From Planococcus shenhongbingii (GTDB taxonomy: Bacteria > Bacillota > Bacilli > Bacillales_A > Planococcaceae), in assembly GCF_030413635.1 (NCBI RefSeq), contig NZ_CP129235.1:2914001-2978000 (forward strand): 64,000 nt of DNA, written 5' to 3'. Below the pieces are notes generated by a model. That model had not been told where the DNA came from and did no database searches. It saw only the letters and a program-made list of their open reading frames with translations. Of this stretch, positions 1 to 64,000 are shown piece after piece. Both the position numbers and the translations under genes were made by a program. Every line of letters begins with the position of its first letter. Positions within the stretch are counted from its first letter, which is position 1.

Positions 1-2183
1 TGCCCTTCTGTAACTCCTGTTACTTCGAAGCCTTCTCTCATAAGCTGATAAGTTACCATCTGCCGGTTGATATCTTCATGGTCAACAACCAGAACTCTCA
101 TTTGTTTCCTGTCGAATCTGCGCTGCACCATTGAATGTGCCAGTTCTTCGGTAGATAACTCTTCTACGACAATATCTTCGTCAGCTTCGGTTTCTTCCAA
201 TTCTTCTTTTATATAGATCGGAAGCGTGAAACTGAATGTAGATCCGGCACCTACTTCCGATTCAACCTCCAGCCACCCTCCTTGCAGTTCAATCAACCGC
301 TTTGAAATATTCAATCCAATTCCAACTCCGCTTGCTGTGCCAGATTCTTCATCTTCCTGTCTGTAAGGCTCGAATAATGATGGAATTTTGTCTGGCTGTA
401 TCCCTTTTCCTGTATCCCTGACTGAAATTTTAACTTGCTTCCCAGCTTTTTGTGCAGAAATCACAATTTCGCCGGTTTGAGTGTACTTGATTGAATTGCC
501 AACCAAATTGAACAATATCTGCTGGACCCGGTCTGAATCTGCAATAACCAAAGGCACGCTGTCAGAGATGGTCTGGTAAAGTGCCACATCTTTATCTTTT
601 ACTAACGGCGCACATACCGTTATTACGGCTTCCACTATATTGGATAAGTTTACTGGCTCTACATGGATATCCAAGGCATTCTGTTTCAGCTTCGAGAAAT
701 CCAGGATGTCATTGATCATATGCGCCAATTTTTTCCCACTCGATATGATAGTGCCAAGTTGATGGGACATTGCTTGAGAAACTCTTCCGGCAGACATCTC
801 CTGAAGAGATTCCGCTATTCCGATCATTCCATATAAAGGCGTTCTTAAACTATGTGATGTAATAGCCAGCAATTCATCTTTCCGTTCATTGGCATGTTTT
901 AATGACTCCATAGCCAAACGTTGCCGTTCTATCGCTTTGCGTTCAAGATTGTATTTTTCCTGCCGCTTTACAGCAGCCTTGTCCGTTAATGCCAGTGCCA
1001 TGAAAAACACCCCGAGACATACAGCCAGATAGCCGCCATGATGAGACCGATCTGTCAAAGGCAACAGGCCGGCAAGCGTTGAGAACGATACCCCTATTCC
1101 AAACACCAGCAAAAACAGGGCTATTGCAAAATAACGGGAATACAATATTCCTTTGTTCATACAGATAATGGCCAGAACGAATATAAAAGCGATTGTAGCC
1201 AGCAGCAAAGCCGGAAGCACCCAGCGCACCGTTTCGCTGGAAAAGAACAAAATACCTATCCCCAGTAAACTGACGGCAATCAAAAACTGAAAAATTTTCT
1301 CGGCTCTTGGAAGATGGCGCCGCATGTCCAAAAAGTTTTCCGCAAAAAGAATGGCGAAAATATTCGATAATCCTATAAATAATAATAAGAACTGTTCATC
1401 CAGCCAAAGCACATCCGGCCAAATAAATGCCAATGTCAGCCCTGCTAATGAAGTAAATGTAAAAATTAATGAAAAAGCAAGAAAGGCATAATATAAATAA
1501 CTCAATTGCCGCACTTTTATAAATTGCACCAAGTGATAAAGCAATAACACAAAAATGATTCCGCTGACAATTCCGATGAGAGCCGCAGTCGTTCGGCCCT
1601 TCTCTTCAAAACCTCCCATTTCCCATATGGAGATCGGAATTTGCAGCGGTCCAGCTGATTCTACTCTCATATAAAAAGTCTTCTCAGCCGTCTCCGGCAT
1701 TTCCAATTGGTAAATCAAGTTTCGGTGATAAAAATTACTATCGCCCGAATCACTGGTCCTTCCCAACTCTTTTGCTTCAAATTCTCCTGCAGAAATCGGC
1801 GAATATAAAATAGCGCTATCTAAAGAAGGAGCTGCAATTTCAAGCAGCCAATTTTTTTCAGGTTCCTGATTCTGTATTTGAAATCTCAACCAATAGACAT
1901 GATCGGTAAACCCTTCATTCGGTATGCCATCGTTGTTTGGAAGAAATTGCATTTCTATCAGCGGCTGTGTAACATCTTCAATTGTCAAATCCCCTTCTTG
2001 ATCCTCGAAAATAAATACTTCATCTTCGATTTCCAGATGTCTTTGGGCAGAGTCAAGCTGTATAGTCTGTTCACTTTTGATTTGACGGTCCGGCTGTTCA
2101 TCAATTCCTATGAACATTAGCAATATCCAAAACATAAACAATACTTTAATCGCCAAAGATATATTTTGATAAGTTGAAGACAT
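1..2183 (-). CDS. Hybrid sensor histidine kinase with 7TMR-DISM sensor, C-terminus cut by window edge
   Basis: Membrane-bound two-component sensor; 727 residues are visible before the left edge. The ATG at 2183 follows an AGAGGTG ribosome site. Order: N-terminal membrane segment (about residues 8-26), extracellular 7TMR-DISM type 2 beta domain (about 35-180; motif DHVYWLRF), a seven-helix membrane block (about 190-390), HisKA box with SHSLRTP (phospho-acceptor His444), HATPase domain with NLVGNSIKYT, DTGKGI and GVGIGL, then the start of a receiver domain. The receiver begins VLVVDHED, so the second residue of the usual acidic pair is His702. 7TMR-DISM sensors are thought to sense extracellular ligands, often carbohydrates; the ligand here is unknown. 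No response regulator gene is visible. Confidence 0.9.
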   Translation of the reverse strand, partial: MSSTYQNISLAIKVLFMFWILLMFIGIDEQPDRQIKSEQTIQLDSAQRHLEIEDEVFIFEDQEGDLTIEDVTQPLIEMQFLPNNDGIPNEGFTDHVYWLRFQIQNQEPEKNWLLEIAAPSLDSAILYSPISAGEFEAKELGRTSDSGDSNFYHRNLIYQLEMPETAEKTFYMRVESAGPLQIPISIWEMGGFEEKGRTTAALIGIVSGIIFVLLLYHLVQFIKVRQLSYLYYAFLAFSLIFTFTSLAGLTLAFIWPDVLWLDEQFLLLFIGLSNIFAILFAENFLDMRRHLPRAEKIFQFLIAVSLLGIGILFFSSETVRWVLPALLLATIAFIFVLAIICMNKGILYSRYFAIALFLLVFGIGVSFSTLAGLLPLTDRSHHGGYLAVCLGVFFMALALTDKAAVKRQEKYNLERKAIERQRLAMESLKHANERKDELLAITSHSLRTPLYGMIGIAESLQEMSAGRVSQAMSHQLGTIISSGKKLAHMINDILDFSKLKQNALDIHVEPVNLSNIVEAVITVCAPLVKDKDVALYQTISDSVPLVIADSDRVQQILFNLVGNSIKYTQTGEIVISAQKAGKQVKISVRDTGKGIQPDKIPSLFEPYRQEDEESGTASGVGIGLNISKRLIELQGGWLEVESEVGAGSTFSFTLPIYIKEELEETEADEDIVVEELSTEELAHSMVQRRFDRKQMRVLVVDHEDINRQMVTYQLMREGFEVTGVTEG

Positions 2184-2512
2184 ATAGAACACCTCTGTTT
2201 TCTTGAAGTTCAATTATTGCTGGTAGAATATGCATCCGGAAAAGTTTACAATAAATATTTTTCTGGATAACGGATTATTCAGAAAAATCAAGGAAGAATA
2301 ATTACAATTAATGGATTTAAAATAGGTTGTTTGATTTACTAGAATCATACCATTTATCACACAAAAATAAAACTTATTTATTTCTGAAAATTCAATTAAA
2401 ACTATTGACCTATTAATTCAAAGCGATTAAGCTATATAAAAGGAATTTATACGTTCATTGGTCGCATATTTCATATTTAGGGCAAATGTTGCCCCAAGAA
2501 GAGGTGAAATGC
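2184..2512. other. Intergenic region between divergent kinase and LCP genes
   Basis: 329 bp, AT-rich, with no ORF I trust. It must hold both outward promoters. The only candidate seen for the LCP gene is TTGACC at 2405-2410 followed 17 bp later by a poor -10 (TAAGCT), so no promoter is called. Confidence 0.5.
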
Positions 2513-3439
2513 ATGTTTAAACCAAATAACAAAAGCCGAAAAACTAAAAAAAAGAAGCGCTGGGTTAATCGCTCCCTCATATTTTTTATTTTGCTTGGTG
2601 TCATTTATCTAGTTGTCTTCTTCCCTAAAGCTTCAAGCACATTGGATAACATCCACCAGCCCATTGAAAGAGAAGCATCACCAAAACGAGCGGAAAAAAT
2701 AGTGCTGGAAGAGAAAAATCCGATATCTGTTCTGCTATTGGGAGTCGATGAAAGAGAAGATGACCGGGGACGCTCCGATACAATGATCGTTTTGACTATT
2801 AATCCAGCGGATCAATCTACAAAAATGGTCAGTATTCCCCGAGACACCTATACAGAAATCGTAGGGCTTGATATGTCGGATAAAATTAATCACGCTTATG
2901 CTTTCGGAGGAATTGAAATGTCGCTTGATACCACGGAGAACTTACTGGATATTCCGATTGATTATGTCGTCCAATTGAATATGGACGGCTTTAAAGATAT
3001 AATCGATGCTTTGGACGGCATCACAGTTGATAATTCCTTTGCTTTTGACGGCTTTGAAAAAGGAGTCATCACCTTGTCTGGTGATGAGGCATTAGACTAT
3101 GTGCGCATGAGGTATCAAGATCCCAACGGCGACTTTGGCCGCCAGGACCGCCAAAAGCAAGTAATCAAAAGCATAATGACAGAAGCGGTCTCCGCCACTA
3201 CGCTGTTCAATTACCCTAAAATTTTTGATGCTTTAGGAAAAAACGTTAAAACCAATATGGAATTTAATGCCATGATTGATATTCAGAGCAATTACCGGGA
3301 AGCTTCGAAAAATGTAGAGCAGCTCATTTTTGAAAAAGGGACTGGCGAAACAATTGGCGGCATTTGGTATTACATGATGGATGAAGATGAATTCGCTGCT
3401 GTAAAAGATCAATTGAAAGAGCATTTGCAGTTGAAGTGA
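2513..3439 (+). CDS. LytR-CpsA-Psr (LCP) family cell-wall glycopolymer ligase
   Basis: LCP enzymes move lipid-linked teichoic acids or capsules onto peptidoglycan at the outer membrane face. A basic N-terminus (KTKKKKR) is followed by one membrane helix (about residues 20-38). The LCP domain shows LLLGVDERED, RSDTMIVLTI, SIPRDTY, KINHAYAFGG and the closing YVRMRYQDPNGDFGRQDRQ, giving the Asp/Arg set that binds the pyrophosphate. The ATG at 2513 is chosen because GAGGTG lies 6 nt upstream; an ATG at 2486 would sit before the ribosome site. 308 residues is usual for the family. The teichoic acid genes at the other end of the window are plausible substrate suppliers, by inference. Confidence 0.93.
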   Translation: MFKPNNKSRKTKKKKRWVNRSLIFFILLGVIYLVVFFPKASSTLDNIHQPIEREASPKRAEKIVLEEKNPISVLLLGVDEREDDRGRSDTMIVLTINPADQSTKMVSIPRDTYTEIVGLDMSDKINHAYAFGGIEMSLDTTENLLDIPIDYVVQLNMDGFKDIIDALDGITVDNSFAFDGFEKGVITLSGDEALDYVRMRYQDPNGDFGRQDRQKQVIKSIMTEAVSATTLFNYPKIFDALGKNVKTNMEFNAMIDIQSNYREASKNVEQLIFEKGTGETIGGIWYYMMDEDEFAAVKDQLKEHLQLK

Positions 3440-3519
3440 ATTTCTCTTTATATATTTATTCGAAAACAACTTTGGCAGTAAGATCTCCATACAAAGCTTT
3501 TACGTTTAATTTGCAATCA

Positions 3520-3557
3520 AAAAAGCCGTTTATGCATTTGCGCATAAACGGTTTTTT
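3520..3557. terminator. Bidirectional intrinsic terminator
   Basis: Perfect 10-bp stem (3526-3535 with 3542-3551), six-base loop, A run before and T run after. It sits between the convergent LCP and pdxA2-type genes. Confidence 0.9.
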
Positions 3558-3562
3558 CTAAT

Positions 3563-4564
3563 TCATTGATTTTTCGGAGCCAGCTCTACAGCTTGGCGCA
3601 ATGCTTCAACTAAGCTTTTTTCATCAGCAATGCCTGTTCCTGCAATATCAAATGCTGTTCCATGGTCGACACTTGTCCGGATAATCGGCAACCCGACTGT
3701 AATATTGACTCCCGCTTCAAGCCCTAGTACTTTGACAGGTGCATGGCCCTGATCATGGTACATGGCAACGACGATGTCAAAATCTCCACGAACAGTACGG
3801 AAAAACAGTGTGTCGGCAGGAAGCGGTCCTTGAACGTTTATTCCCATTGCTTTTGCTTTCTCGACAGCAGGAATTACTTTTTCTTCTTCTTCACCGTACC
3901 CAAATAATCCATTCTCGCCCGCGTGCGGATTAATGCCGCACACTGCGATTTTGGGTTCTTCAATTCCAGCTTTTAATAAGGTATCATGCGCCAGCTGAAT
4001 CACATAGAATACGCGTTCAGGTGTAATCATGTTAATAGCATCAATAATGCCAACATGGGTGGTTACATGAATAACCTTTAAGTTTGGAGCCGATAACATC
4101 ATCGAATAATCTTTAGTACCGGTCAACTCGGCTAAGATTTCGGTGTGCCCCGGGTACATATGGCCGCCTTTTTGAAGCGCCTCTTTGTTTAACGGTGCAG
4201 TACATATCGCATCAATTTCTTTGGCATTTGCCAGGTCAATCGCTTTTGCCAAGTATTGAAAAGCTGCATCTCCCGCTTCGGGTGAAACTTGTCCAATTGG
4301 CAAAGAATCCGAAAGCAAGTTCAGATCCAGACAATCAATTGCTTCTTTTTCAAAATTTGCTTCGGAAACATGGCTGATGCGATTGATGGTTTTTGTGCTT
4401 CCTGTAAACTTCTTTGCACGTTCTAAAATTGAAGCGTCGCCTATGACGAACGAACGGCTTGTATCATGGACAACATCGTGTTCAAAACTTTTTAAAATAA
4501 TTTCAGGTCCAACACCAGCAGCGTCTCCCATAGTAATTCCGATAATCGGTTTACTTGCTTGCAT
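3563..4564 (-). CDS. pdxA2: PdxA2-type 4-phospho-D-threonate/erythronate dehydrogenase
   Basis: 333 residues of the PdxA family (NAD-dependent, metal-binding oxidative decarboxylation of 4-phosphohydroxythreonine-like acids). Visible motifs: GITMGDAAGVGPEI at the N-terminus, CTAPLNKEAL, GHTEILAE and AMYHDQGHAPVK with metal-ligand histidines, and PIIRTSVDHGTAFDIAG at the C-terminus. It lies directly after a DUF1537 kinase gene, overlapping it by 14 nt. Established work on DUF1537 kinases pairs them with PdxA2 in D-threonate/D-erythronate breakdown, where this step yields dihydroxyacetone phosphate and CO2. Context therefore favours a catabolic role over pyridoxal-phosphate synthesis. ATG at 4564 follows AGGAGTG. 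Confidence 0.88.
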   Translation of the reverse strand: MQASKPIIGITMGDAAGVGPEIILKSFEHDVVHDTSRSFVIGDASILERAKKFTGSTKTINRISHVSEANFEKEAIDCLDLNLLSDSLPIGQVSPEAGDAAFQYLAKAIDLANAKEIDAICTAPLNKEALQKGGHMYPGHTEILAELTGTKDYSMMLSAPNLKVIHVTTHVGIIDAINMITPERVFYVIQLAHDTLLKAGIEEPKIAVCGINPHAGENGLFGYGEEEEKVIPAVEKAKAMGINVQGPLPADTLFFRTVRGDFDIVVAMYHDQGHAPVKVLGLEAGVNITVGLPIIRTSVDHGTAFDIAGTGIADEKSLVEALRQAVELAPKNQ

Positions 4565-5846
4565 GCAGTTTCACTCCTCTCAAATAATTCACAGCATTGC
4601 CAAGTGAATCGGCCATGCCGAATCCGCCAGCTTTTGTAATAGCCACTAATTCTTTATTGTTCCATTTCATCAAACCGAGCGGCAGACCAGCTTCCACTTC
4701 AAAAAGCAGCTCCATATCAAGGATGCCGAGGATACTGCAAATGTCTTTTGCCGTGTCTCCGCCGGTCATGATAATAGCATCAAAATCTGCCACTTCCAGT
4801 GCGGCATGGACCAGATGTCCCAACCCTTCAGATATGGCCTTGCCTGTTTGATTGGCAGTCCAGTGAAATTCAGTGGCCCATTCACTGACCTTATTCCGGT
4901 TTTCTTTGGACCCGTCAACGAATATAACAGCACTATCCCAGCTGTCAGGTTCCGCAAGAACAGAAATTCTTTTGCCGGCTTGCACCGGATCTTTCAACAG
5001 TTCCAATGGGTCTATTTCAATCATTTTTGTGGCTTTTCTAATCTCAAGTCTTTTCAGCTGCTCCTGAGTTTTTGCCGACAAACTCCCCGAAACTACCAAT
5101 ACTTTACCGACCGGTTTTGGCAAAGTTTTTTTTTGACTGCCTCTTGCCTGCTTTGTATATAAATGATTGATCAAACCCGCTGAACCAGCCCAACCGATTT
5201 TTAAGTCTAGATTTGGTTCGAGTTGCGCCAATAAACGAAAGTCTTCTTCTTCTACAGCATCACATACAATCCATCGAACTCCAAATCGCACTTGTTCTAA
5301 CACCCATTTTTCTGGGGTAGCTGAATGCAGGATGCGACGTGTCAGCACTGCTGTTTTAATATTGCCTGAAGCTAATAAATCCGGTATATAGCTGTGAAGC
5401 ACCGGAGTTTTCGGATCCTGCGCAAATTCCGTTTCTGTAATAGCTGCCCCATTGACATATAAAACACCTTCTTCCACAGTTCTTCCCATGTCGGGAAAAG
5501 CCGGTGCAACAAATATAACGTCCATTGCCGCCGCATCCTGCAACGCTTTCAATTCTGCCGCAACTGAACCTCGAAGAGTAGAGTCGACCTTTTTGTAGAA
5601 TGACTCTACTCCCCGTTTTTTTAATCGTGTTACTTCATGAAAAACTGCATGATAAGCATCTTCTTCAGCCATCGCACGGCTATCCGTATCGACAATCCAC
5701 ACATCTATGTCCTGGTTATCGGTGTCATGTTGTTCTTCTGGACCGGAGAGTATAACCTTCGACTTTAAGCCTTTTTGCGCCAGTCTTACTCCACTATCGT
5801 TTGCTCCTGTAAAATCATCTGCAATGATGCCAAGCTGAGCTGTCAT
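4551..5846 (-). CDS. dtnK: Four-carbon acid sugar kinase (DUF1537, DtnK/OtnK type)
   Basis: 431-residue kinase that phosphorylates threonate or erythronate at C4. N-terminal sugar-binding domain begins LGIIADDFTGANDSGV, the family signature; KKVDSTLRGSV follows near residue 90; the C-terminal nucleotide-binding domain shows VSGSLSAKTQEQ and MTGGDTAKDICSILGI. Start ATG 5846 shares one base with the permease stop (TAATG) and has AAGGAGTG upstream, so the two genes are translationally coupled. Which epimer (D-threonate, D-erythronate or L-threonate) is used cannot be read from sequence; a PdxA2 partner fits the D-threonate/D-erythronate branch. Confidence 0.9.
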   Translation of the reverse strand: MTAQLGIIADDFTGANDSGVRLAQKGLKSKVILSGPEEQHDTDNQDIDVWIVDTDSRAMAEEDAYHAVFHEVTRLKKRGVESFYKKVDSTLRGSVAAELKALQDAAAMDVIFVAPAFPDMGRTVEEGVLYVNGAAITETEFAQDPKTPVLHSYIPDLLASGNIKTAVLTRRILHSATPEKWVLEQVRFGVRWIVCDAVEEEDFRLLAQLEPNLDLKIGWAGSAGLINHLYTKQARGSQKKTLPKPVGKVLVVSGSLSAKTQEQLKRLEIRKATKMIEIDPLELLKDPVQAGKRISVLAEPDSWDSAVIFVDGSKENRNKVSEWATEFHWTANQTGKAISEGLGHLVHAALEVADFDAIIMTGGDTAKDICSILGILDMELLFEVEAGLPLGLMKWNNKELVAITKAGGFGMADSLGNAVNYLRGVKLHASK

Positions 5847-6853
5847 TATCCGTCACTCCTTAAAGCCTCTTTTCTAATCAAAGACCCATTATCGAACATA
5901 AATCCTTTTCTTTCTAATCGTTTTACTAAAAATGCAATATACAGAGGCAGCAAAATTGCTGTCGTCACGGTAGATGCAGCTACCTGTACTGTTGCAATAT
6001 CAACCATCGATGCAAAACTTGCGTTCGCTGCAGCAATAGCCGCTGGAGTTGCTACTGCGTTTCCGGCTGTTGAACCTTCTGCGGCTCCAACAATCGGATT
6101 CCATTTTAATGCTTTAAAGATCATGTATCCTGCAGTACCTGTAATGAACACCGTCATTAAACCAAGAGCAATTCCACCTAGTCCACCTTCGATAATCGCT
6201 TGGAAATCAATGCCCATTCCAAGGGCGAAAGCGAAGAACGGAATCAGCATTGAGCTGCCTTGTTCCAAGAAAGAACGCATATCTTCATCCAGATTTCCAA
6301 GTATCATTCCGATAATAATCGGCAACAGGACAGCTATAAAAGTTAACGGAGAAAATAGCCCTTCGACAAATCCCATCGTCCCGAAAATAACCAAAGCGAC
6401 CATAGTCAAGAATGGACCATCGTTTAATGCTAACAAAGAATAAGCAGCGCGGTCATCTTTTCCGCCGTATTGTCCTACAAGTGCCATGTAAAGGCCGCCA
6501 TTGCTGTTTGTCATTGCAGCAATTACAGCTATAGGAGCAATTCCAAGCCATAAGCCATTATCACCGGCAAACATATATGCAATAAGCCCAACTGCTGCAC
6601 CGACTACCCATTTCGTTGTTAACAGCGTCGCCCCTTTAGCCAAGGAGACGCCAAACATTTTAACATTAATCTGCGCCCCAGTACAAAGAAGGAACAAAGC
6701 GATAAGGGCATTTGCACTATCGACAAAAAGCGCTTCCGTGAAACCGCCAATTCTCAATAAATCCGGTGCCAAGGTATTGATTGTTGCAGCCAACAGCAAA
6801 GGGACGACCATCATACCGCCTGGAATACGTTCCAGTGTTTTTTTAATTTTCAT
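5846..6853 (-). CDS. 2-keto-3-deoxygluconate permease (KdgT) family transporter
   Basis: 335-residue polytopic membrane protein of the KDGT family (TC 2.A.10), normally a proton symporter for 2-keto-3-deoxygluconate. Signature stretches: LERIPGGMMVVPLLLAA at the N-terminus, LFLLCTGAQI, MTNSNGGLYMAL, ALNDGPFLTM and EGSTAGNAVATPAAIAA. It is the first gene of the operon with the DUF1537 kinase and PdxA2-type dehydrogenase, so the likely cargo is the four-carbon sugar acid degraded by them rather than KDG. ATG 6853 has GGGAG upstream. The 171-bp leader holds two identical octamers described separately. Confidence 0.88.
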   Translation of the reverse strand: MKIKKTLERIPGGMMVVPLLLAATINTLAPDLLRIGGFTEALFVDSANALIALFLLCTGAQINVKMFGVSLAKGATLLTTKWVVGAAVGLIAYMFAGDNGLWLGIAPIAVIAAMTNSNGGLYMALVGQYGGKDDRAAYSLLALNDGPFLTMVALVIFGTMGFVEGLFSPLTFIAVLLPIIIGMILGNLDEDMRSFLEQGSSMLIPFFAFALGMGIDFQAIIEGGLGGIALGLMTVFITGTAGYMIFKALKWNPIVGAAEGSTAGNAVATPAAIAAANASFASMVDIATVQVAASTVTTAILLPLYIAFLVKRLERKGFMFDNGSLIRKEALRSDG

Positions 6854-6915
6854 TTTTCTCCCTCTTTCCTTTATTTATTATTTGAATAATCTTTTATTAG
6901 AAACCGCTTTCAACT

Positions 6916-6953
6916 AACACTATAAAAACTTCAGCATCAAAAAGCAACACTAT
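6916..6953 (-). promoter_or_regulatory. Paired octamer repeat upstream of the permease operon
   Basis: The octamer AACACTAT (ATAGTGTT on the coding strand) occurs at 6916-6923 and again at 6946-6953, exactly 30 bp apart (about three helical turns), 63-100 bp upstream of the permease start. A weak sigma-A-like TTGAAA lies just downstream. Proposed operator for the adjacent regulator; inference from position only. Confidence 0.4.
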
Positions 6954-7009
6954 TAAACCGATAATTTCATTAAAATAAAAAATAGTTTAAAAATGCAACG
7001 ATAAGAACA

Positions 7010-7042
7010 ACAAAAAACGCAAACTCAGCTTTTGAGTTTGCG
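7010..7042 (-). terminator. Intrinsic terminator of the PrpR-type regulator gene
   Basis: Perfect 10-bp stem (7018-7027 with 7033-7042) with six T on the minus strand. It overlaps the last codons and stop of the regulator, so regulator and permease operon are probably separate units. Confidence 0.85.
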
Positions 7043-8737
7043 CCATAGAGTTGCCCGATTTATGCCTAGCCGTTTTGCAGCTTTTGTTTGGTTGTATCCT
7101 TCTTCTTGCAAAATTAGCTCAATGATTTTTCGTTCGATTGTTTTTAAAGTATCTTTTTCGCTAATGATGAATCCTTTTTCTTTACGAGGGACGTGAGAAG
7201 TCACTGGTGTTTTTTGCAAAGCGCTTTTCTCAATGACATAATCTTTTTCAGCTAAAGCCAATTTTTTAATGTATGCTTTCAGTTCATTCAAGTGGCCGTT
7301 CCATTCGATTTGTTTCAACTCTTCCATTGCATCATCCCGCACTTTGATCGGCTGCGTGCCAAGCGATTGATGAAATTCAGTTAAAAATTGACGAACCAGA
7401 AATTCAATATCTTCTTGCCTGTCGTTTAAATCCGGCAGAATAATTCTAATGGCTTCATGCAATTCCAGTGCCTCGGCTAATTCCGAAGGCATTTCTTCAG
7501 TTGATAAAATAACTTGTACTTTTTGGGCAGCCATAATGGTAAGCAGCTCTTTAATTTCATAGACATTCAATGCAGCAGAAACTTTATTCACTATTAAAAA
7601 TAAAGTCGAGGTATTTAAAGAATGCAATTCCCCGAATGACTTTTTCAGCTCTTCAATTGACAGAGAAACGAAATATCCCTTTTTTTCATGGTAGGCATGA
7701 ATATAGCGGGCAATCGTCTGTTTGCCTGTCCCTGCTTTCCCCACCAAAATAACAGGCTCTGCCGCTAGCAGGGGTTCTTCTATCAATTGTTTAATGTTCT
7801 TCATGGCTTTACTTTCCGTTACTATTTGAGGCAGCTGATTGATTTCTTCAGCTTTGCCTCCATATAGTTCCAGAGTTGAAGCAGAAATGCGTTTGAAAAA
7901 GAAAGAAAAAAGGAGTTCATTCCGGTCTTGCCATGAATTTACCTGAACACTAAAAGGAAATTCCGCATCGTTTATAACTCTTAATACTGATGAACCCTCT
8001 TCCAGCACCTGCTTCTTCAGTGATTCCAGCTCTTCACTGGCTATCGGGAGACGTTCGAAAGAAAGCCAGTTTTCGAATAAGACAATGCCACTTTCTGCAG
8101 CAATCATAAAGTCCTGCTCTCGCTCAGTAACCAGCTGTCCTAAAACCCGCAGCAATTGCTGATTTTTTTTCAGGGTTTTAAATAGCCGCCGCGCTTCTTC
8201 AAACGATTGTAAAATCGCCTCACGTCCCGATTGGATCAACAGCCCGTTCAAGCCGTGCCGTGCCGCTGCATTGACAGTCACAACATCACCAAGAATTCGT
8301 GTATATCCAGCTTCTTTTAACTGAGTTAAGATCGTCTCTACTTCCGAAGCGTCTGTCAAGGTTACCACTTCCATATCAATTTCCAGCAAGCTGACAATCG
8401 AAGCCGCTCCTATTGTTATATTGGAAAAGCCCACCAGCGCTTTTTTTTCTTCGGAATGGTCATTCGCCAGCATGATCGAGCGCATTAAATCATAACCGGA
8501 CATATGGACATCAATAACCGGAAGCAACACAGCATCCCGTATCAATTTAGCCGTCCCACCCCGACTGATTATGATATCAGTCCCCTGCTTTTCCATCTCT
8601 TTTGCGATGGACACTCCTTTTTCCAGATTTCCTACTTCAGCAGAAATCTCCAAATCGGTCTGGCCTTGCTTTAATTCTTCAATCATTGGAACCATCGCAT
8701 CATATGGCGATATAAAGCCAATGCTGATTTTTCTCAT
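7025..8737 (-). CDS. PrpR-type transcriptional regulator with degenerate AAA+ domain
   Basis: 570 residues. Residues 1-190 form a PrpR_N ligand-binding domain (GFISPYDAM, ISRGGTAKLIRD, VGFSNITIGA). A linker is followed by a sigma54-activator-like AAA+ domain with Walker A GKAGTGKQT, and a C-terminal Fis-type HTH (NQTKAAKRLGINRATLWRKL). The GAFTGA loop that contacts sigma54 is missing, and the Walker B region reads TLFLIVNKV instead of FLDE, so ATP hydrolysis and sigma54 activation look impossible. Likely a sigma54-independent, ligand-responsive regulator of the sugar-acid operon next to it. ATG 8737 is chosen; an in-frame GTG at 8740 is equally near GGGAGG. Confidence 0.85.
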   Translation of the reverse strand: MRKISIGFISPYDAMVPMIEELKQGQTDLEISAEVGNLEKGVSIAKEMEKQGTDIIISRGGTAKLIRDAVLLPVIDVHMSGYDLMRSIMLANDHSEEKKALVGFSNITIGAASIVSLLEIDMEVVTLTDASEVETILTQLKEAGYTRILGDVVTVNAAARHGLNGLLIQSGREAILQSFEEARRLFKTLKKNQQLLRVLGQLVTEREQDFMIAAESGIVLFENWLSFERLPIASEELESLKKQVLEEGSSVLRVINDAEFPFSVQVNSWQDRNELLFSFFFKRISASTLELYGGKAEEINQLPQIVTESKAMKNIKQLIEEPLLAAEPVILVGKAGTGKQTIARYIHAYHEKKGYFVSLSIEELKKSFGELHSLNTSTLFLIVNKVSAALNVYEIKELLTIMAAQKVQVILSTEEMPSELAEALELHEAIRIILPDLNDRQEDIEFLVRQFLTEFHQSLGTQPIKVRDDAMEELKQIEWNGHLNELKAYIKKLALAEKDYVIEKSALQKTPVTSHVPRKEKGFIISEKDTLKTIERKIIELILQEEGYNQTKAAKRLGINRATLWRKLKS

Positions 8738-8955
8738 CACGACAGTCCTCCCTCATTTAGCGCTATTACTTGTCATTATAGCAATCTTCATTTATTGGGC
8801 AATAATAAATTCAAGCTTTCTTATAAAAGCTGAAGTTGAAATCCCCTTAATTTCCCTCCCCATAATTTCCTCCAGAGTACACCCCATATAAAAGTCCTCT
8901 CCCTGTTAACCCTTCCATACCTTCTATATAATGAAATGAAAAAGGGGTGGCTTTC

Positions 8956-9714
8956 ATGTGTTTGGTTAACTTTCAATACAAGGATCATCCAAAATACAAA
9001 TTGGTTCTGGCAGCAAACCGGGATGAATTTTACAATCGTCCAACAGAACCTGCCCATTTCTGGAAAGACGCGCCTGCTTTATTGGCAGGCCGAGATTTAA
9101 TGCAAATGGGTACTTGGCTTGGAGTGGCCAAAAACGGCCGGATTGCTGCTCTCACCAACTTCCGGGACCCCTCCATGCCGGAAGCGAATAAAATCTCTCG
9201 CGGCGCGATTGTCCGGGACTTTTTAACATCTGACATGGAGCCGCAATTATTTTTGGAATCATTGATTCCTGAAAATTACACGGGCTTTAATATTCTTGTC
9301 GGTGATGCGGATCACTTATACTACTATAACAATATCGAAAATTGCATCACAGAAATTGAGCCCGGAATCCACGGGCTGAGCAATCATTTACTCAATACGC
9401 CTTGGCCGAAAGTGATTAAAGGGAAGAATTATCTGGAGAGGTATTTATCTGAACATGAGGAAGTTGCTGCAGATGATTTATTCAGTTTCTTGGCCGACAG
9501 TGAGCAAGCAGACGATTCTGCCTTGCCGGAAACCGGTATCGGAATTGAATTCGAACGCATGCTTTCTTCCATGTTCATCAAGACACCCGAGTATGGTACG
9601 CGTTCGGCAACAGTCGTTTTGATTGATAATGATAACCATGTAACATTTGTGGAAAGGGTTTATGAAAAAGGGTTATTCAAAGAACAGAATGTCTTTGAAT
9701 TTGATGTGGAGTGA
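8956..9714 (+). CDS. NRDE/TANGO2 family protein
   Basis: 252 residues. After Met removal the N-terminus is Cys (MCLVNFQ), followed by AANRDEFYNRPT, the NRDE motif that names the family. The fold belongs to the N-terminal-nucleophile type; eukaryotic TANGO2 is linked to lipid/heme handling, but the bacterial function is unproven. The ATG at 8956 is chosen over an in-frame GTG at 8947 because the family conserves Met-Cys and AAGGGG sits 8 nt upstream. Single gene between divergent and convergent neighbours, ending at a hairpin. Confidence 0.9.
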   Translation: MCLVNFQYKDHPKYKLVLAANRDEFYNRPTEPAHFWKDAPALLAGRDLMQMGTWLGVAKNGRIAALTNFRDPSMPEANKISRGAIVRDFLTSDMEPQLFLESLIPENYTGFNILVGDADHLYYYNNIENCITEIEPGIHGLSNHLLNTPWPKVIKGKNYLERYLSEHEEVAADDLFSFLADSEQADDSALPETGIGIEFERMLSSMFIKTPEYGTRSATVVLIDNDNHVTFVERVYEKGLFKEQNVFEFDVE

Positions 9715-9735
9715 TTATTAATCATATTAAAATTC

Positions 9736-9775
9736 AAGAGAGCCAACCGCTTATGCGGCCGGCTCTCTCTTTTAT
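9736..9775 (+). terminator. Terminator after the NRDE gene
   Basis: Stem 9737-9744/9761-9768 with an inner 4-bp GC stem (9747-9750/9755-9758) and a T-rich tail on the plus strand; it also separates the convergent SRPBCC gene. Confidence 0.75.
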
Positions 9776-10257
9776 TCGATTGATCCAGTCATGCTTTCCA
9801 ATAGACGCTGGTATTCAGGATATTCCTTATTCCATTCTTCCTGGCGGGCAATTTCTTCTTTGTTTAAAATAGCTACGATTGCATCCAGGCAAACATGCCA
9901 TCCAGCAAGGTCTCTTGCCGTATGTGGAGTAATTTTACTGATTGTTTCCACCAGCACGAGTTTTGTGCCTCCATTTTCTGGTGTTACTTCAAAATGAACT
10001 TCGTCTTCCGCCCATTCAAAGGCAATCGACTTTCCTTCTTCGTAATCAAGAATGGCCATATTTTCAAATGTGCCGTCACCCATATCGAATGTGATGTTCC
10101 CCCCTTTTTGCAAATCCTCTATCGTCAGCTCTGCGAACCACTGCTGCAATTTACTGTTTTCGGTCAGCATTGCCCAAACCTGATTGGATTCCTGCTGTAA
10201 TTGCCGTTCGAAAGTGGCGGTATAGCCCTGCTCGTTTTGAATAATTTCTGCTCTCAT
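9772..10257 (-). CDS. SRPBCC (AHSA1-like) domain protein
   Basis: 161 residues covering a single START/Bet v1-like SRPBCC fold of the Aha1-C type: YTATFERQL, VWAMLTENSKLQQWF, GGNITFDMGDG, FEWAEDEVHFEV, KLVLVETI and DLAGWHVCLDAI. Such proteins bind hydrophobic ligands; no specific role is known. Start ATG 10257 is set by a perfect AAGGAGG seven bases upstream; in-frame codons further upstream (to 10296) lack a ribosome site. Transcribed alone. Confidence 0.85.
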   Translation of the reverse strand: MRAEIIQNEQGYTATFERQLQQESNQVWAMLTENSKLQQWFAELTIEDLQKGGNITFDMGDGTFENMAILDYEEGKSIAFEWAEDEVHFEVTPENGGTKLVLVETISKITPHTARDLAGWHVCLDAIVAILNKEEIARQEEWNKEYPEYQRLLESMTGSIE

Positions 10258-10407
10258 TGAATTTCCTCCTTTAAATGATTTTCCTTTATTATACATGAAC
10301 CGCCCGTTGTCATTTCCCTTAGAACTTCGGACAATCTATCAGATATCTTAAAACAAGCGATATCATACTTTAAAATCGGGTATAGTGCTCATAAGGAGTT
10401 GAACTAT

Positions 10408-11280
10408 ATGAGATTAGGCTATGCATGTATGAACACAGAATTAAAAACCATCTTCAGAACATTGCGGGTGGCAACTGCAGAAACAGAGGGAACAGCTAAA
10501 ATAAAAGAGCTGACATTAAAAAATATGCAGACCACACTTGAAATCATTCAATGGAATCTAGTGAATGATATTCTATTTTACCGGGCTTCAAGCAATTTGA
10601 TCCCTTTATCCACCCATCCCATAAATGATTGGGTCTGGTGGGAAGACCCTGAGTTTTTGTTTATCGCAGGACAAATTCGGGATTTGGTACAGACCCATCA
10701 AATGCGCGTTTCCATGCACCCTGGCCAATACACGGTATTAAATTCCCCAAAACCTGAAGTGGTGGAAAAATCGATTCAGGATTTGGAGTATCATGACCGG
10801 CTTATCCAATTGCTCGGCGGCAACGATTTAATTGTCCATACAGGCGGAGCTTATGGCGATAAGGCTGCAGCTAAAGCCCGTTTCGCTGAAAACTATTTGA
10901 AGTTGCCTGAAAGCATCAAACGGCGGCTGCGTCTTGAAAATGATGATAAAACCTTCACCATCCGTGATGTGCTGGAAGTAAGCAAAATGTGCGGCATTCC
11001 GGTATGCTTCGATATCCATCATCATAATTGCAATAATGATGGAACACCGGTTGATTTTGCCGAGATCCTGGCGACTTGGGAAGGCTACGGTATACCCAAA
11101 ATCCATATAAGTACAGGCAAAGAAGGTTTTACCGATTTGCGCCACCACGACTTAGTCTCGGAGACAGACTTTAATGAATTGCTTCTATTGTTAGGGGATA
11201 CGGATGCGGACATTATGTTCGAAGCAAAGTTAAAAGAACAAGCGGTCCTTCCATTTTTAAAACAATTATTAAATAAGTAA
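10408..11280 (+). CDS. uvsE: UV damage endonuclease UvsE
   Basis: 290 residues, TIM-barrel DNA repair nuclease that nicks 5' of UV photoproducts. Motifs: RLGYACMN at the start, FYRASSNLIPLSTH, RVSMHPGQYTVLNSP, IVHTGGAYGDK, LRLENDD, VCFDIHHHNC and IHISTGKEG, which supply the metal-binding His/Glu/Asp residues. The ATG at 10408 has AAGGAG nine bases upstream; a TTG at 10399 would abut the ribosome site. Its stop lies 3 nt from the hairpin end of the GC-rich repeat at 11283. Confidence 0.95.
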   Translation: MRLGYACMNTELKTIFRTLRVATAETEGTAKIKELTLKNMQTTLEIIQWNLVNDILFYRASSNLIPLSTHPINDWVWWEDPEFLFIAGQIRDLVQTHQMRVSMHPGQYTVLNSPKPEVVEKSIQDLEYHDRLIQLLGGNDLIVHTGGAYGDKAAAKARFAENYLKLPESIKRRLRLENDDKTFTIRDVLEVSKMCGIPVCFDIHHHNCNNDGTPVDFAEILATWEGYGIPKIHISTGKEGFTDLRHHDLVSETDFNELLLLLGDTDADIMFEAKLKEQAVLPFLKQLLNK

Positions 11281-11282
11281 AA

Positions 11283-11647
11283 CGGCTGTCGAGAGTTTCT
11301 CGGCAGCCTTTTCTCATTTCGCTCCAGGGCGGACGCTTTTCGCGGGGAGCGGCCTGAGCCTCCTCGCTCGCTGCCGCTCCCTGCGGGGTCTCAGGACTCG
11401 CCCTATTCCCGCAGAAGTCGCCGCCTTCCGCTGCATTCAGCTTCCTTTTGCCACCTTTAGAGCTTCTCTGGAATAAGGAGTTGATTCGGAAAGCTCTCTA
11501 ATGTTTGTATCTGTTCTCCAGATATGGAGCCAACCAGCGGAGACGCCTGCGGGATAGCGAGACAGCCGAGACCCTGCAGGAGCGTGAGCGACGAAGCGGC
11601 TTGGCGCTCGCCCGCGGCAAGCGCAGCTGGTTGGCGGAATATCGGTT
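11283..11647. repeat. GC-rich dispersed repeat, copy A (about 365 bp)
   Basis: Begins with a hairpin (GGCTGTCGAG...CTCGGCAGCC plus T4) that serves as the uvsE terminator and ends at AATATCGGTT. It matches, in reverse orientation, the region 55007-55800 over most of its length, including landmarks GGCGGACGCTTTTCGCGG, GGTCTCAGGACTCGCC, TCCGCTGCATTCAGCT, GAAAGCTCTCTAATGTTTGT, AGATATGGAGCCAA and GAAGCGGCTTGGCGCTCGCC. GC content is well above the flanks. ORFs crossing it are not credible. Confidence 0.85.
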
Positions 11648-11739
11648 AAGGGATCATACCTAATACAAATTTCAACTTTCTCAACACGCTGTAAAAATGG
11701 CTGCTCATTGAGCAGCCGTTTTGTTCTCTTCAATGCTTT

Positions 11740-12225
11740 TCAATCAAAAATATCCGGCGCTATGCGGTCTTTCACTTTTTTCAGCACTCTTTCCCGCCTC
11801 TTTTTCATACCTGCATGCGAAATTCCAGAAATAGAAGCTAATTCCCTTAAGCTTTTCCCTTTTACGAATAAATCTTCAAGCAAAATATATTCTGCTTCCG
11901 CCAGTAAAGCCGTTTGGATCCATTCAGGCAATTCATCTGTCACACGATCATCGCTGATCCATTCAAACTGTTCATTTTCTGCCACAGTAAAGCGATCGGC
12001 AAAGCGTGTTTCCTTTTTGAGCTCGTCAAGCATTGCGCCGTGAATACTGCGATAGGCAAACGGAGTAAAATTCCCTTTTGTTTCATCAAACCGGAGACAT
12101 GCTTGCCAAAGTGCTATTTTACCAACTTGCTTATAAGTCTCATAATCACGGTAAATATGCAGTTTACGGATAATAGCAGAAATCATGGGTGAATATTGGA
12201 CAATCGCTTCTTCAAAATTCTTCAA
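11740..12225 (-). CDS. Small sigma-70 family sigma factor, divergent from comK
   Basis: 161 residues with only sigma regions 2 and 4. Region 2: YKQVGKIALWQACLRFDETKGNFTPFAYRSIHGAMLDEL (about residues 30-70, quoted here in parts: VGKIALWQACLRFDE and FTPFAYRSI carry the core- and -10-binding helices). Region 4: LRELASISGISHAGMKKRRE, a helix-turn-helix. No anti-sigma or ECF-type signature is visible. Its size and position back-to-back with comK recall the SigH/ComX competence sigma factors of staphylococci, but homology to these cannot be settled here. Start is TTG 12225 with AAGGAAAG upstream. Confidence 0.8.
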   Translation of the reverse strand: MKNFEEAIVQYSPMISAIIRKLHIYRDYETYKQVGKIALWQACLRFDETKGNFTPFAYRSIHGAMLDELKKETRFADRFTVAENEQFEWISDDRVTDELPEWIQTALLAEAEYILLEDLFVKGKSLRELASISGISHAGMKKRRERVLKKVKDRIAPDIFD

Positions 12226-12405
12226 TGGACTTTCCTTCTGAACGTTCTTATTATTCCCGGGTACACTCAGCTTAATAAAGGTTCACGAAAGAAACAAAAC
12301 AACAAATAAGCAATAAGATCTATCTTTATTCCCTTTAAAGGAATAGATACATGACGTATGTTATAAATAAAAAGTCGAAATACATAATTTTTTCTGAACA
12401 CTGTA

Positions 12406-12434
12406 TTGATTCTGTGCAAGGTGAATGGTAAGAT
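12406..12434 (+). promoter_or_regulatory. sigma-A-type promoter of comK
   Basis: TTGATT at 12406-12411 and TAAGAT at 12429-12434, exactly 17 bp apart, with a TGG extended -10 element just before the second hexamer. The comK ribosome site follows 16 bp later. Confidence 0.65.
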
Positions 12435-12464
12435 TCTTTAGAACACTGAAAGGGGAGCAAGTAG

Positions 12465-12935
12465 TTGGGGAAATACGAAGAGAACTTCATAGATCGATCA
12501 GCATTATTTTTAATTTCTTCATTTGAAACAGAGCGCAAGACAAAAGTGGTAACAAAGCATGGAGAGTATTATTCGCGCCTCCCCGCCCTGCAATTACTTG
12601 ATCAGGCCTGCATGCTTTATGCCTCAACCTATGACGGTCGAGTCAAAGCGACACGGTACAATCTTAAGCAGCATAAGAAAACACCCATCCTTATATCCAA
12701 TGACGGCGTTGCTGCATTTCCGACAAAATCTCCAACTCATCCGGAATGCATTTGGATATTCAATCACGATTACCGCACTGAAAAGCTTGCTGCCGGCAAA
12801 ACCAGAATTATTTACGAACAGCATAATGTTTCTGTTGAATTGGATGTGTCCATCCATACACTGGAAAAGCAGCGGACACGTATGTATGAAATGCTTTATT
12901 ATTATATGAAAATCCAAGACAGACACAATACATAA
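12465..12935 (+). CDS. comK: ComK family competence transcription factor
   Basis: 156 residues. ComK activates DNA-uptake genes by binding paired AT-boxes. Family features: KTKVVTKHGEYY near residue 25, a YASTYDGR.KAT segment, KKTPILISNDGVAAFPTKSP and PECIWIFNHDY, i.e. the conserved Gly-Arg, Pro-Ile, FPT-Ser-Pro and Cys/Trp/His blocks. It is shorter than B. subtilis ComK (192 aa), mainly at the C-terminus. The start is TTG 12465 seven bases after AGGGGAG, so both divergent regulators use TTG. No clean AAAA-N5-TTTT box was found in the shared 239-bp spacer, so self-activation is unproven. Confidence 0.85.
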   Translation: MGKYEENFIDRSALFLISSFETERKTKVVTKHGEYYSRLPALQLLDQACMLYASTYDGRVKATRYNLKQHKKTPILISNDGVAAFPTKSPTHPECIWIFNHDYRTEKLAAGKTRIIYEQHNVSVELDVSIHTLEKQRTRMYEMLYYYMKIQDRHNT

Positions 12936-12965
12936 ATTTTGTATTTGGAATTCCATAAAAACAAA

Positions 12966-13021
12966 AAAGGCACCTCATTGTGAATTGGCCCGAACATCCA
13001 ATTCAGAGAGAGGTGTCTTTC
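12966..13021. terminator. Terminator between comK and the GyrI-like gene
   Basis: Two stacked stems, GGCACCTC/GAGGTGTC outside and TGAATTGG/CCAATTCA inside, with six T on the minus strand; serves mainly the minus-strand gene and separates the convergent pair. Confidence 0.8.
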
Positions 13022-13024
13022 CTG

Positions 13025-13546
13025 TTATGCGGCATCATCCCGCAGCAATAAAAATGCTATTTCAATTTTCCATTTGAATAAATCGGGTTCCAATTCAGGA
13101 TCCGTCAAATAAAATTCGAAGCGGCCATTCCAAAAGACTTCATCTTCTTCCCACCGTTTGTCAATTTCCAGCTCTTCTTTTGCCGTCCACTCTTCCAATT
13201 CCTTCAGAGAATGCTCCAGCTGATCCGGATGCCCATGATGCACCGCTGTTGCATATGAACCTCCCGGGATAAAACTGGCAATCACCCGATCGTTCCCCGC
13301 TGCCATCCGTTCAATTGGAACCCCTACTTCCAGACTATATTCCGTATCATCATTGCCGATGCACCAATAACGGTAAAACGGTTCGCCAGTAGGTTCAATG
13401 CCTTTTGCGTTCAGCCAGTCATAAATTTCAGGAAGCAGCACAGTAGTCTTAGCCCATTCTTTTAAAGTTACCTGTATAGGAATCCCTACATAGGGCTGTT
13501 CCATGCGTAATTCGACCGTAGGTTCATTGATATATTTATAAGTCAT
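13025..13546 (-). CDS. GyrI-like / AraC effector-binding domain protein
   Basis: 173 residues with no DNA-binding domain. A single GyrI-like (bacterial effector-binding) fold is suggested by VELRMEQPYVGIPIQVTL, LNAKGIEPTGEPFYRYW, YSLEVGVPI, IPGGSYATAVHHGHPDQL and the acidic ligand-pocket segment near DPELEPDLFKWKIEI. Stand-alone members bind or hydrolyse small hydrophobic or cationic compounds; the ligand here is unknown. AGAGGT precedes the ATG. Monocistronic. Confidence 0.75.
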   Translation of the reverse strand: MTYKYINEPTVELRMEQPYVGIPIQVTLKEWAKTTVLLPEIYDWLNAKGIEPTGEPFYRYWCIGNDDTEYSLEVGVPIERMAAGNDRVIASFIPGGSYATAVHHGHPDQLEHSLKELEEWTAKEELEIDKRWEEDEVFWNGRFEFYLTDPELEPDLFKWKIEIAFLLLRDDAA

Positions 13547-13889
13547 CTGACCTCTTCCCTTCTGCTGCAGATAAAACTTCTTCTAACATATGTATTCAAT
13601 GAAAACAGTTAAAATCCTGCATGGCAATATGGCAAGTTGACATGGCTGTTGCAAGAAAAATTCAACTATATTAATTGAACTAATAATTTACAGCAGCAGC
13701 TATTCTGCAAACCAACTACGAAGCTTTTGGCCGAATCATTTCGATCAATAGCTTTGCGACGAGCATGCGCAGGAGCACATGCTTGGTGGCTAAGGTCTGT
13801 GAGACTGAGTCTTTGCCCTCCTCAAAGCGGCTGAAGCAGTATGTAAAGGATTGTTCCTTAGCACATCTTATATAAACTCCGCCACAATA
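13547..13889. other. Non-coding region with a degenerate repeat module
   Basis: No gene. At about 13735-13840 it holds a decayed copy of the dispersed module (TTTGCGACGAGCATGCGCAG at 13752 onward, followed by AGGAGCAC), related to sequence near 55010-55100 including the motif AAGTCTTTGC/GAGTCTTTGC. The rest is AT-rich. Confidence 0.6.
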
Positions 13890-13918
13890 TTGACATAGAA
13901 AATGGTGAGGGATAAATT
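13890..13918 (+). promoter_or_regulatory. sigma-A promoter of the tetR-RND operon
   Basis: Perfect -35 TTGACA (13890-13895), 17-bp spacer, -10 TAAATT (13913-13918). It implies a start near 13925, so the in-frame ATG at 13902 cannot be the translation start. Confidence 0.8.
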
Positions 13919-13954
13919 GACAGCTGGCAGCTTTAAACTATATCCTTTAACTAA

Positions 13955-13968
13955 TGACCAGCCGGTCA
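13955..13968 (+). promoter_or_regulatory. Probable TetR operator in the 5' leader
   Basis: TGACC-AGCC-GGTCA is an interrupted perfect palindrome 30-40 bp downstream of the predicted transcription start and 35 bp before the repressor start codon. A related half site TGACC lies at 13976. Expected to allow autoregulation of repressor and exporter. Confidence 0.6.
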
Positions 13969-14003
13969 CTTTTGATGACCTACCAGTTACAAGGAGGGAT
14001 TTT

Positions 14004-14822
14004 TTGGACAAACGGCAGGAACTAATGAATAAGGCGGTTCATTTTTTCTCATTAAAAGGTTTTCATCAAACTTCTGTACAGGAAATCGCCCACGCAGCCG
14101 GAATTTCAAAAGGCGCATTCTACAAGCATTTTGATTCCAAAGAAAACCTTTTTATGGACATCTTAATACGCTACCATGAGGAATTGTATGCTGACCTGGC
14201 CTCTCCTCATTTTTCCCAAGACTCAACCAGCAAAGAAATCTTCACCAAAAAACTGGTACTTGAAATTGAACGGACTGTTACCAACAAAGAATTCTTTTTA
14301 ATGGCATTCAAGGATTTTCCCAAGGATAAAAATGAACAGTTGGAGAAACTGTTTCAGGAATTGCGGATTTCTCAGCTTACGGTACATAAAAACAATCTGC
14401 TGGAAGTCTACGGCGAAAAAGTTCAGCCGTTCATTTACGACCTTGTGACCGTACTCGAAGGAATTAAACGCGAATACTTCATTAACTTGATTTTTTTAAA
14501 CAGGAATGCAGATGCGGCAAAATTAGCCGGTTTTATTGTTTCAAGTCTGGATGCCATTGTCGGCCAACTTTCCCAAATGGAACCGGTCTTAACCGACATT
14601 CCATCACCGCTCAGCCCATTTGAAGAAAGTTTTCTGAAAGTCGAGGAAAAAATCAGAATGTCAGCACCGAATAAAGAAAAGCTTCTTTCTACTCTTCAGC
14701 TTCTTAAAGAAGAAGCAGCAAAGAAAGAGCGCCAGGATTTCCTGATTGAAGCATTATGGCTGTATTTAACGCAAGAACCAAAAATCGAAAAAGAACTTTT
14801 TCAACTAAAGAAGTTTTTATAA
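14004..14822 (+). CDS. TetR/AcrR family repressor
   Basis: 272 residues. N-terminal TetR HTH domain: LDKRQELMNKAVHFF, then HQTSVQEIAHAAGISKGAFYKHFDSKENLF (recognition helix around residues 35-50, KGAFYKHF). The long C-terminal ligand domain is typical. Start is TTG 14004, seven bases after AAGGAGGG and downstream of both promoter and operator. Its stop codon overlaps the ribosome site of the RND gene, so the two are translationally coupled; the repressor probably controls that exporter and itself, with the exported compound as inducer (inference). Confidence 0.9.
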   Translation: MDKRQELMNKAVHFFSLKGFHQTSVQEIAHAAGISKGAFYKHFDSKENLFMDILIRYHEELYADLASPHFSQDSTSKEIFTKKLVLEIERTVTNKEFFLMAFKDFPKDKNEQLEKLFQELRISQLTVHKNNLLEVYGEKVQPFIYDLVTVLEGIKREYFINLIFLNRNADAAKLAGFIVSSLDAIVGQLSQMEPVLTDIPSPLSPFEESFLKVEEKIRMSAPNKEKLLSTLQLLKEEAAKKERQDFLIEALWLYLTQEPKIEKELFQLKKFL

Positions 14823-14835
14823 AGGAGTGCCGGTA

Positions 14836-17800
14836 TTGAAGAAAATCATTGATTTTTCCCTGAACAATAAGTTCGCTATTTGGATTCTAACTTTCATGGT
14901 AATCGCCGCAGGTTTGTATTCCGGCTTTACGATGAAACAAGAATCGATTCCAAGCATTACATTGCCGGCTTTAACGGTAGTGGCAACTTATCCTGGAGCC
15001 GCTCCGGATGAAATCGTTGAAGAATTGACCATTCCGATGGAGCAAAGAATCCAGAACATGAACGGTGTTGAACTGGTGACATCGTCTTCTATGGCAAACG
15101 CCGCAACGATTCAAGTCCAATATACATTTGAAACGGACATGGATGAAGCAGCACGCCAAGTTGAAACAGCACTTTCTGAAATTTCATTGCCGGAAGGCGC
15201 CAACGAACCTGAAGTGTCACGCGTCAGCCTTGATGCATTTCCTATTCTGACACTCAGCATCAGCGATTCTAAACATTCATTGGAAGAACTGACCGCTACT
15301 GTAGAAGATACCGTGCTGCCTGAACTTGAAGGCGTGGAAGGTTTGTCCGATGCACAAATCTCCGGTCAGCGCATCCAAAAAGTGACCATGACCTTCAATG
15401 AAGAAAAAATGGCCCAATACGGCATGACACAAGAAACAATCCAGCAATTGATCCAAGGCTCCAACCTTTCATTCCCCCTTGGATTGACCAATTTTGATGG
15501 CGAGTTGAAAAATCTTGTGATCGACGGCAATGTGACAACGGTGGAAGATCTGAAAGCATTGCAAATCCCCGCTGTACCGCAGCAAACCGCTGGTGGAATG
15601 GCTCCAGGACAACTGCCTCCCGGCTCTGCTGGCATGGATTCATCCCAGAATCCTGCAGCCGCCGCGACAGTTCCTGCTGTTACAGAAGTACCGACCATTG
15701 CACTCAGTGAATTGGCTGATATTGAAGTGGTCAGTGAAGCCGAATCGATTTCCCGGACAAATGGTGAGGAATCGATTGGTATTCAAATCGTTAAATCTCC
15801 TGATGCCAATACGGTGGAAGTGGTAAATGCAGTAAAAGACATTGCCTCTGATCTTGAGAAAGAGTATGACTTAACTGTTGCAACGACATTTGACCAAGGA
15901 GAACCAATTGAGCAATCGGTTGAAACAATGCTCAGCAAAGCGCTTTACGGCATTTTATTCGCTGTGGTGATTATCTTGATTTTCTTGCGCAGCTTTAAAA
16001 CAACAATCATTTCGATTATTTCTATCCCATTGTCCCTATTGATGGCGATTTTCTTGTTAAACCAAATGGATATCACGTTGAATATCATGACTCTCGGTGC
16101 CTTGACTGTCGCCATTGGACGAGTCATCGATGATTCGATTGTCGTGATTGAAAATATTTATCGCCGCATGGCACTGCCAGGCGAGCGACTTCGCGGCAAA
16201 GAATTGATCCGCGAAGCAACAAGGGAAATGTTCATCCCGATTTTCTCCTCAACTATTGTTACCATTGCGGTATTCCTGCCGCTCGCATTAGTCGATGGAC
16301 AAATCGGTGAATTGTTCCTGCCATTCGCTCTTGCAGTAGTATTCGCACTTTCCGCTTCCCTCTTGGTTGCGGTTACGATTGTGCCGATGCTTGCCCATTC
16401 AATGTACGGCAAACAGCTGCAAAACTTGGATTCTATTAAACCAAAGAAAAAAGCACACGGTCCCGGGAAATTGGCTGGTGGATACCGCCGCATTCTGGAA
16501 TGGACATTAAACCATAAAATTATTACATTCGGAGGAGCTACTGTTGTCCTGATTGCCAGTTTATTCTTGATTCCGGTCATTGGCGTCAGCTTCTTGCCGG
16601 AAGAAGAACAAAAGATGGTCATGGCAACCTACAGCCCGGAACCTGGACAGACACTTGAAAATGTGGAACAAATCGCGTTGGACGCTGAAGAAATGATCAG
16701 CACCCGTGATGGCGTAACCACTTATCAGTATTCTCTTGGCGGCAGCAACCCGATGGCTGCGATGGGCGGAGGCGGCAACAACTCTGCACTGTTCTTCATT
16801 GAATATGATAATGACTTTGAAAACTTCAGTGAGGAAAGCGGAAAGCTTATTGAAGAATTGAACAGCCAGACCGGCACCGGTGAATGGGCAAGCATGGACT
16901 TCTCTGCAACCGGATCAAGCGGCATTGAAATGTTCGTTTATGGGGATAATATTGAAGACATCCAAACCGCTATCGATAAAATCCAGCCGCTGATGGAAGA
17001 AAACAAAGGCTTGGAAAAAGTCGAATCGAGCCTGACAGAAGCTTATGACCAATACACCTTGGTCGCTGATCAGGAGAGCCTGGGGCAATCCGGCTTGACG
17101 GCCGCACAAATTGGCATGGCATTGAGAGGTACTGGCGAATCACCTGTTTTGACTACAGTGAAGCATGACAATAAAGATATTAATGTCTATGTGGAAGTTC
17201 CGCGGGAAGACTATGCTGGAATCAAAGACGTAACGGACGTCCAGATCCCAACTGCACTCGGCACAACCGTTGCCATCGGCGATGTGATGGAAGTTGAAGA
17301 AGGCAAATCTCCGGATACCATCAGCCGGCGCGACGGCCAGATGTACGCTTCTTTATCAGCTGACGTATTAGGCAACGATGCAGCTGCCATTACTGCAGAA
17401 CTGGACGAAAAAGTAAATGGAATGGAATTGCCGAGCGGTGTGTCGATTGACCATGGCGGCGTTACAGAACAAATCAACGAATCGTTTACCCAGCTCGGTT
17501 TAGCGATGCTTGCAGCGATTGCCATCGTCTACTTCGTATTGGTGGTCACATTCGGCGGCGCATTGGCACCATTTGCCATCCTGTTCTCATTGCCGTTCAC
17601 AGTAATCGGCGTATTGGTGGCATTATGGATTTCAGGAGAAGCTTTAAGCGTTAACGCTTTGATCGGCGTCTTGATGCTGATCGGTATTGTTGTCACCAAT
17701 GCAATCGTCTTGGTGGACCGCGTTATCAATAAAGAAAAAGAAGGTTTCACCACACGGGAAGCCTTGCTTGAAGCAGGTTCTACCCGACTCCGCCCGATCT

Positions 17801-17991
17801 TGATGACGGCACTTGCGACAATCGGCGCACTCATTCCGCTTGCAATCGGAGCAGAAGGCGGCGGCTTGATTTCAAAAGGCCTCGGCATCACCGTAATCGG
17901 CGGATTAACGAGTTCGACGTTATTGACATTGGTCATCGTGCCAATCGTTTATGAAGTGGTATCGAAATTCCGCAAGAAACAAGTGAATTAA
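14836..17991 (+). CDS. RND superfamily efflux permease (SwrC/AcrB-like)
   Basis: 1051 residues, proton-driven exporter. One N-terminal membrane helix, a large extracellular porter domain (about 35-340), helices 2-6 (about 360-540) including LTVAIGRVIDDSIVVIENIY with the proton-relay aspartates, a second porter domain, and helices 8-12 with VLMLIGIVVTNAIVLVDRVI. In Gram-positives the nearest characterised relative is SwrC (YerP), which confers surfactin tolerance. A Gly/Ala/Pro-rich loop (about residues 255-280) is unusual filler in the first porter domain. No adaptor gene is adjacent. TTG 14836 is 8 nt after AAAGGAG; GTG 14827 lies inside that site. Confidence 0.92.
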   Translation: MKKIIDFSLNNKFAIWILTFMVIAAGLYSGFTMKQESIPSITLPALTVVATYPGAAPDEIVEELTIPMEQRIQNMNGVELVTSSSMANAATIQVQYTFETDMDEAARQVETALSEISLPEGANEPEVSRVSLDAFPILTLSISDSKHSLEELTATVEDTVLPELEGVEGLSDAQISGQRIQKVTMTFNEEKMAQYGMTQETIQQLIQGSNLSFPLGLTNFDGELKNLVIDGNVTTVEDLKALQIPAVPQQTAGGMAPGQLPPGSAGMDSSQNPAAAATVPAVTEVPTIALSELADIEVVSEAESISRTNGEESIGIQIVKSPDANTVEVVNAVKDIASDLEKEYDLTVATTFDQGEPIEQSVETMLSKALYGILFAVVIILIFLRSFKTTIISIISIPLSLLMAIFLLNQMDITLNIMTLGALTVAIGRVIDDSIVVIENIYRRMALPGERLRGKELIREATREMFIPIFSSTIVTIAVFLPLALVDGQIGELFLPFALAVVFALSASLLVAVTIVPMLAHSMYGKQLQNLDSIKPKKKAHGPGKLAGGYRRILEWTLNHKIITFGGATVVLIASLFLIPVIGVSFLPEEEQKMVMATYSPEPGQTLENVEQIALDAEEMISTRDGVTTYQYSLGGSNPMAAMGGGGNNSALFFIEYDNDFENFSEESGKLIEELNSQTGTGEWASMDFSATGSSGIEMFVYGDNIEDIQTAIDKIQPLMEENKGLEKVESSLTEAYDQYTLVADQESLGQSGLTAAQIGMALRGTGESPVLTTVKHDNKDINVYVEVPREDYAGIKDVTDVQIPTALGTTVAIGDVMEVEEGKSPDTISRRDGQMYASLSADVLGNDAAAITAELDEKVNGMELPSGVSIDHGGVTEQINESFTQLGLAMLAAIAIVYFVLVVTFGGALAPFAILFSLPFTVIGVLVALWISGEALSVNALIGVLMLIGIVVTNAIVLVDRVINKEKEGFTTREALLEAGSTRLRPILMTALATIGALIPLAIGAEGGGLISKGLGITVIGGLTSSTLLTLVIVPIVYEVVSKFRKKQVN

Positions 17992-17997
17992 TGTTAG

Positions 17998-18032
17998 AAC
18001 CGCTTCAGCCATTGCGGCTGGAGCGGTTTTTT
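17998..18032 (+). terminator. Terminator of the tetR-RND operon
   Basis: 13-bp stem (17998-18010 with 18016-18028, one wobble pair), five-base loop, six T. Confidence 0.9.
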
Positions 18033-18049
18033 GTTTGTATGGGGTTTCG

Positions 18050-18131
18050 GAATACGACCAGTAGTTGCAGAAATACGGCCAGTTACATTGAAAACACGAC
18101 CAGCAACCATGAAAATACGATTCATTCACCT
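18050..18131. repeat. Degenerate tandem repeat, four units of 20-21 bp
   Basis: Units start at 18050, 18070, 18091 and 18112 with the shared core AAATACGACCAG followed by a variable CAACCATG-like tail; the last unit is most decayed. It lies in the 3' region between two convergent genes. Confidence 0.7.
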
Positions 18132-18132
18132 A

Positions 18133-18172
18133 AAAAGGACCCTCGATGAAGAATCTCTTCACCGAGGGCTCC
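18133..18172. terminator. Terminator of the DUF1028 gene
   Basis: Stem CCCTCGatGAAGA/TCTTCaCCGAGGG with five T on the minus strand. Confidence 0.8.
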
Positions 18173-18179
18173 AATAAAT

Positions 18180-19058
18180 TCACTGCTTCCGCAAAAACTC
18201 CAGTACCTTCTCGTCAATCTTGCTTTCCTCCGTCCAGCGGTCATCAAAATTCTCGCGGAGTGCAAATGTCTTCAGCGCTTCCTGGACTTCGCCTTCATAT
18301 ACCCGCTGATCCCCTTGTTCAAGCAAGCCCAATTTGATAAGCTGGCTTTTTATTTCTTCAAAAACGCTGCCTTCAATTTCAACAAACTCCTCAGAAGGCA
18401 TGCCATATAATTTATGCAACTTATACAATCGCTGCAGTTCTTCAATCGGTTCGGGATGGTCATCCACGCGGAGATCCACTTTGACATCATTATAGCCGCC
18501 GTAGCCCGCCCCTTTTTGCAGAACATAAATAGCTGCCGATTGCTTGCCGCGGCTGTCACCTCCTGCTTGCTGCGCCGCTGCTAATGCTGCAAGCAAACGT
18601 TCCGCCAGCGGGCCTTTTGTCTTCTCGAAAGTCTTGCTCATTGAAGTGACCGTTTCTTCGCTGACTAGAATATTGCCTTGCGCCGAATAATGCTTGCCGA
18701 CTTTATGGCCTGCCCAGTCATAGCATTCTTTCCCTGTAAACGCGCTCGCTTCCCCACTTGCATTGATGATGGCAACTTGGCGCAAGTCCTTTCCGGGATC
18801 ATCCATCACTAATTTCGCGATCACTTCCTCTGGCGGCGTCCCTTGTTCAAGCAGTGCCAGTCCTTCAGGCCCATACGAAGTATTCGCCCATGATTGCGTC
18901 GCTACTGCCCCGACATCCGCTTTTGCCCAAGGTACAATAGAGCCGACGGCTAAAAATTTTGACTGCACAGCAACCCCGACTTCACCGGTTTCAGGATCTG
19001 CTCCGATGATCGAAAATGTTGCAACTAAACTTTCTTTACTGACTAATCCCCTTGTCAT
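18180..19058 (-). CDS. DUF1028 Ntn-hydrolase-like protein with C-terminal PG-binding-type domain
   Basis: 292 residues. The DUF1028 domain (about 10-210) shows VATFSIIGADPETGEVGVAV, KADVGAVATQSWANTSYG, NASGEASAFTGKECYDWAG, QGNILVSEE and KQSAAIYVLQKGAGYGGYND. Members adopt an N-terminal-nucleophile hydrolase fold but the substrate is unknown. The C-terminal 70 residues look like the putative peptidoglycan-binding domain often joined to it. ATG 19058 follows AAGGGGG. It is the last gene of a minus-strand set with an Lrp regulator and an amino acid permease, which suggests a link to amino acid or peptide metabolism. Confidence 0.82.
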   Translation of the reverse strand: MTRGLVSKESLVATFSIIGADPETGEVGVAVQSKFLAVGSIVPWAKADVGAVATQSWANTSYGPEGLALLEQGTPPEEVIAKLVMDDPGKDLRQVAIINASGEASAFTGKECYDWAGHKVGKHYSAQGNILVSEETVTSMSKTFEKTKGPLAERLLAALAAAQQAGGDSRGKQSAAIYVLQKGAGYGGYNDVKVDLRVDDHPEPIEELQRLYKLHKLYGMPSEEFVEIEGSVFEEIKSQLIKLGLLEQGDQRVYEGEVQEALKTFALRENFDDRWTEESKIDEKVLEFLRKQ

Positions 19059-19165
19059 GCAACTGCCCCCTTTATATAATGCTCATGTAAACGCCATTTC
19101 CCTGCCTGTCAATACATTAAACACCTCAACATTGACTCAAGCAGCAGAAACTAAATGGCAGTTCT

Positions 19166-19639
19166 TCATCCATTATGTTCCCGCATAAAATTGAATTTAC
19201 TTTTCAAAACCTTCAATTCCACAATGATATTTGTGCGTAGGATTCCCGGGACTTTGTTCAGTTTCTGTGCGATAAACTCGCTTAACTCTTCATGGGAACT
19301 CACACAGACTTCTGACAAAATATGGTATTCACCGGTAATCAGCGAGACATATCTTACTTCGTCCATTTCAATGAGCGCGTTCGCACAGTGCTGCAATTGA
19401 TCACGTTCAGCAGCAATATGGATTGCCGCTATAATATTCAAGCCGACTTTCATCGGATTGACCAACCCGACAATAGACAGTACGCCGGTTTCACGCAGAC
19501 TTGACACACGCAGCCGGATTGTTCTTTCCGCAACGCCAATCCGTGCCGCAATTTCTTTAAATGTCATCCGTCCATCATCCTGAAGAAACGACAGGATTTT
19601 TAAATCCAATTCATCGATGCTTTCCACATGTCCTGCCAT
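19166..19639 (-). CDS. Lrp/AsnC family transcriptional regulator
   Basis: 157 residues. N-terminal HTH: IDELDLKILSFLQDDGRMT, EIAARIGVAERTIRLRVSSL; C-terminal RAM effector domain: GLNIIAAIHIAAERDQL, VRYVSLITGEYHILSEVCV. Lrp-type regulators sense amino acids through the RAM domain as dimers or octamers. It stands just after an APC permease gene and before DUF1028, so amino-acid-dependent control of one or both is likely (inference). ATG 19639 is 8 nt after GGGAG; the GTG at 19654 has no ribosome site. Confidence 0.9.
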   Translation of the reverse strand: MAGHVESIDELDLKILSFLQDDGRMTFKEIAARIGVAERTIRLRVSSLRETGVLSIVGLVNPMKVGLNIIAAIHIAAERDQLQHCANALIEMDEVRYVSLITGEYHILSEVCVSSHEELSEFIAQKLNKVPGILRTNIIVELKVLKSKFNFMREHNG

Positions 19640-19689
19640 CCACTCATCTCCCACAATGCAGATTCTATAATTACAAAAAAATTATTGTA

Positions 19690-19724
19690 CAAGAAATAGC
19701 CCAGATTTTTCTGGGCTATTATCT
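19690..19724 (-). terminator. Terminator of the APC permease gene
   Basis: Stem AATAGCCCAGA/TCTGGGCTATT between the permease stop (19740) and the Lrp gene, so the two genes may be separate transcripts. Confidence 0.7.
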
Positions 19725-19739
19725 AAATTTTTCCCGTAC

Positions 19740-21101
19740 TCACTCACCCAAATTCAGTTTCGTATCCCGCTTTGTCAATTTCAAGAAAAGCAAATAGACA
19801 ATGCCGATTGCCAGCCAGATAAATCCAAGCTGCTTCGATAAGGCGTCCAAATTCCACCAGACATACGCAATGATTAGAAATCCTACGAGCGGCAAAATTA
19901 AATGTTTAAAATAATTTTTGCTTTTCTTTTTGCCAATAAAATAAACGATGACAGAAACATGCAAGAAGAGAAAAGCGGTCAGCGCACCAAAATTGATGAC
20001 CGATGCCAGTTCACCAATCCGATTTGCGAAAAATCCAGTTACTATCAATGAAATGATTGCCACAATAATCGTACTGATATAAGGCGTCTGGAATTTCGGA
20101 TGTACTTTTGCAAGCACTTTTGGCAGTTTCCGATCGCGTGCCATGCTATATAGAATCCGGGATATCGCAGCTTGTGCGACTAAGGCATCTGCAATTCCCC
20201 AAGCCACCGCTGTGGCAATGATGGTCAGCCATTTCAGCCAAGGTCCTCCTGCCACTTCAGCTATCTGATAAAAAGCGACGTCGGCATTTTCAAAAGTAGT
20301 GTAATCAGGCCAGATCAATGCAGCTACCCAAGTCTGGATAATGAACAGCACGCCAACTACCAGCAAGGACACGATAATGGCATTGCCGATCGCTTTTCTT
20401 CCTCCTTTTGATTCCTCCGCTAATGTAGCAATTGCATCAAATCCCAAAAAACTTAAAACAGCGATTGATACCGCACCCATAACAAGCCCTAAACTAAACT
20501 GGTCTTCATCATAAAGCGGTTTGAACGTAAATTCGGCTCCATTGACTCCTTGGGCGATGGCAAATACGCCGACGGCTACAAAAATGGCTAATACAATCAA
20601 TTCCAGCACAATGATGATTTTATTTGCCCGTGCGGTGAACTCAATTCCAATTACGTTGATCACTGTATTGATGCTGATAAAAAAGACCAGCCAAACCAGC
20701 AGCGGAATTTCCGGGACAATATCATGGAGTGCCGCCGCGCTGACAAGATACAACAAAGCCGGAACAAAAATATAATCGAGTAGAATAAGCCAGCCTGCCA
20801 GGAAGCCTGCTGCATCATTGATGCCCCGCTGCGCATAGGAATAGACCGATCCGGCGATTGGAAAAGCTGCTGACATGGTAGCGTAACTCAATGCTGTAAA
20901 AATCATGGCAACCATTCCGATCAGATATGCCAGAGCCACCATGCCGTTCGAACCTTGAGCGATAATCCCGTAAATGCCAAAAGGCGCAATGGGGACCATG
21001 AAAACAAGACCGTAAATCATTAGATCCCAAAAAGTCAGTGCCCGCTTCAGTTCCTGTTTATAGCCCGTTTCGCTGTTAGGCTGGTTCTGATTGACAGCCA
21101 T
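19740..21101 (-). CDS. APC superfamily amino acid permease
   Basis: 453 residues with about 12 membrane helices. APC hallmarks: LTFWDLMIYGLVFMVPIAPFGIYG in the first helix region, AAFPIAGSVYSYAQRGIN, FLGFDAIATLAEESKGG (helix 6-7) and SRILYSMARDRKLP. The family includes putrescine and amino acid importers; the substrate cannot be read. Start ATG 21101 (TTG 21104 is also possible) after AAAGGAGATGAA. The neighbouring Lrp regulator suggests amino-acid-dependent control. Confidence 0.87.
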   Translation of the reverse strand: MAVNQNQPNSETGYKQELKRALTFWDLMIYGLVFMVPIAPFGIYGIIAQGSNGMVALAYLIGMVAMIFTALSYATMSAAFPIAGSVYSYAQRGINDAAGFLAGWLILLDYIFVPALLYLVSAAALHDIVPEIPLLVWLVFFISINTVINVIGIEFTARANKIIIVLELIVLAIFVAVGVFAIAQGVNGAEFTFKPLYDEDQFSLGLVMGAVSIAVLSFLGFDAIATLAEESKGGRKAIGNAIIVSLLVVGVLFIIQTWVAALIWPDYTTFENADVAFYQIAEVAGGPWLKWLTIIATAVAWGIADALVAQAAISRILYSMARDRKLPKVLAKVHPKFQTPYISTIIVAIISLIVTGFFANRIGELASVINFGALTAFLFLHVSVIVYFIGKKKSKNYFKHLILPLVGFLIIAYVWWNLDALSKQLGFIWLAIGIVYLLFLKLTKRDTKLNLGE

Positions 21102-21246
21102 CAAAATTCATCTCCTTTTCTATTAGTTTTCGGAATTTAATGAAATCTTACTCTTCTTCAGATTTTTTGTAAATCATTTTCCAAACTACATAGTATTTTA
21201 TTGTCACTATGATCAATTAAAACTATATATTCAGAACTCGTCGTGA

Positions 21247-21252
21247 TATAAT
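21247..21252 (+). promoter_or_regulatory. Extended -10 promoter before the deacetylase gene
   Basis: TATAAT preceded by TGA (TGn extended -10), 121 bp upstream of the chosen start; no good -35. The leader after it would be about 115 nt. Confidence 0.5.
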
Positions 21253-21372
21253 CGAATCAGATAAAACGCGGATTATTCAAATATAAAACACATACATAGT
21301 TCACATTACTCATTTTTGCCTGTATTATACATACCTGAGCTTTTAAGGGTTATGAAAAAAGGGGTGAGTTAT

Positions 21373-22404
21373 GTGGGAAGCAAGTTTTTCAAAGTCGCCG
21401 CCGTCATTTTATTGGTGTTATTTTCATTGTTTTCTTTTTCCCCGCAAACTGAAGCAGCCAATTCCAAATATGTCACGAAAGGTGCAACAACAAGCAAAGT
21501 GATTGCTTTGACGTTTGACGATGGATCCGATGGAACGAATATTAACAAAATCCTTCAAATCCTATCCACCAACAAAGTTAAAGCTACCTTCTTCCTGACC
21601 GGTTCCGGAGCAAAAAATCATCCTCAGCCGATTAAAAACATCACAGCACAAGGCCACCAAATCGCAAACCATTCCTATTCGCACCCAGATTTCACTAAGC
21701 TTACCGCTGCCCAGATGAAAGCGGAGCTCGATAAGACGGAAGCCACTATAAAAGGCATTACCGGAAAATCGACCAAGCCCTTATTCCGTGCACCATTTGG
21801 AGCAAGCAATGCTAAGGTTCTAGCGGCCGTCGGCAATGCCGGCTATACGCATACCATCCAGTGGAATATTGACACATTGGACTGGAAAGGCGTTTCATCA
21901 ACTGCTATCACGAACAAAGTGGTAAACAACGTCGTGCCGGGAACTATTGTCTTAATGCATACAGGAGCTGGCGCATCCGGAACTCCTGGTGCACTTCAAG
22001 GAATGATTACGAAATTGAAAGCCAAAGGCTATACTTTTGTGACCGTTTCCCAATTGCTCAAATTGCCTGCTTCTACACCGCCAGCTGGCGGAACAAAATA
22101 CACCGTGAAAGCTGGGGATACGCTTTACAGCATCGCTAAAAAATACAATACGACCGTCGCTGCAATCGCCGCTGCCAATAAAATCCCTAGCCCGTATATC
22201 ATCCGGGTCGGGCAAGTGCTGACGATTCCTGGAAAAGCCTCCCCTCCTCCTGCCGCAGTGATTAAATATACGGTGAAAGCCGGTGACACGCTTTACAGCA
22301 TTGCTAGAAAATACAATACGACCGTCGCTAAAATTGCCGCTGCCAATAAAATCCCTAGCCCGTATGTCATCCGGGTCGGACAAGTTCTCACTATCCCTAG
22401 ATAA
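21373..22404 (+). CDS. Secreted polysaccharide deacetylase with two LysM domains
   Basis: 343 residues. A signal peptide (KVAAVILLVLFSLFSFS, cut near TEA-AN) precedes a NodB domain with TFDDGSDGTN (catalytic and metal Asp), HSYSHPDF (metal His pair) and RAPFGASN. Two C-terminal LysM domains (YTVKAGDTLYSIA) are nearly identical in protein and DNA, pointing to a recent duplication. Architecture fits a peptidoglycan N-deacetylase bound to the wall; a role on a secreted polysaccharide is possible given the synthase-like genes downstream. Start GTG 21373 is preferred: GGGGTG lies six bases upstream and the signal peptide then starts normally; ATG 21352 is the alternative. Confidence 0.9.
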   Translation: MGSKFFKVAAVILLVLFSLFSFSPQTEAANSKYVTKGATTSKVIALTFDDGSDGTNINKILQILSTNKVKATFFLTGSGAKNHPQPIKNITAQGHQIANHSYSHPDFTKLTAAQMKAELDKTEATIKGITGKSTKPLFRAPFGASNAKVLAAVGNAGYTHTIQWNIDTLDWKGVSSTAITNKVVNNVVPGTIVLMHTGAGASGTPGALQGMITKLKAKGYTFVTVSQLLKLPASTPPAGGTKYTVKAGDTLYSIAKKYNTTVAAIAAANKIPSPYIIRVGQVLTIPGKASPPPAAVIKYTVKAGDTLYSIARKYNTTVAKIAAANKIPSPYVIRVGQVLTIPR

Positions 22405-22407
22405 TAC

Positions 22408-22447
22408 AAAAAGCTGAGTGAAAGGCTATCCTTTCACTCAGCTTTTT
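22408..22447. terminator. Strong bidirectional terminator
   Basis: 17-bp perfect stem (22408-22424 with 22431-22447) flanked by A and T runs, between the deacetylase and the convergent HD gene, whose stop it overlaps. Confidence 0.95.
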
Positions 22448-23013
22448 AGATTGTCCGGAAATACGTGTTTTATTTCTTTTTCAAGTTCTTCAAGCAGCGG
22501 CAGCTCGGTTCTCCTGTCTGCAAGTGCTTCTGCAAGTGCTTCTGCAATTCCCAGGTAATACCAGGCTTGCTGCTGTTTCCCCCGGTTAAAACGGTCCCAT
22601 ACGCCTTCTCCCAAATCTTCTAAGTCCATACGGATAGATCTTAAATTATGCAATTTGTCGGCGGTAATGATCGCCAGTTCATTTCGTGAAAGCGAGGCGA
22701 GCTTTGAAATCGTATGGCGTTTCCGGTCTTCCCACGGCAATGTTTTATCAGGCTCTGATGCAGATTTAATGAGTTCCAACACAATCTCGCCAAACACCAC
22801 TTTTACTTCTTCTTCTGTTGTCGCTGTATCTTCCAAAGTATCGTGCAATATTCCTGCAGCAACCACTTCATCACTTTCTCCTGCTTTTTGGAGCATCATT
22901 CCCACTGCGAAAGGATGGCTGATATACGGAATATCCGTTCCTTTGCGCAGTTGGCCTGCGTGTTTGACTGCTGCAAATTGAATCGCTTTTTCTATCAGAT
23001 TTTCCATTGCCAT
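22438..23013 (-). CDS. HD-domain hydrolase of the RelA/SpoT hydrolase (MESH1-like) type
   Basis: 191 residues, single HD domain. Motifs: KHAGQLRKGTDIPYISHPFAVG, AAGILHDTLEDTATT (the HD metal pair plus ED), and TADKLHNLRSI, matching the (p)ppGpp 3'-pyrophosphohydrolase half of RelA/SpoT without synthetase, TGS or ACT parts. It may be a small alarmone hydrolase or act on a related nucleotide. ATG 23013 has GGAAGGTGA just upstream; ATG 23007 is possible. Confidence 0.88.
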   Translation of the reverse strand: MAMENLIEKAIQFAAVKHAGQLRKGTDIPYISHPFAVGMMLQKAGESDEVVAAGILHDTLEDTATTEEEVKVVFGEIVLELIKSASEPDKTLPWEDRKRHTISKLASLSRNELAIITADKLHNLRSIRMDLEDLGEGVWDRFNRGKQQQAWYYLGIAEALAEALADRRTELPLLEELEKEIKHVFPDNLKS

Positions 23014-23239
23014 TCACCTTCCTCTTTTCAGTATACTATGGGCTCTATTTTCGGATTTCATTTCGCAAAATTCAACTTTTGATTTGGATAACAAAATTTA
23101 TTTAAATGCCATCTTATTAAAAGTAAATTTTTTCTATATTAAATAAACAAAATACCTATTTCTGTACCCATTCTTTGTCAATTTACGATATAATATTCCA
23201 AGGTTTTCATTTAGATTTAATTAGAAAAGAGGCGTATCC

Positions 23240-26200
23240 GTGAGGAGAATTATCCTTTTAATCGTTACATTAATCATTGTTCTGGCATTTCCTTTTATCA
23301 TTTGGAGCATACAAAGCAAAGAACAGCTGCAAGTCGCCATCATCGATAAAACAGTTCCAACTGAAAATTATCGGGAGCACCATGGCTTAACCTGGCTGCT
23401 TAATCACAACCGTTATGTCAAAGTTGACGGCTCAACATATACAAATAACTCCGATTACTTCGGTTTTGTGCCAAATGAAAATAAACAAACCTATGACATC
23501 CGTGAAGTGCCTGATTCATTGGCAGGAACCGATTTGATTTATGTGGCTGATACTTACGGCGTTTATAACGAAGATTTATCGTGGAATGAGCCGCAAGAAG
23601 AAAATGCTCCTTCTCTTTTATATGGCGGATTAGAGATCGATGAATGGAACACGATCAAAGATCAAGTCACACAAGGAGGCTCTGACCTTATTGTTGAGTT
23701 CAATTCGTTTGCCTCTCCTACAACAGAAGATGTTCGGTCGGACATGACTGACTTTCTCGGCGTCGACTGGACCGGCTGGAGCGGCCGGTATTTTGGTGAG
23801 TTAAGCACGTCAGAAGAAGAAGTGCCGAAATGGGTTGTCACCCGTTATAAAAAGTCCGGAGAGAGCTGGAACTATAAGGGTCCAGGATTTGTCCTGGTCA
23901 ACGATAAAAAAGAAGAAATTGTTGTATTGTCTGAACAGCAAGGAGACGTTGGTCCCGAAGGAATTCAAGTCATGTTCAACGATCAAGGCAAAGAGCTGTT
24001 CGCTTTGGATCAGTCTCCTGCATTTCAATACTGGTTCGATATCAGTGAACCCGCAGTCAACGGAACAGTGCTGGCCGACTATAAATGGGACTTAACGGAT
24101 GAAGGTTCTGCCATCTTGAAAGAACATGGCATTCCTGCACAATTCCCGGCAATTGTGCAGCAGCAAAAAAATGAAGCAGACATTTATTTCTTTGCAGGAG
24201 ATTTTGTCGACATTGGCGACATTCCGGATTTATACCAGTATAGCGGTTTCGCTAAAATCCAGTCGCTCTTGTCCTTTAAAGCGATGGAGTCAGAATCTGC
24301 TTTTTACTGGAAAACATATGCACCGATGATGGAAAGCATCCTGGCAAAAACAGAACAGAAAGAATCCCGGAAAGCAATAGAACCGGCTGCAGCTGTGCAA
24401 GCGGAAAGCAAGGGCATCAAGTATCCTTCCCGGATCAACGGACAAACATTTGAAGTTTATCAAGACGGCAAATGGCAGCCTTTTACGGTTAAAGGCGTTA
24501 ATATCGGGATGGCAAAACCTGGTACTTTTCCAGGAGAAGCCGCCATCACCCGCGAAGAATACGACCGCTGGTTCAAACAAATTGGAGAAATGAACGCCAA
24601 TGCAATCCGGGTTTATACGCTTCATCCTCCGGCATTTTATGAAGCATTAAAAAGTTACAATGAAACAGCTGACGAGCCGCTGTATTTGTACCATGGAGTC
24701 TGGGTGGATGAAGAACCACTCGTTGAAAAACTGGATGCTTTTGATGCAGATATCACCAAAAATTTCCAAGCAGAAATCCAAAAAATTGTTGATGTCGTAC
24801 ATGGCAATGCAACCGTTAAAGAAAAGCCGGGCCATGCAGCCGGAACCTATAAGGCAGATGTCTCCCCTTATGTTATTGGCTGGGTCATTGGAATTGAATG
24901 GTTCCCTGACATGGTTGATGAGATGAATCATCTTCATCCCGACCTTGGCGATTATGACGGCGAACATATTTACACGAAAAACGCCAATCCAATGGAACAT
25001 TGGCTCGCGATGCAGCTGGACTCGCTTGCGGAATATGAATTGAGCAATTACGACAGCATGCGTCCTTTAAGCTTTACAAACTGGGTGACTACCGATAATT
25101 TGGATCAGCCTGCTGAACCAAGTGATAAGGAAGATATCGCTTCGGTAGATCCAAACCATATCAAATCGAAAGACATCATTCAGGAAGTGGGCATGTTTGC
25201 GTCTTATCATGTATATCCCTATTATCCGGATTTCTTGAATCTCGAGAAAAAATATACGGAATTTATCGACCATAGAGGCGAACGCAATAACTACGCCGGT
25301 TATTTAAAGGATTTGAACGATTCGCATGAATTGCCGATATTGATTGCGGAATTCGGCATCCCTGCTTCTCGTGGTAAAACACACGAAAACCCATTCGGTT
25401 GGAACCAAGGATTTATTTCTGAACAACAGCAAGGGGAAATCGTCCAACATCTTTACGAAGATATCCTGAACGAAGAAATGCTTGGAGGCTTAGTCTTCAC
25501 TTGGCAAGATGAATGGTTTAAGCGCACATGGAATACGATGGATTATGACAATCCGGACCGACGTCCGTTTTGGTCAAATGCCCAGACCAACGAACAGCAA
25601 TTTGGTCTGCTCAGCTTTGACCGGCACAAAGTAAAAGTTGATGGCAAAGATGATTGGCAAGACGGGACGGAAATATTTGAAAAAGGTACAAAATCATTGA
25701 ATTCGTTCACCATGGATCATGACGAACGCTATCTTTACATCAAAGCCGATTTTAATGATAAAGATTGGTGGGACCAACAAGATTTCAATCTTTACTTCAA
25801 CCTAAGGGAAGACAATGGCATTGCAGTTGAAACTGCACCCAGCAAAAAGTTCAATGCTGATTTCCACTTGAAAATCAGCGGTAAAGATTCTGCACGGCTT
25901 TTAGTGGCAGGTAACTACGACTCGTTTTATTTCGATTATGCGGAACGCCTTAAAATGATACCTGAATCAAAGCAGGACTTATCGAAGGTATTCCACCCAA
26001 TTCGTTTAGCTTTAAATAAAGAAGTGACCCGTCCTGATACAGGAGAAGTCCTTCCTTTCTCTGCATATGAAACTGGAATATTAAAGTATGGCATTGCCGA
26101 TCCGGAATCGGCAGAATATGATTCCTTGAACGACTGGTACTATTCGGAAGAAACTGGAATTCTGGAAATCAGAATTCCATGGATGCTATTAAATGCCAAA

Positions 26201-26440
26201 GACCCAAGCCAACGGGAATTTATGGGTGATATGCGGAAAGATGGCATAGAAGCTTCCATTAACGTAGAAGGCATTAATACAGCTGTCACTTTGACTGATA
26301 AGAAAGGCACCATTACTGACTATTTTGCTGAAGGACAGCCTGGCAGCTACACATGGGAAGAATGGGAATTGCCGAAGTCTAAAGAACGTTTAAAACAGTC
26401 TTATTACATCTTGCAGGACTTGTTCAGCAATATAGAATAA
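23240..26440 (+). CDS. Large exported glycoside-hydrolase-like protein with C-terminal carbohydrate-binding-type domain
   Basis: 1066 residues. One N-terminal membrane anchor (ILLIVTLIIVLAFPFIIW). Residues about 30-370 form an unassigned extracellular domain. After a linker near 385-395, residues about 395-770 look like a clan-A TIM barrel: FTVKGVNIGMAKPG, MNANAIRVYTLHPPAFYEAL, GWVIGIEWFPD (candidate acid/base Glu553) and ILIAEFGIPAS (candidate nucleophile Glu704), then FTWQDEW. The last 260 residues resemble a CBM9/DOMON-like beta-sandwich (VDGKDDWQDG, LEIRIPWMLL). GTG 23240 follows AGAGGCG. It faces a GT2 synthase plus HEAT gene, suggesting synthesis, trimming or release of a surface polysaccharide (inference). 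Confidence 0.75.
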   Translation: MRRIILLIVTLIIVLAFPFIIWSIQSKEQLQVAIIDKTVPTENYREHHGLTWLLNHNRYVKVDGSTYTNNSDYFGFVPNENKQTYDIREVPDSLAGTDLIYVADTYGVYNEDLSWNEPQEENAPSLLYGGLEIDEWNTIKDQVTQGGSDLIVEFNSFASPTTEDVRSDMTDFLGVDWTGWSGRYFGELSTSEEEVPKWVVTRYKKSGESWNYKGPGFVLVNDKKEEIVVLSEQQGDVGPEGIQVMFNDQGKELFALDQSPAFQYWFDISEPAVNGTVLADYKWDLTDEGSAILKEHGIPAQFPAIVQQQKNEADIYFFAGDFVDIGDIPDLYQYSGFAKIQSLLSFKAMESESAFYWKTYAPMMESILAKTEQKESRKAIEPAAAVQAESKGIKYPSRINGQTFEVYQDGKWQPFTVKGVNIGMAKPGTFPGEAAITREEYDRWFKQIGEMNANAIRVYTLHPPAFYEALKSYNETADEPLYLYHGVWVDEEPLVEKLDAFDADITKNFQAEIQKIVDVVHGNATVKEKPGHAAGTYKADVSPYVIGWVIGIEWFPDMVDEMNHLHPDLGDYDGEHIYTKNANPMEHWLAMQLDSLAEYELSNYDSMRPLSFTNWVTTDNLDQPAEPSDKEDIASVDPNHIKSKDIIQEVGMFASYHVYPYYPDFLNLEKKYTEFIDHRGERNNYAGYLKDLNDSHELPILIAEFGIPASRGKTHENPFGWNQGFISEQQQGEIVQHLYEDILNEEMLGGLVFTWQDEWFKRTWNTMDYDNPDRRPFWSNAQTNEQQFGLLSFDRHKVKVDGKDDWQDGTEIFEKGTKSLNSFTMDHDERYLYIKADFNDKDWWDQQDFNLYFNLREDNGIAVETAPSKKFNADFHLKISGKDSARLLVAGNYDSFYFDYAERLKMIPESKQDLSKVFHPIRLALNKEVTRPDTGEVLPFSAYETGILKYGIADPESAEYDSLNDWYYSEETGILEIRIPWMLLNAKDPSQREFMGDMRKDGIEASINVEGINTAVTLTDKKGTITDYFAEGQPGSYTWEEWELPKSKERLKQSYYILQDLFSNIE

Positions 26441-26441
26441 C

Positions 26442-26479
26442 AAAAAAGAAAGTCCGCAATTGCGGACTTTCTTTTTTTT
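26442..26479. terminator. Bidirectional terminator
   Basis: Stem GAAAGTCCGC/GCGGACTTTC, loop AATT, long A and T runs; between the exported glycosidase gene and the GT2 gene. Confidence 0.93.
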
Positions 26480-27902
26480 ATATGCCTTCTTCTTTCGAGA
26501 AGACCCCTTGCCTTTCCATATCTCCCCATACTGATTTCTTCGTAATAGCAACTATGATTCCCTGGACACGCCAGAAATTCATCAATATGCGGTACCAGAA
26601 AGTTTCAGTCAAAGCGTAAATGAATAAAACCACAATACTCTTTCTTTCCGGATATTTATGGTAGGTCCATTCTTCAAGCAAAACAGCAAGTGAAGATAAG
26701 AGCGAACCATATAAGATCATGACGAGAAGCATCACAACGATAATTTCGGTATCCACGACTGAAAACAGCAAACCGCTGATGATAATTGCATAACCCATCA
26801 CTTCGAAAAGAGCACTTAATAATTCAAAGAACAAAAAGTACGGCATGGAGAACATTCCAATGCCTTTATATTTGGGATTGAAAAGCATTTTTCGATGGAT
26901 CCAAATCGTCTCTGCAAGACCCCGCTGCCAGCGGATCCGTTGTGTACGAAGCGACGCAATTGTACTAGGTGCTTCAGTCCAGCATACGGGATCTTGAATG
27001 TACTCGATTCGCTGATCTGATTTCTCGTCTTTTATCGAACGATGAATGCGCACAATCAATTCCATGTCTTCACCGACTGTATCGGGATTATAGCCTCCTA
27101 CTTTAATAACACGGCTTTTTTCAAAAACCCCAAAAGCTCCAGATATGATCAACAGGATATTAGCTCTGCTGAATCCGAGGCGTCCGATTAAGAATGAACG
27201 GAAATACTCAATAATCTGCATAATTTCCAACGAACGTTTCGGCAGCTGAACCTTTTCTATAACTCCATTATTAATTTTGCATCCATTGGCAATCCGGACT
27301 GTCCCTCCTGTCGCTGTGACTTTTCCACCAGAATCGATGATCGGTTTCACAGTTTTCAAAAGAGCATCTTTTTCCAGTACAGAATCGCCGTCAATTGCAG
27401 CGAAATAAGGATAATGTGAAAAATTGATGCCTGCATTTAGAGCATCCGCCTTGCCGCCATTCTCTTTTTCAATTAAAAATAAATTAGGATAAAGCTTTGA
27501 TTGATAGGCTTTTTTTAGTTTGCCAGTCTTAAAATAGCTGCGCGTCGCAAGCTCAATCGGCGCCATCTGAAACGGTTCAATCAGTTTCTCACTTGTTAAA
27601 TCAGTCGATCCATCATTAACGACGATTACTTCAAATTGCGGATAATTCAACGACAACAAGGACTGTACAGTGCTGGATACACCGGCTTCCTCATTATATG
27701 CCGGCACCAGTACAGAAACGGGGTATGTGTCTTTGTTAATCATCATTTCTTCGATTTGTTCCAAACGGTTCAATTTCTTCTCCCGGTTTATTTTCGGGCC
27801 GGCCACCAAAAACATCCCGAGATAAATTAAGTTAGCAGACAGCATATAGATGATGATGGTCCAAGAACCCGCTTCAAGTATGGTGCTCCATAACCCGCTC
27901 AT
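26478..27902 (-). CDS. Processive-type GT2 glycosyltransferase (HAS/cellulose synthase-like)
   Basis: 474 residues. One N-terminal membrane helix, cytosolic GT-A domain with VSVLVPAYNEEAGV, VVNDGSTD, AIDGDS (DxD), the acceptor-site GGYNPDTVGEDMEL (TED-like) and QRIRWQRG (QxxRW), then three or more C-terminal helices. The D,D,D,QxxRW set is that of membrane-embedded synthases such as PgaC/IcaA and hyaluronan synthase, which polymerise and extrude sugars from UDP-donors. ATGA overlap with the upstream HEAT gene shows tight coupling. The polymer is not predictable. Confidence 0.87.
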   Translation of the reverse strand: MSGLWSTILEAGSWTIIIYMLSANLIYLGMFLVAGPKINREKKLNRLEQIEEMMINKDTYPVSVLVPAYNEEAGVSSTVQSLLSLNYPQFEVIVVNDGSTDLTSEKLIEPFQMAPIELATRSYFKTGKLKKAYQSKLYPNLFLIEKENGGKADALNAGINFSHYPYFAAIDGDSVLEKDALLKTVKPIIDSGGKVTATGGTVRIANGCKINNGVIEKVQLPKRSLEIMQIIEYFRSFLIGRLGFSRANILLIISGAFGVFEKSRVIKVGGYNPDTVGEDMELIVRIHRSIKDEKSDQRIEYIQDPVCWTEAPSTIASLRTQRIRWQRGLAETIWIHRKMLFNPKYKGIGMFSMPYFLFFELLSALFEVMGYAIIISGLLFSVVDTEIIVVMLLVMILYGSLLSSLAVLLEEWTYHKYPERKSIVVLFIYALTETFWYRILMNFWRVQGIIVAITKKSVWGDMERQGVFSKEEGI

Positions 27903-28945
27903 TGGCTTTCACCGCCTTTTCTTGTCAGCATATGCTTCGCAATATCCCTTGCATATGCATCTTCACTTGTTGCTCCAATGTGCTTTAACAATCCTGTGCC
28001 ATCTTCTAATCCGTAAATGTTTTCTGCCGCAGCAAACCGGACCCACCAAACCGGATCCGAAAACAGCTCAATTAGAGATTCTTTGAATTCGTTCAATCCG
28101 CAGGCACCTGTCAGTTTTGCGGCATACATCCGTTCTTCCCAAAATTCCGACTTAAAAAATGCCGACAATTTTGATGGGTCTTCCAGTTTCTCGTAATTGC
28201 ACAAGCTCTTCATCGCTTTGATGCGTACTTCTTTTCTTTCATCCAGCATCATTTTTTCAACAAACGGAAAGAAAAGTTTGTTTTTCTGTTCGCCATTGAT
28301 GGTTAAGAAAGCAAACAACAGATTTTCTGAGGCATTGTCTTTTAAAGCCATTCTCTGTGATAAGTCTGTTAATAAGTTTTCATCTAGTCTAAACAAAATC
28401 TCTTTAATAAAAGCCACTGACAACATTCGATTGCCAACTAAAACATCGATCACCATTGGATTTTGCAAAATGGCGGATGCACGCAGGCTTTGACGGTATT
28501 CTTCGTCTTGTTTCCGTAAGCCTTTGAAATGCAATTCTACTCCTTCACGAAGAGAAAACATCCGGAAATCTTCTATAAAATACAAAGCGTTGATCCGCTC
28601 AGCCCATTTCCCTTTTTTTAAAACCTTTTTATAATAAGTGCTTAAATTTTCTTCTGCTAGTTCTGCCACCTTCAGCTTTTCATCTATCGGCTCAGCTTCA
28701 GACATCAGTATATCAAGAATTCTTTCAATAACTGCAGCTTGAAATTGCACACCTGCTGGAAGCTCTGGCTGTTCTGTCAGTGTTCCTTTTATCACTTTCC
28801 TATATTGAGGAAGCAAACGTTCCACTTCCAATTGCAGCTTTTGGTCAGCAGATAGTGTACGTGTTTTCCATATTATTAAACCCACCAGTAAGATAAACTG
28901 AAATGCCAGGAGTATTCCAATCACCCATAAAAAAATATCAACCAT
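27899..28945 (-). CDS. Membrane-anchored HEAT-repeat protein paired with GT2 synthase
   Basis: 348 residues. N-terminal membrane helix (LWVIGILLAFQFILLVGLII), then an all-helical body; HEAT-like repeats are clearest in the last third: KEVRIKAMKSLCNYE, EFWEERMYAAKLTGACGL, PVWWVRFAAAENIYGL, AYARDIAKHMLTRKG. HEAT solenoids are protein-protein scaffolds. Position upstream of the GT2 gene with a 4-nt overlap implies it is an accessory subunit of that synthase, perhaps regulatory or structural (inference). Confidence 0.8.
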   Translation of the reverse strand: MVDIFLWVIGILLAFQFILLVGLIIWKTRTLSADQKLQLEVERLLPQYRKVIKGTLTEQPELPAGVQFQAAVIERILDILMSEAEPIDEKLKVAELAEENLSTYYKKVLKKGKWAERINALYFIEDFRMFSLREGVELHFKGLRKQDEEYRQSLRASAILQNPMVIDVLVGNRMLSVAFIKEILFRLDENLLTDLSQRMALKDNASENLLFAFLTINGEQKNKLFFPFVEKMMLDERKEVRIKAMKSLCNYEKLEDPSKLSAFFKSEFWEERMYAAKLTGACGLNEFKESLIELFSDPVWWVRFAAAENIYGLEDGTGLLKHIGATSEDAYARDIAKHMLTRKGGESQ

Positions 28946-29099
28946 CTATATGAACTCCTTTTTACTGCGCCATTTTACTCTCTCTTTTTTTAAATGTACT
29001 TGAATTTTACTTTAACAAGAAAAAATTGTTAATAAAAAACAATAATAAACTTCATCTTACTATAATTGAAAAGAAAAGAGTAGAAGCTGAAAATAATAA

Positions 29100-29126
29100 A
29101 AAACACTTTCAATATGAAAGTGTTTT
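29100..29126 (-). terminator. Terminator of the SGNH hydrolase gene
   Basis: 11-bp stem AAAACACTTTC/GAAAGTGTTTT, loop AATAT, T run on the minus strand just after the stop at 29135. Confidence 0.85.
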
Positions 29127-29134
29127 ACGGTCTA

Positions 29135-29839
29135 TTATTGGCTTAGTTGCTCAAACCATATATCATAACCTTCACCTTTAAGATGGATGCCATCAATCGT
29201 GATTTCCTTCTTCAATTGGCCATCTGGCGCTTCAAAAGCCGTATGTAGATCTACAAAATCTAAGCTATTTTCTTCAGCAACTTCTTGAAGTATTTTATTG
29301 AACTGGTGGACTTTTTCATTTGAAATCTCATTATTGAAATCTTGGTTATTGATTGGAAGAATCGATTGGAGAATGACCTTTGTAGAATTTTCATCAAAAG
29401 ACTGAATGATTTTCTCTATATTTCTGCGATAAGAATCAGCTTCTACTCCTGCAGCGATATCATTGATGCCAATCATAAGATAAACTTCTTTGGGATTCCG
29501 CTTCGCGGCTTCATCAATTCGGTTTAAAACCCCTTTAGATGTATCTTCTGCAATCCCTCTATTTAAAACTACTTGACCCGGATAATACTCCTGAAATTCA
29601 CCGTGATCCGTGATGCTGTCGCCTACAAACACTTTGTCGGGCTTAGGCGGATTCAGCGATTCGAAAATATCTTTTTTCTGGAGGTAGTAATCCGGGAACT
29701 CCTGAGGTGAAGCTGCATTTCCAATTTGTTCTTTTATAAATGGAATTCCGCCCTGTTTATACAGAATAAAACCGGCTGCTCCAATAAACAATAGATTCAC
29801 AATCAGTGATCCCATTAATAACGCCTTTGCCTTTTTCAA
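29135..29839 (-). CDS. Membrane-anchored SGNH/GDSL esterase
   Basis: 234 residues. Signal-anchor (LLMGSLIVNLLFIGAAGFIL) then an extracellular SGNH hydrolase: block I VFVGDSITDHG (catalytic Ser), block II NRGIAED (Gly), block III MIGINDI (Asn) and block V TIDGIHLKGEG (Asp, His). Such exported SGNH enzymes often remove or add O-acetyl groups on wall or secreted polysaccharides. It lies upstream of the HEAT-GT2 pair on the same strand, 189 bp away. TTG 29839 start with GGAAGTGA upstream. Confidence 0.88.
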   Translation of the reverse strand: MKKAKALLMGSLIVNLLFIGAAGFILYKQGGIPFIKEQIGNAASPQEFPDYYLQKKDIFESLNPPKPDKVFVGDSITDHGEFQEYYPGQVVLNRGIAEDTSKGVLNRIDEAAKRNPKEVYLMIGINDIAAGVEADSYRRNIEKIIQSFDENSTKVILQSILPINNQDFNNEISNEKVHQFNKILQEVAEENSLDFVDLHTAFEAPDGQLKKEITIDGIHLKGEGYDIWFEQLSQ

Positions 29840-30077
29840 TCCTTGTCACTTCCTATTTCTAAAATACGCCTTCATTTTCTTAAAAGCCATAGTAAATATT
29901 ATTGCCTAACTCAGAACGATTTAAACTTTAAGAAGAAAAGATGAAAAGCAATATTTTAACTCGTTAGTTGAGTAAGGCGATAAACTAAAACCAACTATCA
30001 AATATTCTATACAGTTAATTAAACTTAATGATATGTATAATAATACCATTTATGGTTAAATATTTGTAAATATCATC
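29840..30077. other. AT-rich intergenic region
   Basis: No gene or strong hairpin recognised; it should contain the promoter of the SGNH gene on the minus strand. Confidence 0.4.
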
Positions 30078-30106
30078 TAGTCAAATAAAACTCCTGTTGC
30101 TATAAT
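30078..30106 (+). promoter_or_regulatory. sigma-A promoter of the DUF805 gene
   Basis: TAGTCA (30078-30083), 17-bp spacer, consensus TATAAT (30101-30106), 37 bp before the start codon. Confidence 0.7.
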
Positions 30107-30142
30107 CAGTTGAGTTCCAATCATTAAAGTGAGGTGAAAATT

Positions 30143-30529
30143 ATGAATGAATTTATTAATGTATTTAAAAAAGCATTTGTCTTCAGAGGTCGTTCTAGAC
30201 GCAGAGAGTATTGGATGTTCGTATTATTTAGTGCAATTTTCAATATTGTCCTCTCTATAGTAGATGCAATTGCTGAGCTTAATCTAGCTGAAGGTATGGG
30301 ACTTCTTTCCGGACTATTTTCTCTTCTCATTATCATACCTAGTCTATCCGTTACGATCCGCCGGCTTCACGATATCGGCAAAAGCGGCTGGTGGATTTTG
30401 ATTGCCTTGATTCCGATTATCGGATGGATTGTATTATTTATTTTTTCCTTACTGGACAGCCAGCCAGGCAGCAACGCCTATGGGCCAAGCCCGAAAGAAT
30501 CGAATTCCGATTACGCTATGGCGAAGTAA
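30143..30529 (+). CDS. DUF805 membrane protein
   Basis: 128 residues, three to four membrane helices. DUF805 signature: FKKAFVFRGRSRRREYWMF at the N-terminus, SVTIRRLHDIGKSGWW in the middle and a C-terminal PGSNAYGPSPKE tail. Function unknown; these small inner-membrane proteins are widespread. The ATG at 30143 has GAGGTG six bases upstream. Bounded by a good promoter and a strong terminator, so it is a single-gene unit. Confidence 0.92.
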   Translation: MNEFINVFKKAFVFRGRSRRREYWMFVLFSAIFNIVLSIVDAIAELNLAEGMGLLSGLFSLLIIIPSLSVTIRRLHDIGKSGWWILIALIPIIGWIVLFIFSLLDSQPGSNAYGPSPKESNSDYAMAK

Positions 30530-30534
30530 AAACA

Positions 30535-30574
30535 ACAAAGCCGCTCTCCTTTTAACTGGAGAGCGGCTTTGTTT
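30535..30574. terminator. Bidirectional terminator
   Basis: 15-bp stem around GCCGCTCTCC/GGAGAGCGGC with an eight-base loop; separates DUF805 from the minus-strand YciI gene. Confidence 0.92.
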
Positions 30575-30657
30575 ATCAAAAATTTGCATAAAACTATTTC
30601 TGACTTGATGGGAATACTCAATAGCATAAACTCGCTCTGTCACTTCTGTAAAACTTC

Positions 30658-30924
30658 CTATTCAGCCCAAACCGCATCCCACTCATGTATCTCGTAATTC
30701 CGTGCACCGTTTTGTATGTACGGGTCCTGTTTAACAAAAGACTCACATTCTTCAAAAGAAGCAGCACGGTAAATGACGAGTCCTCCTGAACCATCTGTAA
30801 ACTTGCCATTTGCCTTCACATGTTTAGCCTGGCGCATCGATTCCAAAAAAGACAAATGCTGAGGCCTGAATCTTTCACTTTTCTCCTGATTTGCCATAGG
30901 CAGTAGCACTGCATAATACTCCAT
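30658..30924 (-). CDS. YciI-like protein
   Basis: 88 residues, the normal size of the YciI ferredoxin-like fold. Features: MEYYAVLLPM, FRPQHLSFLESM (conserved His in the H-x-x-Y/F-L pattern), GKFTDGSGGLVIYRAAS and FVKQDPYIQNGAR. YciI proteins are small dimeric putative enzymes with a His/Asp pair; no pathway is assigned. ATG 30924 has AGAGGTG six bases upstream; an in-frame GTG at 30933 is too close to it. Confidence 0.88.
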   Translation of the reverse strand: MEYYAVLLPMANQEKSERFRPQHLSFLESMRQAKHVKANGKFTDGSGGLVIYRAASFEECESFVKQDPYIQNGARNYEIHEWDAVWAE

Positions 30925-31000
30925 CAACTGCACCTCTTATTTTTTATTAGTTAATCAAATGACACAATAATAACTCATCTTGCCTTAAAATCATAGAAAA

Positions 31001-31033
31001 GGAGTTGTCCCAAAAGTAATTTGGGACTACTCC
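31001..31033. repeat. Intergenic hairpin
   Basis: GGAGTTGTCCCA pairs with TGGGACTACTCC (one mismatch). No T run on either side, so not a clear terminator; it forms the left border of a repeat cluster ending at 31142. Confidence 0.6.
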
Positions 31034-31034
31034 A

Positions 31035-31068
31035 TTGCGACGAAGCTAGCGCAGCGATGCAGGTGCAA
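31035..31068. repeat. Dispersed GC-rich module (34 bp)
   Basis: Carries CGACGAAGCTAGCGCAGCGA and GATGCAGG, almost identical to 55664-55697 and to inverted copies at about 55159, 55196 and 55489. Inserted between two hairpins. Confidence 0.8.
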
Positions 31069-31098
31069 TAGTATTAACTTACGCTTTATTAGAAGCAA

Positions 31099-31142
31099 GG
31101 GGCTGTCCAATAAGTCTAATAATAGACTTATCGGACAGCCCC
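31099..31142. terminator. Long hairpin after the GT4 gene
   Basis: 19-nt arms (31099-31117 with 31124-31142) with one A.C mismatch and loop AATAAT. Located 46 bp after the GT4 stop on the minus strand; the following T tract is poor, so it may be a repeat-derived terminator. Confidence 0.6.
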
Positions 31143-31188
31143 ATCCTGCTTTTCAATTTAACGCTGAGCACTGTGCTTATTTGCCTGT

Positions 31189-32367
31189 TCAACTTGTTTC
31201 TTCAATAAAACCCGCTCGCTCGATTAACGTTTTTTGATAAAAATCATCCATCTCGTGCCATATTGTTTCATTGCTGAAGTTTTCTTCTCCCCATTTTTTT
31301 CCTTGTACCCCCATCTGTTTTCGAAGATCCGGATTCGCAATAAGGTAATCTAATTGGGTAATTACCTTATTCACATTTTCTGGATCAACCAGCAACCCTG
31401 TTTCCCCTAGGACCACCGTATCTCTTGCACCTGTCACATCTGCTGCAAGAACTGGAACGCCTGCAAGAGAAGCTTCTAAAGAAACATTTCCGAATCCTTC
31501 ACGTTTAGTTAAGAATACAAATATATCCATTAAAAAATAAAATGGAATTGGGTTATGCTGATAACCCCTGTATATAATATGAGGGTTTTCCATTATTTCT
31601 GTTTTTGTAGCGTTGCTGACAGCATCTCCTTCTTCAAAATCCCCTACAACTAACAATCGCAAATTCGGATTCGTTTCATGCAAGTAAAGAAAAGATTCAA
31701 CCAGTTCCTCTATTCCCTTATCTTTGGTCAACCTTCCCACATACCCAAGCACCGTATGTTGACTAGACAGCCCCGTAGTCTGGCGTATCTGCTCAATTTC
31801 CGACTTCAGCGACGCAGTCATTTTGAAACTTTCTAGATCAAATCCGTTATAACTTCCTTGTCCCAAAATACGGATTTTGTGTTCCGGAGCAATCCCCAGG
31901 CTAATCAGCTGCTCTTTTAAACTTGGAGATACGGCCAGAACATCTGTTGCTGCAGTAGCGGCAATCTTTTCAGCGGCATGCAGAATTTTTCTTTTCAAGC
32001 CGCCAGTAGTTTCCAATCTAAGACCGAGTACATTATAAATCCTGACGGGCACTCCGCATAAGAATGCCGCCAGTGTTACAATGAGTCCCGCCTTCGGTGT
32101 TCCGGCATTGACAATATCCGGCCGCTCTTTTCGGAACAGCCGAATACATGCCATCAAAGACTTAAAATCTTGAATAAGTGATATCTCTCTTTCCATATTC
32201 ACCGTCAGTACTTTTGCTTCTTCATATTCTTCAAATACCTGAATATAATCGCCTTCGGAAGAAATTGCCCGTACCTCATAACCTTCTCTCTTCAGATAAG
32301 CTAACTGTCCTTTCATTAACTTTAAACTTAATGGAATGGTAACAGCGTGTATGACTTTAATGGCCAT
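31189..32367 (-). CDS. GT4 family glycosyltransferase (distal copy)
   Basis: 392 residues, GT-B fold retaining transferase. N-terminal domain opens KVIHAVTIPLSLKLMKGQL and carries NAGTPKAGLIVTLAAFL, the segment typical of PglA-like transferases that add a sugar to undecaprenyl-linked intermediates. C-terminal donor domain: LGYVGRLTKDKGIEELV and FLTKREGFGNVSLEASLAG with the E-x7-E motif. Very similar to the GT4 at 33503-34684, the two flanking an HprK-like kinase. Last gene of a seven-gene minus-strand operon starting at murJ. ATG 32367 follows AAGGGGGA. Confidence 0.9.
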   Translation of the reverse strand: MAIKVIHAVTIPLSLKLMKGQLAYLKREGYEVRAISSEGDYIQVFEEYEEAKVLTVNMEREISLIQDFKSLMACIRLFRKERPDIVNAGTPKAGLIVTLAAFLCGVPVRIYNVLGLRLETTGGLKRKILHAAEKIAATAATDVLAVSPSLKEQLISLGIAPEHKIRILGQGSYNGFDLESFKMTASLKSEIEQIRQTTGLSSQHTVLGYVGRLTKDKGIEELVESFLYLHETNPNLRLLVVGDFEEGDAVSNATKTEIMENPHIIYRGYQHNPIPFYFLMDIFVFLTKREGFGNVSLEASLAGVPVLAADVTGARDTVVLGETGLLVDPENVNKVITQLDYLIANPDLRKQMGVQGKKWGEENFSNETIWHEMDDFYQKTLIERAGFIEETS

Positions 32368-32419
32368 GCTAAATCCCCCTTATCACTCTTTTCTTCAAAC
32401 GCTGCCTACATGCACATTT

Positions 32420-33472
32420 TTAAACCAAAGTTTCTTGCGTAATCTGGTCTATCAGCATTTGAGCATAATGCGTAGGATTGGTATCTTTCACGGAAAAAAC
32501 CTTCTGGCTGTTTTTTACGAGAGAGCTTAAAATTTCTTTTTCATTTGTTGCACATTCCTCAATATCAAGTTCAGGATTAAAAAATTCATAAGCAGTCAAC
32601 AAAGGAGATTTCAAATAGTGAAAAGCATTTCGATTAAAATTAACTAACTTCCGGATGGCTTCTGGGTCGGACTGGATTGTGACCTCATTGTCCCCTTTTT
32701 CCAATATCGCTACATGAGTCACCACTTCAGCATCCAGAAACGTATCACTGTCTACATAACGCGTAATAGGTGTCGCTTTTGAGAAGGAAACATATTCTAA
32801 AGGCGGAAACACTTTCGTTGCTTTGTTTTTTAATTTAGCGCCTTTACTTTGTTCCACATTTGAATAAAAGCGGAACGAGCTGGTCCAGGGAACCGAATAA
32901 ATTTTTTCCCCGTCCGTAATGGCCAAATCTTCAGCAATGAATTTTGCTTCATGTTCCATGCAGGCCATCATGCTGCTCAATGTCTTTCCAGTGCTTGGAG
33001 GGGCAAAAACCGCAACTGTGGAACCTTCTTTTTGAAACGCAGAGCAATGGATTGGCGCAAAACCTTTCTTCAATAAAAGAACTCCGGCTAAGTCAGTCAA
33101 GATATAACCAATCGAATGCAGGTTCATGATTCGGTGTGTGATAAATTTATAATAGTTTTTGTTCACTGTTATTTTTGGTTCATCGGACAATAGGTTTTCT
33201 GCCTTGATCCGAAATTTTTCTTTCATCGCTAAATTGCGGGTATAGTAGATTTTATTTTCTCCTGGAGAGCCGTTGAAGTAATGATATTTCCCCAGTGTTT
33301 CCAACTGATCATCTTCGTTGAACTCCTCCATGACTAAATTGATTTTCACTTCACACTGTTCATATTCTTCGCGGGTGCTTTCGGGCATATTATGGCCAAA
33401 AGACCATTTAAAATCCTTAATATTCGTTTTTACCGCTAGAATATTTTTTGCAGCAACATAGTAGTAATCCAT
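32420..33472 (-). CDS. HprK-like P-loop kinase, copy 1, of unknown target
   Basis: 350 residues. Residues 1-130 form an uncharacterised domain; 140-300 resemble the catalytic core of HPr kinase/phosphorylase: IHCSAF (141-146), P-loop APPSTGKT (157-164) and FIAEDLAITDG (178-188) at the place of the HprK acidic motif, then SVPWTSSF. The HPr-specific signature of true HprK is not visible, so HPr is an unlikely substrate. It sits between two paralogous GT4 genes with short gaps and good ribosome sites, hence one operon. A paralog lies at 50471-51547. A role as sugar or lipid-sugar kinase, or as protein kinase controlling polymer synthesis, is conjecture. Confidence 0.7.
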   Translation of the reverse strand: MDYYYVAAKNILAVKTNIKDFKWSFGHNMPESTREEYEQCEVKINLVMEEFNEDDQLETLGKYHYFNGSPGENKIYYTRNLAMKEKFRIKAENLLSDEPKITVNKNYYKFITHRIMNLHSIGYILTDLAGVLLLKKGFAPIHCSAFQKEGSTVAVFAPPSTGKTLSSMMACMEHEAKFIAEDLAITDGEKIYSVPWTSSFRFYSNVEQSKGAKLKNKATKVFPPLEYVSFSKATPITRYVDSDTFLDAEVVTHVAILEKGDNEVTIQSDPEAIRKLVNFNRNAFHYLKSPLLTAYEFFNPELDIEECATNEKEILSSLVKNSQKVFSVKDTNPTHYAQMLIDQITQETLV

Positions 33473-33502
33473 AAAATCCCCCTCTTCTATCCATCTGTTA
33501 TT

Positions 33503-34684
33503 TTAAATATGGGTCTGTCCGGCAGGCTTCAGGCTGTCAGCCAGGCAAGTTTGATAATAACGGTCCAGTTCTTTCCACATCACATGATTGCTGAAGTTTT
33601 CAACCGCCCATTTGTATCCTTGCTCTCCCATTTGGCGGCGTATTTCCGGCGCAAGTATCAATAATTCAAGTTTTTCCAGGATATCAAGGGGATTTTCAGG
33701 ATCTGCCAGAAAGCCTGTTTTACCGTCGACAATGGTATTTTTAGCTCCCGTAACGTTTGCAGCAATAACCGGCACTTTTGAAAGAGCAGCTTCAATTGCC
33801 ACATTTCCGAAGCCTTCCCGTTTTGTTAAAAATACAAATACGTCCATCATATGATAGAACGGAACTGGATTCCCTTGGTAACCGGTATGGATAATGTACG
33901 GGTTTTCCTTGATTTCCTTTTGTATTCTTTCTTCTACCGGATCAGCCATTTCGTAATCCCCGATGAGCAGCAGCCTCAAATTCGGATGAGTCTTATGTAG
34001 CGCAAGGAAAGAATCGATCAGCTCTGTAATGCCTTTGTCTTTCGTCATACGGCCGACAAAGCCTAATACAACATGCTCTTCAGTAAGTCCATATTCTTTC
34101 CTATTCGCCTTTATTGTTTCTTCGACTTCAGCTGTTTTCTGGAACTCTGCAATATTAAAACCATCGCCGCTTCCTTTTCCCAATACGGAAATTTTCTCGA
34201 TTGGAGCAATGCCGAATTCAGCTATGCGGCTTTTTAAACTGTCTGAAACCGCTAGACAATGAGTAGAAGCACCCGCCGCTACTTTTTCAGCAGCAACCAA
34301 AATCTGTCTTTTTAACCCACTAGTGGTCTCCATTCGAAGTCCCCTAAGAGTATAGATGCGAATTGGCACTCGGCAAATATAAGCCGCAAGAGTGACAATC
34401 AGGCCTGCTTTAGGTGTACTGGCATTGACAATATCGGGCTTTTCCTTGCGGATGATCCGAATGCACTTCACCAAAGATTTAAAGTCTTTTAAAAGGGAAA
34501 TTTCCCGTTCCATTTCAATCAGCAGCACCTGTGTTTCTTCCTGTTTTTCAAATTTTTCTACATAGCTGCCGTTTGAACTCATTGCTTTTATGTCATAGCC
34601 GCATGCAGCCAAATATTTCAGCTGCCCTTTCATGAAATAAAGGCTTTCTGAAACTGTCACTGCTTGAATTACTTTACTTCCCAT
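33503..34684 (-). CDS. GT4 family glycosyltransferase (proximal copy)
   Basis: 393 residues, GT-B fold. KVIQAVTVSESLYFMKGQL at the N-terminus, NASTPKAGLIVTLAAYI, LGFVGRMTKDKGITELID and FLTKREGFGNVAIEAALS with the donor-binding E-x7-E pattern. Colinear with the GT4 at 31189-32367 throughout, so the two arose by duplication and probably add successive or alternative sugars to a lipid-linked repeat unit begun by the sugar-phosphate transferase upstream. ATG 34684 follows AAAGGAGTG. Confidence 0.9.
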   Translation of the reverse strand: MGSKVIQAVTVSESLYFMKGQLKYLAACGYDIKAMSSNGSYVEKFEKQEETQVLLIEMEREISLLKDFKSLVKCIRIIRKEKPDIVNASTPKAGLIVTLAAYICRVPIRIYTLRGLRMETTSGLKRQILVAAEKVAAGASTHCLAVSDSLKSRIAEFGIAPIEKISVLGKGSGDGFNIAEFQKTAEVEETIKANRKEYGLTEEHVVLGFVGRMTKDKGITELIDSFLALHKTHPNLRLLLIGDYEMADPVEERIQKEIKENPYIIHTGYQGNPVPFYHMMDVFVFLTKREGFGNVAIEAALSKVPVIAANVTGAKNTIVDGKTGFLADPENPLDILEKLELLILAPEIRRQMGEQGYKWAVENFSNHVMWKELDRYYQTCLADSLKPAGQTHI

Positions 34685-34788
34685 TCAACTTCACTCCTTT
34701 GGATAATGCCAAGCGCCATATGTTGTTTTAGTTTGTATGAAAAATGAACGTTTAAGCAGCTGATTCATCTGTATGAATGGATTTCAAT

Positions 34789-35409
34789 TTATTCATTGCT
34801 GTAAACGCCTTCGGATTTGATCACTTTAAAGAATGTTTGCAAAATGATGTACAGATCATATCGAATGTTCTTTCGGTTGATGTATTCTACATCCAGATCA
34901 ATTTTTTCATCCCAAGTGAGCGCATTTCTTCCGCTGATTTGTGCCAGTCCTGTAACGCCTGGCTTAACAAAAAGCCGCTGTTTCTGGTATTCGTTGTAAT
35001 TGTCTGTCTGTGAAGGCATGGTTGGTCGCGGGCCGACAAAAGCCATATCCCCTTTTACAATATTGATCAATTGCGGCAATTCATCTAAACTGGTAGTCCG
35101 CAGAATATATCCGACTTTTGTAATCCTTGGATCGTTTTCCACTACATCAATGTCCAGGCTCAGTTTTTCGGGCTCATCATACATCGTCCGGAACTTATAA
35201 ATTGTAAAGTATTGGCCGTGCAAACCGCCGCGGACTTGAGTAAAAAAGATGGACCCTTTTGATTCCAGTTTGATCAGGATTCCGATTACAACAAACAGCG
35301 GGGACAAAATAATTAATAGTAATAGTGCGAAAAGCCACGCACTGCTGCGGGCTAGATATTGGGACCACTTGGCTTGCTTCAACTCAAAAGCAGTTTGTTC
35401 ATTTGCCAT
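34789..35409 (-). CDS. Undecaprenyl-phosphate sugar phosphotransferase (initiating enzyme)
   Basis: 206 residues, PglC/WcaJ-C-type bacterial sugar transferase. One membrane hairpin (about 20-45, LLLLIILSPLFVVIGILIKLES), then FTQVRGGLHGQYFTIYKFRTM, RTTSLDELPQLINIVKGDM (catalytic Asp-Glu pair) and FVGPRP, and VKPGVTGLAQISGRNALTW. It loads a sugar-1-phosphate onto undecaprenyl phosphate, the first step of a repeat unit. The short monotopic form fits PglC-like enzymes that use diacetamido sugars, though the donor is not readable. ATG 35409 follows AAGGAGG. Confidence 0.93.
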   Translation of the reverse strand: MANEQTAFELKQAKWSQYLARSSAWLFALLLLIILSPLFVVIGILIKLESKGSIFFTQVRGGLHGQYFTIYKFRTMYDEPEKLSLDIDVVENDPRITKVGYILRTTSLDELPQLINIVKGDMAFVGPRPTMPSQTDNYNEYQKQRLFVKPGVTGLAQISGRNALTWDEKIDLDVEYINRKNIRYDLYIILQTFFKVIKSEGVYSNE

Positions 35410-35421
35410 TTCTATTCCTCC

Positions 35422-36711
35422 TTAAAATCGCCAAAGCTCGATGTTTTCCGGCTTTTCATTCGGATCCAAAGTACTCTTTATATCAAAGACCAGTCCTTTT
35501 TTATCGATGAGAAGCTTTTCAATCAACTTCCATCCGGCCTCTTTATACAATTTATGAGGGACAGCGAGGATGACCGCGGATGCTGGAAGCAGCTCCGATT
35601 CCGGAGTGATGATAAGCCCGTAGCGCCGCTCCATCTCCTCCGCATCAATGCAAATATCTGCAATTTGCACTTCAATGCCGTATTCCTGGAGTTCTTCAAT
35701 TACATCGAGCACTTTTGAATTTCTCAGCTCATTCATATCTTCTTTATAAGTAATGCCTAATACAGTGACTCGCATTCCTTTTACTGCACTGTTGTTTTTA
35801 ACCAGCTTTTTTACAACGGTCCTGGCGATGTAACTGCTTATACCGTCGTTGACTCGTCTGCCCGCTAAGATGATTTCAGGATGGTAGCCCGCTTCTTGGG
35901 CTTTATGCGTCAAATAATACGAGTCAAATCCTACCCGGCGCCCACTGACAAGTCCGGGAGTAAACTTCAGAAAACTTTTTTTGGTTCCTGCAGTTTCCAG
36001 CACATCGTTGGTATCGATGCCCAAGCGATTAAAAATAAGTGCCACTTCATTTATAAAGGCAATATTGACGTCCTGCTGCGTGTCTTCGATCACTTTTGCC
36101 GCTTCTGCAACCCGTATTGATTTTGCTTTAAAGACGCCGGCATCAACTACACTGCCATAAACGGAGGCTACAAAATCCAGGACTGCTTCATTTTGCCCGG
36201 AAACAACTTTCTTCGTTTTTGTAAAAGCCTGTTTCTTGTTTTTGGGTTGGACGCGTTCAGGGGAATAGCCCACAAAAAATTCGCTACCTGCCTCTAGTCC
36301 TGAATTTTTTTCAAGTACCGGTATGCATTGCTCTTCTGTAGCTCCGGGATAAACTGTCGACTCAAAAACGACAACAGCCCCTTTTTTCATATGCTTGCCT
36401 ACTGCTGCACTTGCACTCAAAAGAGCCTTAAGATCCGGCTGGTTCAAGCTGTCAACTGGAGTTGGCACCGCAACAATGATAAATCCCGCTTCATTGATTC
36501 TTGCTGCATCAGTTGTAAACTCAATATTCAAGTCCTTGAGTTCCCATTCTTCTATTTCATTGGCATTATCGATGCCTGTTAAAAGCTGTTCTATACGCTT
36601 ATCGTCAATATCAATACCGATGACATTGTATTTTTTCGCGAAAGTGGCAGCGATTGACAAGCCGACATAGCCAAGCCCAACTACCGCTATTTTCAACTTG
36701 TCGATCATCAT
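35422..36711 (-). CDS. UDP-sugar 6-dehydrogenase family protein lacking the catalytic Cys
   Basis: 429 residues, most like the WbpO/TviB UDP-HexNAc dehydrogenases. N-terminal NAD domain IAVVGLGYVGLSIA, then VPTPVD, VVFESTVYPGAT, GYSPERVQP; Lys206 of the active site is present in EAAKVIED. However Asp210 stands where the family has Asn, and the nucleophile region reads SGRRVGFDSYYL instead of GGHCxGVDPYYL, placing Arg259 at the catalytic Cys. The frame is open and the rest is well conserved. It may stop at the aldehyde, have another chemistry, be structural, or be dead. ATG 36711 overlaps the upstream stop by 4 nt (ATGA). Confidence 0.85.
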   Translation of the reverse strand: MMIDKLKIAVVGLGYVGLSIAATFAKKYNVIGIDIDDKRIEQLLTGIDNANEIEEWELKDLNIEFTTDAARINEAGFIIVAVPTPVDSLNQPDLKALLSASAAVGKHMKKGAVVVFESTVYPGATEEQCIPVLEKNSGLEAGSEFFVGYSPERVQPKNKKQAFTKTKKVVSGQNEAVLDFVASVYGSVVDAGVFKAKSIRVAEAAKVIEDTQQDVNIAFINEVALIFNRLGIDTNDVLETAGTKKSFLKFTPGLVSGRRVGFDSYYLTHKAQEAGYHPEIILAGRRVNDGISSYIARTVVKKLVKNNSAVKGMRVTVLGITYKEDMNELRNSKVLDVIEELQEYGIEVQIADICIDAEEMERRYGLIITPESELLPASAVILAVPHKLYKEAGWKLIEKLLIDKKGLVFDIKSTLDPNEKPENIELWRF

Positions 36712-37988
36712 GCTATCCTCTCTCCTTTTTTCTGCTTCCAACGAATATTCGCTAACGTCAAGAGCTGCTTAGTGTTTGACATCGTGAATGTAATCAGCAA
36801 TAGCGGAATTATTTTATTGCGGTGGCGCATGGCTGTTCCCGCGGATTGTGTCCCATAGGAATAAACGAATACAGTCACAACCAGAAACAGCGCTATGAAG
36901 ACTTTATTTCTGATCGGCATGTCACTCTTCAAAAGCCCGAAAACAGTAGCTCCTACCAAAAACAAGTAAATCGAAGAATCAAATAGGAAACTCACAATAT
37001 CTCCCAAACCGCGCCAATCCAATGGAAGCGGCGAAAACATAAAGTAAAACATTTTAATTGGTGCCACCAGAATCGCAGCCACGCCCGTCAAGCCATTCAA
37101 GTTTGCCAGATACATCGATCCGCCTTCGCCCCCGATTTCCACTTCGGTGATAACCTTCCCTTCAGGACTAATGAACTTCCCTAGGAACATTTCGGCATTC
37201 AGGAAGATGAAGGCAAATAATGCGGCAAAGAATAGGAGATACAGGATGGTCTGGCCCGATTTTTTTGCCGTTCTCGTACTGAGAAACAGAAACGCCAGCA
37301 CATAAGCAACCACAAATCCAATCATTCCTGAGTGGAAAAGCATCGACGTCAAAGCCAGTACGACTGCCAGCAAGAAGTGGAAGAACCCGCCGTCCGTAAA
37401 CCATCTGACGAAAAAGTAAAGGGAAACGGTGATCAAGAAGATGATGAGGGATTCACGCAATAAAATACTCGACATAAAAATGCTGTTCGGCATAGCCGAG
37501 AAAATAAGCAATGATATGAACATCAATTTCTTATCGGTTTTCAAATGAATCATGGCCTTCAATAAATAAATTGCAGAAAAAACCCAAAAAGCTACATTTA
37601 AAAACTGCACAAAAGGCCGCTGGTCGCCAATCATATAGTAAATCGCCGAAAGGAAAGGAACATAATTCGTGGCGCCGTCTTCTAACGGATACATTCCATT
37701 GGCAATGAGGAGAGAAACTTCGTGAAAGTATTCAGTATCAGTGCCACTTGAGAAAATAGTGATGGATGGAATATACAAATCAATGAAAAGCACGAATACC
37801 CGGACCACAAATCCGATAAAAATAATTGCCAGCCATTCCCTTTCCAGCGTCCGGTACAGATACAAGGATATTGCCACGATGCTGACAAGCAGCATCAACA
37901 TGCCATAAGCATCACCCAGTGGAATAAAATCTTTAATCATATACGTAACCAAAATTTCCATTAAAAACAGAGCCAATATGAAGAGCAT
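36708..37988 (-). CDS. Polytopic membrane protein, probable polysaccharide polymerase
   Basis: 426 residues with about 10-12 hydrophobic helices. No motif names it with certainty. An extracellular loop SSGTDTEYFHEVSLLIANG followed by PFLSAIYYMIGD recalls GT-C/Wzy-like proteins that use lipid-linked donors; FMSSILLRESLIIFLI and SYGTQSAGTAMRHRNKIIPLL further on are like EpsG/Wzy polymerases. Position between a flippase and an initiating-enzyme set makes polymerisation of the repeat unit the most economical role (inference). ATG 37988 follows AAGGGGGTG. Confidence 0.7.
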   Translation of the reverse strand: MLFILALFLMEILVTYMIKDFIPLGDAYGMLMLLVSIVAISLYLYRTLEREWLAIIFIGFVVRVFVLFIDLYIPSITIFSSGTDTEYFHEVSLLIANGMYPLEDGATNYVPFLSAIYYMIGDQRPFVQFLNVAFWVFSAIYLLKAMIHLKTDKKLMFISLLIFSAMPNSIFMSSILLRESLIIFLITVSLYFFVRWFTDGGFFHFLLAVVLALTSMLFHSGMIGFVVAYVLAFLFLSTRTAKKSGQTILYLLFFAALFAFIFLNAEMFLGKFISPEGKVITEVEIGGEGGSMYLANLNGLTGVAAILVAPIKMFYFMFSPLPLDWRGLGDIVSFLFDSSIYLFLVGATVFGLLKSDMPIRNKVFIALFLVVTVFVYSYGTQSAGTAMRHRNKIIPLLLITFTMSNTKQLLTLANIRWKQKKGERIA

Positions 37989-38039
37989 AGTTGGAGCACC
38001 CCCTTATAAAACTATAAAAGCTTGTATTGCGAAATATTT

Positions 38040-39554
38040 TTATCTCTTCGCCAATGCGACTATTCTGGATTTGTAATAGCCGATGTCACTTAATTGAAGA
38101 ACCCAAAGCATGCTGGCATAAACAACAATCCCTGCTCCAATCCCTCCAGCCAAAGCCAAAATTCCCATTCCTGCTTCATCAAGCAGCGTGTAAATGTATT
38201 TGGCTGAGAAACCCATTACAGCTGAAGCCATCACAGCTTTGAACAGATCCTGAACGATTTTTAACGAATTCATCGAACCGACTTTTCGTACCAAGGAAAT
38301 ATATAAAAAGCCTGTGAAAACCAGTGTCGAAATGCTTGTTGCAAGCGCCAGCCCATTAATTCCCATGAATCGTGAAAGAATGAGGCATAAGATGACATTC
38401 AAGAACATGGCTCCAAAAGCACTGATCATCGGTGTCCGGGAATCTTCCAGTGAATAAAAGACTTTTACTAGAACTTCTCGGAGCCCGAAGCCGAGCATCC
38501 CGACGGCATAGAAGAAAAGTACTCCGGAAGTAAGGATTACCTCATTCGCTTCGAAAGCCCCCCTGCCAAAAAGCAATTCAGTGATTTGTGTTGAAAAAAT
38601 CATGATGCCGACCGCTGCCGGAATGACGATCAATGCTACAGTCGTTATGATTTTCCCAACGATATTTTTGAGTTCCTCCATATTCTGCTTCACAGCAAGC
38701 TTTGAAATTTTTGGAAACATGACGGTCACAACAGCGGTAACAAAAATTGCTTGAATAAAGAATATGATGCGGTGGGAATAAGTTAAAGCAGAGATTCCGC
38801 CTTCTACAATCTGCGAGGCTAATGTGCGATCGACCAGCACATTAATCTGATCAGCAGAAACCCCGATAATTACAGGTATGGCGATGTACATCATTTTCCT
38901 CACATTTTTTTCTTTAGGATTTACTTTGAAACTGTGCCGGTAGCCTGTTTTGCGTATCCACGGAACCAGGAACAAAAATTGCACAACTACGGCAACGAGA
39001 GTTCCGATGGACAATACATAGATATTCGTAAAAGAGCTTAAATAAATGACAAAAAGCATCATTATGTTTAATGGCAATCCGGCAAGAACCGTTGGCAAAA
39101 AACTCTTATGGACTTCCAAATAGCCGTTAAAGACATATATCAATGCGGTGAAATAGATGCTCAAGGCAGCAATGCGAGTAAAGTCGATAGCGATTTTCAA
39201 TGTCTCGCCTTCAAATCCTGAAGCGAATACTTTAACGATGGCTTGTGGAAACAACAGAATGAGCACCACAATGCCCGTTGATAACAGCAAAACGATATTG
39301 ATCACGTTTGCTGTAAATTTTCTGGCTTCTGCAATTCCTTGTTTTTCCTGAATTTTAGTGAATATCGGAATGAAACTGGCTACAATTCCCATACCTATAA
39401 AAGAAAAGAACGCAGTCGGAATATCTGTAGATACCAGATAAGCATCTGTTAAACCATCAGCGCCATAAAAATATGAAAGAGAGATGTCTCTCGAGAAGCC
39501 CAGCACTTTAGTTACGATAATTACTGTCATTAAGGCAATAACGGTCTTTTCCAT
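38040..39554 (-). CDS. murJ: MurJ/MviN family lipid-linked sugar flippase
   Basis: 504 residues, 14 predicted helices, MOP superfamily. TVIIVTKVLGFSRDISLSYFYGADGLTDAYLVS at the N-terminus (parts: KVLGFSRD, YGADGLTDAY) and SASQI-like core EGGISALTYSHRIIFFIQAIF are the MurJ hallmarks. MurJ flips lipid II; here it is first in an operon for a surface glycopolymer, so it may instead serve as the Wzx-like flippase of that polymer. Start ATG 39554 has GAGGTAG upstream. A leader of roughly 230 nt separates it from the promoter module at 39789. Confidence 0.87.
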   Translation of the reverse strand: MEKTVIALMTVIIVTKVLGFSRDISLSYFYGADGLTDAYLVSTDIPTAFFSFIGMGIVASFIPIFTKIQEKQGIAEARKFTANVINIVLLLSTGIVVLILLFPQAIVKVFASGFEGETLKIAIDFTRIAALSIYFTALIYVFNGYLEVHKSFLPTVLAGLPLNIMMLFVIYLSSFTNIYVLSIGTLVAVVVQFLFLVPWIRKTGYRHSFKVNPKEKNVRKMMYIAIPVIIGVSADQINVLVDRTLASQIVEGGISALTYSHRIIFFIQAIFVTAVVTVMFPKISKLAVKQNMEELKNIVGKIITTVALIVIPAAVGIMIFSTQITELLFGRGAFEANEVILTSGVLFFYAVGMLGFGLREVLVKVFYSLEDSRTPMISAFGAMFLNVILCLILSRFMGINGLALATSISTLVFTGFLYISLVRKVGSMNSLKIVQDLFKAVMASAVMGFSAKYIYTLLDEAGMGILALAGGIGAGIVVYASMLWVLQLSDIGYYKSRIVALAKR

Positions 39555-39788
39555 GTTCTTCTACCTCATTTTTTGCTTATTCTTGTAGATTTTTCCTAGT
39601 CACTTGGCCATGCAAAAAGCATTATTCGGAACACAAGAATCCTGGGAAGTGTAGCGGTCATCTGATATTCATCCGGTTGAAAATGCCGTTTGCGGTTTAC
39701 ATCCTGGTGCTTCAAAGAAGAAGCTATAACGCCTTATTTGTTGTCGAGTTATATTTGCCTTCCCCCCTGTTTAAACTGTTTATTGAGA
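39555..39788 (-). other. Long untranslated leader of the murJ operon
   Basis: About 230 nt between the predicted transcription start and the murJ ATG. No ORF with ribosome site and no known riboswitch was recognised; a GGGGGGAAGG stretch (on the minus strand near 39766) lacks a nearby start codon. A leader-based control element is possible but unproven. Confidence 0.45.
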
Positions 39789-39824
39789 CTTATACTAAAG
39801 CGCTTAGGTTAAAAGTAGGTTAAA
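39789..39824 (-). promoter_or_regulatory. Promoter module with 11-bp direct repeats upstream of murJ operon
   Basis: On the minus strand: TTTAACC at 39818-39824, TTTAACC at 39807-39813 (11 bp start to start), then TTAG and -10 TATAAG at 39789-39794. The -35 is poor and replaced by the repeat pair, as in promoters activated by OmpR/PhoB-family regulators. Same layout, no gaps, at 51609-51644. Confidence 0.65.
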
Positions 39825-39852
39825 CTGTTTCAATTTTTGAAATAATCAGCAT

Positions 39853-39901
39853 AAAAAAGAAGTGGACAATCCGCCAGCTTGCGGATCGTCCACTTCTTTT
39901 C
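39853..39901. terminator. Terminator of FemAB-like gene 1
   Basis: Stem AAAAGAAGTGGAC.ATCCGC/GCGGAT.GTCCACTTCTTTT with A and T runs; ends the minus-strand gene at 39911. Confidence 0.9.
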
Positions 39902-39910
39902 ATTTGGTCT

Positions 39911-40933
39911 TCAGATTTCCAGCTTTATATTATTACTGTATTCCCGCTTTACGGCTGACCGGTAAGCAGGAAAGAATTCAGTTTCTCTTTCAACACCTGC
40001 TGCCTGGCATAATTGATCGTAAATAGGTTCATTCCAAATCTTTTGTCCGATATAAAATTTGAAGTTTGTATTTTTTCCGAATTGCTTTTTGAAGGCGTAT
40101 AACTTATCATCTAAGCTATTCGTTCTTCCTCCACCGTCATGGATTAAGTTAAATCCATTTTCCTTCCCCCATTCAACAAGAGCATACTGCAAAATATAAG
40201 CAGGTGATAAACGATGAAATTCTTCCAATGTGCCAGACAAATGGGTATGAATGGTTTCGCCATAGACAAAATTCAATCCCATTCCAATTACTTGTCCTTC
40301 ATAGACCGTTTCAACCAGTAAAATATTTTTACCGAAATACCCTAAAATTTCCTTGAAATAATCTTCATCAAAATAATAGTAAGTATCCGCCTTATTACGC
40401 TTCATCGTATGATGGTAAATATTGATAAATTCTCCGAGATCCGGCGGATTTACGGTGATCTTAAATTCTACGCCATCATTCAGCGCTTTTCTTATATTTT
40501 TCCTGGTAGACTTCGAAAACTCTTTTTGCACAGGATCATCATAATCTTTCAAATTTGTACCAACCGTATTTCGAATATACGAGACTTCATAGCAGTTTTT
40601 GAAATCATGTGCATTCGCTATTACAGGATGAAAGCGTATAAACTCGCTAACAATATCGTTTTCTTTGCAATATTCCTGAAAAGCTTCCATAAATTTAGCG
40701 GTCAATTCTTCTTGCTTACCGGGTTCGCATTCAGTGATTAAAGGCCCACCATAGCCATATGGCGTAACAATATCGAAATATATTTTACCCAGAATTTTCA
40801 AAGGGATTTCACGCTTAATGAACATATGCCTTATTGTTCCAAGTGAATGATGGAATTCAAATACCTCACATTTTCCATTTTCGATTTCCTCGTACAAACG
40901 CCCATAATTTTCATCAAAATATAAATCTCCCAA
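39911..40933 (-). CDS. FemAB-like GNAT transferase, copy 1
   Basis: 340 residues, tandem acyl-CoA N-acyltransferase fold with an Acetyltransf_6-type C-terminal half. Conserved pieces: NYGRLYEEIENGKCEVFEF, TPYGYGGPLI, FIRFHPVIAN, FSKSTRKNIRKAL, MGLNFVYGETIHTHLSG and YALVEWGKENGFNLIHDGGG. Relatives use aminoacyl-tRNA (FemABX) or acyl-CoA to modify wall precursors or sugars. TTG 40933 start aligns with the Met of the paralog at 41366 and has AGAGGT upstream. Likely decorates the polymer of this island (inference). Confidence 0.82.
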   Translation of the reverse strand: MGDLYFDENYGRLYEEIENGKCEVFEFHHSLGTIRHMFIKREIPLKILGKIYFDIVTPYGYGGPLITECEPGKQEELTAKFMEAFQEYCKENDIVSEFIRFHPVIANAHDFKNCYEVSYIRNTVGTNLKDYDDPVQKEFSKSTRKNIRKALNDGVEFKITVNPPDLGEFINIYHHTMKRNKADTYYYFDEDYFKEILGYFGKNILLVETVYEGQVIGMGLNFVYGETIHTHLSGTLEEFHRLSPAYILQYALVEWGKENGFNLIHDGGGRTNSLDDKLYAFKKQFGKNTNFKFYIGQKIWNEPIYDQLCQAAGVERETEFFPAYRSAVKREYSNNIKLEI

Positions 40934-41300
40934 TACTATTACCTCTTTTCATATATATATTTAAAATTAATCTCAAAAAATAAAAATTCATATATCTTTT
41001 TATGTAATTTTGAAACTGGTATATACAGTAAATCTATCTGAATTATCTAAAATATTATCCCTATTATACCTTGAGAGTATCAAAAGTTCTATGACAAATT
41101 TAAAAAAGACCTCTTTTTTTACTACTTAATAATAATAAACCCAGGCTTCAAAGCTTTTCCAACTGCTCAAGTAGAACACAGGCTAAGGATAATGTGTTTT
41201 TAAACGCCCTATACAGCCGTTATTTTACAGCCTTATCCACCTTTTATAGTCAATTGATTTTTCATTTCTCTACAAGCAGGAGAATTTTAAATGTCAAAAT
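40934..41300. other. AT-rich spacer between FemAB-like paralogs
   Basis: 432 bp separate the genes in all. I see no ORF or strong hairpin here apart from the terminator at 41305; it should hold the promoter for copy 1, as the terminator blocks copy 2 transcripts. Confidence 0.45.
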
Positions 41301-41304
41301 AAAA

Positions 41305-41340
41305 ATCCTGGAAATCATTTTAGATTCCCAGGAAGCTTTT
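41305..41340 (-). terminator. Terminator of FemAB-like gene 2
   Basis: Stem CCTGG.AAATC/GATT.CCCAGG with five T on the minus strand, about 25 nt after the stop at 41366. Confidence 0.8.
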
Positions 41341-41365
41341 AGGTTTATTCATGCTTTTCTTGCGC

Positions 41366-42373
41366 TCAGACTTTGTTATATTCTTTCAAAACTTTTGTTC
41401 GATAGGCTGGGAAAAACTCTGCATTTACATCAATGCCGAGTTCATGGCATAATTCTTCATAAATCTTTTCGTTCCAGATTTTTTTTCCGATTTGAAACCT
41501 GAAATCGGTGTTTTTGCCGAATTGTTTCTTGAACAGATACAAAGTATCTTCTAGGCTATTCGTTCTTCCGCCGCCTTCATGGATCAAGTCAATGCCATTT
41601 TCTTTTCCCCAAACAGTCAAAGCGTATTGAAGGATATAAGCCGGCGACAAACGATGGAAGTTTTCCAAAGTACCTGAAAGATGCGTATGGATCAGCTTTC
41701 CGTAAACAAAGTTTAATCCCATTCCAATTACCTGGTTATCATAAATTACTTCGACCAATAGAATATGTTCTTTGAAAAATTCAATCAGCTTCTCGAAATA
41801 TGCATCGTCAAAATAATAATAAGAATCAGCTTGATTGCGTTTCATCGTAGAATAATAAATTTCTTTAAATTCTTTTACATTTGGAGGATTGGCTGTCACC
41901 CGGTATTCAACCCCGGCTTTTAGGGCTTGGCGGACGTTTTTTCGGGCCGACTTAGAAAATTCTTTTTCAAACGGATCTTCGTAAGCAGCAAGATTGGTAC
42001 CGACAGTATTTCGGATATGGACAATTTCATAGCACACGCGAAAAGCTTCTGCATTTGCCTCTACCGGATGAAAACGGATAAATTCACTTATTACTTTATT
42101 GTCAGTACAGTATTGTTGGAAAGCTATCCCAAATTCTTTCGCCAGTTCTTTCTCCTTGCCTTCTATACATTCAATGATGAGTGGGCCACCATAACCATAT
42201 GGAGTTACCATGTCATAATAAGCGACACCATTCAGAAGCATAGGAATTGGGCGTTTAATAAACAAATGTCTTACTGTACCTAAAGAATGGCGGAATTCAA
42301 AAACTTCGTGTTTTCCATTTTCAATTTCTTCGTATAATCGGCCATAATTTTCTTCAAAGTAGATGTCTCTCAT
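41366..42373 (-). CDS. FemAB-like GNAT transferase, copy 2
   Basis: 335 residues, colinear with the copy at 39911-40933: NYGRLYEEIENGKHEVFEF, TPYGYGGPLI, FIRFHPVEANAE, FSKSARKNVRQAL, MGLNFVYGKLIHTHLSG, YALTVWGKENGIDLIHEGGG. The two genes are on the same strand but each has its own terminator, so they may be expressed under different conditions or act on different acceptors. Start ATG 42373 matches the paralog N-terminus and has GGGGAAAGG upstream; the longer frame to 42415 is not supported. Confidence 0.82.
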   Translation of the reverse strand: MRDIYFEENYGRLYEEIENGKHEVFEFRHSLGTVRHLFIKRPIPMLLNGVAYYDMVTPYGYGGPLIIECIEGKEKELAKEFGIAFQQYCTDNKVISEFIRFHPVEANAEAFRVCYEIVHIRNTVGTNLAAYEDPFEKEFSKSARKNVRQALKAGVEYRVTANPPNVKEFKEIYYSTMKRNQADSYYYFDDAYFEKLIEFFKEHILLVEVIYDNQVIGMGLNFVYGKLIHTHLSGTLENFHRLSPAYILQYALTVWGKENGIDLIHEGGGRTNSLEDTLYLFKKQFGKNTDFRFQIGKKIWNEKIYEELCHELGIDVNAEFFPAYRTKVLKEYNKV

Positions 42374-43000
42374 TGCCTTTCCCCTTTTCCATAAGCGTAT
42401 AATCTTAAAATCCATTTAATAACTGACCCCGCTGAGCTGTTTTAATGCATGAATTAGAACTTCTTATTCTTTGACCTTAAAAATTCCATATTGCCTTTCT
42501 GCTACGCAATAACGATTTGGCTTCACTATTTTATTCACTTTTGAGCAGCGAATCTGAGTAACTCAGCCAGGAAAAGTATCGAATTTAAAATTTTTCAAAT
42601 AATTCGATTTATTAAGTATTATATATCTTATGCGCCAAAAGCGCTATTATAATTATTTCGATTACCAAATTATATTTTGATTTAGCCGAGCTGCTTAGGA
42701 ATATAGACATTAAGTAGAGACCTTTTCAGACCGCAGTAGGGTTGGAACGCATATTTTTCCACATCTTTCAGTTTCTAAATGAAGGAACAATTCTCTAATT
42801 CATTTTCTTTTTATAATAAATTTATAAAGTTGCTCTGTTCTTTAAGGAAGAAAATCAAAAATAATCGATGTCTCTTTTAAAAAATAGCTTTAAATTATTT
42901 AAAATAAATCCTTTTCTATAGTATTTTATGCCTATTCCATACAACCTATTCAGCGGTTATACTATTCAAGATATTACAATATTTACCTGGGAGGTAGAAA
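42374..43000. other. AT-rich intergenic region between divergent genes
   Basis: 627 bp with no credible ORF. It must hold promoters for FemAB-like copy 2 and the LPDTA protein. A TATACT at 42957-42962 is a possible -10 for the latter but lacks a good -35. Confidence 0.4.
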
Positions 43001-44200
43001 ATGAAACGGTTATTATTATTGGCATTGTCAGCAGCATTAATATTTGCAATTTTTCCTGGGTCTGCATTCGCTATTGAAGCGGACTCAAAAGAGTTTGATG
43101 CATTTTTGAAAGAAATTGGATGGGAAAAACAGGATTATATCGACTACCTGAATGAAAAGGAATACTCATTAGAAGAATTCGGGACAGTTGATGAATTGGG
43201 AACTCCTTTATCGGAAGAGGCCATTCTCCCGGTTCTGACTAAATATGAACTAACTCGTGACGAATTAAATGATCTTTTAATTACTAACGGAGATATTGAA
43301 AAAGACCAAGATGTTCTTGATGGGGAATATATTATATTCTCGGAAGATCTTGCTGATTACGTAGATTTCTATATGAATGAAGGAAAAGGAACACCAATAA
43401 CAGATGAATCGCTTCGTCAGTTTATCGAAGTCTATGGCTTTGAATCTAAAGAAGAATTAGAAGAATTTTTAAATGAGTACGATGACTCTATTGAAAACTA
43501 TGAGACAATTGAAGCTTTAGAAGAAGCGGTAGATAATTACATTTTCAATAGTGGCTTTGATCTTGAGGGATTATTCAATGAACTTGGATTAACAAGTGAA
43601 GAAATAGAAAGATTGGAAACTCATTTAAATACTCTTCCTATTGAAACTCCAGCTTTCCAAGAAAGAGCATCAGCAATTGCTGATCGCATGATGATGATTG
43701 GCGAATTTGATTCAGCCGACGATCTATCTGCAGAGGAAATAGCAGAAATCATGGACATCTTCAGTGATTTGCTTGATCTATTTGATTTAAACAATCAATA
43801 TTTCCTTGTAAAAGGCACTGATAAAAAAGAAATCAATTTAAGCACTTTATTGGCGCTTGAAACACTTAATGGCTACAACCTTTTGATTGAAATTTACAAT
43901 ACACAAGGAACTTTCCTAGCAGACATTATTTTGACTGCGGAAATGTTTGGGGATGAAATCATCAAGGAGACCGGTAAAGATATCAAAGAAGCAGAGGAAA
44001 CTGTTGTTTTAGCTCCTGTTGCTCCTGCCGCTCCAACTTCTAAAACGCCAGCGACAGTAAATGTACCAGTGAAACAAACAATCCAGGGCGGCAGACTTCC
44101 AGACACAGCGTCCGATTATGCAGCAAATACTTTTGCCGGCTTGACACTTGCTCTGCTTGGAGTGGTATTGTTCCGCCGCTTTAAAGCGCAAGGAATTTAA
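43001..44200 (+). CDS. Acidic surface protein with LPDTA sorting signal
   Basis: 399 residues, matching the family of processed acidic surface proteins. Signal peptide (LLLLALSAALIFAIFPGSAFA), then a very acidic helical region (about 25-330) with internally similar segments such as EFDAFLKEIGWEKQDYIDYL, RQFIEVYGFESKEELEEFL and FNELGLTSEEIERLE. A Pro/Ala/Thr-rich stalk (about 335-355) leads to the sorting signal LPDTA, a hydrophobic stretch (FAGLTLALLGVVLF) and a basic tail RRFKAQGI. LPxTA is read by class D sortases, one of which is the next gene. GGGAGGT ribosome site. Function likely in the wall or spore/sheath surface; unknown in detail. Confidence 0.92.
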   Translation: MKRLLLLALSAALIFAIFPGSAFAIEADSKEFDAFLKEIGWEKQDYIDYLNEKEYSLEEFGTVDELGTPLSEEAILPVLTKYELTRDELNDLLITNGDIEKDQDVLDGEYIIFSEDLADYVDFYMNEGKGTPITDESLRQFIEVYGFESKEELEEFLNEYDDSIENYETIEALEEAVDNYIFNSGFDLEGLFNELGLTSEEIERLETHLNTLPIETPAFQERASAIADRMMMIGEFDSADDLSAEEIAEIMDIFSDLLDLFDLNNQYFLVKGTDKKEINLSTLLALETLNGYNLLIEIYNTQGTFLADIILTAEMFGDEIIKETGKDIKEAEETVVLAPVAPAAPTSKTPATVNVPVKQTIQGGRLPDTASDYAANTFAGLTLALLGVVLFRRFKAQGI

Positions 44201-44203
44201 TAA

Positions 44204-44866
44204 ATGAAAAGGGATAAAAGTGAAAAAAGAAGAACCAAACCTATAAAACGTTTGGTTCTTCTTTCCCTGTCTGTTGCCCTTATTGTTTTTGGAGTATGGT
44301 TCAGCAGCACAAATGCGTCCTCTTTTTTAAAAGGCTATCTGCTTTTTAAAATCGGTCAAGCTGGAAACGACAGCCACTTAACAGAGTCCGCTGCAGCTGC
44401 TCCAGCAAAAGTTGAAATTCCTGAAAAAGCTCAATTGCCTGAAGTACTTTATCCAGAAGCTCCTACAAAAGGAGAAAATATTGGCGATTTGTATATCCCG
44501 AAACTCGATGCTACACTTCCGATATTTCACGGCACAGATGAAGAAGAACTGGAAAAAGGTGTAGGGCATTTTGCGGATAGCGTGTTGCCTGGCGAAGCGG
44601 ATAATTCCGTATTATCCGGCCACCGTGATACAGTATTCCGGAAGCTCGGGGAAGTTGGAAAAGGTGACTTGCTTGTCGTCCAAACTTCCGCCGGCAAATT
44701 CACTTATAAAGTAAGACAAGTCCGCATTGTTGATCAAGACGACCGCACAGTAATTGTGCCTAAACCAAAAGCCACTTTAACAGTCTCCACCTGCTATCCT
44801 TTTGACTTTATCGGCTACGCACCGGATCGGTATATTCTAATAGCAGATTTGATAGCTAGGGAATAA
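44204..44866 (+). CDS. Class D sortase
   Basis: 220 residues. N-terminal membrane anchor (LVLLSLSVALIVFGVWF) with a basic cytosolic head, extracellular linker, then the sortase barrel: IGDLYIPKLDATLPIFHGTD, VLSGHRDTVFRKL (catalytic His), TLTVSTCYPF (catalytic Cys) and GYAPDRYILIA (catalytic Arg). It cleaves LPxTA-type signals and joins the protein to peptidoglycan. It starts 3 nt after the surface protein gene, so enzyme and substrate are made together. Its stop codon (44864-44866) is directly followed by the first unit of a structured tandem repeat. Confidence 0.94.
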   Translation: MKRDKSEKRRTKPIKRLVLLSLSVALIVFGVWFSSTNASSFLKGYLLFKIGQAGNDSHLTESAAAAPAKVEIPEKAQLPEVLYPEAPTKGENIGDLYIPKLDATLPIFHGTDEEELEKGVGHFADSVLPGEADNSVLSGHRDTVFRKLGEVGKGDLLVVQTSAGKFTYKVRQVRIVDQDDRTVIVPKPKATLTVSTCYPFDFIGYAPDRYILIADLIARE

Positions 44867-45175
44867 AGTGAAACTCACTCAGCGGAAGCTTTACCCGCTG
44901 GGTGCTAGTTGAACCAATCGGACTTTTAAGGCCAGTAGGAAGCTGCGGAGCAGGTCCGTACTGGGCGTTAAAGCGGGATAAAGTGAAACTTCCTTCAGTG
45001 GAAAGCTTTATCCCACTGAAGGTTAGTTGAACCAATCGAACTTTTAGGGCCAGTAGGAAGCTGTGGAGCAGGTCCGTACTGGGCGTTGAAGCGGGATCAA
45101 GTGAAACTCACTCAGCGAAAACTTTTCCCGCTAAGTGTTAGTTGAACCAATCGGATTTTTACGGTCAGTAGATCT
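44867..45175. repeat. Structured tandem repeat block 1 (three units of about 115 bp, last decayed)
   Basis: Each unit: AGTGAAACT, hairpin 1, TAGTTGAACCAATCG, hairpin 2 (GGCCAGTA...TACTGGGC), GCGGGAT. Hairpin 1 arms: 44876-44885 with 44895-44904; 44992-45001 with 45013-45022; 45109-45117 with 45129-45137. Stem sequences differ between units (CAGCGG/CCGCTG versus CAGTGG/CCACTG) yet keep pairing. Unit 3 is truncated in hairpin 2. Confidence 0.85.
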
Positions 45176-45220
45176 TCCGCTTGGAAAAATAGTTTAAAGA
45201 ATCGTTTTCCATAAAATTTT

Positions 45221-45264
45221 AAAAGACTGTAAACAAAGCTCGGTTTGTTTACAGTCTTTTTGTT
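45221..45264. terminator. Terminator downstream of the sortase operon
   Basis: 17-bp stem (45221-45237 with 45244-45260), loop GCTCGG, T run on the plus strand. Confidence 0.92.
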
Positions 45265-45525
45265 ATTCTTTTTAATTTCCAGGTCTTTCTTAACGCCTCC
45301 ATATACCTTTGCTCTCCTTGTTACCCGAATTCTAATCTCAATATAGCCCCTTCCGATTCTTTTTCAATTATTCCATAAATTAATAAACTGTAAAACAATT
45401 ACTTTTTGCTTATCAGCTTCAATTATGCTAATTTTATATAAAACTTAAAATCCAGATTATTCAGTCTTAGTTTATAAAATAATATGTACAAGCAACATTT
45501 CAATAAGCATAGGAGGTGAAGTAGA
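45265..45525. other. AT-rich region upstream of tagA
   Basis: No ORF; must include the tagA promoter, but no convincing -35/-10 pair was found. Confidence 0.4.
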
Positions 45526-46290
45526 ATGGCAAGATCTCAAATAATGATTACAGATACTTTTACTGATAATTTGAGCAGAGAGACCTTACTGGAAAAGGTA
45601 TTTAAAAAAGTCAAGGAGCCTCGGAAAAGTGGTTTTATTGTGACGGCGAACCCCGAAATTGTAATGACTTCCCGCAAATCTTCTCTTTATCGGGAATCTC
45701 TTTTAAAAGCTGACTTTATTATTCTGGATGGGTACGGAATGATGTTAGCTTCAAAGGTTCTCAAAAAACCTTTAGAAGAGAAAATAGTTGGCTACGAGCT
45801 GCTTCATACCTTTCTTAAATATGCCAGCACAAAAGAAAAATCCGTTTATTTTTTTGGAGCAAGCAAAGAAATAGCTGATTTGGCAGCAAGGAATGCCATT
45901 GAACTTTACTTAAACATTAAAATCGCTGGAATACGGTACAGTTATTCGGGTTACGGTGATCATATCGCGGAAGAAATTGCTAATACAAATCCTGACTTTG
46001 TGTTTATTGGCCTTGGTGTGCCTTTACAAGAACAAGGGGCCGCCAAATACAAGTACTTATTTGAGGCTTCTGTCTTGATGGGTGTAGGCGGAAGCTTTGA
46101 TGTGCTCTCCGGCACTGTCAAAAGAGCTCCGCAAATTTGGCTTAAATACAACTTGGAGTGGTTATACAGGTTACTGACTCAGCCAACACGCGGAAAAAGA
46201 ATGGTTCAACTCCCCTTTTTTATGGTTACAGTATTCAAGCAAAAGTGGTTGAATTCAAATAAGAAACCAAAGCAGAGAAAAATATTTTAA
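45526..46290 (+). CDS. tagA: WecG/TagA/CpsF family ManNAc transferase TagA
   Basis: 254 residues, GT26. Uses UDP-ManNAc to extend undecaprenyl-PP-GlcNAc, completing the wall teichoic acid linkage disaccharide. Motifs: VTANPEIVMTSRKSS (conserved Thr-Ala-Asn and catalytic-base region), ADFIILDGYGMML, FFGASKEIA, NPDFVFIGLGVPLQEQ, MGVGGSFDVLSGTVKRAP and the C-terminal amphipathic segment NLEWLYRLLTQPTR that docks to the membrane. Perfect AGGAGGTGA ribosome site. It stands alone, away from tagD and the tagGH operon. Confidence 0.94.
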   Translation: MARSQIMITDTFTDNLSRETLLEKVFKKVKEPRKSGFIVTANPEIVMTSRKSSLYRESLLKADFIILDGYGMMLASKVLKKPLEEKIVGYELLHTFLKYASTKEKSVYFFGASKEIADLAARNAIELYLNIKIAGIRYSYSGYGDHIAEEIANTNPDFVFIGLGVPLQEQGAAKYKYLFEASVLMGVGGSFDVLSGTVKRAPQIWLKYNLEWLYRLLTQPTRGKRMVQLPFFMVTVFKQKWLNSNKKPKQRKIF

Positions 46291-46833
46291 AATTTCATCT
46301 GCATTCACACTTAATTTTTTTCTTTTCATATCAAAATTTAACAGAACTTCTTCTGAAAAAATGTCCTTGTTATTTGTATTATTAAGGATTTTTTAAGATA
46401 AAGAGGATAGGTGCTCGTTATTCTTTTTCCCCTTTCTTTTTACTCAACTATGGTAAGTCTAATGACTTATAAAGTTTTAAAGGTCTACTGGTTTTTATAC
46501 ATAAAATTATGGAAGGTCTTTTAGGAATCCTCCTGCAAAAGGTTTCATGCATAATTTCAGCATATTTCAGATGAATATTAAGTAGGTATTTAAACTCAAT
46601 CTAAATTAAAGAACTTCTCAAATTCACAAACTACTTTAACTATTATTTTGTTATTTTTGCTGAATGAGATGATAACTTTTCCTTATTTCAGTTTTTTAGC
46701 AGATTCTTTATTCCTATATTCCGCATTGATAAATATATCTATTTGTGCTAAAATTCAAACAATTCTAATATCTCAAGTTAATTTGCCCTTGGACTCTGGA
46801 CTATTTATATATTTCTCATAGGAGGATGGTGAA
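46291..46833. other. AT-rich intergenic region
   Basis: 543 bp without a gene, repeat or clear terminator; only short A/T tracts are seen. A promoter for the next gene is expected but not identified. Confidence 0.45.
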
Positions 46834-47529
46834 ATGAAAAAATTCTTGCTTCTGTTAGGTATCTTATTGATATGTGGTGCTGGATATCTTGTCTATTTAT
46901 TTGGTTTTAAGGATTATAATGTTGCGGATGCAGAAGTGGATACCCTCACCAAAGAGGAATATGTAATTGAACTTGCAGATGGATCGAAGATTATCCTGGA
47001 TAAAAACGGGAATTTGCTGCGCCATTTACAAGAAGGGGATGAAGCGGTCAAAACAGAAAAGTTTAGAGAAGGCATGCCTTATTCCGAATCGAGTGATTTG
47101 GCTGTAGCCGCTGTTATCAGCGAAAACATGAAAACCGGAACTGAAGAAGATACAGCTGCTAAAACCCAAAAAGAAAGTATCACAGTAAAGGATATCGAGA
47201 AAAAGTATGAACCCGCCATTGCGGAAATTGAACGTCAAGCAAATAACAGTCTTAACAACTTAATAGACTTAGCAAAAAGCGAGTATTTAGAAATGGAAGC
47301 CAACGATCAAAAGATCAGCTATCCTTATTTTTATAATAAATACAGCGCTGCTGCTTCCAAGCTGGAAAAACGTACAGACCAAATCTTCTATGCCGTAATG
47401 GACGTTATGGAGCAAGACCTTAAATCAAAAAATCTGCCTACCAGTCTTTCAGATACTTTGTCTAAGAAATACGAAAGCAGAAAAGCTCAATTACGCAAAG
47501 ACATCCTTAAACAAACTGCAGGATTATAG
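46834..47529 (+). CDS. Unrecognised membrane-anchored extracellular protein
   Basis: 231 residues; family not recognised. One N-terminal signal-anchor (FLLLLGILLICGAGYLVYLFGF), an extracytoplasmic segment with EEYVIELADGSKIILDKNGNLL, then a charged helical region (about 110-231, DIEKKYEPAIAEIERQANNS and KYESRKAQLRKDIL) likely to form a coiled coil. No Cys and no lipobox. Strong ATAGGAGG site before the ATG. It follows tagA after 543 bp and ends at two hairpins, so it is its own unit. Might be a wall- or polymer-associated scaffold, with no direct evidence. Confidence 0.75.
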   Translation: MKKFLLLLGILLICGAGYLVYLFGFKDYNVADAEVDTLTKEEYVIELADGSKIILDKNGNLLRHLQEGDEAVKTEKFREGMPYSESSDLAVAAVISENMKTGTEEDTAAKTQKESITVKDIEKKYEPAIAEIERQANNSLNNLIDLAKSEYLEMEANDQKISYPYFYNKYSAAASKLEKRTDQIFYAVMDVMEQDLKSKNLPTSLSDTLSKKYESRKAQLRKDILKQTAGL

Positions 47530-47580
47530 ACCGATGAGTTCTTTGCCAATCACATTTATATTCATTAAATTCCTTATATT

Positions 47581-47624
47581 AACCGCCTCGTAATGATTAT
47601 TCATATTGCGAAGGCGGTTTATTT
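47581..47624 (+). terminator. Terminator 1 after the unrecognised membrane protein
   Basis: AACCGCCTCG pairs with CGAAGGCGGTT (one bulge), followed by TTTATTTT. Confidence 0.75.
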
Positions 47625-47643
47625 TCGAACCTCTTCTTTCCAT

Positions 47644-47678
47644 TGAAACCCCTTCCCTCTTTTTGTAAGGGGTTTCAA
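47644..47678. terminator. Hairpin 2 in the same spacer
   Basis: GAAACCCCTT pairs with AAGGGGTTTC across a 12-base loop; the tail is weakly T-rich. Confidence 0.6.
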
Positions 47679-47776
47679 TTAATTCATTTTTTCAAATTTT
47701 TAAGAAAGTATCGCTAAAATGCAATATATTAGATAGAATGATTAAAAGACTTGAGTATTCAAGGAGATGGTTATTT

Positions 47777-48484
47777 ATGCGGCTTACAAACATAGAAAAT
47801 GTTTATCAATTATCTTTTACGCCCCGGACGTTTCCTGTAAATTGCTATTTTGTTGAAGAAGAAAACGGATTAATTCTTATTGATGCAGCACTTCCATTCA
47901 GTGCAAAAGAAATTCTTCGGACCGCTAAGAATCTTAGAAAGCCGATTAAGTATATTCTTCTGACCCATGCCCATTATGACCATTTAGGCGCACTCGATGC
48001 TATCAAGCGAGCCTACCCATCTGCGGTAGTCGGCATTTCCACAAGGGATGCCAGGCTACTAGCAGGAGATAAGCGGCTTTTGGCAGAAGAACCGAACACA
48101 CCTATAAGAGGCAGTGTTCCAAAAAGTATTAAAACCCAACCGGATATCTTGCTGCATGAAGGCGATCGAATCGGATCGCTGCAGGTTATTTTTTCGCCCG
48201 GCCATACTCCAGGCTCGATTTCACTTCTCGACGTACGCAATGGCAGTTTGATTGCTGGAGACGCTTTATATACAAAAGGCGGTGCAGCTGTATGCGGAAC
48301 GCTAAAACCCTTATTCCCTTTCCCGGCATTAGCCACCTGGAACAAACGCATAGCTCATGAAAGTGCTGTAAAGCTAAGGGATTTAAACCCTCGGCTGCTT
48401 GCTGTCGGCCATGGCAAAATGATCAAAAACCCAGATCAAGCTTTTCAAAAAGCCATTAAAGAAAGTATAGAATCACTGGAATAA
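47777..48484 (+). CDS. Metallo-beta-lactamase-fold hydrolase
   Basis: 235 residues. Metal motif THAHYDHLG (HxHxDH), later metal ligands in FSPGHTPGS and AGDALYTKGG, and the closing His in AVGHGKM. This is the glyoxalase II/ribonuclease Z-like superfamily; the substrate is unknown. ATG 47777 is used, ten bases after AAGGAG; the in-frame start at 47738 has no ribosome site. The gene ends at the second structured repeat block. Confidence 0.85.
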   Translation: MRLTNIENVYQLSFTPRTFPVNCYFVEEENGLILIDAALPFSAKEILRTAKNLRKPIKYILLTHAHYDHLGALDAIKRAYPSAVVGISTRDARLLAGDKRLLAEEPNTPIRGSVPKSIKTQPDILLHEGDRIGSLQVIFSPGHTPGSISLLDVRNGSLIAGDALYTKGGAAVCGTLKPLFPFPALATWNKRIAHESAVKLRDLNPRLLAVGHGKMIKNPDQAFQKAIKESIESLE

Positions 48485-48499
48485 AAGTTTTAAAAACTT

Positions 48500-48750
48500 G
48501 GGATAAAGTGAAACTTCCTTCAGTAGAAAGCTTCATCCCACTGAATGTTAGTTGAACCAATCGAACTTTTACGGACAGTGGATTCCGCTCGGAAAAGCGG
48601 GAGCCATACTGACCGTTAAAGCGGGATCAAGTGAAACTCACTCAGCGGAAGCCCTACCCGCTGAGTGCTAGTTGAACCAATCGGACTTTTAGGGCCAGTA
48701 GGAAGCTGCGGAGCAGGTCCGTACTGGGCGTTAAAGCGGGATCAAGTGAG
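48500..48750. repeat. Structured tandem repeat block 2 (two units)
   Basis: Same family as 44867-45175. Hairpin 1 arms: 48517-48526 with 48538-48547 (two mismatches), and 48639-48648 with 48658-48667 (10 bp perfect). Unit 4 has a different hairpin 2 (about 48571-48615, ACAGT...ACTG outer, CCGCT/AGCGG inner). The block ends GCGGGATCAAGTGA and runs directly into the ribosome site of the GIY-YIG gene. Confidence 0.85.
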
Positions 48751-48761
48751 GAGGAATATAA

Positions 48762-49172
48762 ATGAGAGAAAAAATTCAAGATCTATTAAAAAAGGAAAAT
48801 TACGCGTTTGACAAAGAGAAATGGAAATCGATTGAAAATGTTCCGTTTCTCATCAATACCGATACCACTCCATTACTCAATAAAATTAAAAAGAATATGG
48901 GTGTAACTAAAGGCATTTATATTTTCAGCGATTCTGACGAAAGAATTCTTTATATCGGAAAAGGCGCCCCCATTTACAATCGTATCCGGCGCCATTTCGC
49001 TAAACTTAAAAATTGCAGCCCTTCAATGCACGAAGAAGCCCCGCGACAAGAACTCCCATCTGCTATTACCATCCACTGGGTAGAAATTGAACAGCCGGAA
49101 ACTAGAGAAATCGTGGAGCATATGCTGGCTTATACTTTGAAACCCGCATACAAGAAATGGCATATCGTTTAA
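48762..49172 (+). CDS. GIY-YIG domain protein
   Basis: 136 residues with a single GIY-YIG nuclease-type domain: KGIYIFSDSDERILYIGKG (GIY and YIG strands), NRIRRHF (Arg/His) and IVEHMLAYTLKPAYKKW with the metal-binding Glu. Stand-alone members are mostly uncharacterised nucleases. GGAGGAATATAA directly precedes the ATG, and this ribosome site abuts the repeat block, so the repeat forms the mRNA leader if transcription comes from the MBL gene. Confidence 0.88.
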   Translation: MREKIQDLLKKENYAFDKEKWKSIENVPFLINTDTTPLLNKIKKNMGVTKGIYIFSDSDERILYIGKGAPIYNRIRRHFAKLKNCSPSMHEEAPRQELPSAITIHWVEIEQPETREIVEHMLAYTLKPAYKKWHIV

Positions 49173-49199
49173 CGGTGCAGTCTTTCTCCGTGACGGAAC

Positions 49200-49241
49200 T
49201 TAAAACCGCTGATGAAAACTTATTTCATCAGCGGTTTTTAT
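49200..49241. terminator. Bidirectional terminator
   Basis: Stem TAAAAACCGCTGATGAAA-like, AAAACCGCTGATGAAA/TTTCATCAGCGGTTTT, between convergent GIY-YIG and aldolase genes. Confidence 0.92.
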
Positions 49242-50340
49242 CATATATTTTTTTAAGGCTTAATTTTTCATTCAGCAGCCGGAAAGCTTGCGCCATTTTT
49301 TCTTTAGGTATGTCTGCATATAAATCTCCTAGGCTTACTTCAAAATAGCAGCTCTCTTCTGTCTTTTCTGTTAAGTAAGAGCTGAAGCCTACTCCCGATT
49401 CCTGGTGGACTTCTGCAAGCAAGGTGGCGATGCGTTCTTTCGGCTGGCTAAAATAGACGTGGAACATATTAGAAACTGGATTTAGCGGCAATGTGGAAAT
49501 AGCCTCACAGGAATTGAAATACTGGGCAACTTCTCTGGCTTCTTCAAAATACTGTGCCATTTTCTCGGAACGCTTTTCAAAATAATAGTCAGCCGGCAGG
49601 ATATATGGATACAATGAAATTAAATCTCCGCCATGCCGGCGCTTCCATATCTTCGACTGCTTGATGAATTTCTCGTCTCCAGCCAATATCGCTCCAGCGA
49701 TGGCCCCGATTCCTTTATACAGCGAAATATACACACTGTCGAAAAGTGAAGCGATTTCTGCGGCTGACTTTTGATAATAAGGAAGTACTTCTACCAGTCT
49801 CGCTCCGTCCAGGTGAAGCTTGATTCCTTTATCTCGGCTCCATTCAGAAATCTGTTCCAAAGTCTCATAGCTTGGCAATTGTCCGCCAATTTCCCGTTGA
49901 GGCAACTCCAGCAGAATGCAAGCAACTTCCTCATTCATCCCTGTGACATCTTCGAATTCGATTACCCTGTTTTTATCAGCTAATAACACAGTTTCGATAT
50001 GATGCAATTCTTTTAAGCCATCTTCCTCGTGTATTTCCAGATGGCTCAACGGATGGTAAGCGACTTTTTTCAAGTTTTTTTCATCGCACCAAATGCGCAA
50101 TGCAATCTGCTGTGCCATTGTACCACTAGGAAAAAAGACAGCCGTTTCTTTGCCTAAAAACTTAGCCATTTTCACTTGAAAATCATCTATCACCTTTCCT
50201 GCTCCGTAATGGTCACTTTGAATGTTTTCATCCACTTGATCAACTACGTCTTTTAATATACTTACTGTTCGCTTTCCATGCCCTGCTAGTTGAAACTGTG
50301 TTTGTTCAAAAGTTTCTTTTAAAGGATTCTTCTCGTTCAT
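49228..50340 (-). CDS. Threonine aldolase / beta-eliminating lyase family PLP enzyme
   Basis: 370 residues, fold-type I PLP enzyme of the threonine aldolase group. N-terminal YGAGKVIDDFQVKMAKFLGKE matches the D-x-Y/H-G-x-x-x-x-x-x-L-E pattern region; FFPSGTMAQQIAL binds cofactor phosphate; KLHLDGARLVEVL supplies the PLP Asp and Arg; SLYKGIGAIAGAIL holds the Schiff-base Lys. Canonical low-specificity enzymes have SLSKGLGAPVGS, so substrate preference may differ. It likely cleaves a beta-hydroxy amino acid to glycine and an aldehyde. No operon partner is evident. Confidence 0.85.
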   Translation of the reverse strand: MNEKNPLKETFEQTQFQLAGHGKRTVSILKDVVDQVDENIQSDHYGAGKVIDDFQVKMAKFLGKETAVFFPSGTMAQQIALRIWCDEKNLKKVAYHPLSHLEIHEEDGLKELHHIETVLLADKNRVIEFEDVTGMNEEVACILLELPQREIGGQLPSYETLEQISEWSRDKGIKLHLDGARLVEVLPYYQKSAAEIASLFDSVYISLYKGIGAIAGAILAGDEKFIKQSKIWKRRHGGDLISLYPYILPADYYFEKRSEKMAQYFEEAREVAQYFNSCEAISTLPLNPVSNMFHVYFSQPKERIATLLAEVHQESGVGFSSYLTEKTEESCYFEVSLGDLYADIPKEKMAQAFRLLNEKLSLKKIYDKNR

Positions 50341-50428
50341 TTAATACTCCCCCGCCATTTTCGAGATTCAGATCCATTAATCCTTACTATTTCACTTCTC
50401 TCCTTCATTAAAACCTTTCATGCAAACA

Positions 50429-50468
50429 AAAAACTCCCAGCTGCTTTCACAGGCTTAGGGAGCGTGTC
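50429..50468 (-). terminator. Terminator of HprK-like gene 2
   Basis: CTCCC/GGGAG stem plus inner pairing over 50432-50463, then six T on the minus strand. Confidence 0.75.
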
Positions 50469-50470
50469 TT

Positions 50471-51547
50471 TTAAAATAGCGATACTATTTTCTTTGATTC
50501 CATCGGTTCTTCCTTCATTTCAAAAAGCAGCGTTTCAGCATAATGGGTTGGGTTTATTTTTTTCAGTGTAAACACTTTTTCGCTGTTTCTAACGAGAGAG
50601 GATAATATTTCTCTCTCTTTCACCGTTCCATCATCTATCATAAGGCCGGGATTGAAAAACTCATAAGCAATCAGCAAAGGCGCCCGTAAAAAGTTGAATT
50701 CATATCTGTTTAAATTCATCAGCTTGCTGACAGCCGTATTTTCAGATTGCGGAATCACTTCATCTTTGCCTTTCTCAAGTATAGCTACATGAGTTACAAT
50801 TTCTGCATCGAGAATCGCTTTAGCTTTAGCATTCTCCTGTTCCGGAACTTTAGCTGAAGCGGAAAGAACCTTTAAAGGCGGGAAAACTTTGGCTGCTTTC
50901 TTCCTGAATTTTGAACTTTGCGCTTCCTTGTTTTTCGCATAATGGTCAAACGAATTGGTCCAAGGCACGGAAAAGATATTTCTGCCATCCGTTATAGCCA
51001 AATCTTCAGCGATGAAGCTTGCTCCAAAATCTCCGCAAGCCGTCATAGTACTTAAAGTTTTGCCTGTATCCGGCGGGGCGAAAATAGCGACCGTTGCATC
51101 TTCTGCTTTAAAAGCCGAGCAATGAATAGAGGCATAGCCCTTTTTCAACAATAGAAGTGCCGCCAGATCGGTGGCAATATAATGAACGGAATGCAAGTTC
51201 ATGATTCTATGTGTCACCAGCTTATAGTAGTTGCGGTTTACTGTAATTTTAGGTTCATCTGACAATAAATTTTCTGCCTTTAGCCTCAGTTTCTTCTTCA
51301 TTGGAAGATTGCGCGTATAGTAAATCTTGTCCTCTCCCGGAGCTCCGTTGAAGAAATGGTATCTGCCTAGATTTCCAAGCAGTTCATCGTCATTGAAATC
51401 CTCTAGCACGATATGCATCTTCACTGCACATTCTTCATATTCCTTCATTGTTCCTTCCGGCATATTAGAGCCAAAAGACCATCTGAAATCTTTTATATTT
51501 GTTTTAACTGCCAAAATGCCTTTTGCCGCGATATAGTAAAAAGTCAA
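50471..51547 (-). CDS. HprK-like P-loop kinase, copy 2, of unknown target
   Basis: 358 residues. Aligns with the copy at 32420-33472 without gaps over residues 1-190, about 136 identities by eye. Shared: ILAVKTNIKDF at 11-21, FNG.PGE.KIYYTRN, AENLLSDEPKITVN, THRIMNLHS, IHCSAF (141-146), P-loop APPDTGKT (157-164), FIAEDLAITDG. The region 195-240 diverges and the C-terminus is longer. It is a single gene with its own terminator and the promoter module at 51609-51644. TTG 51547 start with GGGGAG upstream. Target unknown. Confidence 0.7.
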   Translation of the reverse strand: MTFYYIAAKGILAVKTNIKDFRWSFGSNMPEGTMKEYEECAVKMHIVLEDFNDDELLGNLGRYHFFNGAPGEDKIYYTRNLPMKKKLRLKAENLLSDEPKITVNRNYYKLVTHRIMNLHSVHYIATDLAALLLLKKGYASIHCSAFKAEDATVAIFAPPDTGKTLSTMTACGDFGASFIAEDLAITDGRNIFSVPWTNSFDHYAKNKEAQSSKFRKKAAKVFPPLKVLSASAKVPEQENAKAKAILDAEIVTHVAILEKGKDEVIPQSENTAVSKLMNLNRYEFNFLRAPLLIAYEFFNPGLMIDDGTVKEREILSSLVRNSEKVFTLKKINPTHYAETLLFEMKEEPMESKKIVSLF

Positions 51548-51608
51548 TTCGCCATCTCCCCTTTCTCATATTCCTAATTGTTTCTATTTTATTTTCTATT
51601 TCATTAAT

Positions 51609-51644
51609 TTTATGCTAATTCACCTAGGTTAAATATGGGTTAAA
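51609..51644 (-). promoter_or_regulatory. Promoter module with 11-bp direct repeats upstream of HprK-like gene 2
   Basis: Minus strand: TTTAACC at 51638-51644 and 51627-51633 (11 bp apart), TTAG, then -10 CATAAA at 51609-51614 (or TAAAAT at 51607-51612). Identical spacing to the module at 39789-39824. Confidence 0.65.
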
Positions 51645-51729
51645 AAGAACTAATTCCTATAACAAGAAATCAAATTAGCTAAAAACTTCCGCTTCATTGC
51701 CTAAATGCAGCACAAATTCAACCATATGA

Positions 51730-51768
51730 AAAGCCATCGAAAATCAGCGATTTTCGATGGCTTTTTTT
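51730..51768. terminator. Terminator of the CDP-glycerol transferase gene
   Basis: 16-bp stem (51730-51745 with 51749-51764), three-base loop, T runs on both strands. Confidence 0.9.
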
Positions 51769-51773
51769 ATCAA

Positions 51774-52994
51774 TTATTTTTTCACCTTAAGAAATGTTTT
51801 TACCACACGTTCTGCTGCACGGCCGTCTTCTAATGAAGAAAACTTTTGTTTAAAGGCTGTAATTTTAGAATTTTTTGATGTATGCGACTCCATTATTCCG
51901 TCGATTTCCCGAAACAATTCAGCTTCAGTTTGCACAATAGGGCCGGGCGCTTCAGTCTCAATATCAAAATAAAAGCCTCGAAGCTGATCGCGGTATTCCT
52001 CCAAATCATACATAAAGAAAACAATTGGGCGATTTAAAATAGCATAGTCAAAGAAAACCGATGAATAATCCGTAACCAGCAAATCCGAAATCAAATATAA
52101 ATCCCGAATATCCGGATAATCCGATACATTGAAAACAATCCCTTTATGAGCAAAAAAATCAAAACGTTCAGCCACCAGATAATGCATCCGGGACAATAGC
52201 ACCCATTCATCTCCATACTTCTCTTTCCAGCTTTTTAAATCGAATTGGAATTCAAATTTGTATTTTCCTTTTTCAAAAAACTCATTATCACGCCAAGTTG
52301 GTGCATACATCATGACTTTTTTATCTTCCGGAATGCCTATTTCCTGTTTGATTGCACTGATCCTGGCTGGCGACGGATTAGCCAATGCATCATTTCTTGG
52401 ATAACCCGATTCAATAACTTTGCCGCGATAACCAAAAGCACGTTTGAAAATTTCGGTTGAATAAGCATTGGGCGACACAAGGTAATCCCACTTTGCTGAC
52501 TCGCTGACAAAGTTTTTTTTATAATTCTCGGTATTAGTTCCAGGCATATGTACTTGTTTAATATCAATTCCAAGTTTTTTCAGTGGCGTCCCGTGCCATG
52601 TCTGAACATATACCGTGCCAGAAGGCTTAGGCATCCAGCCTGGCAACCGGACATTATTAACCCAATATTTCGCTCGAGGAAAAGTTAAAAACCAGCGAAT
52701 AGTAAATCGGCGGATATAAGGCACTTGAAATTTGTCGAATAGCTGCATGGCCCGCCGATCGACACTCCACAGCAGCTGATATTCCGGATTATGCTCTTTC
52801 ATATGTTCATAAATGGCACGAGGATTGTCACTGTATTGCCTGGCATGGAAACTTTCAAATATGACCAGTTTTCTTTTTCGAGGCAATAAGCCCATTAAGA
52901 TGAATAATAAGCGAAAGGCAATGAGAAAAATTCTGGATTTCTTAAGAGAGTTCAACTTTTCTAAAAAACGTTTAAATATCAATTTAAGTTTCAT
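51774..52994 (-). CDS. CDP-glycerol glycerophosphotransferase family protein (TagF/TagB-like)
   Basis: 406 residues. Family motifs: KLVIFESFHARQYSDNPRAI, KYWVNN, YVQTWHGTPLKKLGIDI, WDYLVSPNAYSTEIFKRAF, ESGYPRNDAL, MMYAPTWRDN, RMHYLV and LVTDYSSVFFDYA with the catalytic-site Asp/Ser pocket. Such enzymes transfer glycerol-phosphate from CDP-glycerol to wall teichoic acid on the inner membrane face. Without the long N-terminal extension of TagF it could be primer (TagB) or polymerase type. Monocistronic, divergent from tagD. Confidence 0.9.
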   Translation of the reverse strand: MKLKLIFKRFLEKLNSLKKSRIFLIAFRLLFILMGLLPRKRKLVIFESFHARQYSDNPRAIYEHMKEHNPEYQLLWSVDRRAMQLFDKFQVPYIRRFTIRWFLTFPRAKYWVNNVRLPGWMPKPSGTVYVQTWHGTPLKKLGIDIKQVHMPGTNTENYKKNFVSESAKWDYLVSPNAYSTEIFKRAFGYRGKVIESGYPRNDALANPSPARISAIKQEIGIPEDKKVMMYAPTWRDNEFFEKGKYKFEFQFDLKSWKEKYGDEWVLLSRMHYLVAERFDFFAHKGIVFNVSDYPDIRDLYLISDLLVTDYSSVFFDYAILNRPIVFFMYDLEEYRDQLRGFYFDIETEAPGPIVQTEAELFREIDGIMESHTSKNSKITAFKQKFSSLEDGRAAERVVKTFLKVKK

Positions 52995-53358
52995 TGCCTC
53001 TTCCCTCCATTGTCTATCTTGCCTAAATAGGCAATAAAATTCTCGCAGATTTAAGCAGAAAATCCACCTATTGTTAAAGTCTGATTGGTTTGACTGACAA
53101 TCAGCGAAGATGATGATCCCCTACTGATTGAATTTCTCTTTATACATTATGAAATAGATTTATAAATCATTATGGAACATTTCTGATTTTTCTGCTATGT
53201 TTAAATCAGTGTTATTATAAAATCTAAATATTCTAAACAATTTAAAACAAAACAGAAGTATTAAAGCTTCTTAAATAATGCCCAGAATAACATAACTTGT
53301 ACAGCAATATGTAATCAAGTGGAAATAAAACCCTTACATTAGAAAGGCAGTGTTGTAG
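52995..53358. other. Divergent spacer between the glycerophosphotransferase gene and tagD
   Basis: 364 bp, very AT-rich on the tagD side; no ORF. A short inverted repeat TTGCCTAAATAGGCAA lies at 53018-53033 and could be an operator or leader hairpin; promoters are expected but not resolved. Confidence 0.45.
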
Positions 53359-53751
53359 ATGAAAAAAGTAATTACGTACGGGACATTTGATTTAATTCAC
53401 CATGGGCATATAAATATTTTAAAAAAAGCAAAAGAGCTTGGGGACTATTTAGTTGTCGGCCTCTCCACTGATGAATTTAATGCGATTAAAGGAAAAGGCG
53501 CATACCATTCATATGAAGAAAGGAAATTGATATTAGAAGCGATTAAATACGTCGACGAGGTAATTCCAGAAAAAAGATGGGGACAGAAAGTGGATGACAT
53601 TAAGACACATAATGTGGAAGTTTTCGTTATGGGTTCAGATTGGGAAGGGAAATTTGATGATTTAAGTGAGTTTTGCGACGTAATTTACTTGCCGCGCACT
53701 GAAGGTGTTTCTACTACAAAAATAAAAACCGATCTTTATAACAAGCAATGA
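53359..53751 (+). CDS. tagD: Glycerol-3-phosphate cytidylyltransferase TagD
   Basis: 130 residues, standard TagD length. Makes CDP-glycerol from CTP and glycerol-3-phosphate. YGTFDLIHHGHINILKKAKE has the HxGH nucleotide-binding motif; RTEGVSTTKIKTDL is the second signature. RWGQKVDDI and FVMGSDWEGKF match the substrate-pocket regions. It shares ATGA with the next transferase gene, so donor synthesis and use are coupled. The ribosome site GAAAGG is somewhat distant (11 nt) from ATG. Confidence 0.96.
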   Translation: MKKVITYGTFDLIHHGHINILKKAKELGDYLVVGLSTDEFNAIKGKGAYHSYEERKLILEAIKYVDEVIPEKRWGQKVDDIKTHNVEVFVMGSDWEGKFDDLSEFCDVIYLPRTEGVSTTKIKTDLYNKQ

Positions 53752-54944
53752 TGAAAGAAGGCATTATTTCTTTTTATCTTTTCTTGTTTAAAGCTCTCTT
53801 TGCCTTTTTTAGCTGGTTTCCACTGAAAAACAAAACCCTCTTCCTTTCTTCTTTTGGAGACAATGCTTTTTTCATGGCTAAGGAGCTGGCTCAGTTTCAA
53901 ACTCATCAACTCATCTTTGCCAATCATTCTCGCTGCAAAATAGATTTCACAAAAATCAACACGAATAATAAAAAAATATATACTTTCGAAACAATTAATA
54001 TTTTGCATACCTTATTTTCCGCTTATCATTTGGCTACTTCTAAATATGTTTTCATTGATAATTATTTAGGAATCTTATCTGTTATACGTTTTCGAAAAGA
54101 AGTAAAATGCGTACAGCTTTGGCATGCTGCAGGTGCCATCAAAAAATTTGGCTGGTGCGATCCGGAAACCAGTATGAGAAACAAACGTGCTCAATCCAGA
54201 TTCCAAAAAGTCTACGACCAGTTCCACTACATTCCCGTAGGTTCCCGACTGATGGCCCATATCTTTGCTGAATCATTTCATCTCGACTCCAACCACTTTT
54301 TGTATACCGGGGTTCCCCAAACGGACTTTTATTTTGATGCGGCCGCTAGAGCGAATGGCATGGTAAAAGTAGAACGAACATACCCAGCCATTGAAGGCAA
54401 AAAAGTAATATTATACGCCCCTACTTTCCGTAAAGATGAACTTTCCAAAATGGAATTAAAGTTGAATATAGCGGAAATGCTTGAAAAACTTGGAGACGAT
54501 TATGTGCTGCTGATCCGGCTGCATCCATCTGTGCAGGGAAGCTCTCAGCTGCCTGAAGATCCTAGAGTCATTTCAGTCAGCAATTACCCGCATATTAATG
54601 AGTTGTTAACAGCAAGTGATATATTAATCACAGACTATTCCTCGATACCGGTCGAGTTTTCCCTATTGCGTAAAAAAATGATTTTCTTTACATACGATTC
54701 GGAAACTTATAACGACACTCAAGGATTGTGGACTGAAGAAATTTCACATTTCCCGGGTCCGCTCGTGAAGACGACTGCACAGCTTATTCAGCATATTTTA
54801 GATGCTGAAGTCGATTACGGCAAAATTGACCGGTTCAGCAATCATTGGAACACCTTCTCTACCGGCCAATCTACCCGCCAATTGGTTCAGGCTATTTATG
54901 ATGAAAAAGACTTGGAGACAAAAGAAAAAAACAATCCCTGGTAG
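53748..54944 (+). CDS. CDP-glycerol glycerophosphotransferase, TagB-like
   Basis: 398 residues. YLFLFKALFAFFSWFPLKNKTLFLSS at the N-terminus (membrane-associating), CVQLWHAAGAIKKFGW (TagB-type rather than WHGTPLKK), GVPQTDFYF, ILYAPTFRKDE, IRLHPSVQ, ASDILITDYSSIPVEF. The LWHAAGAIKKFG pattern is typical of TagB primases that add the first glycerol-phosphate to the linkage unit, so TagB is favoured. Overlaps tagD by 4 nt; its stop lies within a terminator hairpin. Confidence 0.88.
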   Translation: MMKEGIISFYLFLFKALFAFFSWFPLKNKTLFLSSFGDNAFFMAKELAQFQTHQLIFANHSRCKIDFTKINTNNKKIYTFETINILHTLFSAYHLATSKYVFIDNYLGILSVIRFRKEVKCVQLWHAAGAIKKFGWCDPETSMRNKRAQSRFQKVYDQFHYIPVGSRLMAHIFAESFHLDSNHFLYTGVPQTDFYFDAAARANGMVKVERTYPAIEGKKVILYAPTFRKDELSKMELKLNIAEMLEKLGDDYVLLIRLHPSVQGSSQLPEDPRVISVSNYPHINELLTASDILITDYSSIPVEFSLLRKKMIFFTYDSETYNDTQGLWTEEISHFPGPLVKTTAQLIQHILDAEVDYGKIDRFSNHWNTFSTGQSTRQLVQAIYDEKDLETKEKNNPW

Positions 54945-54959
54945 AGGGATTGTTTTTTC
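54926..54959 (+). terminator. Terminator of the tagD operon
   Basis: 14-bp stem AAAAAACAATCCCT/AGGGATTGTTTTTT with loop GGTAG; it includes the stop codon of the TagB-like gene. Confidence 0.9.
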
Positions 54960-55006
54960 AGCAGTTTAGAAAGTTAAAATTTGCATTAGTGGTCAGGTCC
55001 TCCTAT

Positions 55007-55800
55007 AACCGATATTCCGCCAACCAGCTGCGAAGACATTGGCCGAGGTTTGTGAGGCCAAGTCTTTGCGACGAAGCGCGCAGCGCTGCAGGAGCATAGG
55101 TTTTCAGCCGCGGGCGAGCGCCAAGCCGCTTCGTCGCTCACACTCCTGTTTCTGTCTCTGCATCGCTGCGCTAGCTTCGAGACATGGAAAAGCGTTGCAT
55201 CGCTGCGCTAGCTTCGAAACATGAAAGGGCGTTGCAGGGTCTCGGCTGTCTCGTCGCTTACGCTGCCCCGCAGGCAAGACATGAGCCGACGCCTGCGAGG
55301 CTACGTCTTTGCGACGAGCTTGCGCAGGAGCAGTACGGTTTTCTCCGCTGTTTGGCTCCATATCTGGAAAGCAGGACAAACATTAGAGAGCTTTCCAAAA
55401 CAATCACTCTTTTAGAGCATCTCTAAAAGGGATAAAAGCGAGCTGAATGCAGCGGAAGGCGGCGAAGGGCAAAGACGTGCTCCTGTTTCTGCATCGCTGC
55501 GCTAGCTTCGAAACATGAAAGTGCGTTGCAGCGCCAGGCGCTTCGTCGCAAAGGCACCACCCGACTATGGTCGGCTGATGCCTTTTCTGCGGGAGCAGCG
55601 AAGCGAGGCGAGTCCTGAGACCCCGCAGGGAATGAATGGGGCAAAAGCAGTTTGCCCAGTTCATTTGCGACGAAGCTAGCGCAGCGATGCAGGAGCACAC
55701 GGTTTTCGCCAGCGAGCGAGGAGGCTCAGGCCGCCCCCCGCGAAAAGCGTCCGCCCTGGAGCGAAATGGATAAGGCTATCGAGAGTTTCTCGACAGCCTT
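55007..55800. repeat. GC-rich mosaic repeat, copy B (about 794 bp, inverted relative to copy A)
   Basis: Reverse-orientation copy of 11283-11647, from AACCGATATTCCGCC to the hairpin GGCTATCGAG...CTCGACAGCC, enlarged by insertions made of a recurring module (TGCATCGCTGCGCTAGCTTC or its complement) at about 55065, 55159, 55196, 55311, 55489 and 55664. Insertions interrupt otherwise matching segments, e.g. between GAGGAGGCTC... and CCCTGCGGGG-type blocks. No credible protein gene. Confidence 0.85.
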
Positions 55801-55802
55801 AT

Positions 55803-57353
55803 TCATTTCTTCCATAAAGGCGCTAAAGCCTTTTTCACATAATCTTTCACACGTTTTTTATGGATCTGCATACTCAGATTGCCGTAATTAGTTCGGTAAA
55901 GGGACAATGTATAATTTCCTTTTTTAAATGCTTCTGCAGTTTTAAACGCCTTGGGAAGCGCCCGAACTCTGGCCGGCGGCGATTTCGGAAATGCTCCTAG
56001 CTTGTAATAGAAGTCATACGCAGCTTCTTGATGCTCTTTTTCAAACTGTTTGGAATCAATCACTGCCGTGAAAACTTGCTCTTCGAATGGATAACAAGAA
56101 GATGTCTCTGCCTGTGTTAACTGGAGAGGTGTTAAAATCTTTTCCTGTCCACTTTTCCTATCAATTAGGTAGAATGTTCCATTCACTGGATAAGATGCTT
56201 TTGGAATTCTCAACTTTCCTTCTAATCGCCACTTAGCTTCCATTTTTTCTATATGCTCAACAATCATCTCCGGCTTTAAAAAAGGAGTTACCTCAATATC
56301 CTGTCGAAAGCCTTTTAACACAAAACGGTCTTGTTCCTGTGTCACAATCGGTTGCTCTTCCGTATCCATCAGCATTTGCGAAAAAAGAAAAAGGTCTTCT
56401 GTATTCCCTTCCAGCAAGAGGCCATACATTGCCCTTTCTTTATCCGGCAATTTTAATGCAGTTTCCGTTGGAATGGCCCGTAAAAAAGAAGAAGTCTGCT
56501 GCTTCCACTCCTCCTTTTCCGCGGGATCAATCAAAGCGAATTTAACAGCATGCAGCCGCATAACATCAAGCAAGCTTTTCAAGTCGTGTTCTTCGATGAT
56601 TCGTTTGTCAATATGACGATTGACTAGCCATTGGCGGTTTTCAGCAAGCGCCTCGAGGCGGTGCAGCGTGTTTTCGAGCTTCATCTGCTGCTGGGTAATG
56701 GAAGGCTTGTCTTCGGCGTCCCGGACACGCCAGTGATACACCACTTCATCTATCACTGCAATTTTCTCCGCTAAAACAGCCGCTTTCATAGTCAAAGCCA
56801 AATCCTCATAATACTTGCCTTCTTTAAAGCAAAGACTGTTTCCCTTAAGAAAATCTGTTCTCCATAATTTATTGCAGGCGATTGAATCCTGCAGCAGTTC
56901 CGGACTGTTCAAAAGTGTAGTCAGTCCCGGCTTTCTATACAAATCAAACTCCAAGTGGCGGATAGGTACATACATGCGATTTTCATTAAAGCGCAGTACT
57001 TTTCCAACAGAATAATCAGCATTGTTTTTCCGTATAGTTGCGGCAAGCAGAGCAATGGAATTTTCAGGCAGGACATCATCAGCATCCAAGAAGAAAATAT
57101 ACTGTCCCGCACTTAAACTGATTCCCCGGTTGCGTGTATAACCGAGCCCCTGGTTTTTCTGGTTAAAGGTTTTAAAGCGCTTATCAGAAGAAGCGAATTT
57201 ATTTATTAATTCTTCGCTGCTGTCGGTTGAACCATCATTAATAACGATGATTTCGAGAGGTTGATAAGTTTGCCCTGCCGCGGAAGCCAAGCATTCCTCA
57301 AGATAAGGAACAGCATTAAAAACAGGAATAACAATTGAAACAAGCCCCTGCAC
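55803..57353 (-). CDS. GT2 glycosyltransferase with C-terminal extension
   Basis: 516 residues. GT-A domain in the first 230: VSIVIPVFNAVPYLEECL, IVINDGSTDSSEE, GLGYTRNRGI, IFFLDADDVLPE (DxD), CNKLWRTDF and YYEDLALT. The C-terminal part (about 230-516) is a helical and beta region, found in the same form in the N-terminal half of the GT2-TagF fusion next door, and may bind polymer. GTG 57353 is preferred (GGAGGAGTG upstream); ATG 57374 has no ribosome site. Probably glycosylates or builds part of the wall teichoic acid. Confidence 0.82.
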   Translation of the reverse strand: MQGLVSIVIPVFNAVPYLEECLASAAGQTYQPLEIIVINDGSTDSSEELINKFASSDKRFKTFNQKNQGLGYTRNRGISLSAGQYIFFLDADDVLPENSIALLAATIRKNNADYSVGKVLRFNENRMYVPIRHLEFDLYRKPGLTTLLNSPELLQDSIACNKLWRTDFLKGNSLCFKEGKYYEDLALTMKAAVLAEKIAVIDEVVYHWRVRDAEDKPSITQQQMKLENTLHRLEALAENRQWLVNRHIDKRIIEEHDLKSLLDVMRLHAVKFALIDPAEKEEWKQQTSSFLRAIPTETALKLPDKERAMYGLLLEGNTEDLFLFSQMLMDTEEQPIVTQEQDRFVLKGFRQDIEVTPFLKPEMIVEHIEKMEAKWRLEGKLRIPKASYPVNGTFYLIDRKSGQEKILTPLQLTQAETSSCYPFEEQVFTAVIDSKQFEKEHQEAAYDFYYKLGAFPKSPPARVRALPKAFKTAEAFKKGNYTLSLYRTNYGNLSMQIHKKRVKDYVKKALAPLWKK

Positions 57354-57382
57354 AGTCTTCACTCCTCCATCCATGATAGAAA

Positions 57383-57412
57383 CAAAAAGAGCTGCCGTTT
57401 AAGCAACTCTTT
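57383..57412 (-). terminator. Hairpin between GT2-TagF fusion and GT2 genes
   Basis: AAAAAGAG.TTGC/GCAG.CTCTTTTT on the minus strand followed by G and TTTC; a partial terminator or attenuator inside the operon. Confidence 0.65.
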
Positions 57413-57415
57413 TTG

Positions 57416-60088
57416 TCATTTACGATTGAATACTTTCTCAACCACTTTTGCAGAAGCTTGTCCATCTTCGATGCTTCCGAACTCTGCAACAAACCTGTCC
57501 AAAGCCGCATCAAAACTATGCAGTTCATTTTGATGATTTATAAAATGCAGTACTTCTTCAATCGTCTGGCACACAGGTCCTGGCGCCAATTCAGCGAAAT
57601 CGAAATACATTCCACGACGTGTAATATATTCTTCGAGGTCGTAGCAGTATAAAATAATCGGGCGCTTCAGCAGAGCATAGTCAAACATGACCGACGAATA
57701 ATCGGTAACCAATAAATCTGCCAGCAAATAGAGTTCTTGGATATCCTGGTAATTTGATGCATTGATGATATTCCCGGGAAGTTCCAATTGAGAAATCTTC
57801 TCCGACAGCAGATAATGCAGACGCAGCAATATGATTGAGTTTCCCTCAATTTCCCTGCTCATCTTTTGGACATCATCGAGAACCCGCTGAAAAGAATTCG
57901 AATCCCAGTCTCGGAAGGTGGGCGCAAAAAGAATCACGTTGTGATCCGAGGACAATCCAAAATGTTGTTGGACTTTTTGTTTGACAGTTTCAGGCTGATG
58001 GATTAAAAGATCATTTCTCGGGTATCCGGTTTCAAGGATTTCTCCGCCATAGCGGAAGCCTCTGCGCAAGATTTCACTGGTGTAGCGATTCGGCGAAATC
58101 AAGTAATCCCAAGCTTCTGTTTGAAACTTCAGACCAGCCAACTCATTTTTATTCGGAGTTTTCTTCTGGTCATATCCCATCTTTTTCAAAGGAGTGCCAT
58201 GCCATGTCTGAATATAAACCTGATTTTCTTTTTTATTTGCCAACCGGGCAATTCCTTGATTATCCACCCAGTATTTCGCACGGTTTAAATAGTAGAAATG
58301 CTTCAGACTGTTTCGCTTCACTTTGATAGCTGGTCCAGGCACTTCTACTTGGCCTGGATCTTGAAAAGACCAGATATATTTGTACTTGCGGCCGCTTTTA
58401 AATAAGTGCTCATACAGGTATTTTGGGCTATCGCTATACTGCTTGCCCATATGGCTTTCAAAAAGCACCCATTGAGAATGGACAGGAAGTTTGGGAATAA
58501 ATTTTTTAACTAGATTTTGGTATACAGTCCTTTTTCTTTCTGATTTTTCTTTAGACGGGATGAGTTTGCTTTGGGATACTTTCCATTTCAGCATATCCAA
58601 AGTTTTAACAGGCAATACACGAATAGAAAAAGAATTCTTCTGGTTGATAAAAATGCCTTTTGCCAGATTGTCATCTTTCACTTCAATATTAGGCAATTCG
58701 GCCACGCTGGTATTCTTCACAAGTTCTTTATGGAGATTGCCTCTATGTTTTACATATAACGACAAATAATAATTTCCAGCCGTCATTTCTCTTACATTGA
58801 ACTGTACAATTCCTTTCGCCGATCTTTCTGAAGCAAGAAGAGCTCCCGTCTGTCTGTTTCTCAACATCCAATATTCTTTGATTTCCAAAGGATCAATTGA
58901 ATTCACTTCCACTTCGGCGTTAAAAGAAAACTGTTCATAGTCCAGATGTATATCAAATATCGCATATTGGATTTCCGGACGTTGGATTCCTAAGAATTTC
59001 TCATCATTTTTTCCTGGAACGGTAGCAGCAAAATAATATGATTTGCCTTTATTATAGATGCGGTTGTTTTTCGTCGGCAACTCGTTGATATATGCAATAT
59101 AATCATCAAATGCTTCTTTATCGCCAATATACAGTAAGTAGTATAGAATACGATCCCGTTCATTTAATCGGATAAACGCATATTCATCCATAACTTCGTG
59201 CAAGTATTCATAAATCAGCTGATGGAATCTAACTTTGTAATCTTCATCAAATAACAAATAGTCATTGGTATACAATTTTAAATCATGTCGCAAAAACCGA
59301 TTATTCTTGAAACCTTGGTATTGTTGAGCATCTATTTCTTTAAGGAAATTATCATAATAGCGGTGGGAAATAATTCTGTTTTCAAAGTTCTCAAATTCAA
59401 AACGGCGATTGGAAATTGATTTGACAGCCGCATTCTCCACAACACGCCAATAATAAATCGGCTCTGGGATAATGCTTACCGAATCAGCTAAAAAGTAAGC
59501 TTGGCCTGTAAAAAGGACATCTTCATAATGGATGCCTTCCGGAAATCGCAAATTGTGCTTTTTTAAGAAAATTCGATTGTAGATCTTATTGGTTGACATG
59601 CTGTCGAATAACAGCATCGTGAACTCCCGGATGTTTATGTTAATTCGTTCTTTGGAATAAATTTGATTATAATACCAAATTTCATAATTATTGGTGCGGA
59701 TAGCTTGTCCTGCTACAAAGTCAGACTTAGTCCGACCGATGGCTTCAACCATCTTTTCACAAGCCGTAATCGTGTACCAGTCATCTCCGTCTAAAAACAT
59801 CACATATTCTCCTGTTGTGTTTTCAATGCCCGTATTGCGTGGGGTACTGCATCCTCCACTATTTTCGGCAAGATGGATAGCACTAAACTTTGGCTTGTCT
59901 TCAATATAGCGGTCAATCAATTCTCCTGTTCGATCTGTGGAGAAATCATTTACTACTACGACTTCAAAATCTTGAAACGTTTGTTCATTTATAGAATCCA
60001 ATGCTTCTTCTATATACAATTCATTATTAAAGGCAATTACAACTACTGAGAGTTTTGGCTGTTTGATTTTTTGCAGGATATTGACCAC
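57416..60088 (-). CDS. Fusion of GT2 glycosyltransferase and CDP-glycerol glycerophosphotransferase
   Basis: 890 residues. N-terminal GT2: LSVVVIAFNNELYIEEAL, VVVNDFSTDRTGE, NSGGCSTPRNTGIENT, MFLDGDDWYT, YEDVLFTGQAYF. A middle region (about 250-530) includes beta-rich segments. C-terminal TagF-like domain: QWVLFESHMGKQYSDSPKYL, KYWVDNQG, YIQTWHGTPLKKMGYD, WDYLISPNRYTSEILRRGF, ETGYPRNDLL, LFAPTFRDWDS, LLVTDYSSVMFDYALL. One chain could add both a sugar and glycerol-phosphate, giving a mixed backbone. GTG 60088 start: GGGAGGT is 7 nt upstream, inside the end of the preceding gene; the gap is 1 nt. Confidence 0.87.
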   Translation of the reverse strand: MVNILQKIKQPKLSVVVIAFNNELYIEEALDSINEQTFQDFEVVVVNDFSTDRTGELIDRYIEDKPKFSAIHLAENSGGCSTPRNTGIENTTGEYVMFLDGDDWYTITACEKMVEAIGRTKSDFVAGQAIRTNNYEIWYYNQIYSKERININIREFTMLLFDSMSTNKIYNRIFLKKHNLRFPEGIHYEDVLFTGQAYFLADSVSIIPEPIYYWRVVENAAVKSISNRRFEFENFENRIISHRYYDNFLKEIDAQQYQGFKNNRFLRHDLKLYTNDYLLFDEDYKVRFHQLIYEYLHEVMDEYAFIRLNERDRILYYLLYIGDKEAFDDYIAYINELPTKNNRIYNKGKSYYFAATVPGKNDEKFLGIQRPEIQYAIFDIHLDYEQFSFNAEVEVNSIDPLEIKEYWMLRNRQTGALLASERSAKGIVQFNVREMTAGNYYLSLYVKHRGNLHKELVKNTSVAELPNIEVKDDNLAKGIFINQKNSFSIRVLPVKTLDMLKWKVSQSKLIPSKEKSERKRTVYQNLVKKFIPKLPVHSQWVLFESHMGKQYSDSPKYLYEHLFKSGRKYKYIWSFQDPGQVEVPGPAIKVKRNSLKHFYYLNRAKYWVDNQGIARLANKKENQVYIQTWHGTPLKKMGYDQKKTPNKNELAGLKFQTEAWDYLISPNRYTSEILRRGFRYGGEILETGYPRNDLLIHQPETVKQKVQQHFGLSSDHNVILFAPTFRDWDSNSFQRVLDDVQKMSREIEGNSIILLRLHYLLSEKISQLELPGNIINASNYQDIQELYLLADLLVTDYSSVMFDYALLKRPIILYCYDLEEYITRRGMYFDFAELAPGPVCQTIEEVLHFINHQNELHSFDAALDRFVAEFGSIEDGQASAKVVEKVFNRK

Positions 60089-60089
60089 T

Positions 60090-61253
60090 TTACTGACCTC
60101 CCAATTCTTCAAAAAGCTTATACCACTGATTTTTTATAAGCTTTTTTTCGAACTTCAAACTGTTCATAAAAGAATTTTCACTAAACTCCAAGAATATTTT
60201 AGGACTTTTTGCAAGGCGCTTAATCTGGCGCGCGAGGAGTGGAATATCTCCAACAGGAGTGATATATCCATCTTCGTATTCAGTTACAATTTCACGGATG
60301 CCCGGTGCGCAGTCAGTAGAAATACATGGCAATCCGCATGATTGAGCTTCGATCAAGGACATCGGCAAGCCTTCCGCTTTTGAGGTCAATACAAAAAAAC
60401 TTGAAGCCGCCAATGCAGATTGAATATCCTCTGTTTGCCCTTCAAGGAAAATGCGTTCTTCCATGCCGAATATCCGGATCAAACTTTTCAATGATTTTTC
60501 CTCCGGTCCGTCACCGTAGATATGTAGAGTCCAACCTGGCATATCCTTGGCTGCAACACTAAAAGCTTCAATCAAAACATCAAAGCCTTTATCTTCTATA
60601 AGCCTTCCTGAAGAGATGATTTTCTTGTTGCTATATAAAACTTCCGGAGCGTTAAATTGGCGGAATGGTGCGGGATTATACATAACGCCTGTATTAGTGA
60701 AGCCAATTTTTTGAAAGTAGTCCGCGTCTTTCTCAGTCAACAATAAAAACTTGGACACTTGGCGGTAATGACTCAATATTCTCTTATACCGGTGTGAGCC
60801 TTTGGATGCCGCAACACTCTCATGGCTTTGGCCAATAATTTTCACATTCCGTTTATAGAGGAGAGGTTGAATCCATTGCATTCCATAGACTTGAATGACT
60901 ACAACAAATACTTCTTCGCTTCCATACGATTCGAAAAAGCGCATTACCTCATCTCTTTTTTTCTTTAAGAGGTACCGGCGCTTTAATTCTTTCAGAACTT
61001 TTCTCAGTTTAAAAGCCTTCAAGTTTGAAGATAGTTCAATAGGAAGAGGTGCTCGATATCCGTCCGGATGCAGCACTTTTACCGGCACTTCTTCTGAAAA
61101 ATAACTGGGTACATTCTTTTGCTCGTTTATGCTTAAAATGGCCACGTTATGGGAATCCGCCAAAAATTCTTCAGTTAAAATAGAGGCGACCCTTTGTGCG
61201 CCTCCATGGTTATTGTATTCATTTATTAGAAAAACAATATTCTTACTATCCAT
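60090..61253 (-). CDS. GT4 family glycosyltransferase
   Basis: 387 residues, GT-B fold. NIVFLINEYNNHGGAQRVAS gives the glycine-rich acceptor loop; IGQSHESVAASKGS, ISSGRLIEDKGFDVLIEAF, GDGPEEKSLKSLI and FFVLTSKAEGLPMSLIEAQSC (E-x7-E region) mark the donor domain. This type often adds hexoses or HexNAc to teichoic acids. It sits between tagH and the GT2-TagF fusion with tight spacing. ATG 61253 has AAGGAG eight bases upstream; the frame to 61274 lacks a ribosome site. Confidence 0.9.
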   Translation of the reverse strand: MDSKNIVFLINEYNNHGGAQRVASILTEEFLADSHNVAILSINEQKNVPSYFSEEVPVKVLHPDGYRAPLPIELSSNLKAFKLRKVLKELKRRYLLKKKRDEVMRFFESYGSEEVFVVVIQVYGMQWIQPLLYKRNVKIIGQSHESVAASKGSHRYKRILSHYRQVSKFLLLTEKDADYFQKIGFTNTGVMYNPAPFRQFNAPEVLYSNKKIISSGRLIEDKGFDVLIEAFSVAAKDMPGWTLHIYGDGPEEKSLKSLIRIFGMEERIFLEGQTEDIQSALAASSFFVLTSKAEGLPMSLIEAQSCGLPCISTDCAPGIREIVTEYEDGYITPVGDIPLLARQIKRLAKSPKIFLEFSENSFMNSLKFEKKLIKNQWYKLFEELGGQ

Positions 61254-61284
61254 GAATTTACTCCTTAAGAACATATTGTTGGTT

Positions 61285-62916
61285 CTATTGAATAGCTTCT
61301 TGTAATTGGCGGTCCTTTTTCTCTAAGCGAAGATATTTTGTTGCGGTTTTAATTTCAATGGATTGTCCCCCCATAAGATAGGGTTCAGCAGGATATGCCG
61401 GCTGTTTTGAAGCCCACACCAGATTGACCAGTTCATAGCCCGGTTCTTCGTTCATTCGATAAGTCAAATGGCTTTCATAAGAGCCTTTTTCGAGCTGTAC
61501 CAGATCAATGGCAACATGGAATTGAGAGAAGTTATATACTTTTCCTTGAGGATTATATGCCGGATTTTCTGTAATTTCTTCAGTTTCACTAAGGACAGCC
61601 GGAAAAGCAAAACGCTCAAAAGTTTCCAGGTTGGTTAAATAAAAAACCATATCGGCTGCACCCTGAGTTCTCGTTTCGTACCCTCGGACAAAAGCGACGC
61701 CTTCGATATAGACAGTTTGGTCATGAAACCAGATTTTGTTTACTTGCTGTTCAAGCTTCTCCCGGTTTTCAATTGCCAATTCAAGGGCATTTTTCTGTAT
61801 ATCAAATTTATATTGGAAACGGTTGATTTCTCCATCAGTGCGTTCACGAATCTCTGCTTTGCCAGCCCATAATGAAAACTCGACCGGTTCCCCACTGTCA
61901 TCATGGTACCGTGCATTAAAAGAGAATTTTCCTGGCTTGAAGAACATTGGGAATTCTTTTGAACTGAGCTCAACAAAGAACCCATTTTCATTTTTCACAA
62001 GTGATTTCACAGCAGTTTCGCCGGTTCGGATGTCTCGAACCGCCAAGTCGAATTGCTCAGAGACTTCCTGCTGGTTATGGTCATGCAAATAGCCTTGTAA
62101 TTCGATAGTAAAACCTTCATCCGTTGTTCCGAAAAGAACCTGTTCAATTGAATGCTTGTACTCGATTTCAGCAAGGACCGATTCAATCGGCTTTCTTCCG
62201 CTCATAAAGTCTTCATATAAGGACCCTACAAATTTCGAGTCCCCGTACGTAATCATTTCCCCTTGATGGATCCATGCCGCTTTTGAACAAAACGACTCTA
62301 CTGCATTATTGTCATGGCTGACAAAAATAATCGTTTTTCCTTGTTCTTTAAATTCATTCATTTTGTCCATGCATTTCTTTCGGAACACCGAATCGCCGAC
62401 TGCCAGCGCTTCATCGACAATGAGAATATCCGGATCGACATTGACAGATATCGCAAAGCCAAGCTTCGATTTCATCCCCGACGAGTAATTTTTTACGGGC
62501 TGGCCGATAAATTCCCCAAGCTCTGAAAACTCGATGATGTCATCGACTTTAGCCATCATTTCTTCTTTGGAATAGCCCAGCAACGTGCCTTTCATAAAGA
62601 TATTATCGTATCCGCTCAGCTCGGAATCGATGCCTGAGCTGACATCCAGAAAAACGATGGAACCGTGGACATCCACCGCTCCACTCGTCGGTTCCGTGAT
62701 GCCGGCAATCACTTTCAGCAAAGTCGATTTACCTGAGCCGTTCTTCCCCAATATCCCAATAGACTCTCCGCGAGGAAAATCCAGTGATATATCACGCAGC
62801 GCATAGAAATCCTTATGGAACTTTTTCCGGGTAAGCACTTCCTTGATGGGTCCCCATGGATCTTTATATAGACTATATTTTTTCGTTAAATTTTTGACAC
62901 TTACAGCTATGTCCAT
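61285..62916 (-). CDS. tagH: Teichoic acid ABC exporter ATPase TagH with long C-terminal extension
   Basis: 543 residues. ATPase part (1-250): LTKKYSLYKDPWGPIKE (TagH-type insert), GILGKNGSGKSTLLKVI (Walker A), NYSSGMKSKLGFAISV (signature), DILIVDEALAVGD (Walker B), IIFVSHD (switch His). The remaining 290 residues form two apparent beta domains (VLFGTTDEGFTIELQGYL; KIWFHDQTVYIEGVAF) and have no transmembrane segment, unlike B. subtilis TagH. Such an extension may bind the polymer or lipid-linked substrate before export, as in Wzt. It pairs with TagG upstream. Confidence 0.92.
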   Translation of the reverse strand: MDIAVSVKNLTKKYSLYKDPWGPIKEVLTRKKFHKDFYALRDISLDFPRGESIGILGKNGSGKSTLLKVIAGITEPTSGAVDVHGSIVFLDVSSGIDSELSGYDNIFMKGTLLGYSKEEMMAKVDDIIEFSELGEFIGQPVKNYSSGMKSKLGFAISVNVDPDILIVDEALAVGDSVFRKKCMDKMNEFKEQGKTIIFVSHDNNAVESFCSKAAWIHQGEMITYGDSKFVGSLYEDFMSGRKPIESVLAEIEYKHSIEQVLFGTTDEGFTIELQGYLHDHNQQEVSEQFDLAVRDIRTGETAVKSLVKNENGFFVELSSKEFPMFFKPGKFSFNARYHDDSGEPVEFSLWAGKAEIRERTDGEINRFQYKFDIQKNALELAIENREKLEQQVNKIWFHDQTVYIEGVAFVRGYETRTQGAADMVFYLTNLETFERFAFPAVLSETEEITENPAYNPQGKVYNFSQFHVAIDLVQLEKGSYESHLTYRMNEEPGYELVNLVWASKQPAYPAEPYLMGGQSIEIKTATKYLRLEKKDRQLQEAIQ

Positions 62917-62942
62917 TTCAACCCGCCTTTCACAAGTGAAAG

Positions 62943-63734
62943 TTATAACGTATCAAGGAATATAGGTTTCATCCGTTTATGAAGATAATTCCCTAATAAA
63001 AAGAAGGCCAGGACCAAGACCCAAAAATACAGCGTGTAAACCGGCTGGTCCCAAAAACCGACGCCATAGAAAAAGGAATCACGGTAACCTTGGACAATAT
63101 AATGGAATGGATTGAGTTTAATGATTCTTTCCAGCACTCCTAAATTTTCCGCAGACCAGAAAATAGGTGTCATCCAGAAAAGGAATACCAAAATCGTGTC
63201 CAAAAAGCGGCCGAAATCTTTGCTTACAGCCACCAATGGAGCAGTCACCGAGCCAATGCCTAAAAGAAGCATAAGCGCCGCAAAATCGTAGTAGAGCAGC
63301 TGCAAATTATAAATCGACACTGTCTGCAATGTCAGAGCCATTCCGATAAAAATCACGGCTAGCAGAATCAAGTGGATATAATAAGAATATAAGATTTGGA
63401 CAGCCGGCAAAATGGCAATCGGAAAAGGCGTATTTTTGATGATTGACCTTTTGCTGCGAAATGATTTCTGTGTCAGCCGGAATCCATCATTCAGTAAAAA
63501 CCAGGCGACCATTCCGATGGCAAGCCAGGCAAAATAAGGTGCCCCGTTTACTGGTCCGCCAGCTCTTGCCCCGACGCTGAAAACGAACCAAAAGACGGCG
63601 ATGCGCATCAACGGATTAACAAGTCCCCAGACAAAGCCTAATAATGTACCCGCATACTCTCGTTTAATTTCCTGTAAGGAAAGGGAATGGATCATTTTTC
63701 GCCGATTCCACATTTCCTTGTATATATCGAACAT
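62943..63734 (-). CDS. tagG: Teichoic acid ABC exporter permease TagG
   Basis: 263 residues, six helices, ABC-2 exporter. SLSQEIKREYAGT-like start reads SLQEIKREYAGTLLGFVWGL, then VFWFVFSVGARAGG, FRSKRSIIKNTPFPIAILP, FWMTPIFWSAENLG and LNPFHYIVQGYRDSFFYG, the family signature. With TagH it moves completed wall teichoic acid across the membrane. It is 26 nt upstream of tagH and 44 nt downstream of galE on the same strand, so all belong to one operon. Confidence 0.93.
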   Translation of the reverse strand: MFDIYKEMWNRRKMIHSLSLQEIKREYAGTLLGFVWGLVNPLMRIAVFWFVFSVGARAGGPVNGAPYFAWLAIGMVAWFLLNDGFRLTQKSFRSKRSIIKNTPFPIAILPAVQILYSYYIHLILLAVIFIGMALTLQTVSIYNLQLLYYDFAALMLLLGIGSVTAPLVAVSKDFGRFLDTILVFLFWMTPIFWSAENLGVLERIIKLNPFHYIVQGYRDSFFYGVGFWDQPVYTLYFWVLVLAFFLLGNYLHKRMKPIFLDTL

Positions 63735-63778
63735 AGGCTTTCTCCTTTAATACACGATAGAATATGGCCGGCAATCCA

Positions 63779-64000
63779 TTAAAATCCATCTGGATTCTGC
63801 GATTGCCAGTTCCATGAATCTTTGCACATCTCTATTAAATCTTTTTCAGCTTGCCACCCCAACAGTGTTTTCGCTTTCTCCGGATTTGCATAACAGGTTC
63901 CGATATCACCTGGACGGCGGCCGACAATCTGGTACGGAACGGTTCTTGAAGTGGCTTCACCGAAGCTATTGACTAGATCCAGCACACTGTACCCCATGCC
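63779..64000 (-). CDS. galE: UDP-glucose 4-epimerase GalE, C-terminal end only
   Basis: The last 73 codons are visible; the start lies beyond the right edge. MGYSVLDLVNSFGEAT, VPYQIVGRRPGDIGTCYANP and AKTLLGWQAEKDLIEMC are the standard GalE C-terminal motifs of the SDR epimerase family. GalE supplies UDP-galactose (or UDP-GalNAc) from UDP-glucose/GlcNAc. Its location at the head of the tagGH operon suggests that galactose or GalNAc is part of the teichoic acid or of the GT4/GT2 products. Confidence 0.9.
   Translation of the reverse strand, partial: GMGYSVLDLVNSFGEATSRTVPYQIVGRRPGDIGTCYANPEKAKTLLGWQAEKDLIEMCKDSWNWQSQNPDGF

Follow-up and report, generated by a model that had tools for sequence, protein, structure and literature searches.

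A nucleotide-sugar dehydrogenase homologue without its catalytic cysteine, probably retained as a pseudoenzyme in a Planococcus surface-polymer operon

The window analysed here is a stretch of 64,000 nucleotides from Planococcus shenhongbingii. It contains an operon of surface-polymer genes, all on the reverse strand, and within it the gene for a nucleotide-sugar dehydrogenase homologue (P0001). Table 1 lists the genes together with the residues of P0001 that are discussed below. The stop codon of the upstream membrane protein overlaps the start of the dehydrogenase (ATGA). This membrane protein is strongly constrained (Ka/Ks about 0.04), adjoins the dehydrogenase in all 21 clusters of this kind found in the genus and would be the polymerase. 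The protein of unclassified family has a second, related copy in the window (50471-51547, 62% identical). Beside that copy, about 7 kb beyond the operon, lies a PLP enzyme of the beta-eliminating-lyase type (49228-50340, PF01212 with a weak DegT match), and by eye similar genes can be seen near the cluster in three other loci (L053, L065, L067).

Table 1. Features of the operon and of the dehydrogenase homologue (window coordinates)
Feature	Position	Strand	Basis or remark
Nucleotide-sugar dehydrogenase homologue without catalytic Cys (P0001, 429 aa)	35422..36711	-	Pfam and NCBIfam profiles
Arg259, codon CGG, catalytic Cys column	35935..35937	-	translation and alignment
Arg258, codon CGC, His column of GGHC	35938..35940	-	translation and alignment
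Asp210, codon GAC, replaces invariant Asn	36082..36084	-	Asp in 2/9 Arg-class rows (P0001, P0002)
Lys206, codon AAA, catalytic Lys kept	36094..36096	-	translation and alignment
GLGYVG, NAD-binding glycine motif, kept	36661..36678	-	translation and alignment
Membrane protein, putatively polymerase-like (Wzy)	36708..37988	-	no Pfam or NCBIfam match; named from position; at least 59% identity in 21/46 genus genomes
Sugar-phosphate transferase (Bac_transf, PF02397)	34789..35409	-	Pfam
Group-1 glycosyltransferase (PF00534)	33503..34684	-	Pfam
Protein of unclassified family, putative HprK-like label	32420..33472	-	no Pfam or NCBIfam match; label from sequence; 20/46 genus genomes
Second group-1 glycosyltransferase (PF00534)	31189..32367	-	Pfam
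MurJ-type flippase (PF03023)	38040..39554	-	Pfam
FemAB-like / GNAT protein	39911..40933	-	profile match
Second FemAB-like / GNAT protein	41366..42415	-	profile match

The gene translates into 429 residues with zero internal stops, and the product matches PF03721, PF00984 and PF03720, each above the Pfam cut-off. By descent and fold P0001 is a nucleotide-sugar 6-dehydrogenase in which the N-terminal NAD domain, the central domain and the C-terminal UDP-binding domain are all present. It scores 352.3 bits against TIGR03026 (cut-off 189.8) and 430.2 bits against the TviB equivalog NF011729 (UDP-GlcNAc C-6 dehydrogenase), the latter below the curated cut-off of 592. As a yardstick for decay we used the 18 residues listed as invariant in an extract of PMC4794789. 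P0001 keeps 15 of them; the replaced ones are Asn208, Gly257 and Cys260 in S. pyogenes numbering. Thus P0001 differs from the TviB/WbpA-type UDP-GlcNAc/GalNAc 6-dehydrogenases, which are members of TIGR03026, in the missing catalytic cysteine, in the Asn to Asp and Gly to Ser replacements and in its score below the TviB cut-off.

At the position of the cysteine that an active four-electron enzyme carries, P0001 has Arg259. In our first alignment (121 proteins: the query and the best 120 of a longer list of matches) this residue lines up with the cysteine of the canonical proteins. The original prediction had named Arg259 and Asp210 as replacements and Lys206 and the NAD motif as retained in an intact frame, and translation and alignment agree on each point. 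Residues 256-259 read SGRR; Ser256, which replaces a glycine, and Arg258 had not been mentioned. P0001 contains two cysteines in total, Cys129, which also occurs in canonical relatives, and Cys354, and we found no compensating pocket cysteine within residues 200-290. Since the nucleophile is missing, the thiohemiacetal step, as had been predicted, and the thioester step are impossible, and we infer that P0001 does not carry out the complete four-electron oxidation. For human UGDH the accessible text of PMC3184952 reports that the Cys to Ser enzyme traps an adduct, while the Cys to Ala enzyme cannot complete the reaction from UDP-glucose and still oxidises the aldehyde.

The replacement is shared by close relatives. 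P0002, from another Planococcus strain and 98% identical (five member sequences), shares Ser256, Arg258, Arg259 and Asp210, and arginines at both 258 and 259 are also found in three further genomes of the genus (G004, G007, G013) and in P0003-P0006. A sequencing error is thereby ruled out without resequencing. With no cysteine other than Cys129 and Cys354 to stand in, the chance that a sequencing or assembly error or an alternative pocket cysteine explains the observation is close to nil. A clade that shares the replacement, which the original prediction had proposed to look for, does exist. The arginine is present in eight close rows (78-98% identical to P0001) and in 11 of 13 sister rows. 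In the 121-protein alignment P0001-P0006 read GGRR or SGRR and the sister group mostly GGPR at the same place. For the tree alignment we distinguished an Arg class of 9 rows, all with Arg, and a sister PR class of 13 rows with 11 Arg, 1 Trp and 1 Leu. The two classes form a clade (support 100/97) in a tree built without five of their rows. Their nearest canonical relatives include the Planococcus proteins P0007-P0010, which retain GGHCIGVDPYYL. Other residues also occur in the cysteine column: Phe in P0183 (GGHFIGVDPYYL) and Lys in P0148 and P0142. The annotated names are nucleotide sugar dehydrogenase for P0002, UDP-N-acetyl-D-galactosamine dehydrogenase for P0141 and UDP binding domain-containing protein for P0123.

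A relative at E 1e-60 or better was detected in 42 of the 46 genus genomes, that of the window included. The upstream membrane protein was found in 22 genomes at E 1e-30, and in 21 of these it is at least 59% identical and marks the cluster seen in the window. The remaining genome, G037, has a version of only 45% identity next to a different dehydrogenase, which places it outside the 21 clusters. In all 21 clusters the dehydrogenase is flanked by the polymerase-like gene on one side and by the gene for the sugar-phosphate transferase on the other. Of these syntenic copies 1 is canonical (G024) and 20 lack the cysteine, 19 of the latter being unbroken. The Cys-less copies are distributed as follows: four belong to the Arg class (G000, the genome of the window, and G004, G007 and G013), one to the PR class (G012), one has Ser in the cysteine column (G025) and 14 genomes, G016 among them, carry a decayed form of about 393 residues. 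The G012 copy (L085:9030-10318) appears to be broken by a frameshift, next to a base run, into two overlapping frames (247 and 182 aa); intact relatives exist. The canonical state is probably ancestral at the locus, as two genomes of a sister genus carry a canonical dehydrogenase beside MurJ: G061 shows the same order of MurJ, membrane protein and dehydrogenase, and in G062, where the membrane protein has no match, MurJ and the dehydrogenase are present.

Cys-less copies also occur elsewhere in the genus. The G/E class (11 genomes) has genes for Wzz and a BY-kinase-type ATPase as its neighbours. The four GNHGK-class copies (4 genomes; L068, L069, L070 and L071) follow a GalU-like nucleotidyltransferase (Pfam match for one). 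Ser-class copies are found in G030 and G032, with the polymerase-like gene reduced or not found. At these two loci (L066:8794-10113 and L067:8949-10268) the dehydrogenase has a full frame, the polymerase-like gene was not found or measures only 140 aa, and no sugar-phosphate transferase follows. In the G/E locus (L054:5695-9955, and the same in L055-L064, 11/11 genomes) the Wzz protein and the ATPase are accompanied by a short CapD/FlaA1-type protein and a short sugar-transfer ATP-grasp protein. In L054 the matches are partial, covering 1-167 of the 293 positions of PF02719 and 115-250 of the 278 positions of PF14397. Apparently three degenerate sugar enzymes stand side by side at this locus and are conserved across species. 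Of 215 genomes outside the genus, 15 contain matches at E 1e-140 or better, 17 in all; 13 of the 17 were read, the G062 copy included, and all 13 have GGHCIGVDPYYL. A scan for further relatives, which may miss near relatives of the window, gave 20 distant loci with the GGHC motif in 19 and no motif by pattern in L114.

The number of invariant residues kept varies strongly between the classes. All 28 canonical rows counted keep 18 of 18. For the Cys-less classes we obtained the following ranges: 15-17 in the Arg class (n=9; P0001 15), 16-17 in the PR class (n=13), 14-15 in the Ser class (n=3), 11-15 in the G/E class (n=11), 9-10 in the GNHGK class (n=4) and 5-7 in the decayed class (n=13; the G016 copy 5). 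The syntenic Cys-less copies thus range from 17 down to 5. All 13 decayed rows lack Cys260, Lys204, Asn208, Thr83, Thr118, Glu141, Lys320, Asn287 and the third glycine of the NAD motif, and 4 of the 13 have also lost the second glycine. With the catalytic residues and part of the NAD motif gone, the decayed class cannot be the original enzyme.

The number of times the cysteine was lost differs between our two trees. A quick tree of 103 rows, a selection of homologues and loci with L085 left out, gives one change with a support of 86 and carries the warning that the two most decayed classes may group together through long-branch attraction. A more careful tree of 69 rows gives two changes, and 36% of its 200 bootstrap trees show a single one. 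For this tree 34 rows were dropped: the GNHGK and decayed classes (17) and 17 others, P0002, P0005, P0014, P0028 and P0053 included. A single origin of the loss, found in only 36% of those bootstraps, is not claimed. As one and two losses cannot be told apart, the decayed and Arg forms may have arisen separately, which would weaken the inference from the former to the latter.

We then consider the selection acting on these genes. Ka/Ks was computed with the Nei-Gojobori method for five classes and the ratios are rough, since many Ks values exceed 1. The medians lie between 0.063 and 0.104: Arg 0.063 (6/6 pairs), G/E 0.076 (34 of 55 pairs usable), Ser 0.084 (3/3), decayed 0.088 (78/78) and GNHGK 0.104 (6/6). 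Seven neighbour genes in the same genomes gave 0.034-0.088, for some with only half of the pairs usable, and the decayed dehydrogenase has the highest median of the genes of its cluster, tied with one glycosyltransferase. The Arg class thus has no Cys nucleophile and has an intact frame under selection against protein change, and its syntenic relatives have, judging by their residues, shed most of the catalytic and NAD residues while the gene was kept.

To locate the constraint we compared mean pairwise identities, leaving out P0002, P0005, P0028, P0053 and the Ser class. The catalytic loop (251-290) shows 0.95 in both canonical sets, 0.94 in the Arg class, 0.84 in PR, 0.83 in GNHGK, 0.72 in the decayed class and 0.68 in G/E. 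The helix region (196-250) shows 0.88-0.96 in all seven sets. The site of constraint has shifted among the classes: the loop is relaxed in the PR, GNHGK, decayed and G/E classes, and the helix stays conserved. According to the available portion of PMC4794789 this helix joins the domains and contributes dimer contacts. These values bear on the idea that the gene is simply decaying toward loss and persists through chance or because its translation is coupled to that of neighbouring genes. The frameshifted G012 copy beside its base run would fit such a course, as would the reduced or missing polymerase-like neighbour in G030 and G032 and the higher Ka/Ks of 0.127 for the Ser-class pair without the usual neighbours (L066-L067). 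However, 19 of 20 Cys-less syntenic copies are unbroken, the median Ka/Ks is 0.06-0.10 in five classes and the helix remains 0.88-0.96 identical within every class examined, and we regard gradual loss as improbable.

Apart from the missing nucleophile and its replaced neighbours, the pocket of the Arg class is conserved. Of 17 family-invariant residues, 14 show no change in any of the 22 Arg and PR rows, compared with 51 of the 98 remaining canonical-invariant columns (p 0.03, not corrected for the several tests made). The same bias is absent in the decayed (5/17 vs 45/98) and G/E (9/17 vs 68/98) classes. The NAD glycines, Thr119, Glu152, Lys206 and the general-base Asp263 are kept in 22 of the 22 rows and Lys323 in 21. 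In an enrichment test against 47 canonical rows picked for having the cysteine (two such rows, L048 and P0037, were left out), active-site enrichment of substitutions in a column set of our own choice was not significant in any of six classes (p 0.07-0.8). In the AlphaFold model the loop 257-261 has a pLDDT below 50, so the position of Arg259 is not placed. The model of a decayed protein has low confidence at 225-253, corresponding to the catalytic loop, and superposes poorly overall, with an rmsd of about 18-20 Å on most family members and 4.5 Å on 1mfz, so we read no domain arrangement from it.

This conservation, together with a loop identity as high as in the active enzymes (0.94), counts against a pseudoenzyme and leaves room for an altered reaction or a working ligand site. 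In the former case the Arg class would bind NAD and UDP-sugar and catalyse one reversible two-electron step from the alcohol to the C6 aldehyde, or another reaction in which Arg takes the place of Cys. Besides the residues kept and the more conserved pocket columns, the human C276A enzyme, which still oxidises added aldehyde (PMC3184952, in part), fits this proposal. On the other hand the family's Asn at position 210 has given way to Asp in P0001 and P0002 and to Ile in P0028, the Arg column reads Trp, Leu or Lys in P0028, P0053 and P0142, the modelled loop does not fix the arginine and the decayed relatives would be incapable of such a reaction. Among those operon proteins that match a known family, which is all but two, we saw no obvious aldehyde user. 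The closest candidates are the PLP enzyme at 49228-50340 and, in the Ser-class cluster of G025, a DegT-type aminotransferase encoded after the sugar-phosphate transferase. A C6 aldehyde is not a known substrate of either enzyme, and they leave the odds unaltered. Overall we consider an altered enzyme unlikely, though the least unlikely of the alternatives. The original prediction had offered production of an aldehyde only or repurposing. Repurposing fits well, since the syntenic relatives remain unbroken and under constraint although hardly any of their catalytic residues are left; an aldehyde-only reaction may apply to the Arg class with its 14 of 17 conserved pocket residues and is impossible for the decayed relatives.

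A second intact copy, which the original prediction had proposed to look for, is present outside the window (G000:C1:3022681-3023937, about 72 kb away). This canonical paralogue is 41% identical to P0001, has GGHCIGVDPYYF and keeps 18/18 residues. It raises the prospect that the dead protein co-assembles with the live paralogue and tunes it, with the dimer helix among the best conserved parts. An identity of 41% is low for hetero-oligomers. Furthermore, such a regulatory subunit would require each genome carrying it to have a live family member as well, and in G004 (Arg class, listed as 100% complete) the sole PF00984 protein is the Cys-less one. A heteromer with a live paralogue was therefore set aside, and we rate regulation of this kind as quite unlikely, even with a dead-paralogue activator on record in trypanosomes (PMC6221367, in part).

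In our preferred reading, to which we assign a probability of roughly 0.6, P0001 is a pseudoenzyme that has been retained: it no longer performs the four-electron oxidation, and what has been preserved is a non-catalytic role of its dimer helix and C-terminal domain. The conserved catalytic residues are absent and the gene is under purifying selection by the rough Ka/Ks values. The ancestor would have been a UDP-N-acetylhexosamine 6-dehydrogenase of the TviB/WbpA type, probably supplying a uronic acid for the teichuronic-acid-like polymer of the operon. In a first stage, represented by the Arg class, the chemistry would have been lost and ligand binding kept; in a second, represented by the decayed class, the pocket would have been lost and the fold and dimer core kept. 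What stays constant through both stages would be the non-catalytic part. The dimer helix (about residues 196-250) and the C-terminal domain would then serve surface-polymer synthesis as a scaffold for, or a regulator of, the assembly enzymes or the nucleotide-sugar supply, and a scaffold or regulator of polymer assembly appears to be the most economical role. This role would need no live dehydrogenase, as G004 has none. No partner protein of P0001 was found. As its NAD and UDP-sugar pocket is conserved, the Arg class probably still binds NAD and/or UDP-sugar and could be a ligand-responsive subunit.

More tentatively, and with odds that we put below even, the same may hold for the family at large: nucleotide-sugar dehydrogenases of surface-polymer operons might have a second, structural role that is free of catalysis. 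The Planococcus protein would have survived on that role alone, passing from the canonical form through Cys-to-Arg to 5-7 of 18 residues at one operon position, while another Cys-less class would have come to sit next to Wzz and a tyrosine kinase, with truncated relatives of two further sugar enzymes as neighbours.

The tua (teichuronic acid) operon of Bacillus subtilis encodes a sugar-phosphate transferase, a flippase, glycosyltransferases, a membrane polymerase-like protein and a nucleotide-sugar dehydrogenase. The Planococcus cluster appears to have the same gene set and differs in that its dehydrogenase is Cys-less in 20 of 21 copies and that FemAB-like proteins and the unclassified protein are present. 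B. subtilis Ugd (YwqF), a substrate of the tyrosine kinase PtkA, is described in an excerpt of PMC4304235 as an active enzyme. By analogy, the Planococcus G/E class might be compared with it, as it likewise stands beside a BY-kinase-type ATPase (and Wzz) in 11 genomes, whereas all 11 copies lack the Cys and the general-base Asp. The trypanosome AdoMetDC prozyme is likewise a dead paralogue that has been kept; as far as the available text goes, it works with a live partner, whereas G004 has no other family member (PMC6221367). Among the titles and abstract openings returned by our literature search we found no description of a pseudoenzyme in the nucleotide-sugar dehydrogenase family, and a search on Planococcus polysaccharide clusters gave nothing relevant among the papers listed.

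Pseudoenzymes are well known as a kind, and on this evidence P0001 seems to behave like one. The finding also carries a warning for annotation, as Cys-less proteins such as P0002 and P0141 are named as dehydrogenases in the sources. The retention of the Cys-less gene and its relatives in the same cluster suggests a job other than the original reaction. The path from an active enzyme to a dead protein is laid out in one genus and at one locus, with the canonical form persisting in G024 and in the sister genus, and this series from canonical to decayed permits a direct test of the non-catalytic roles of such proteins.
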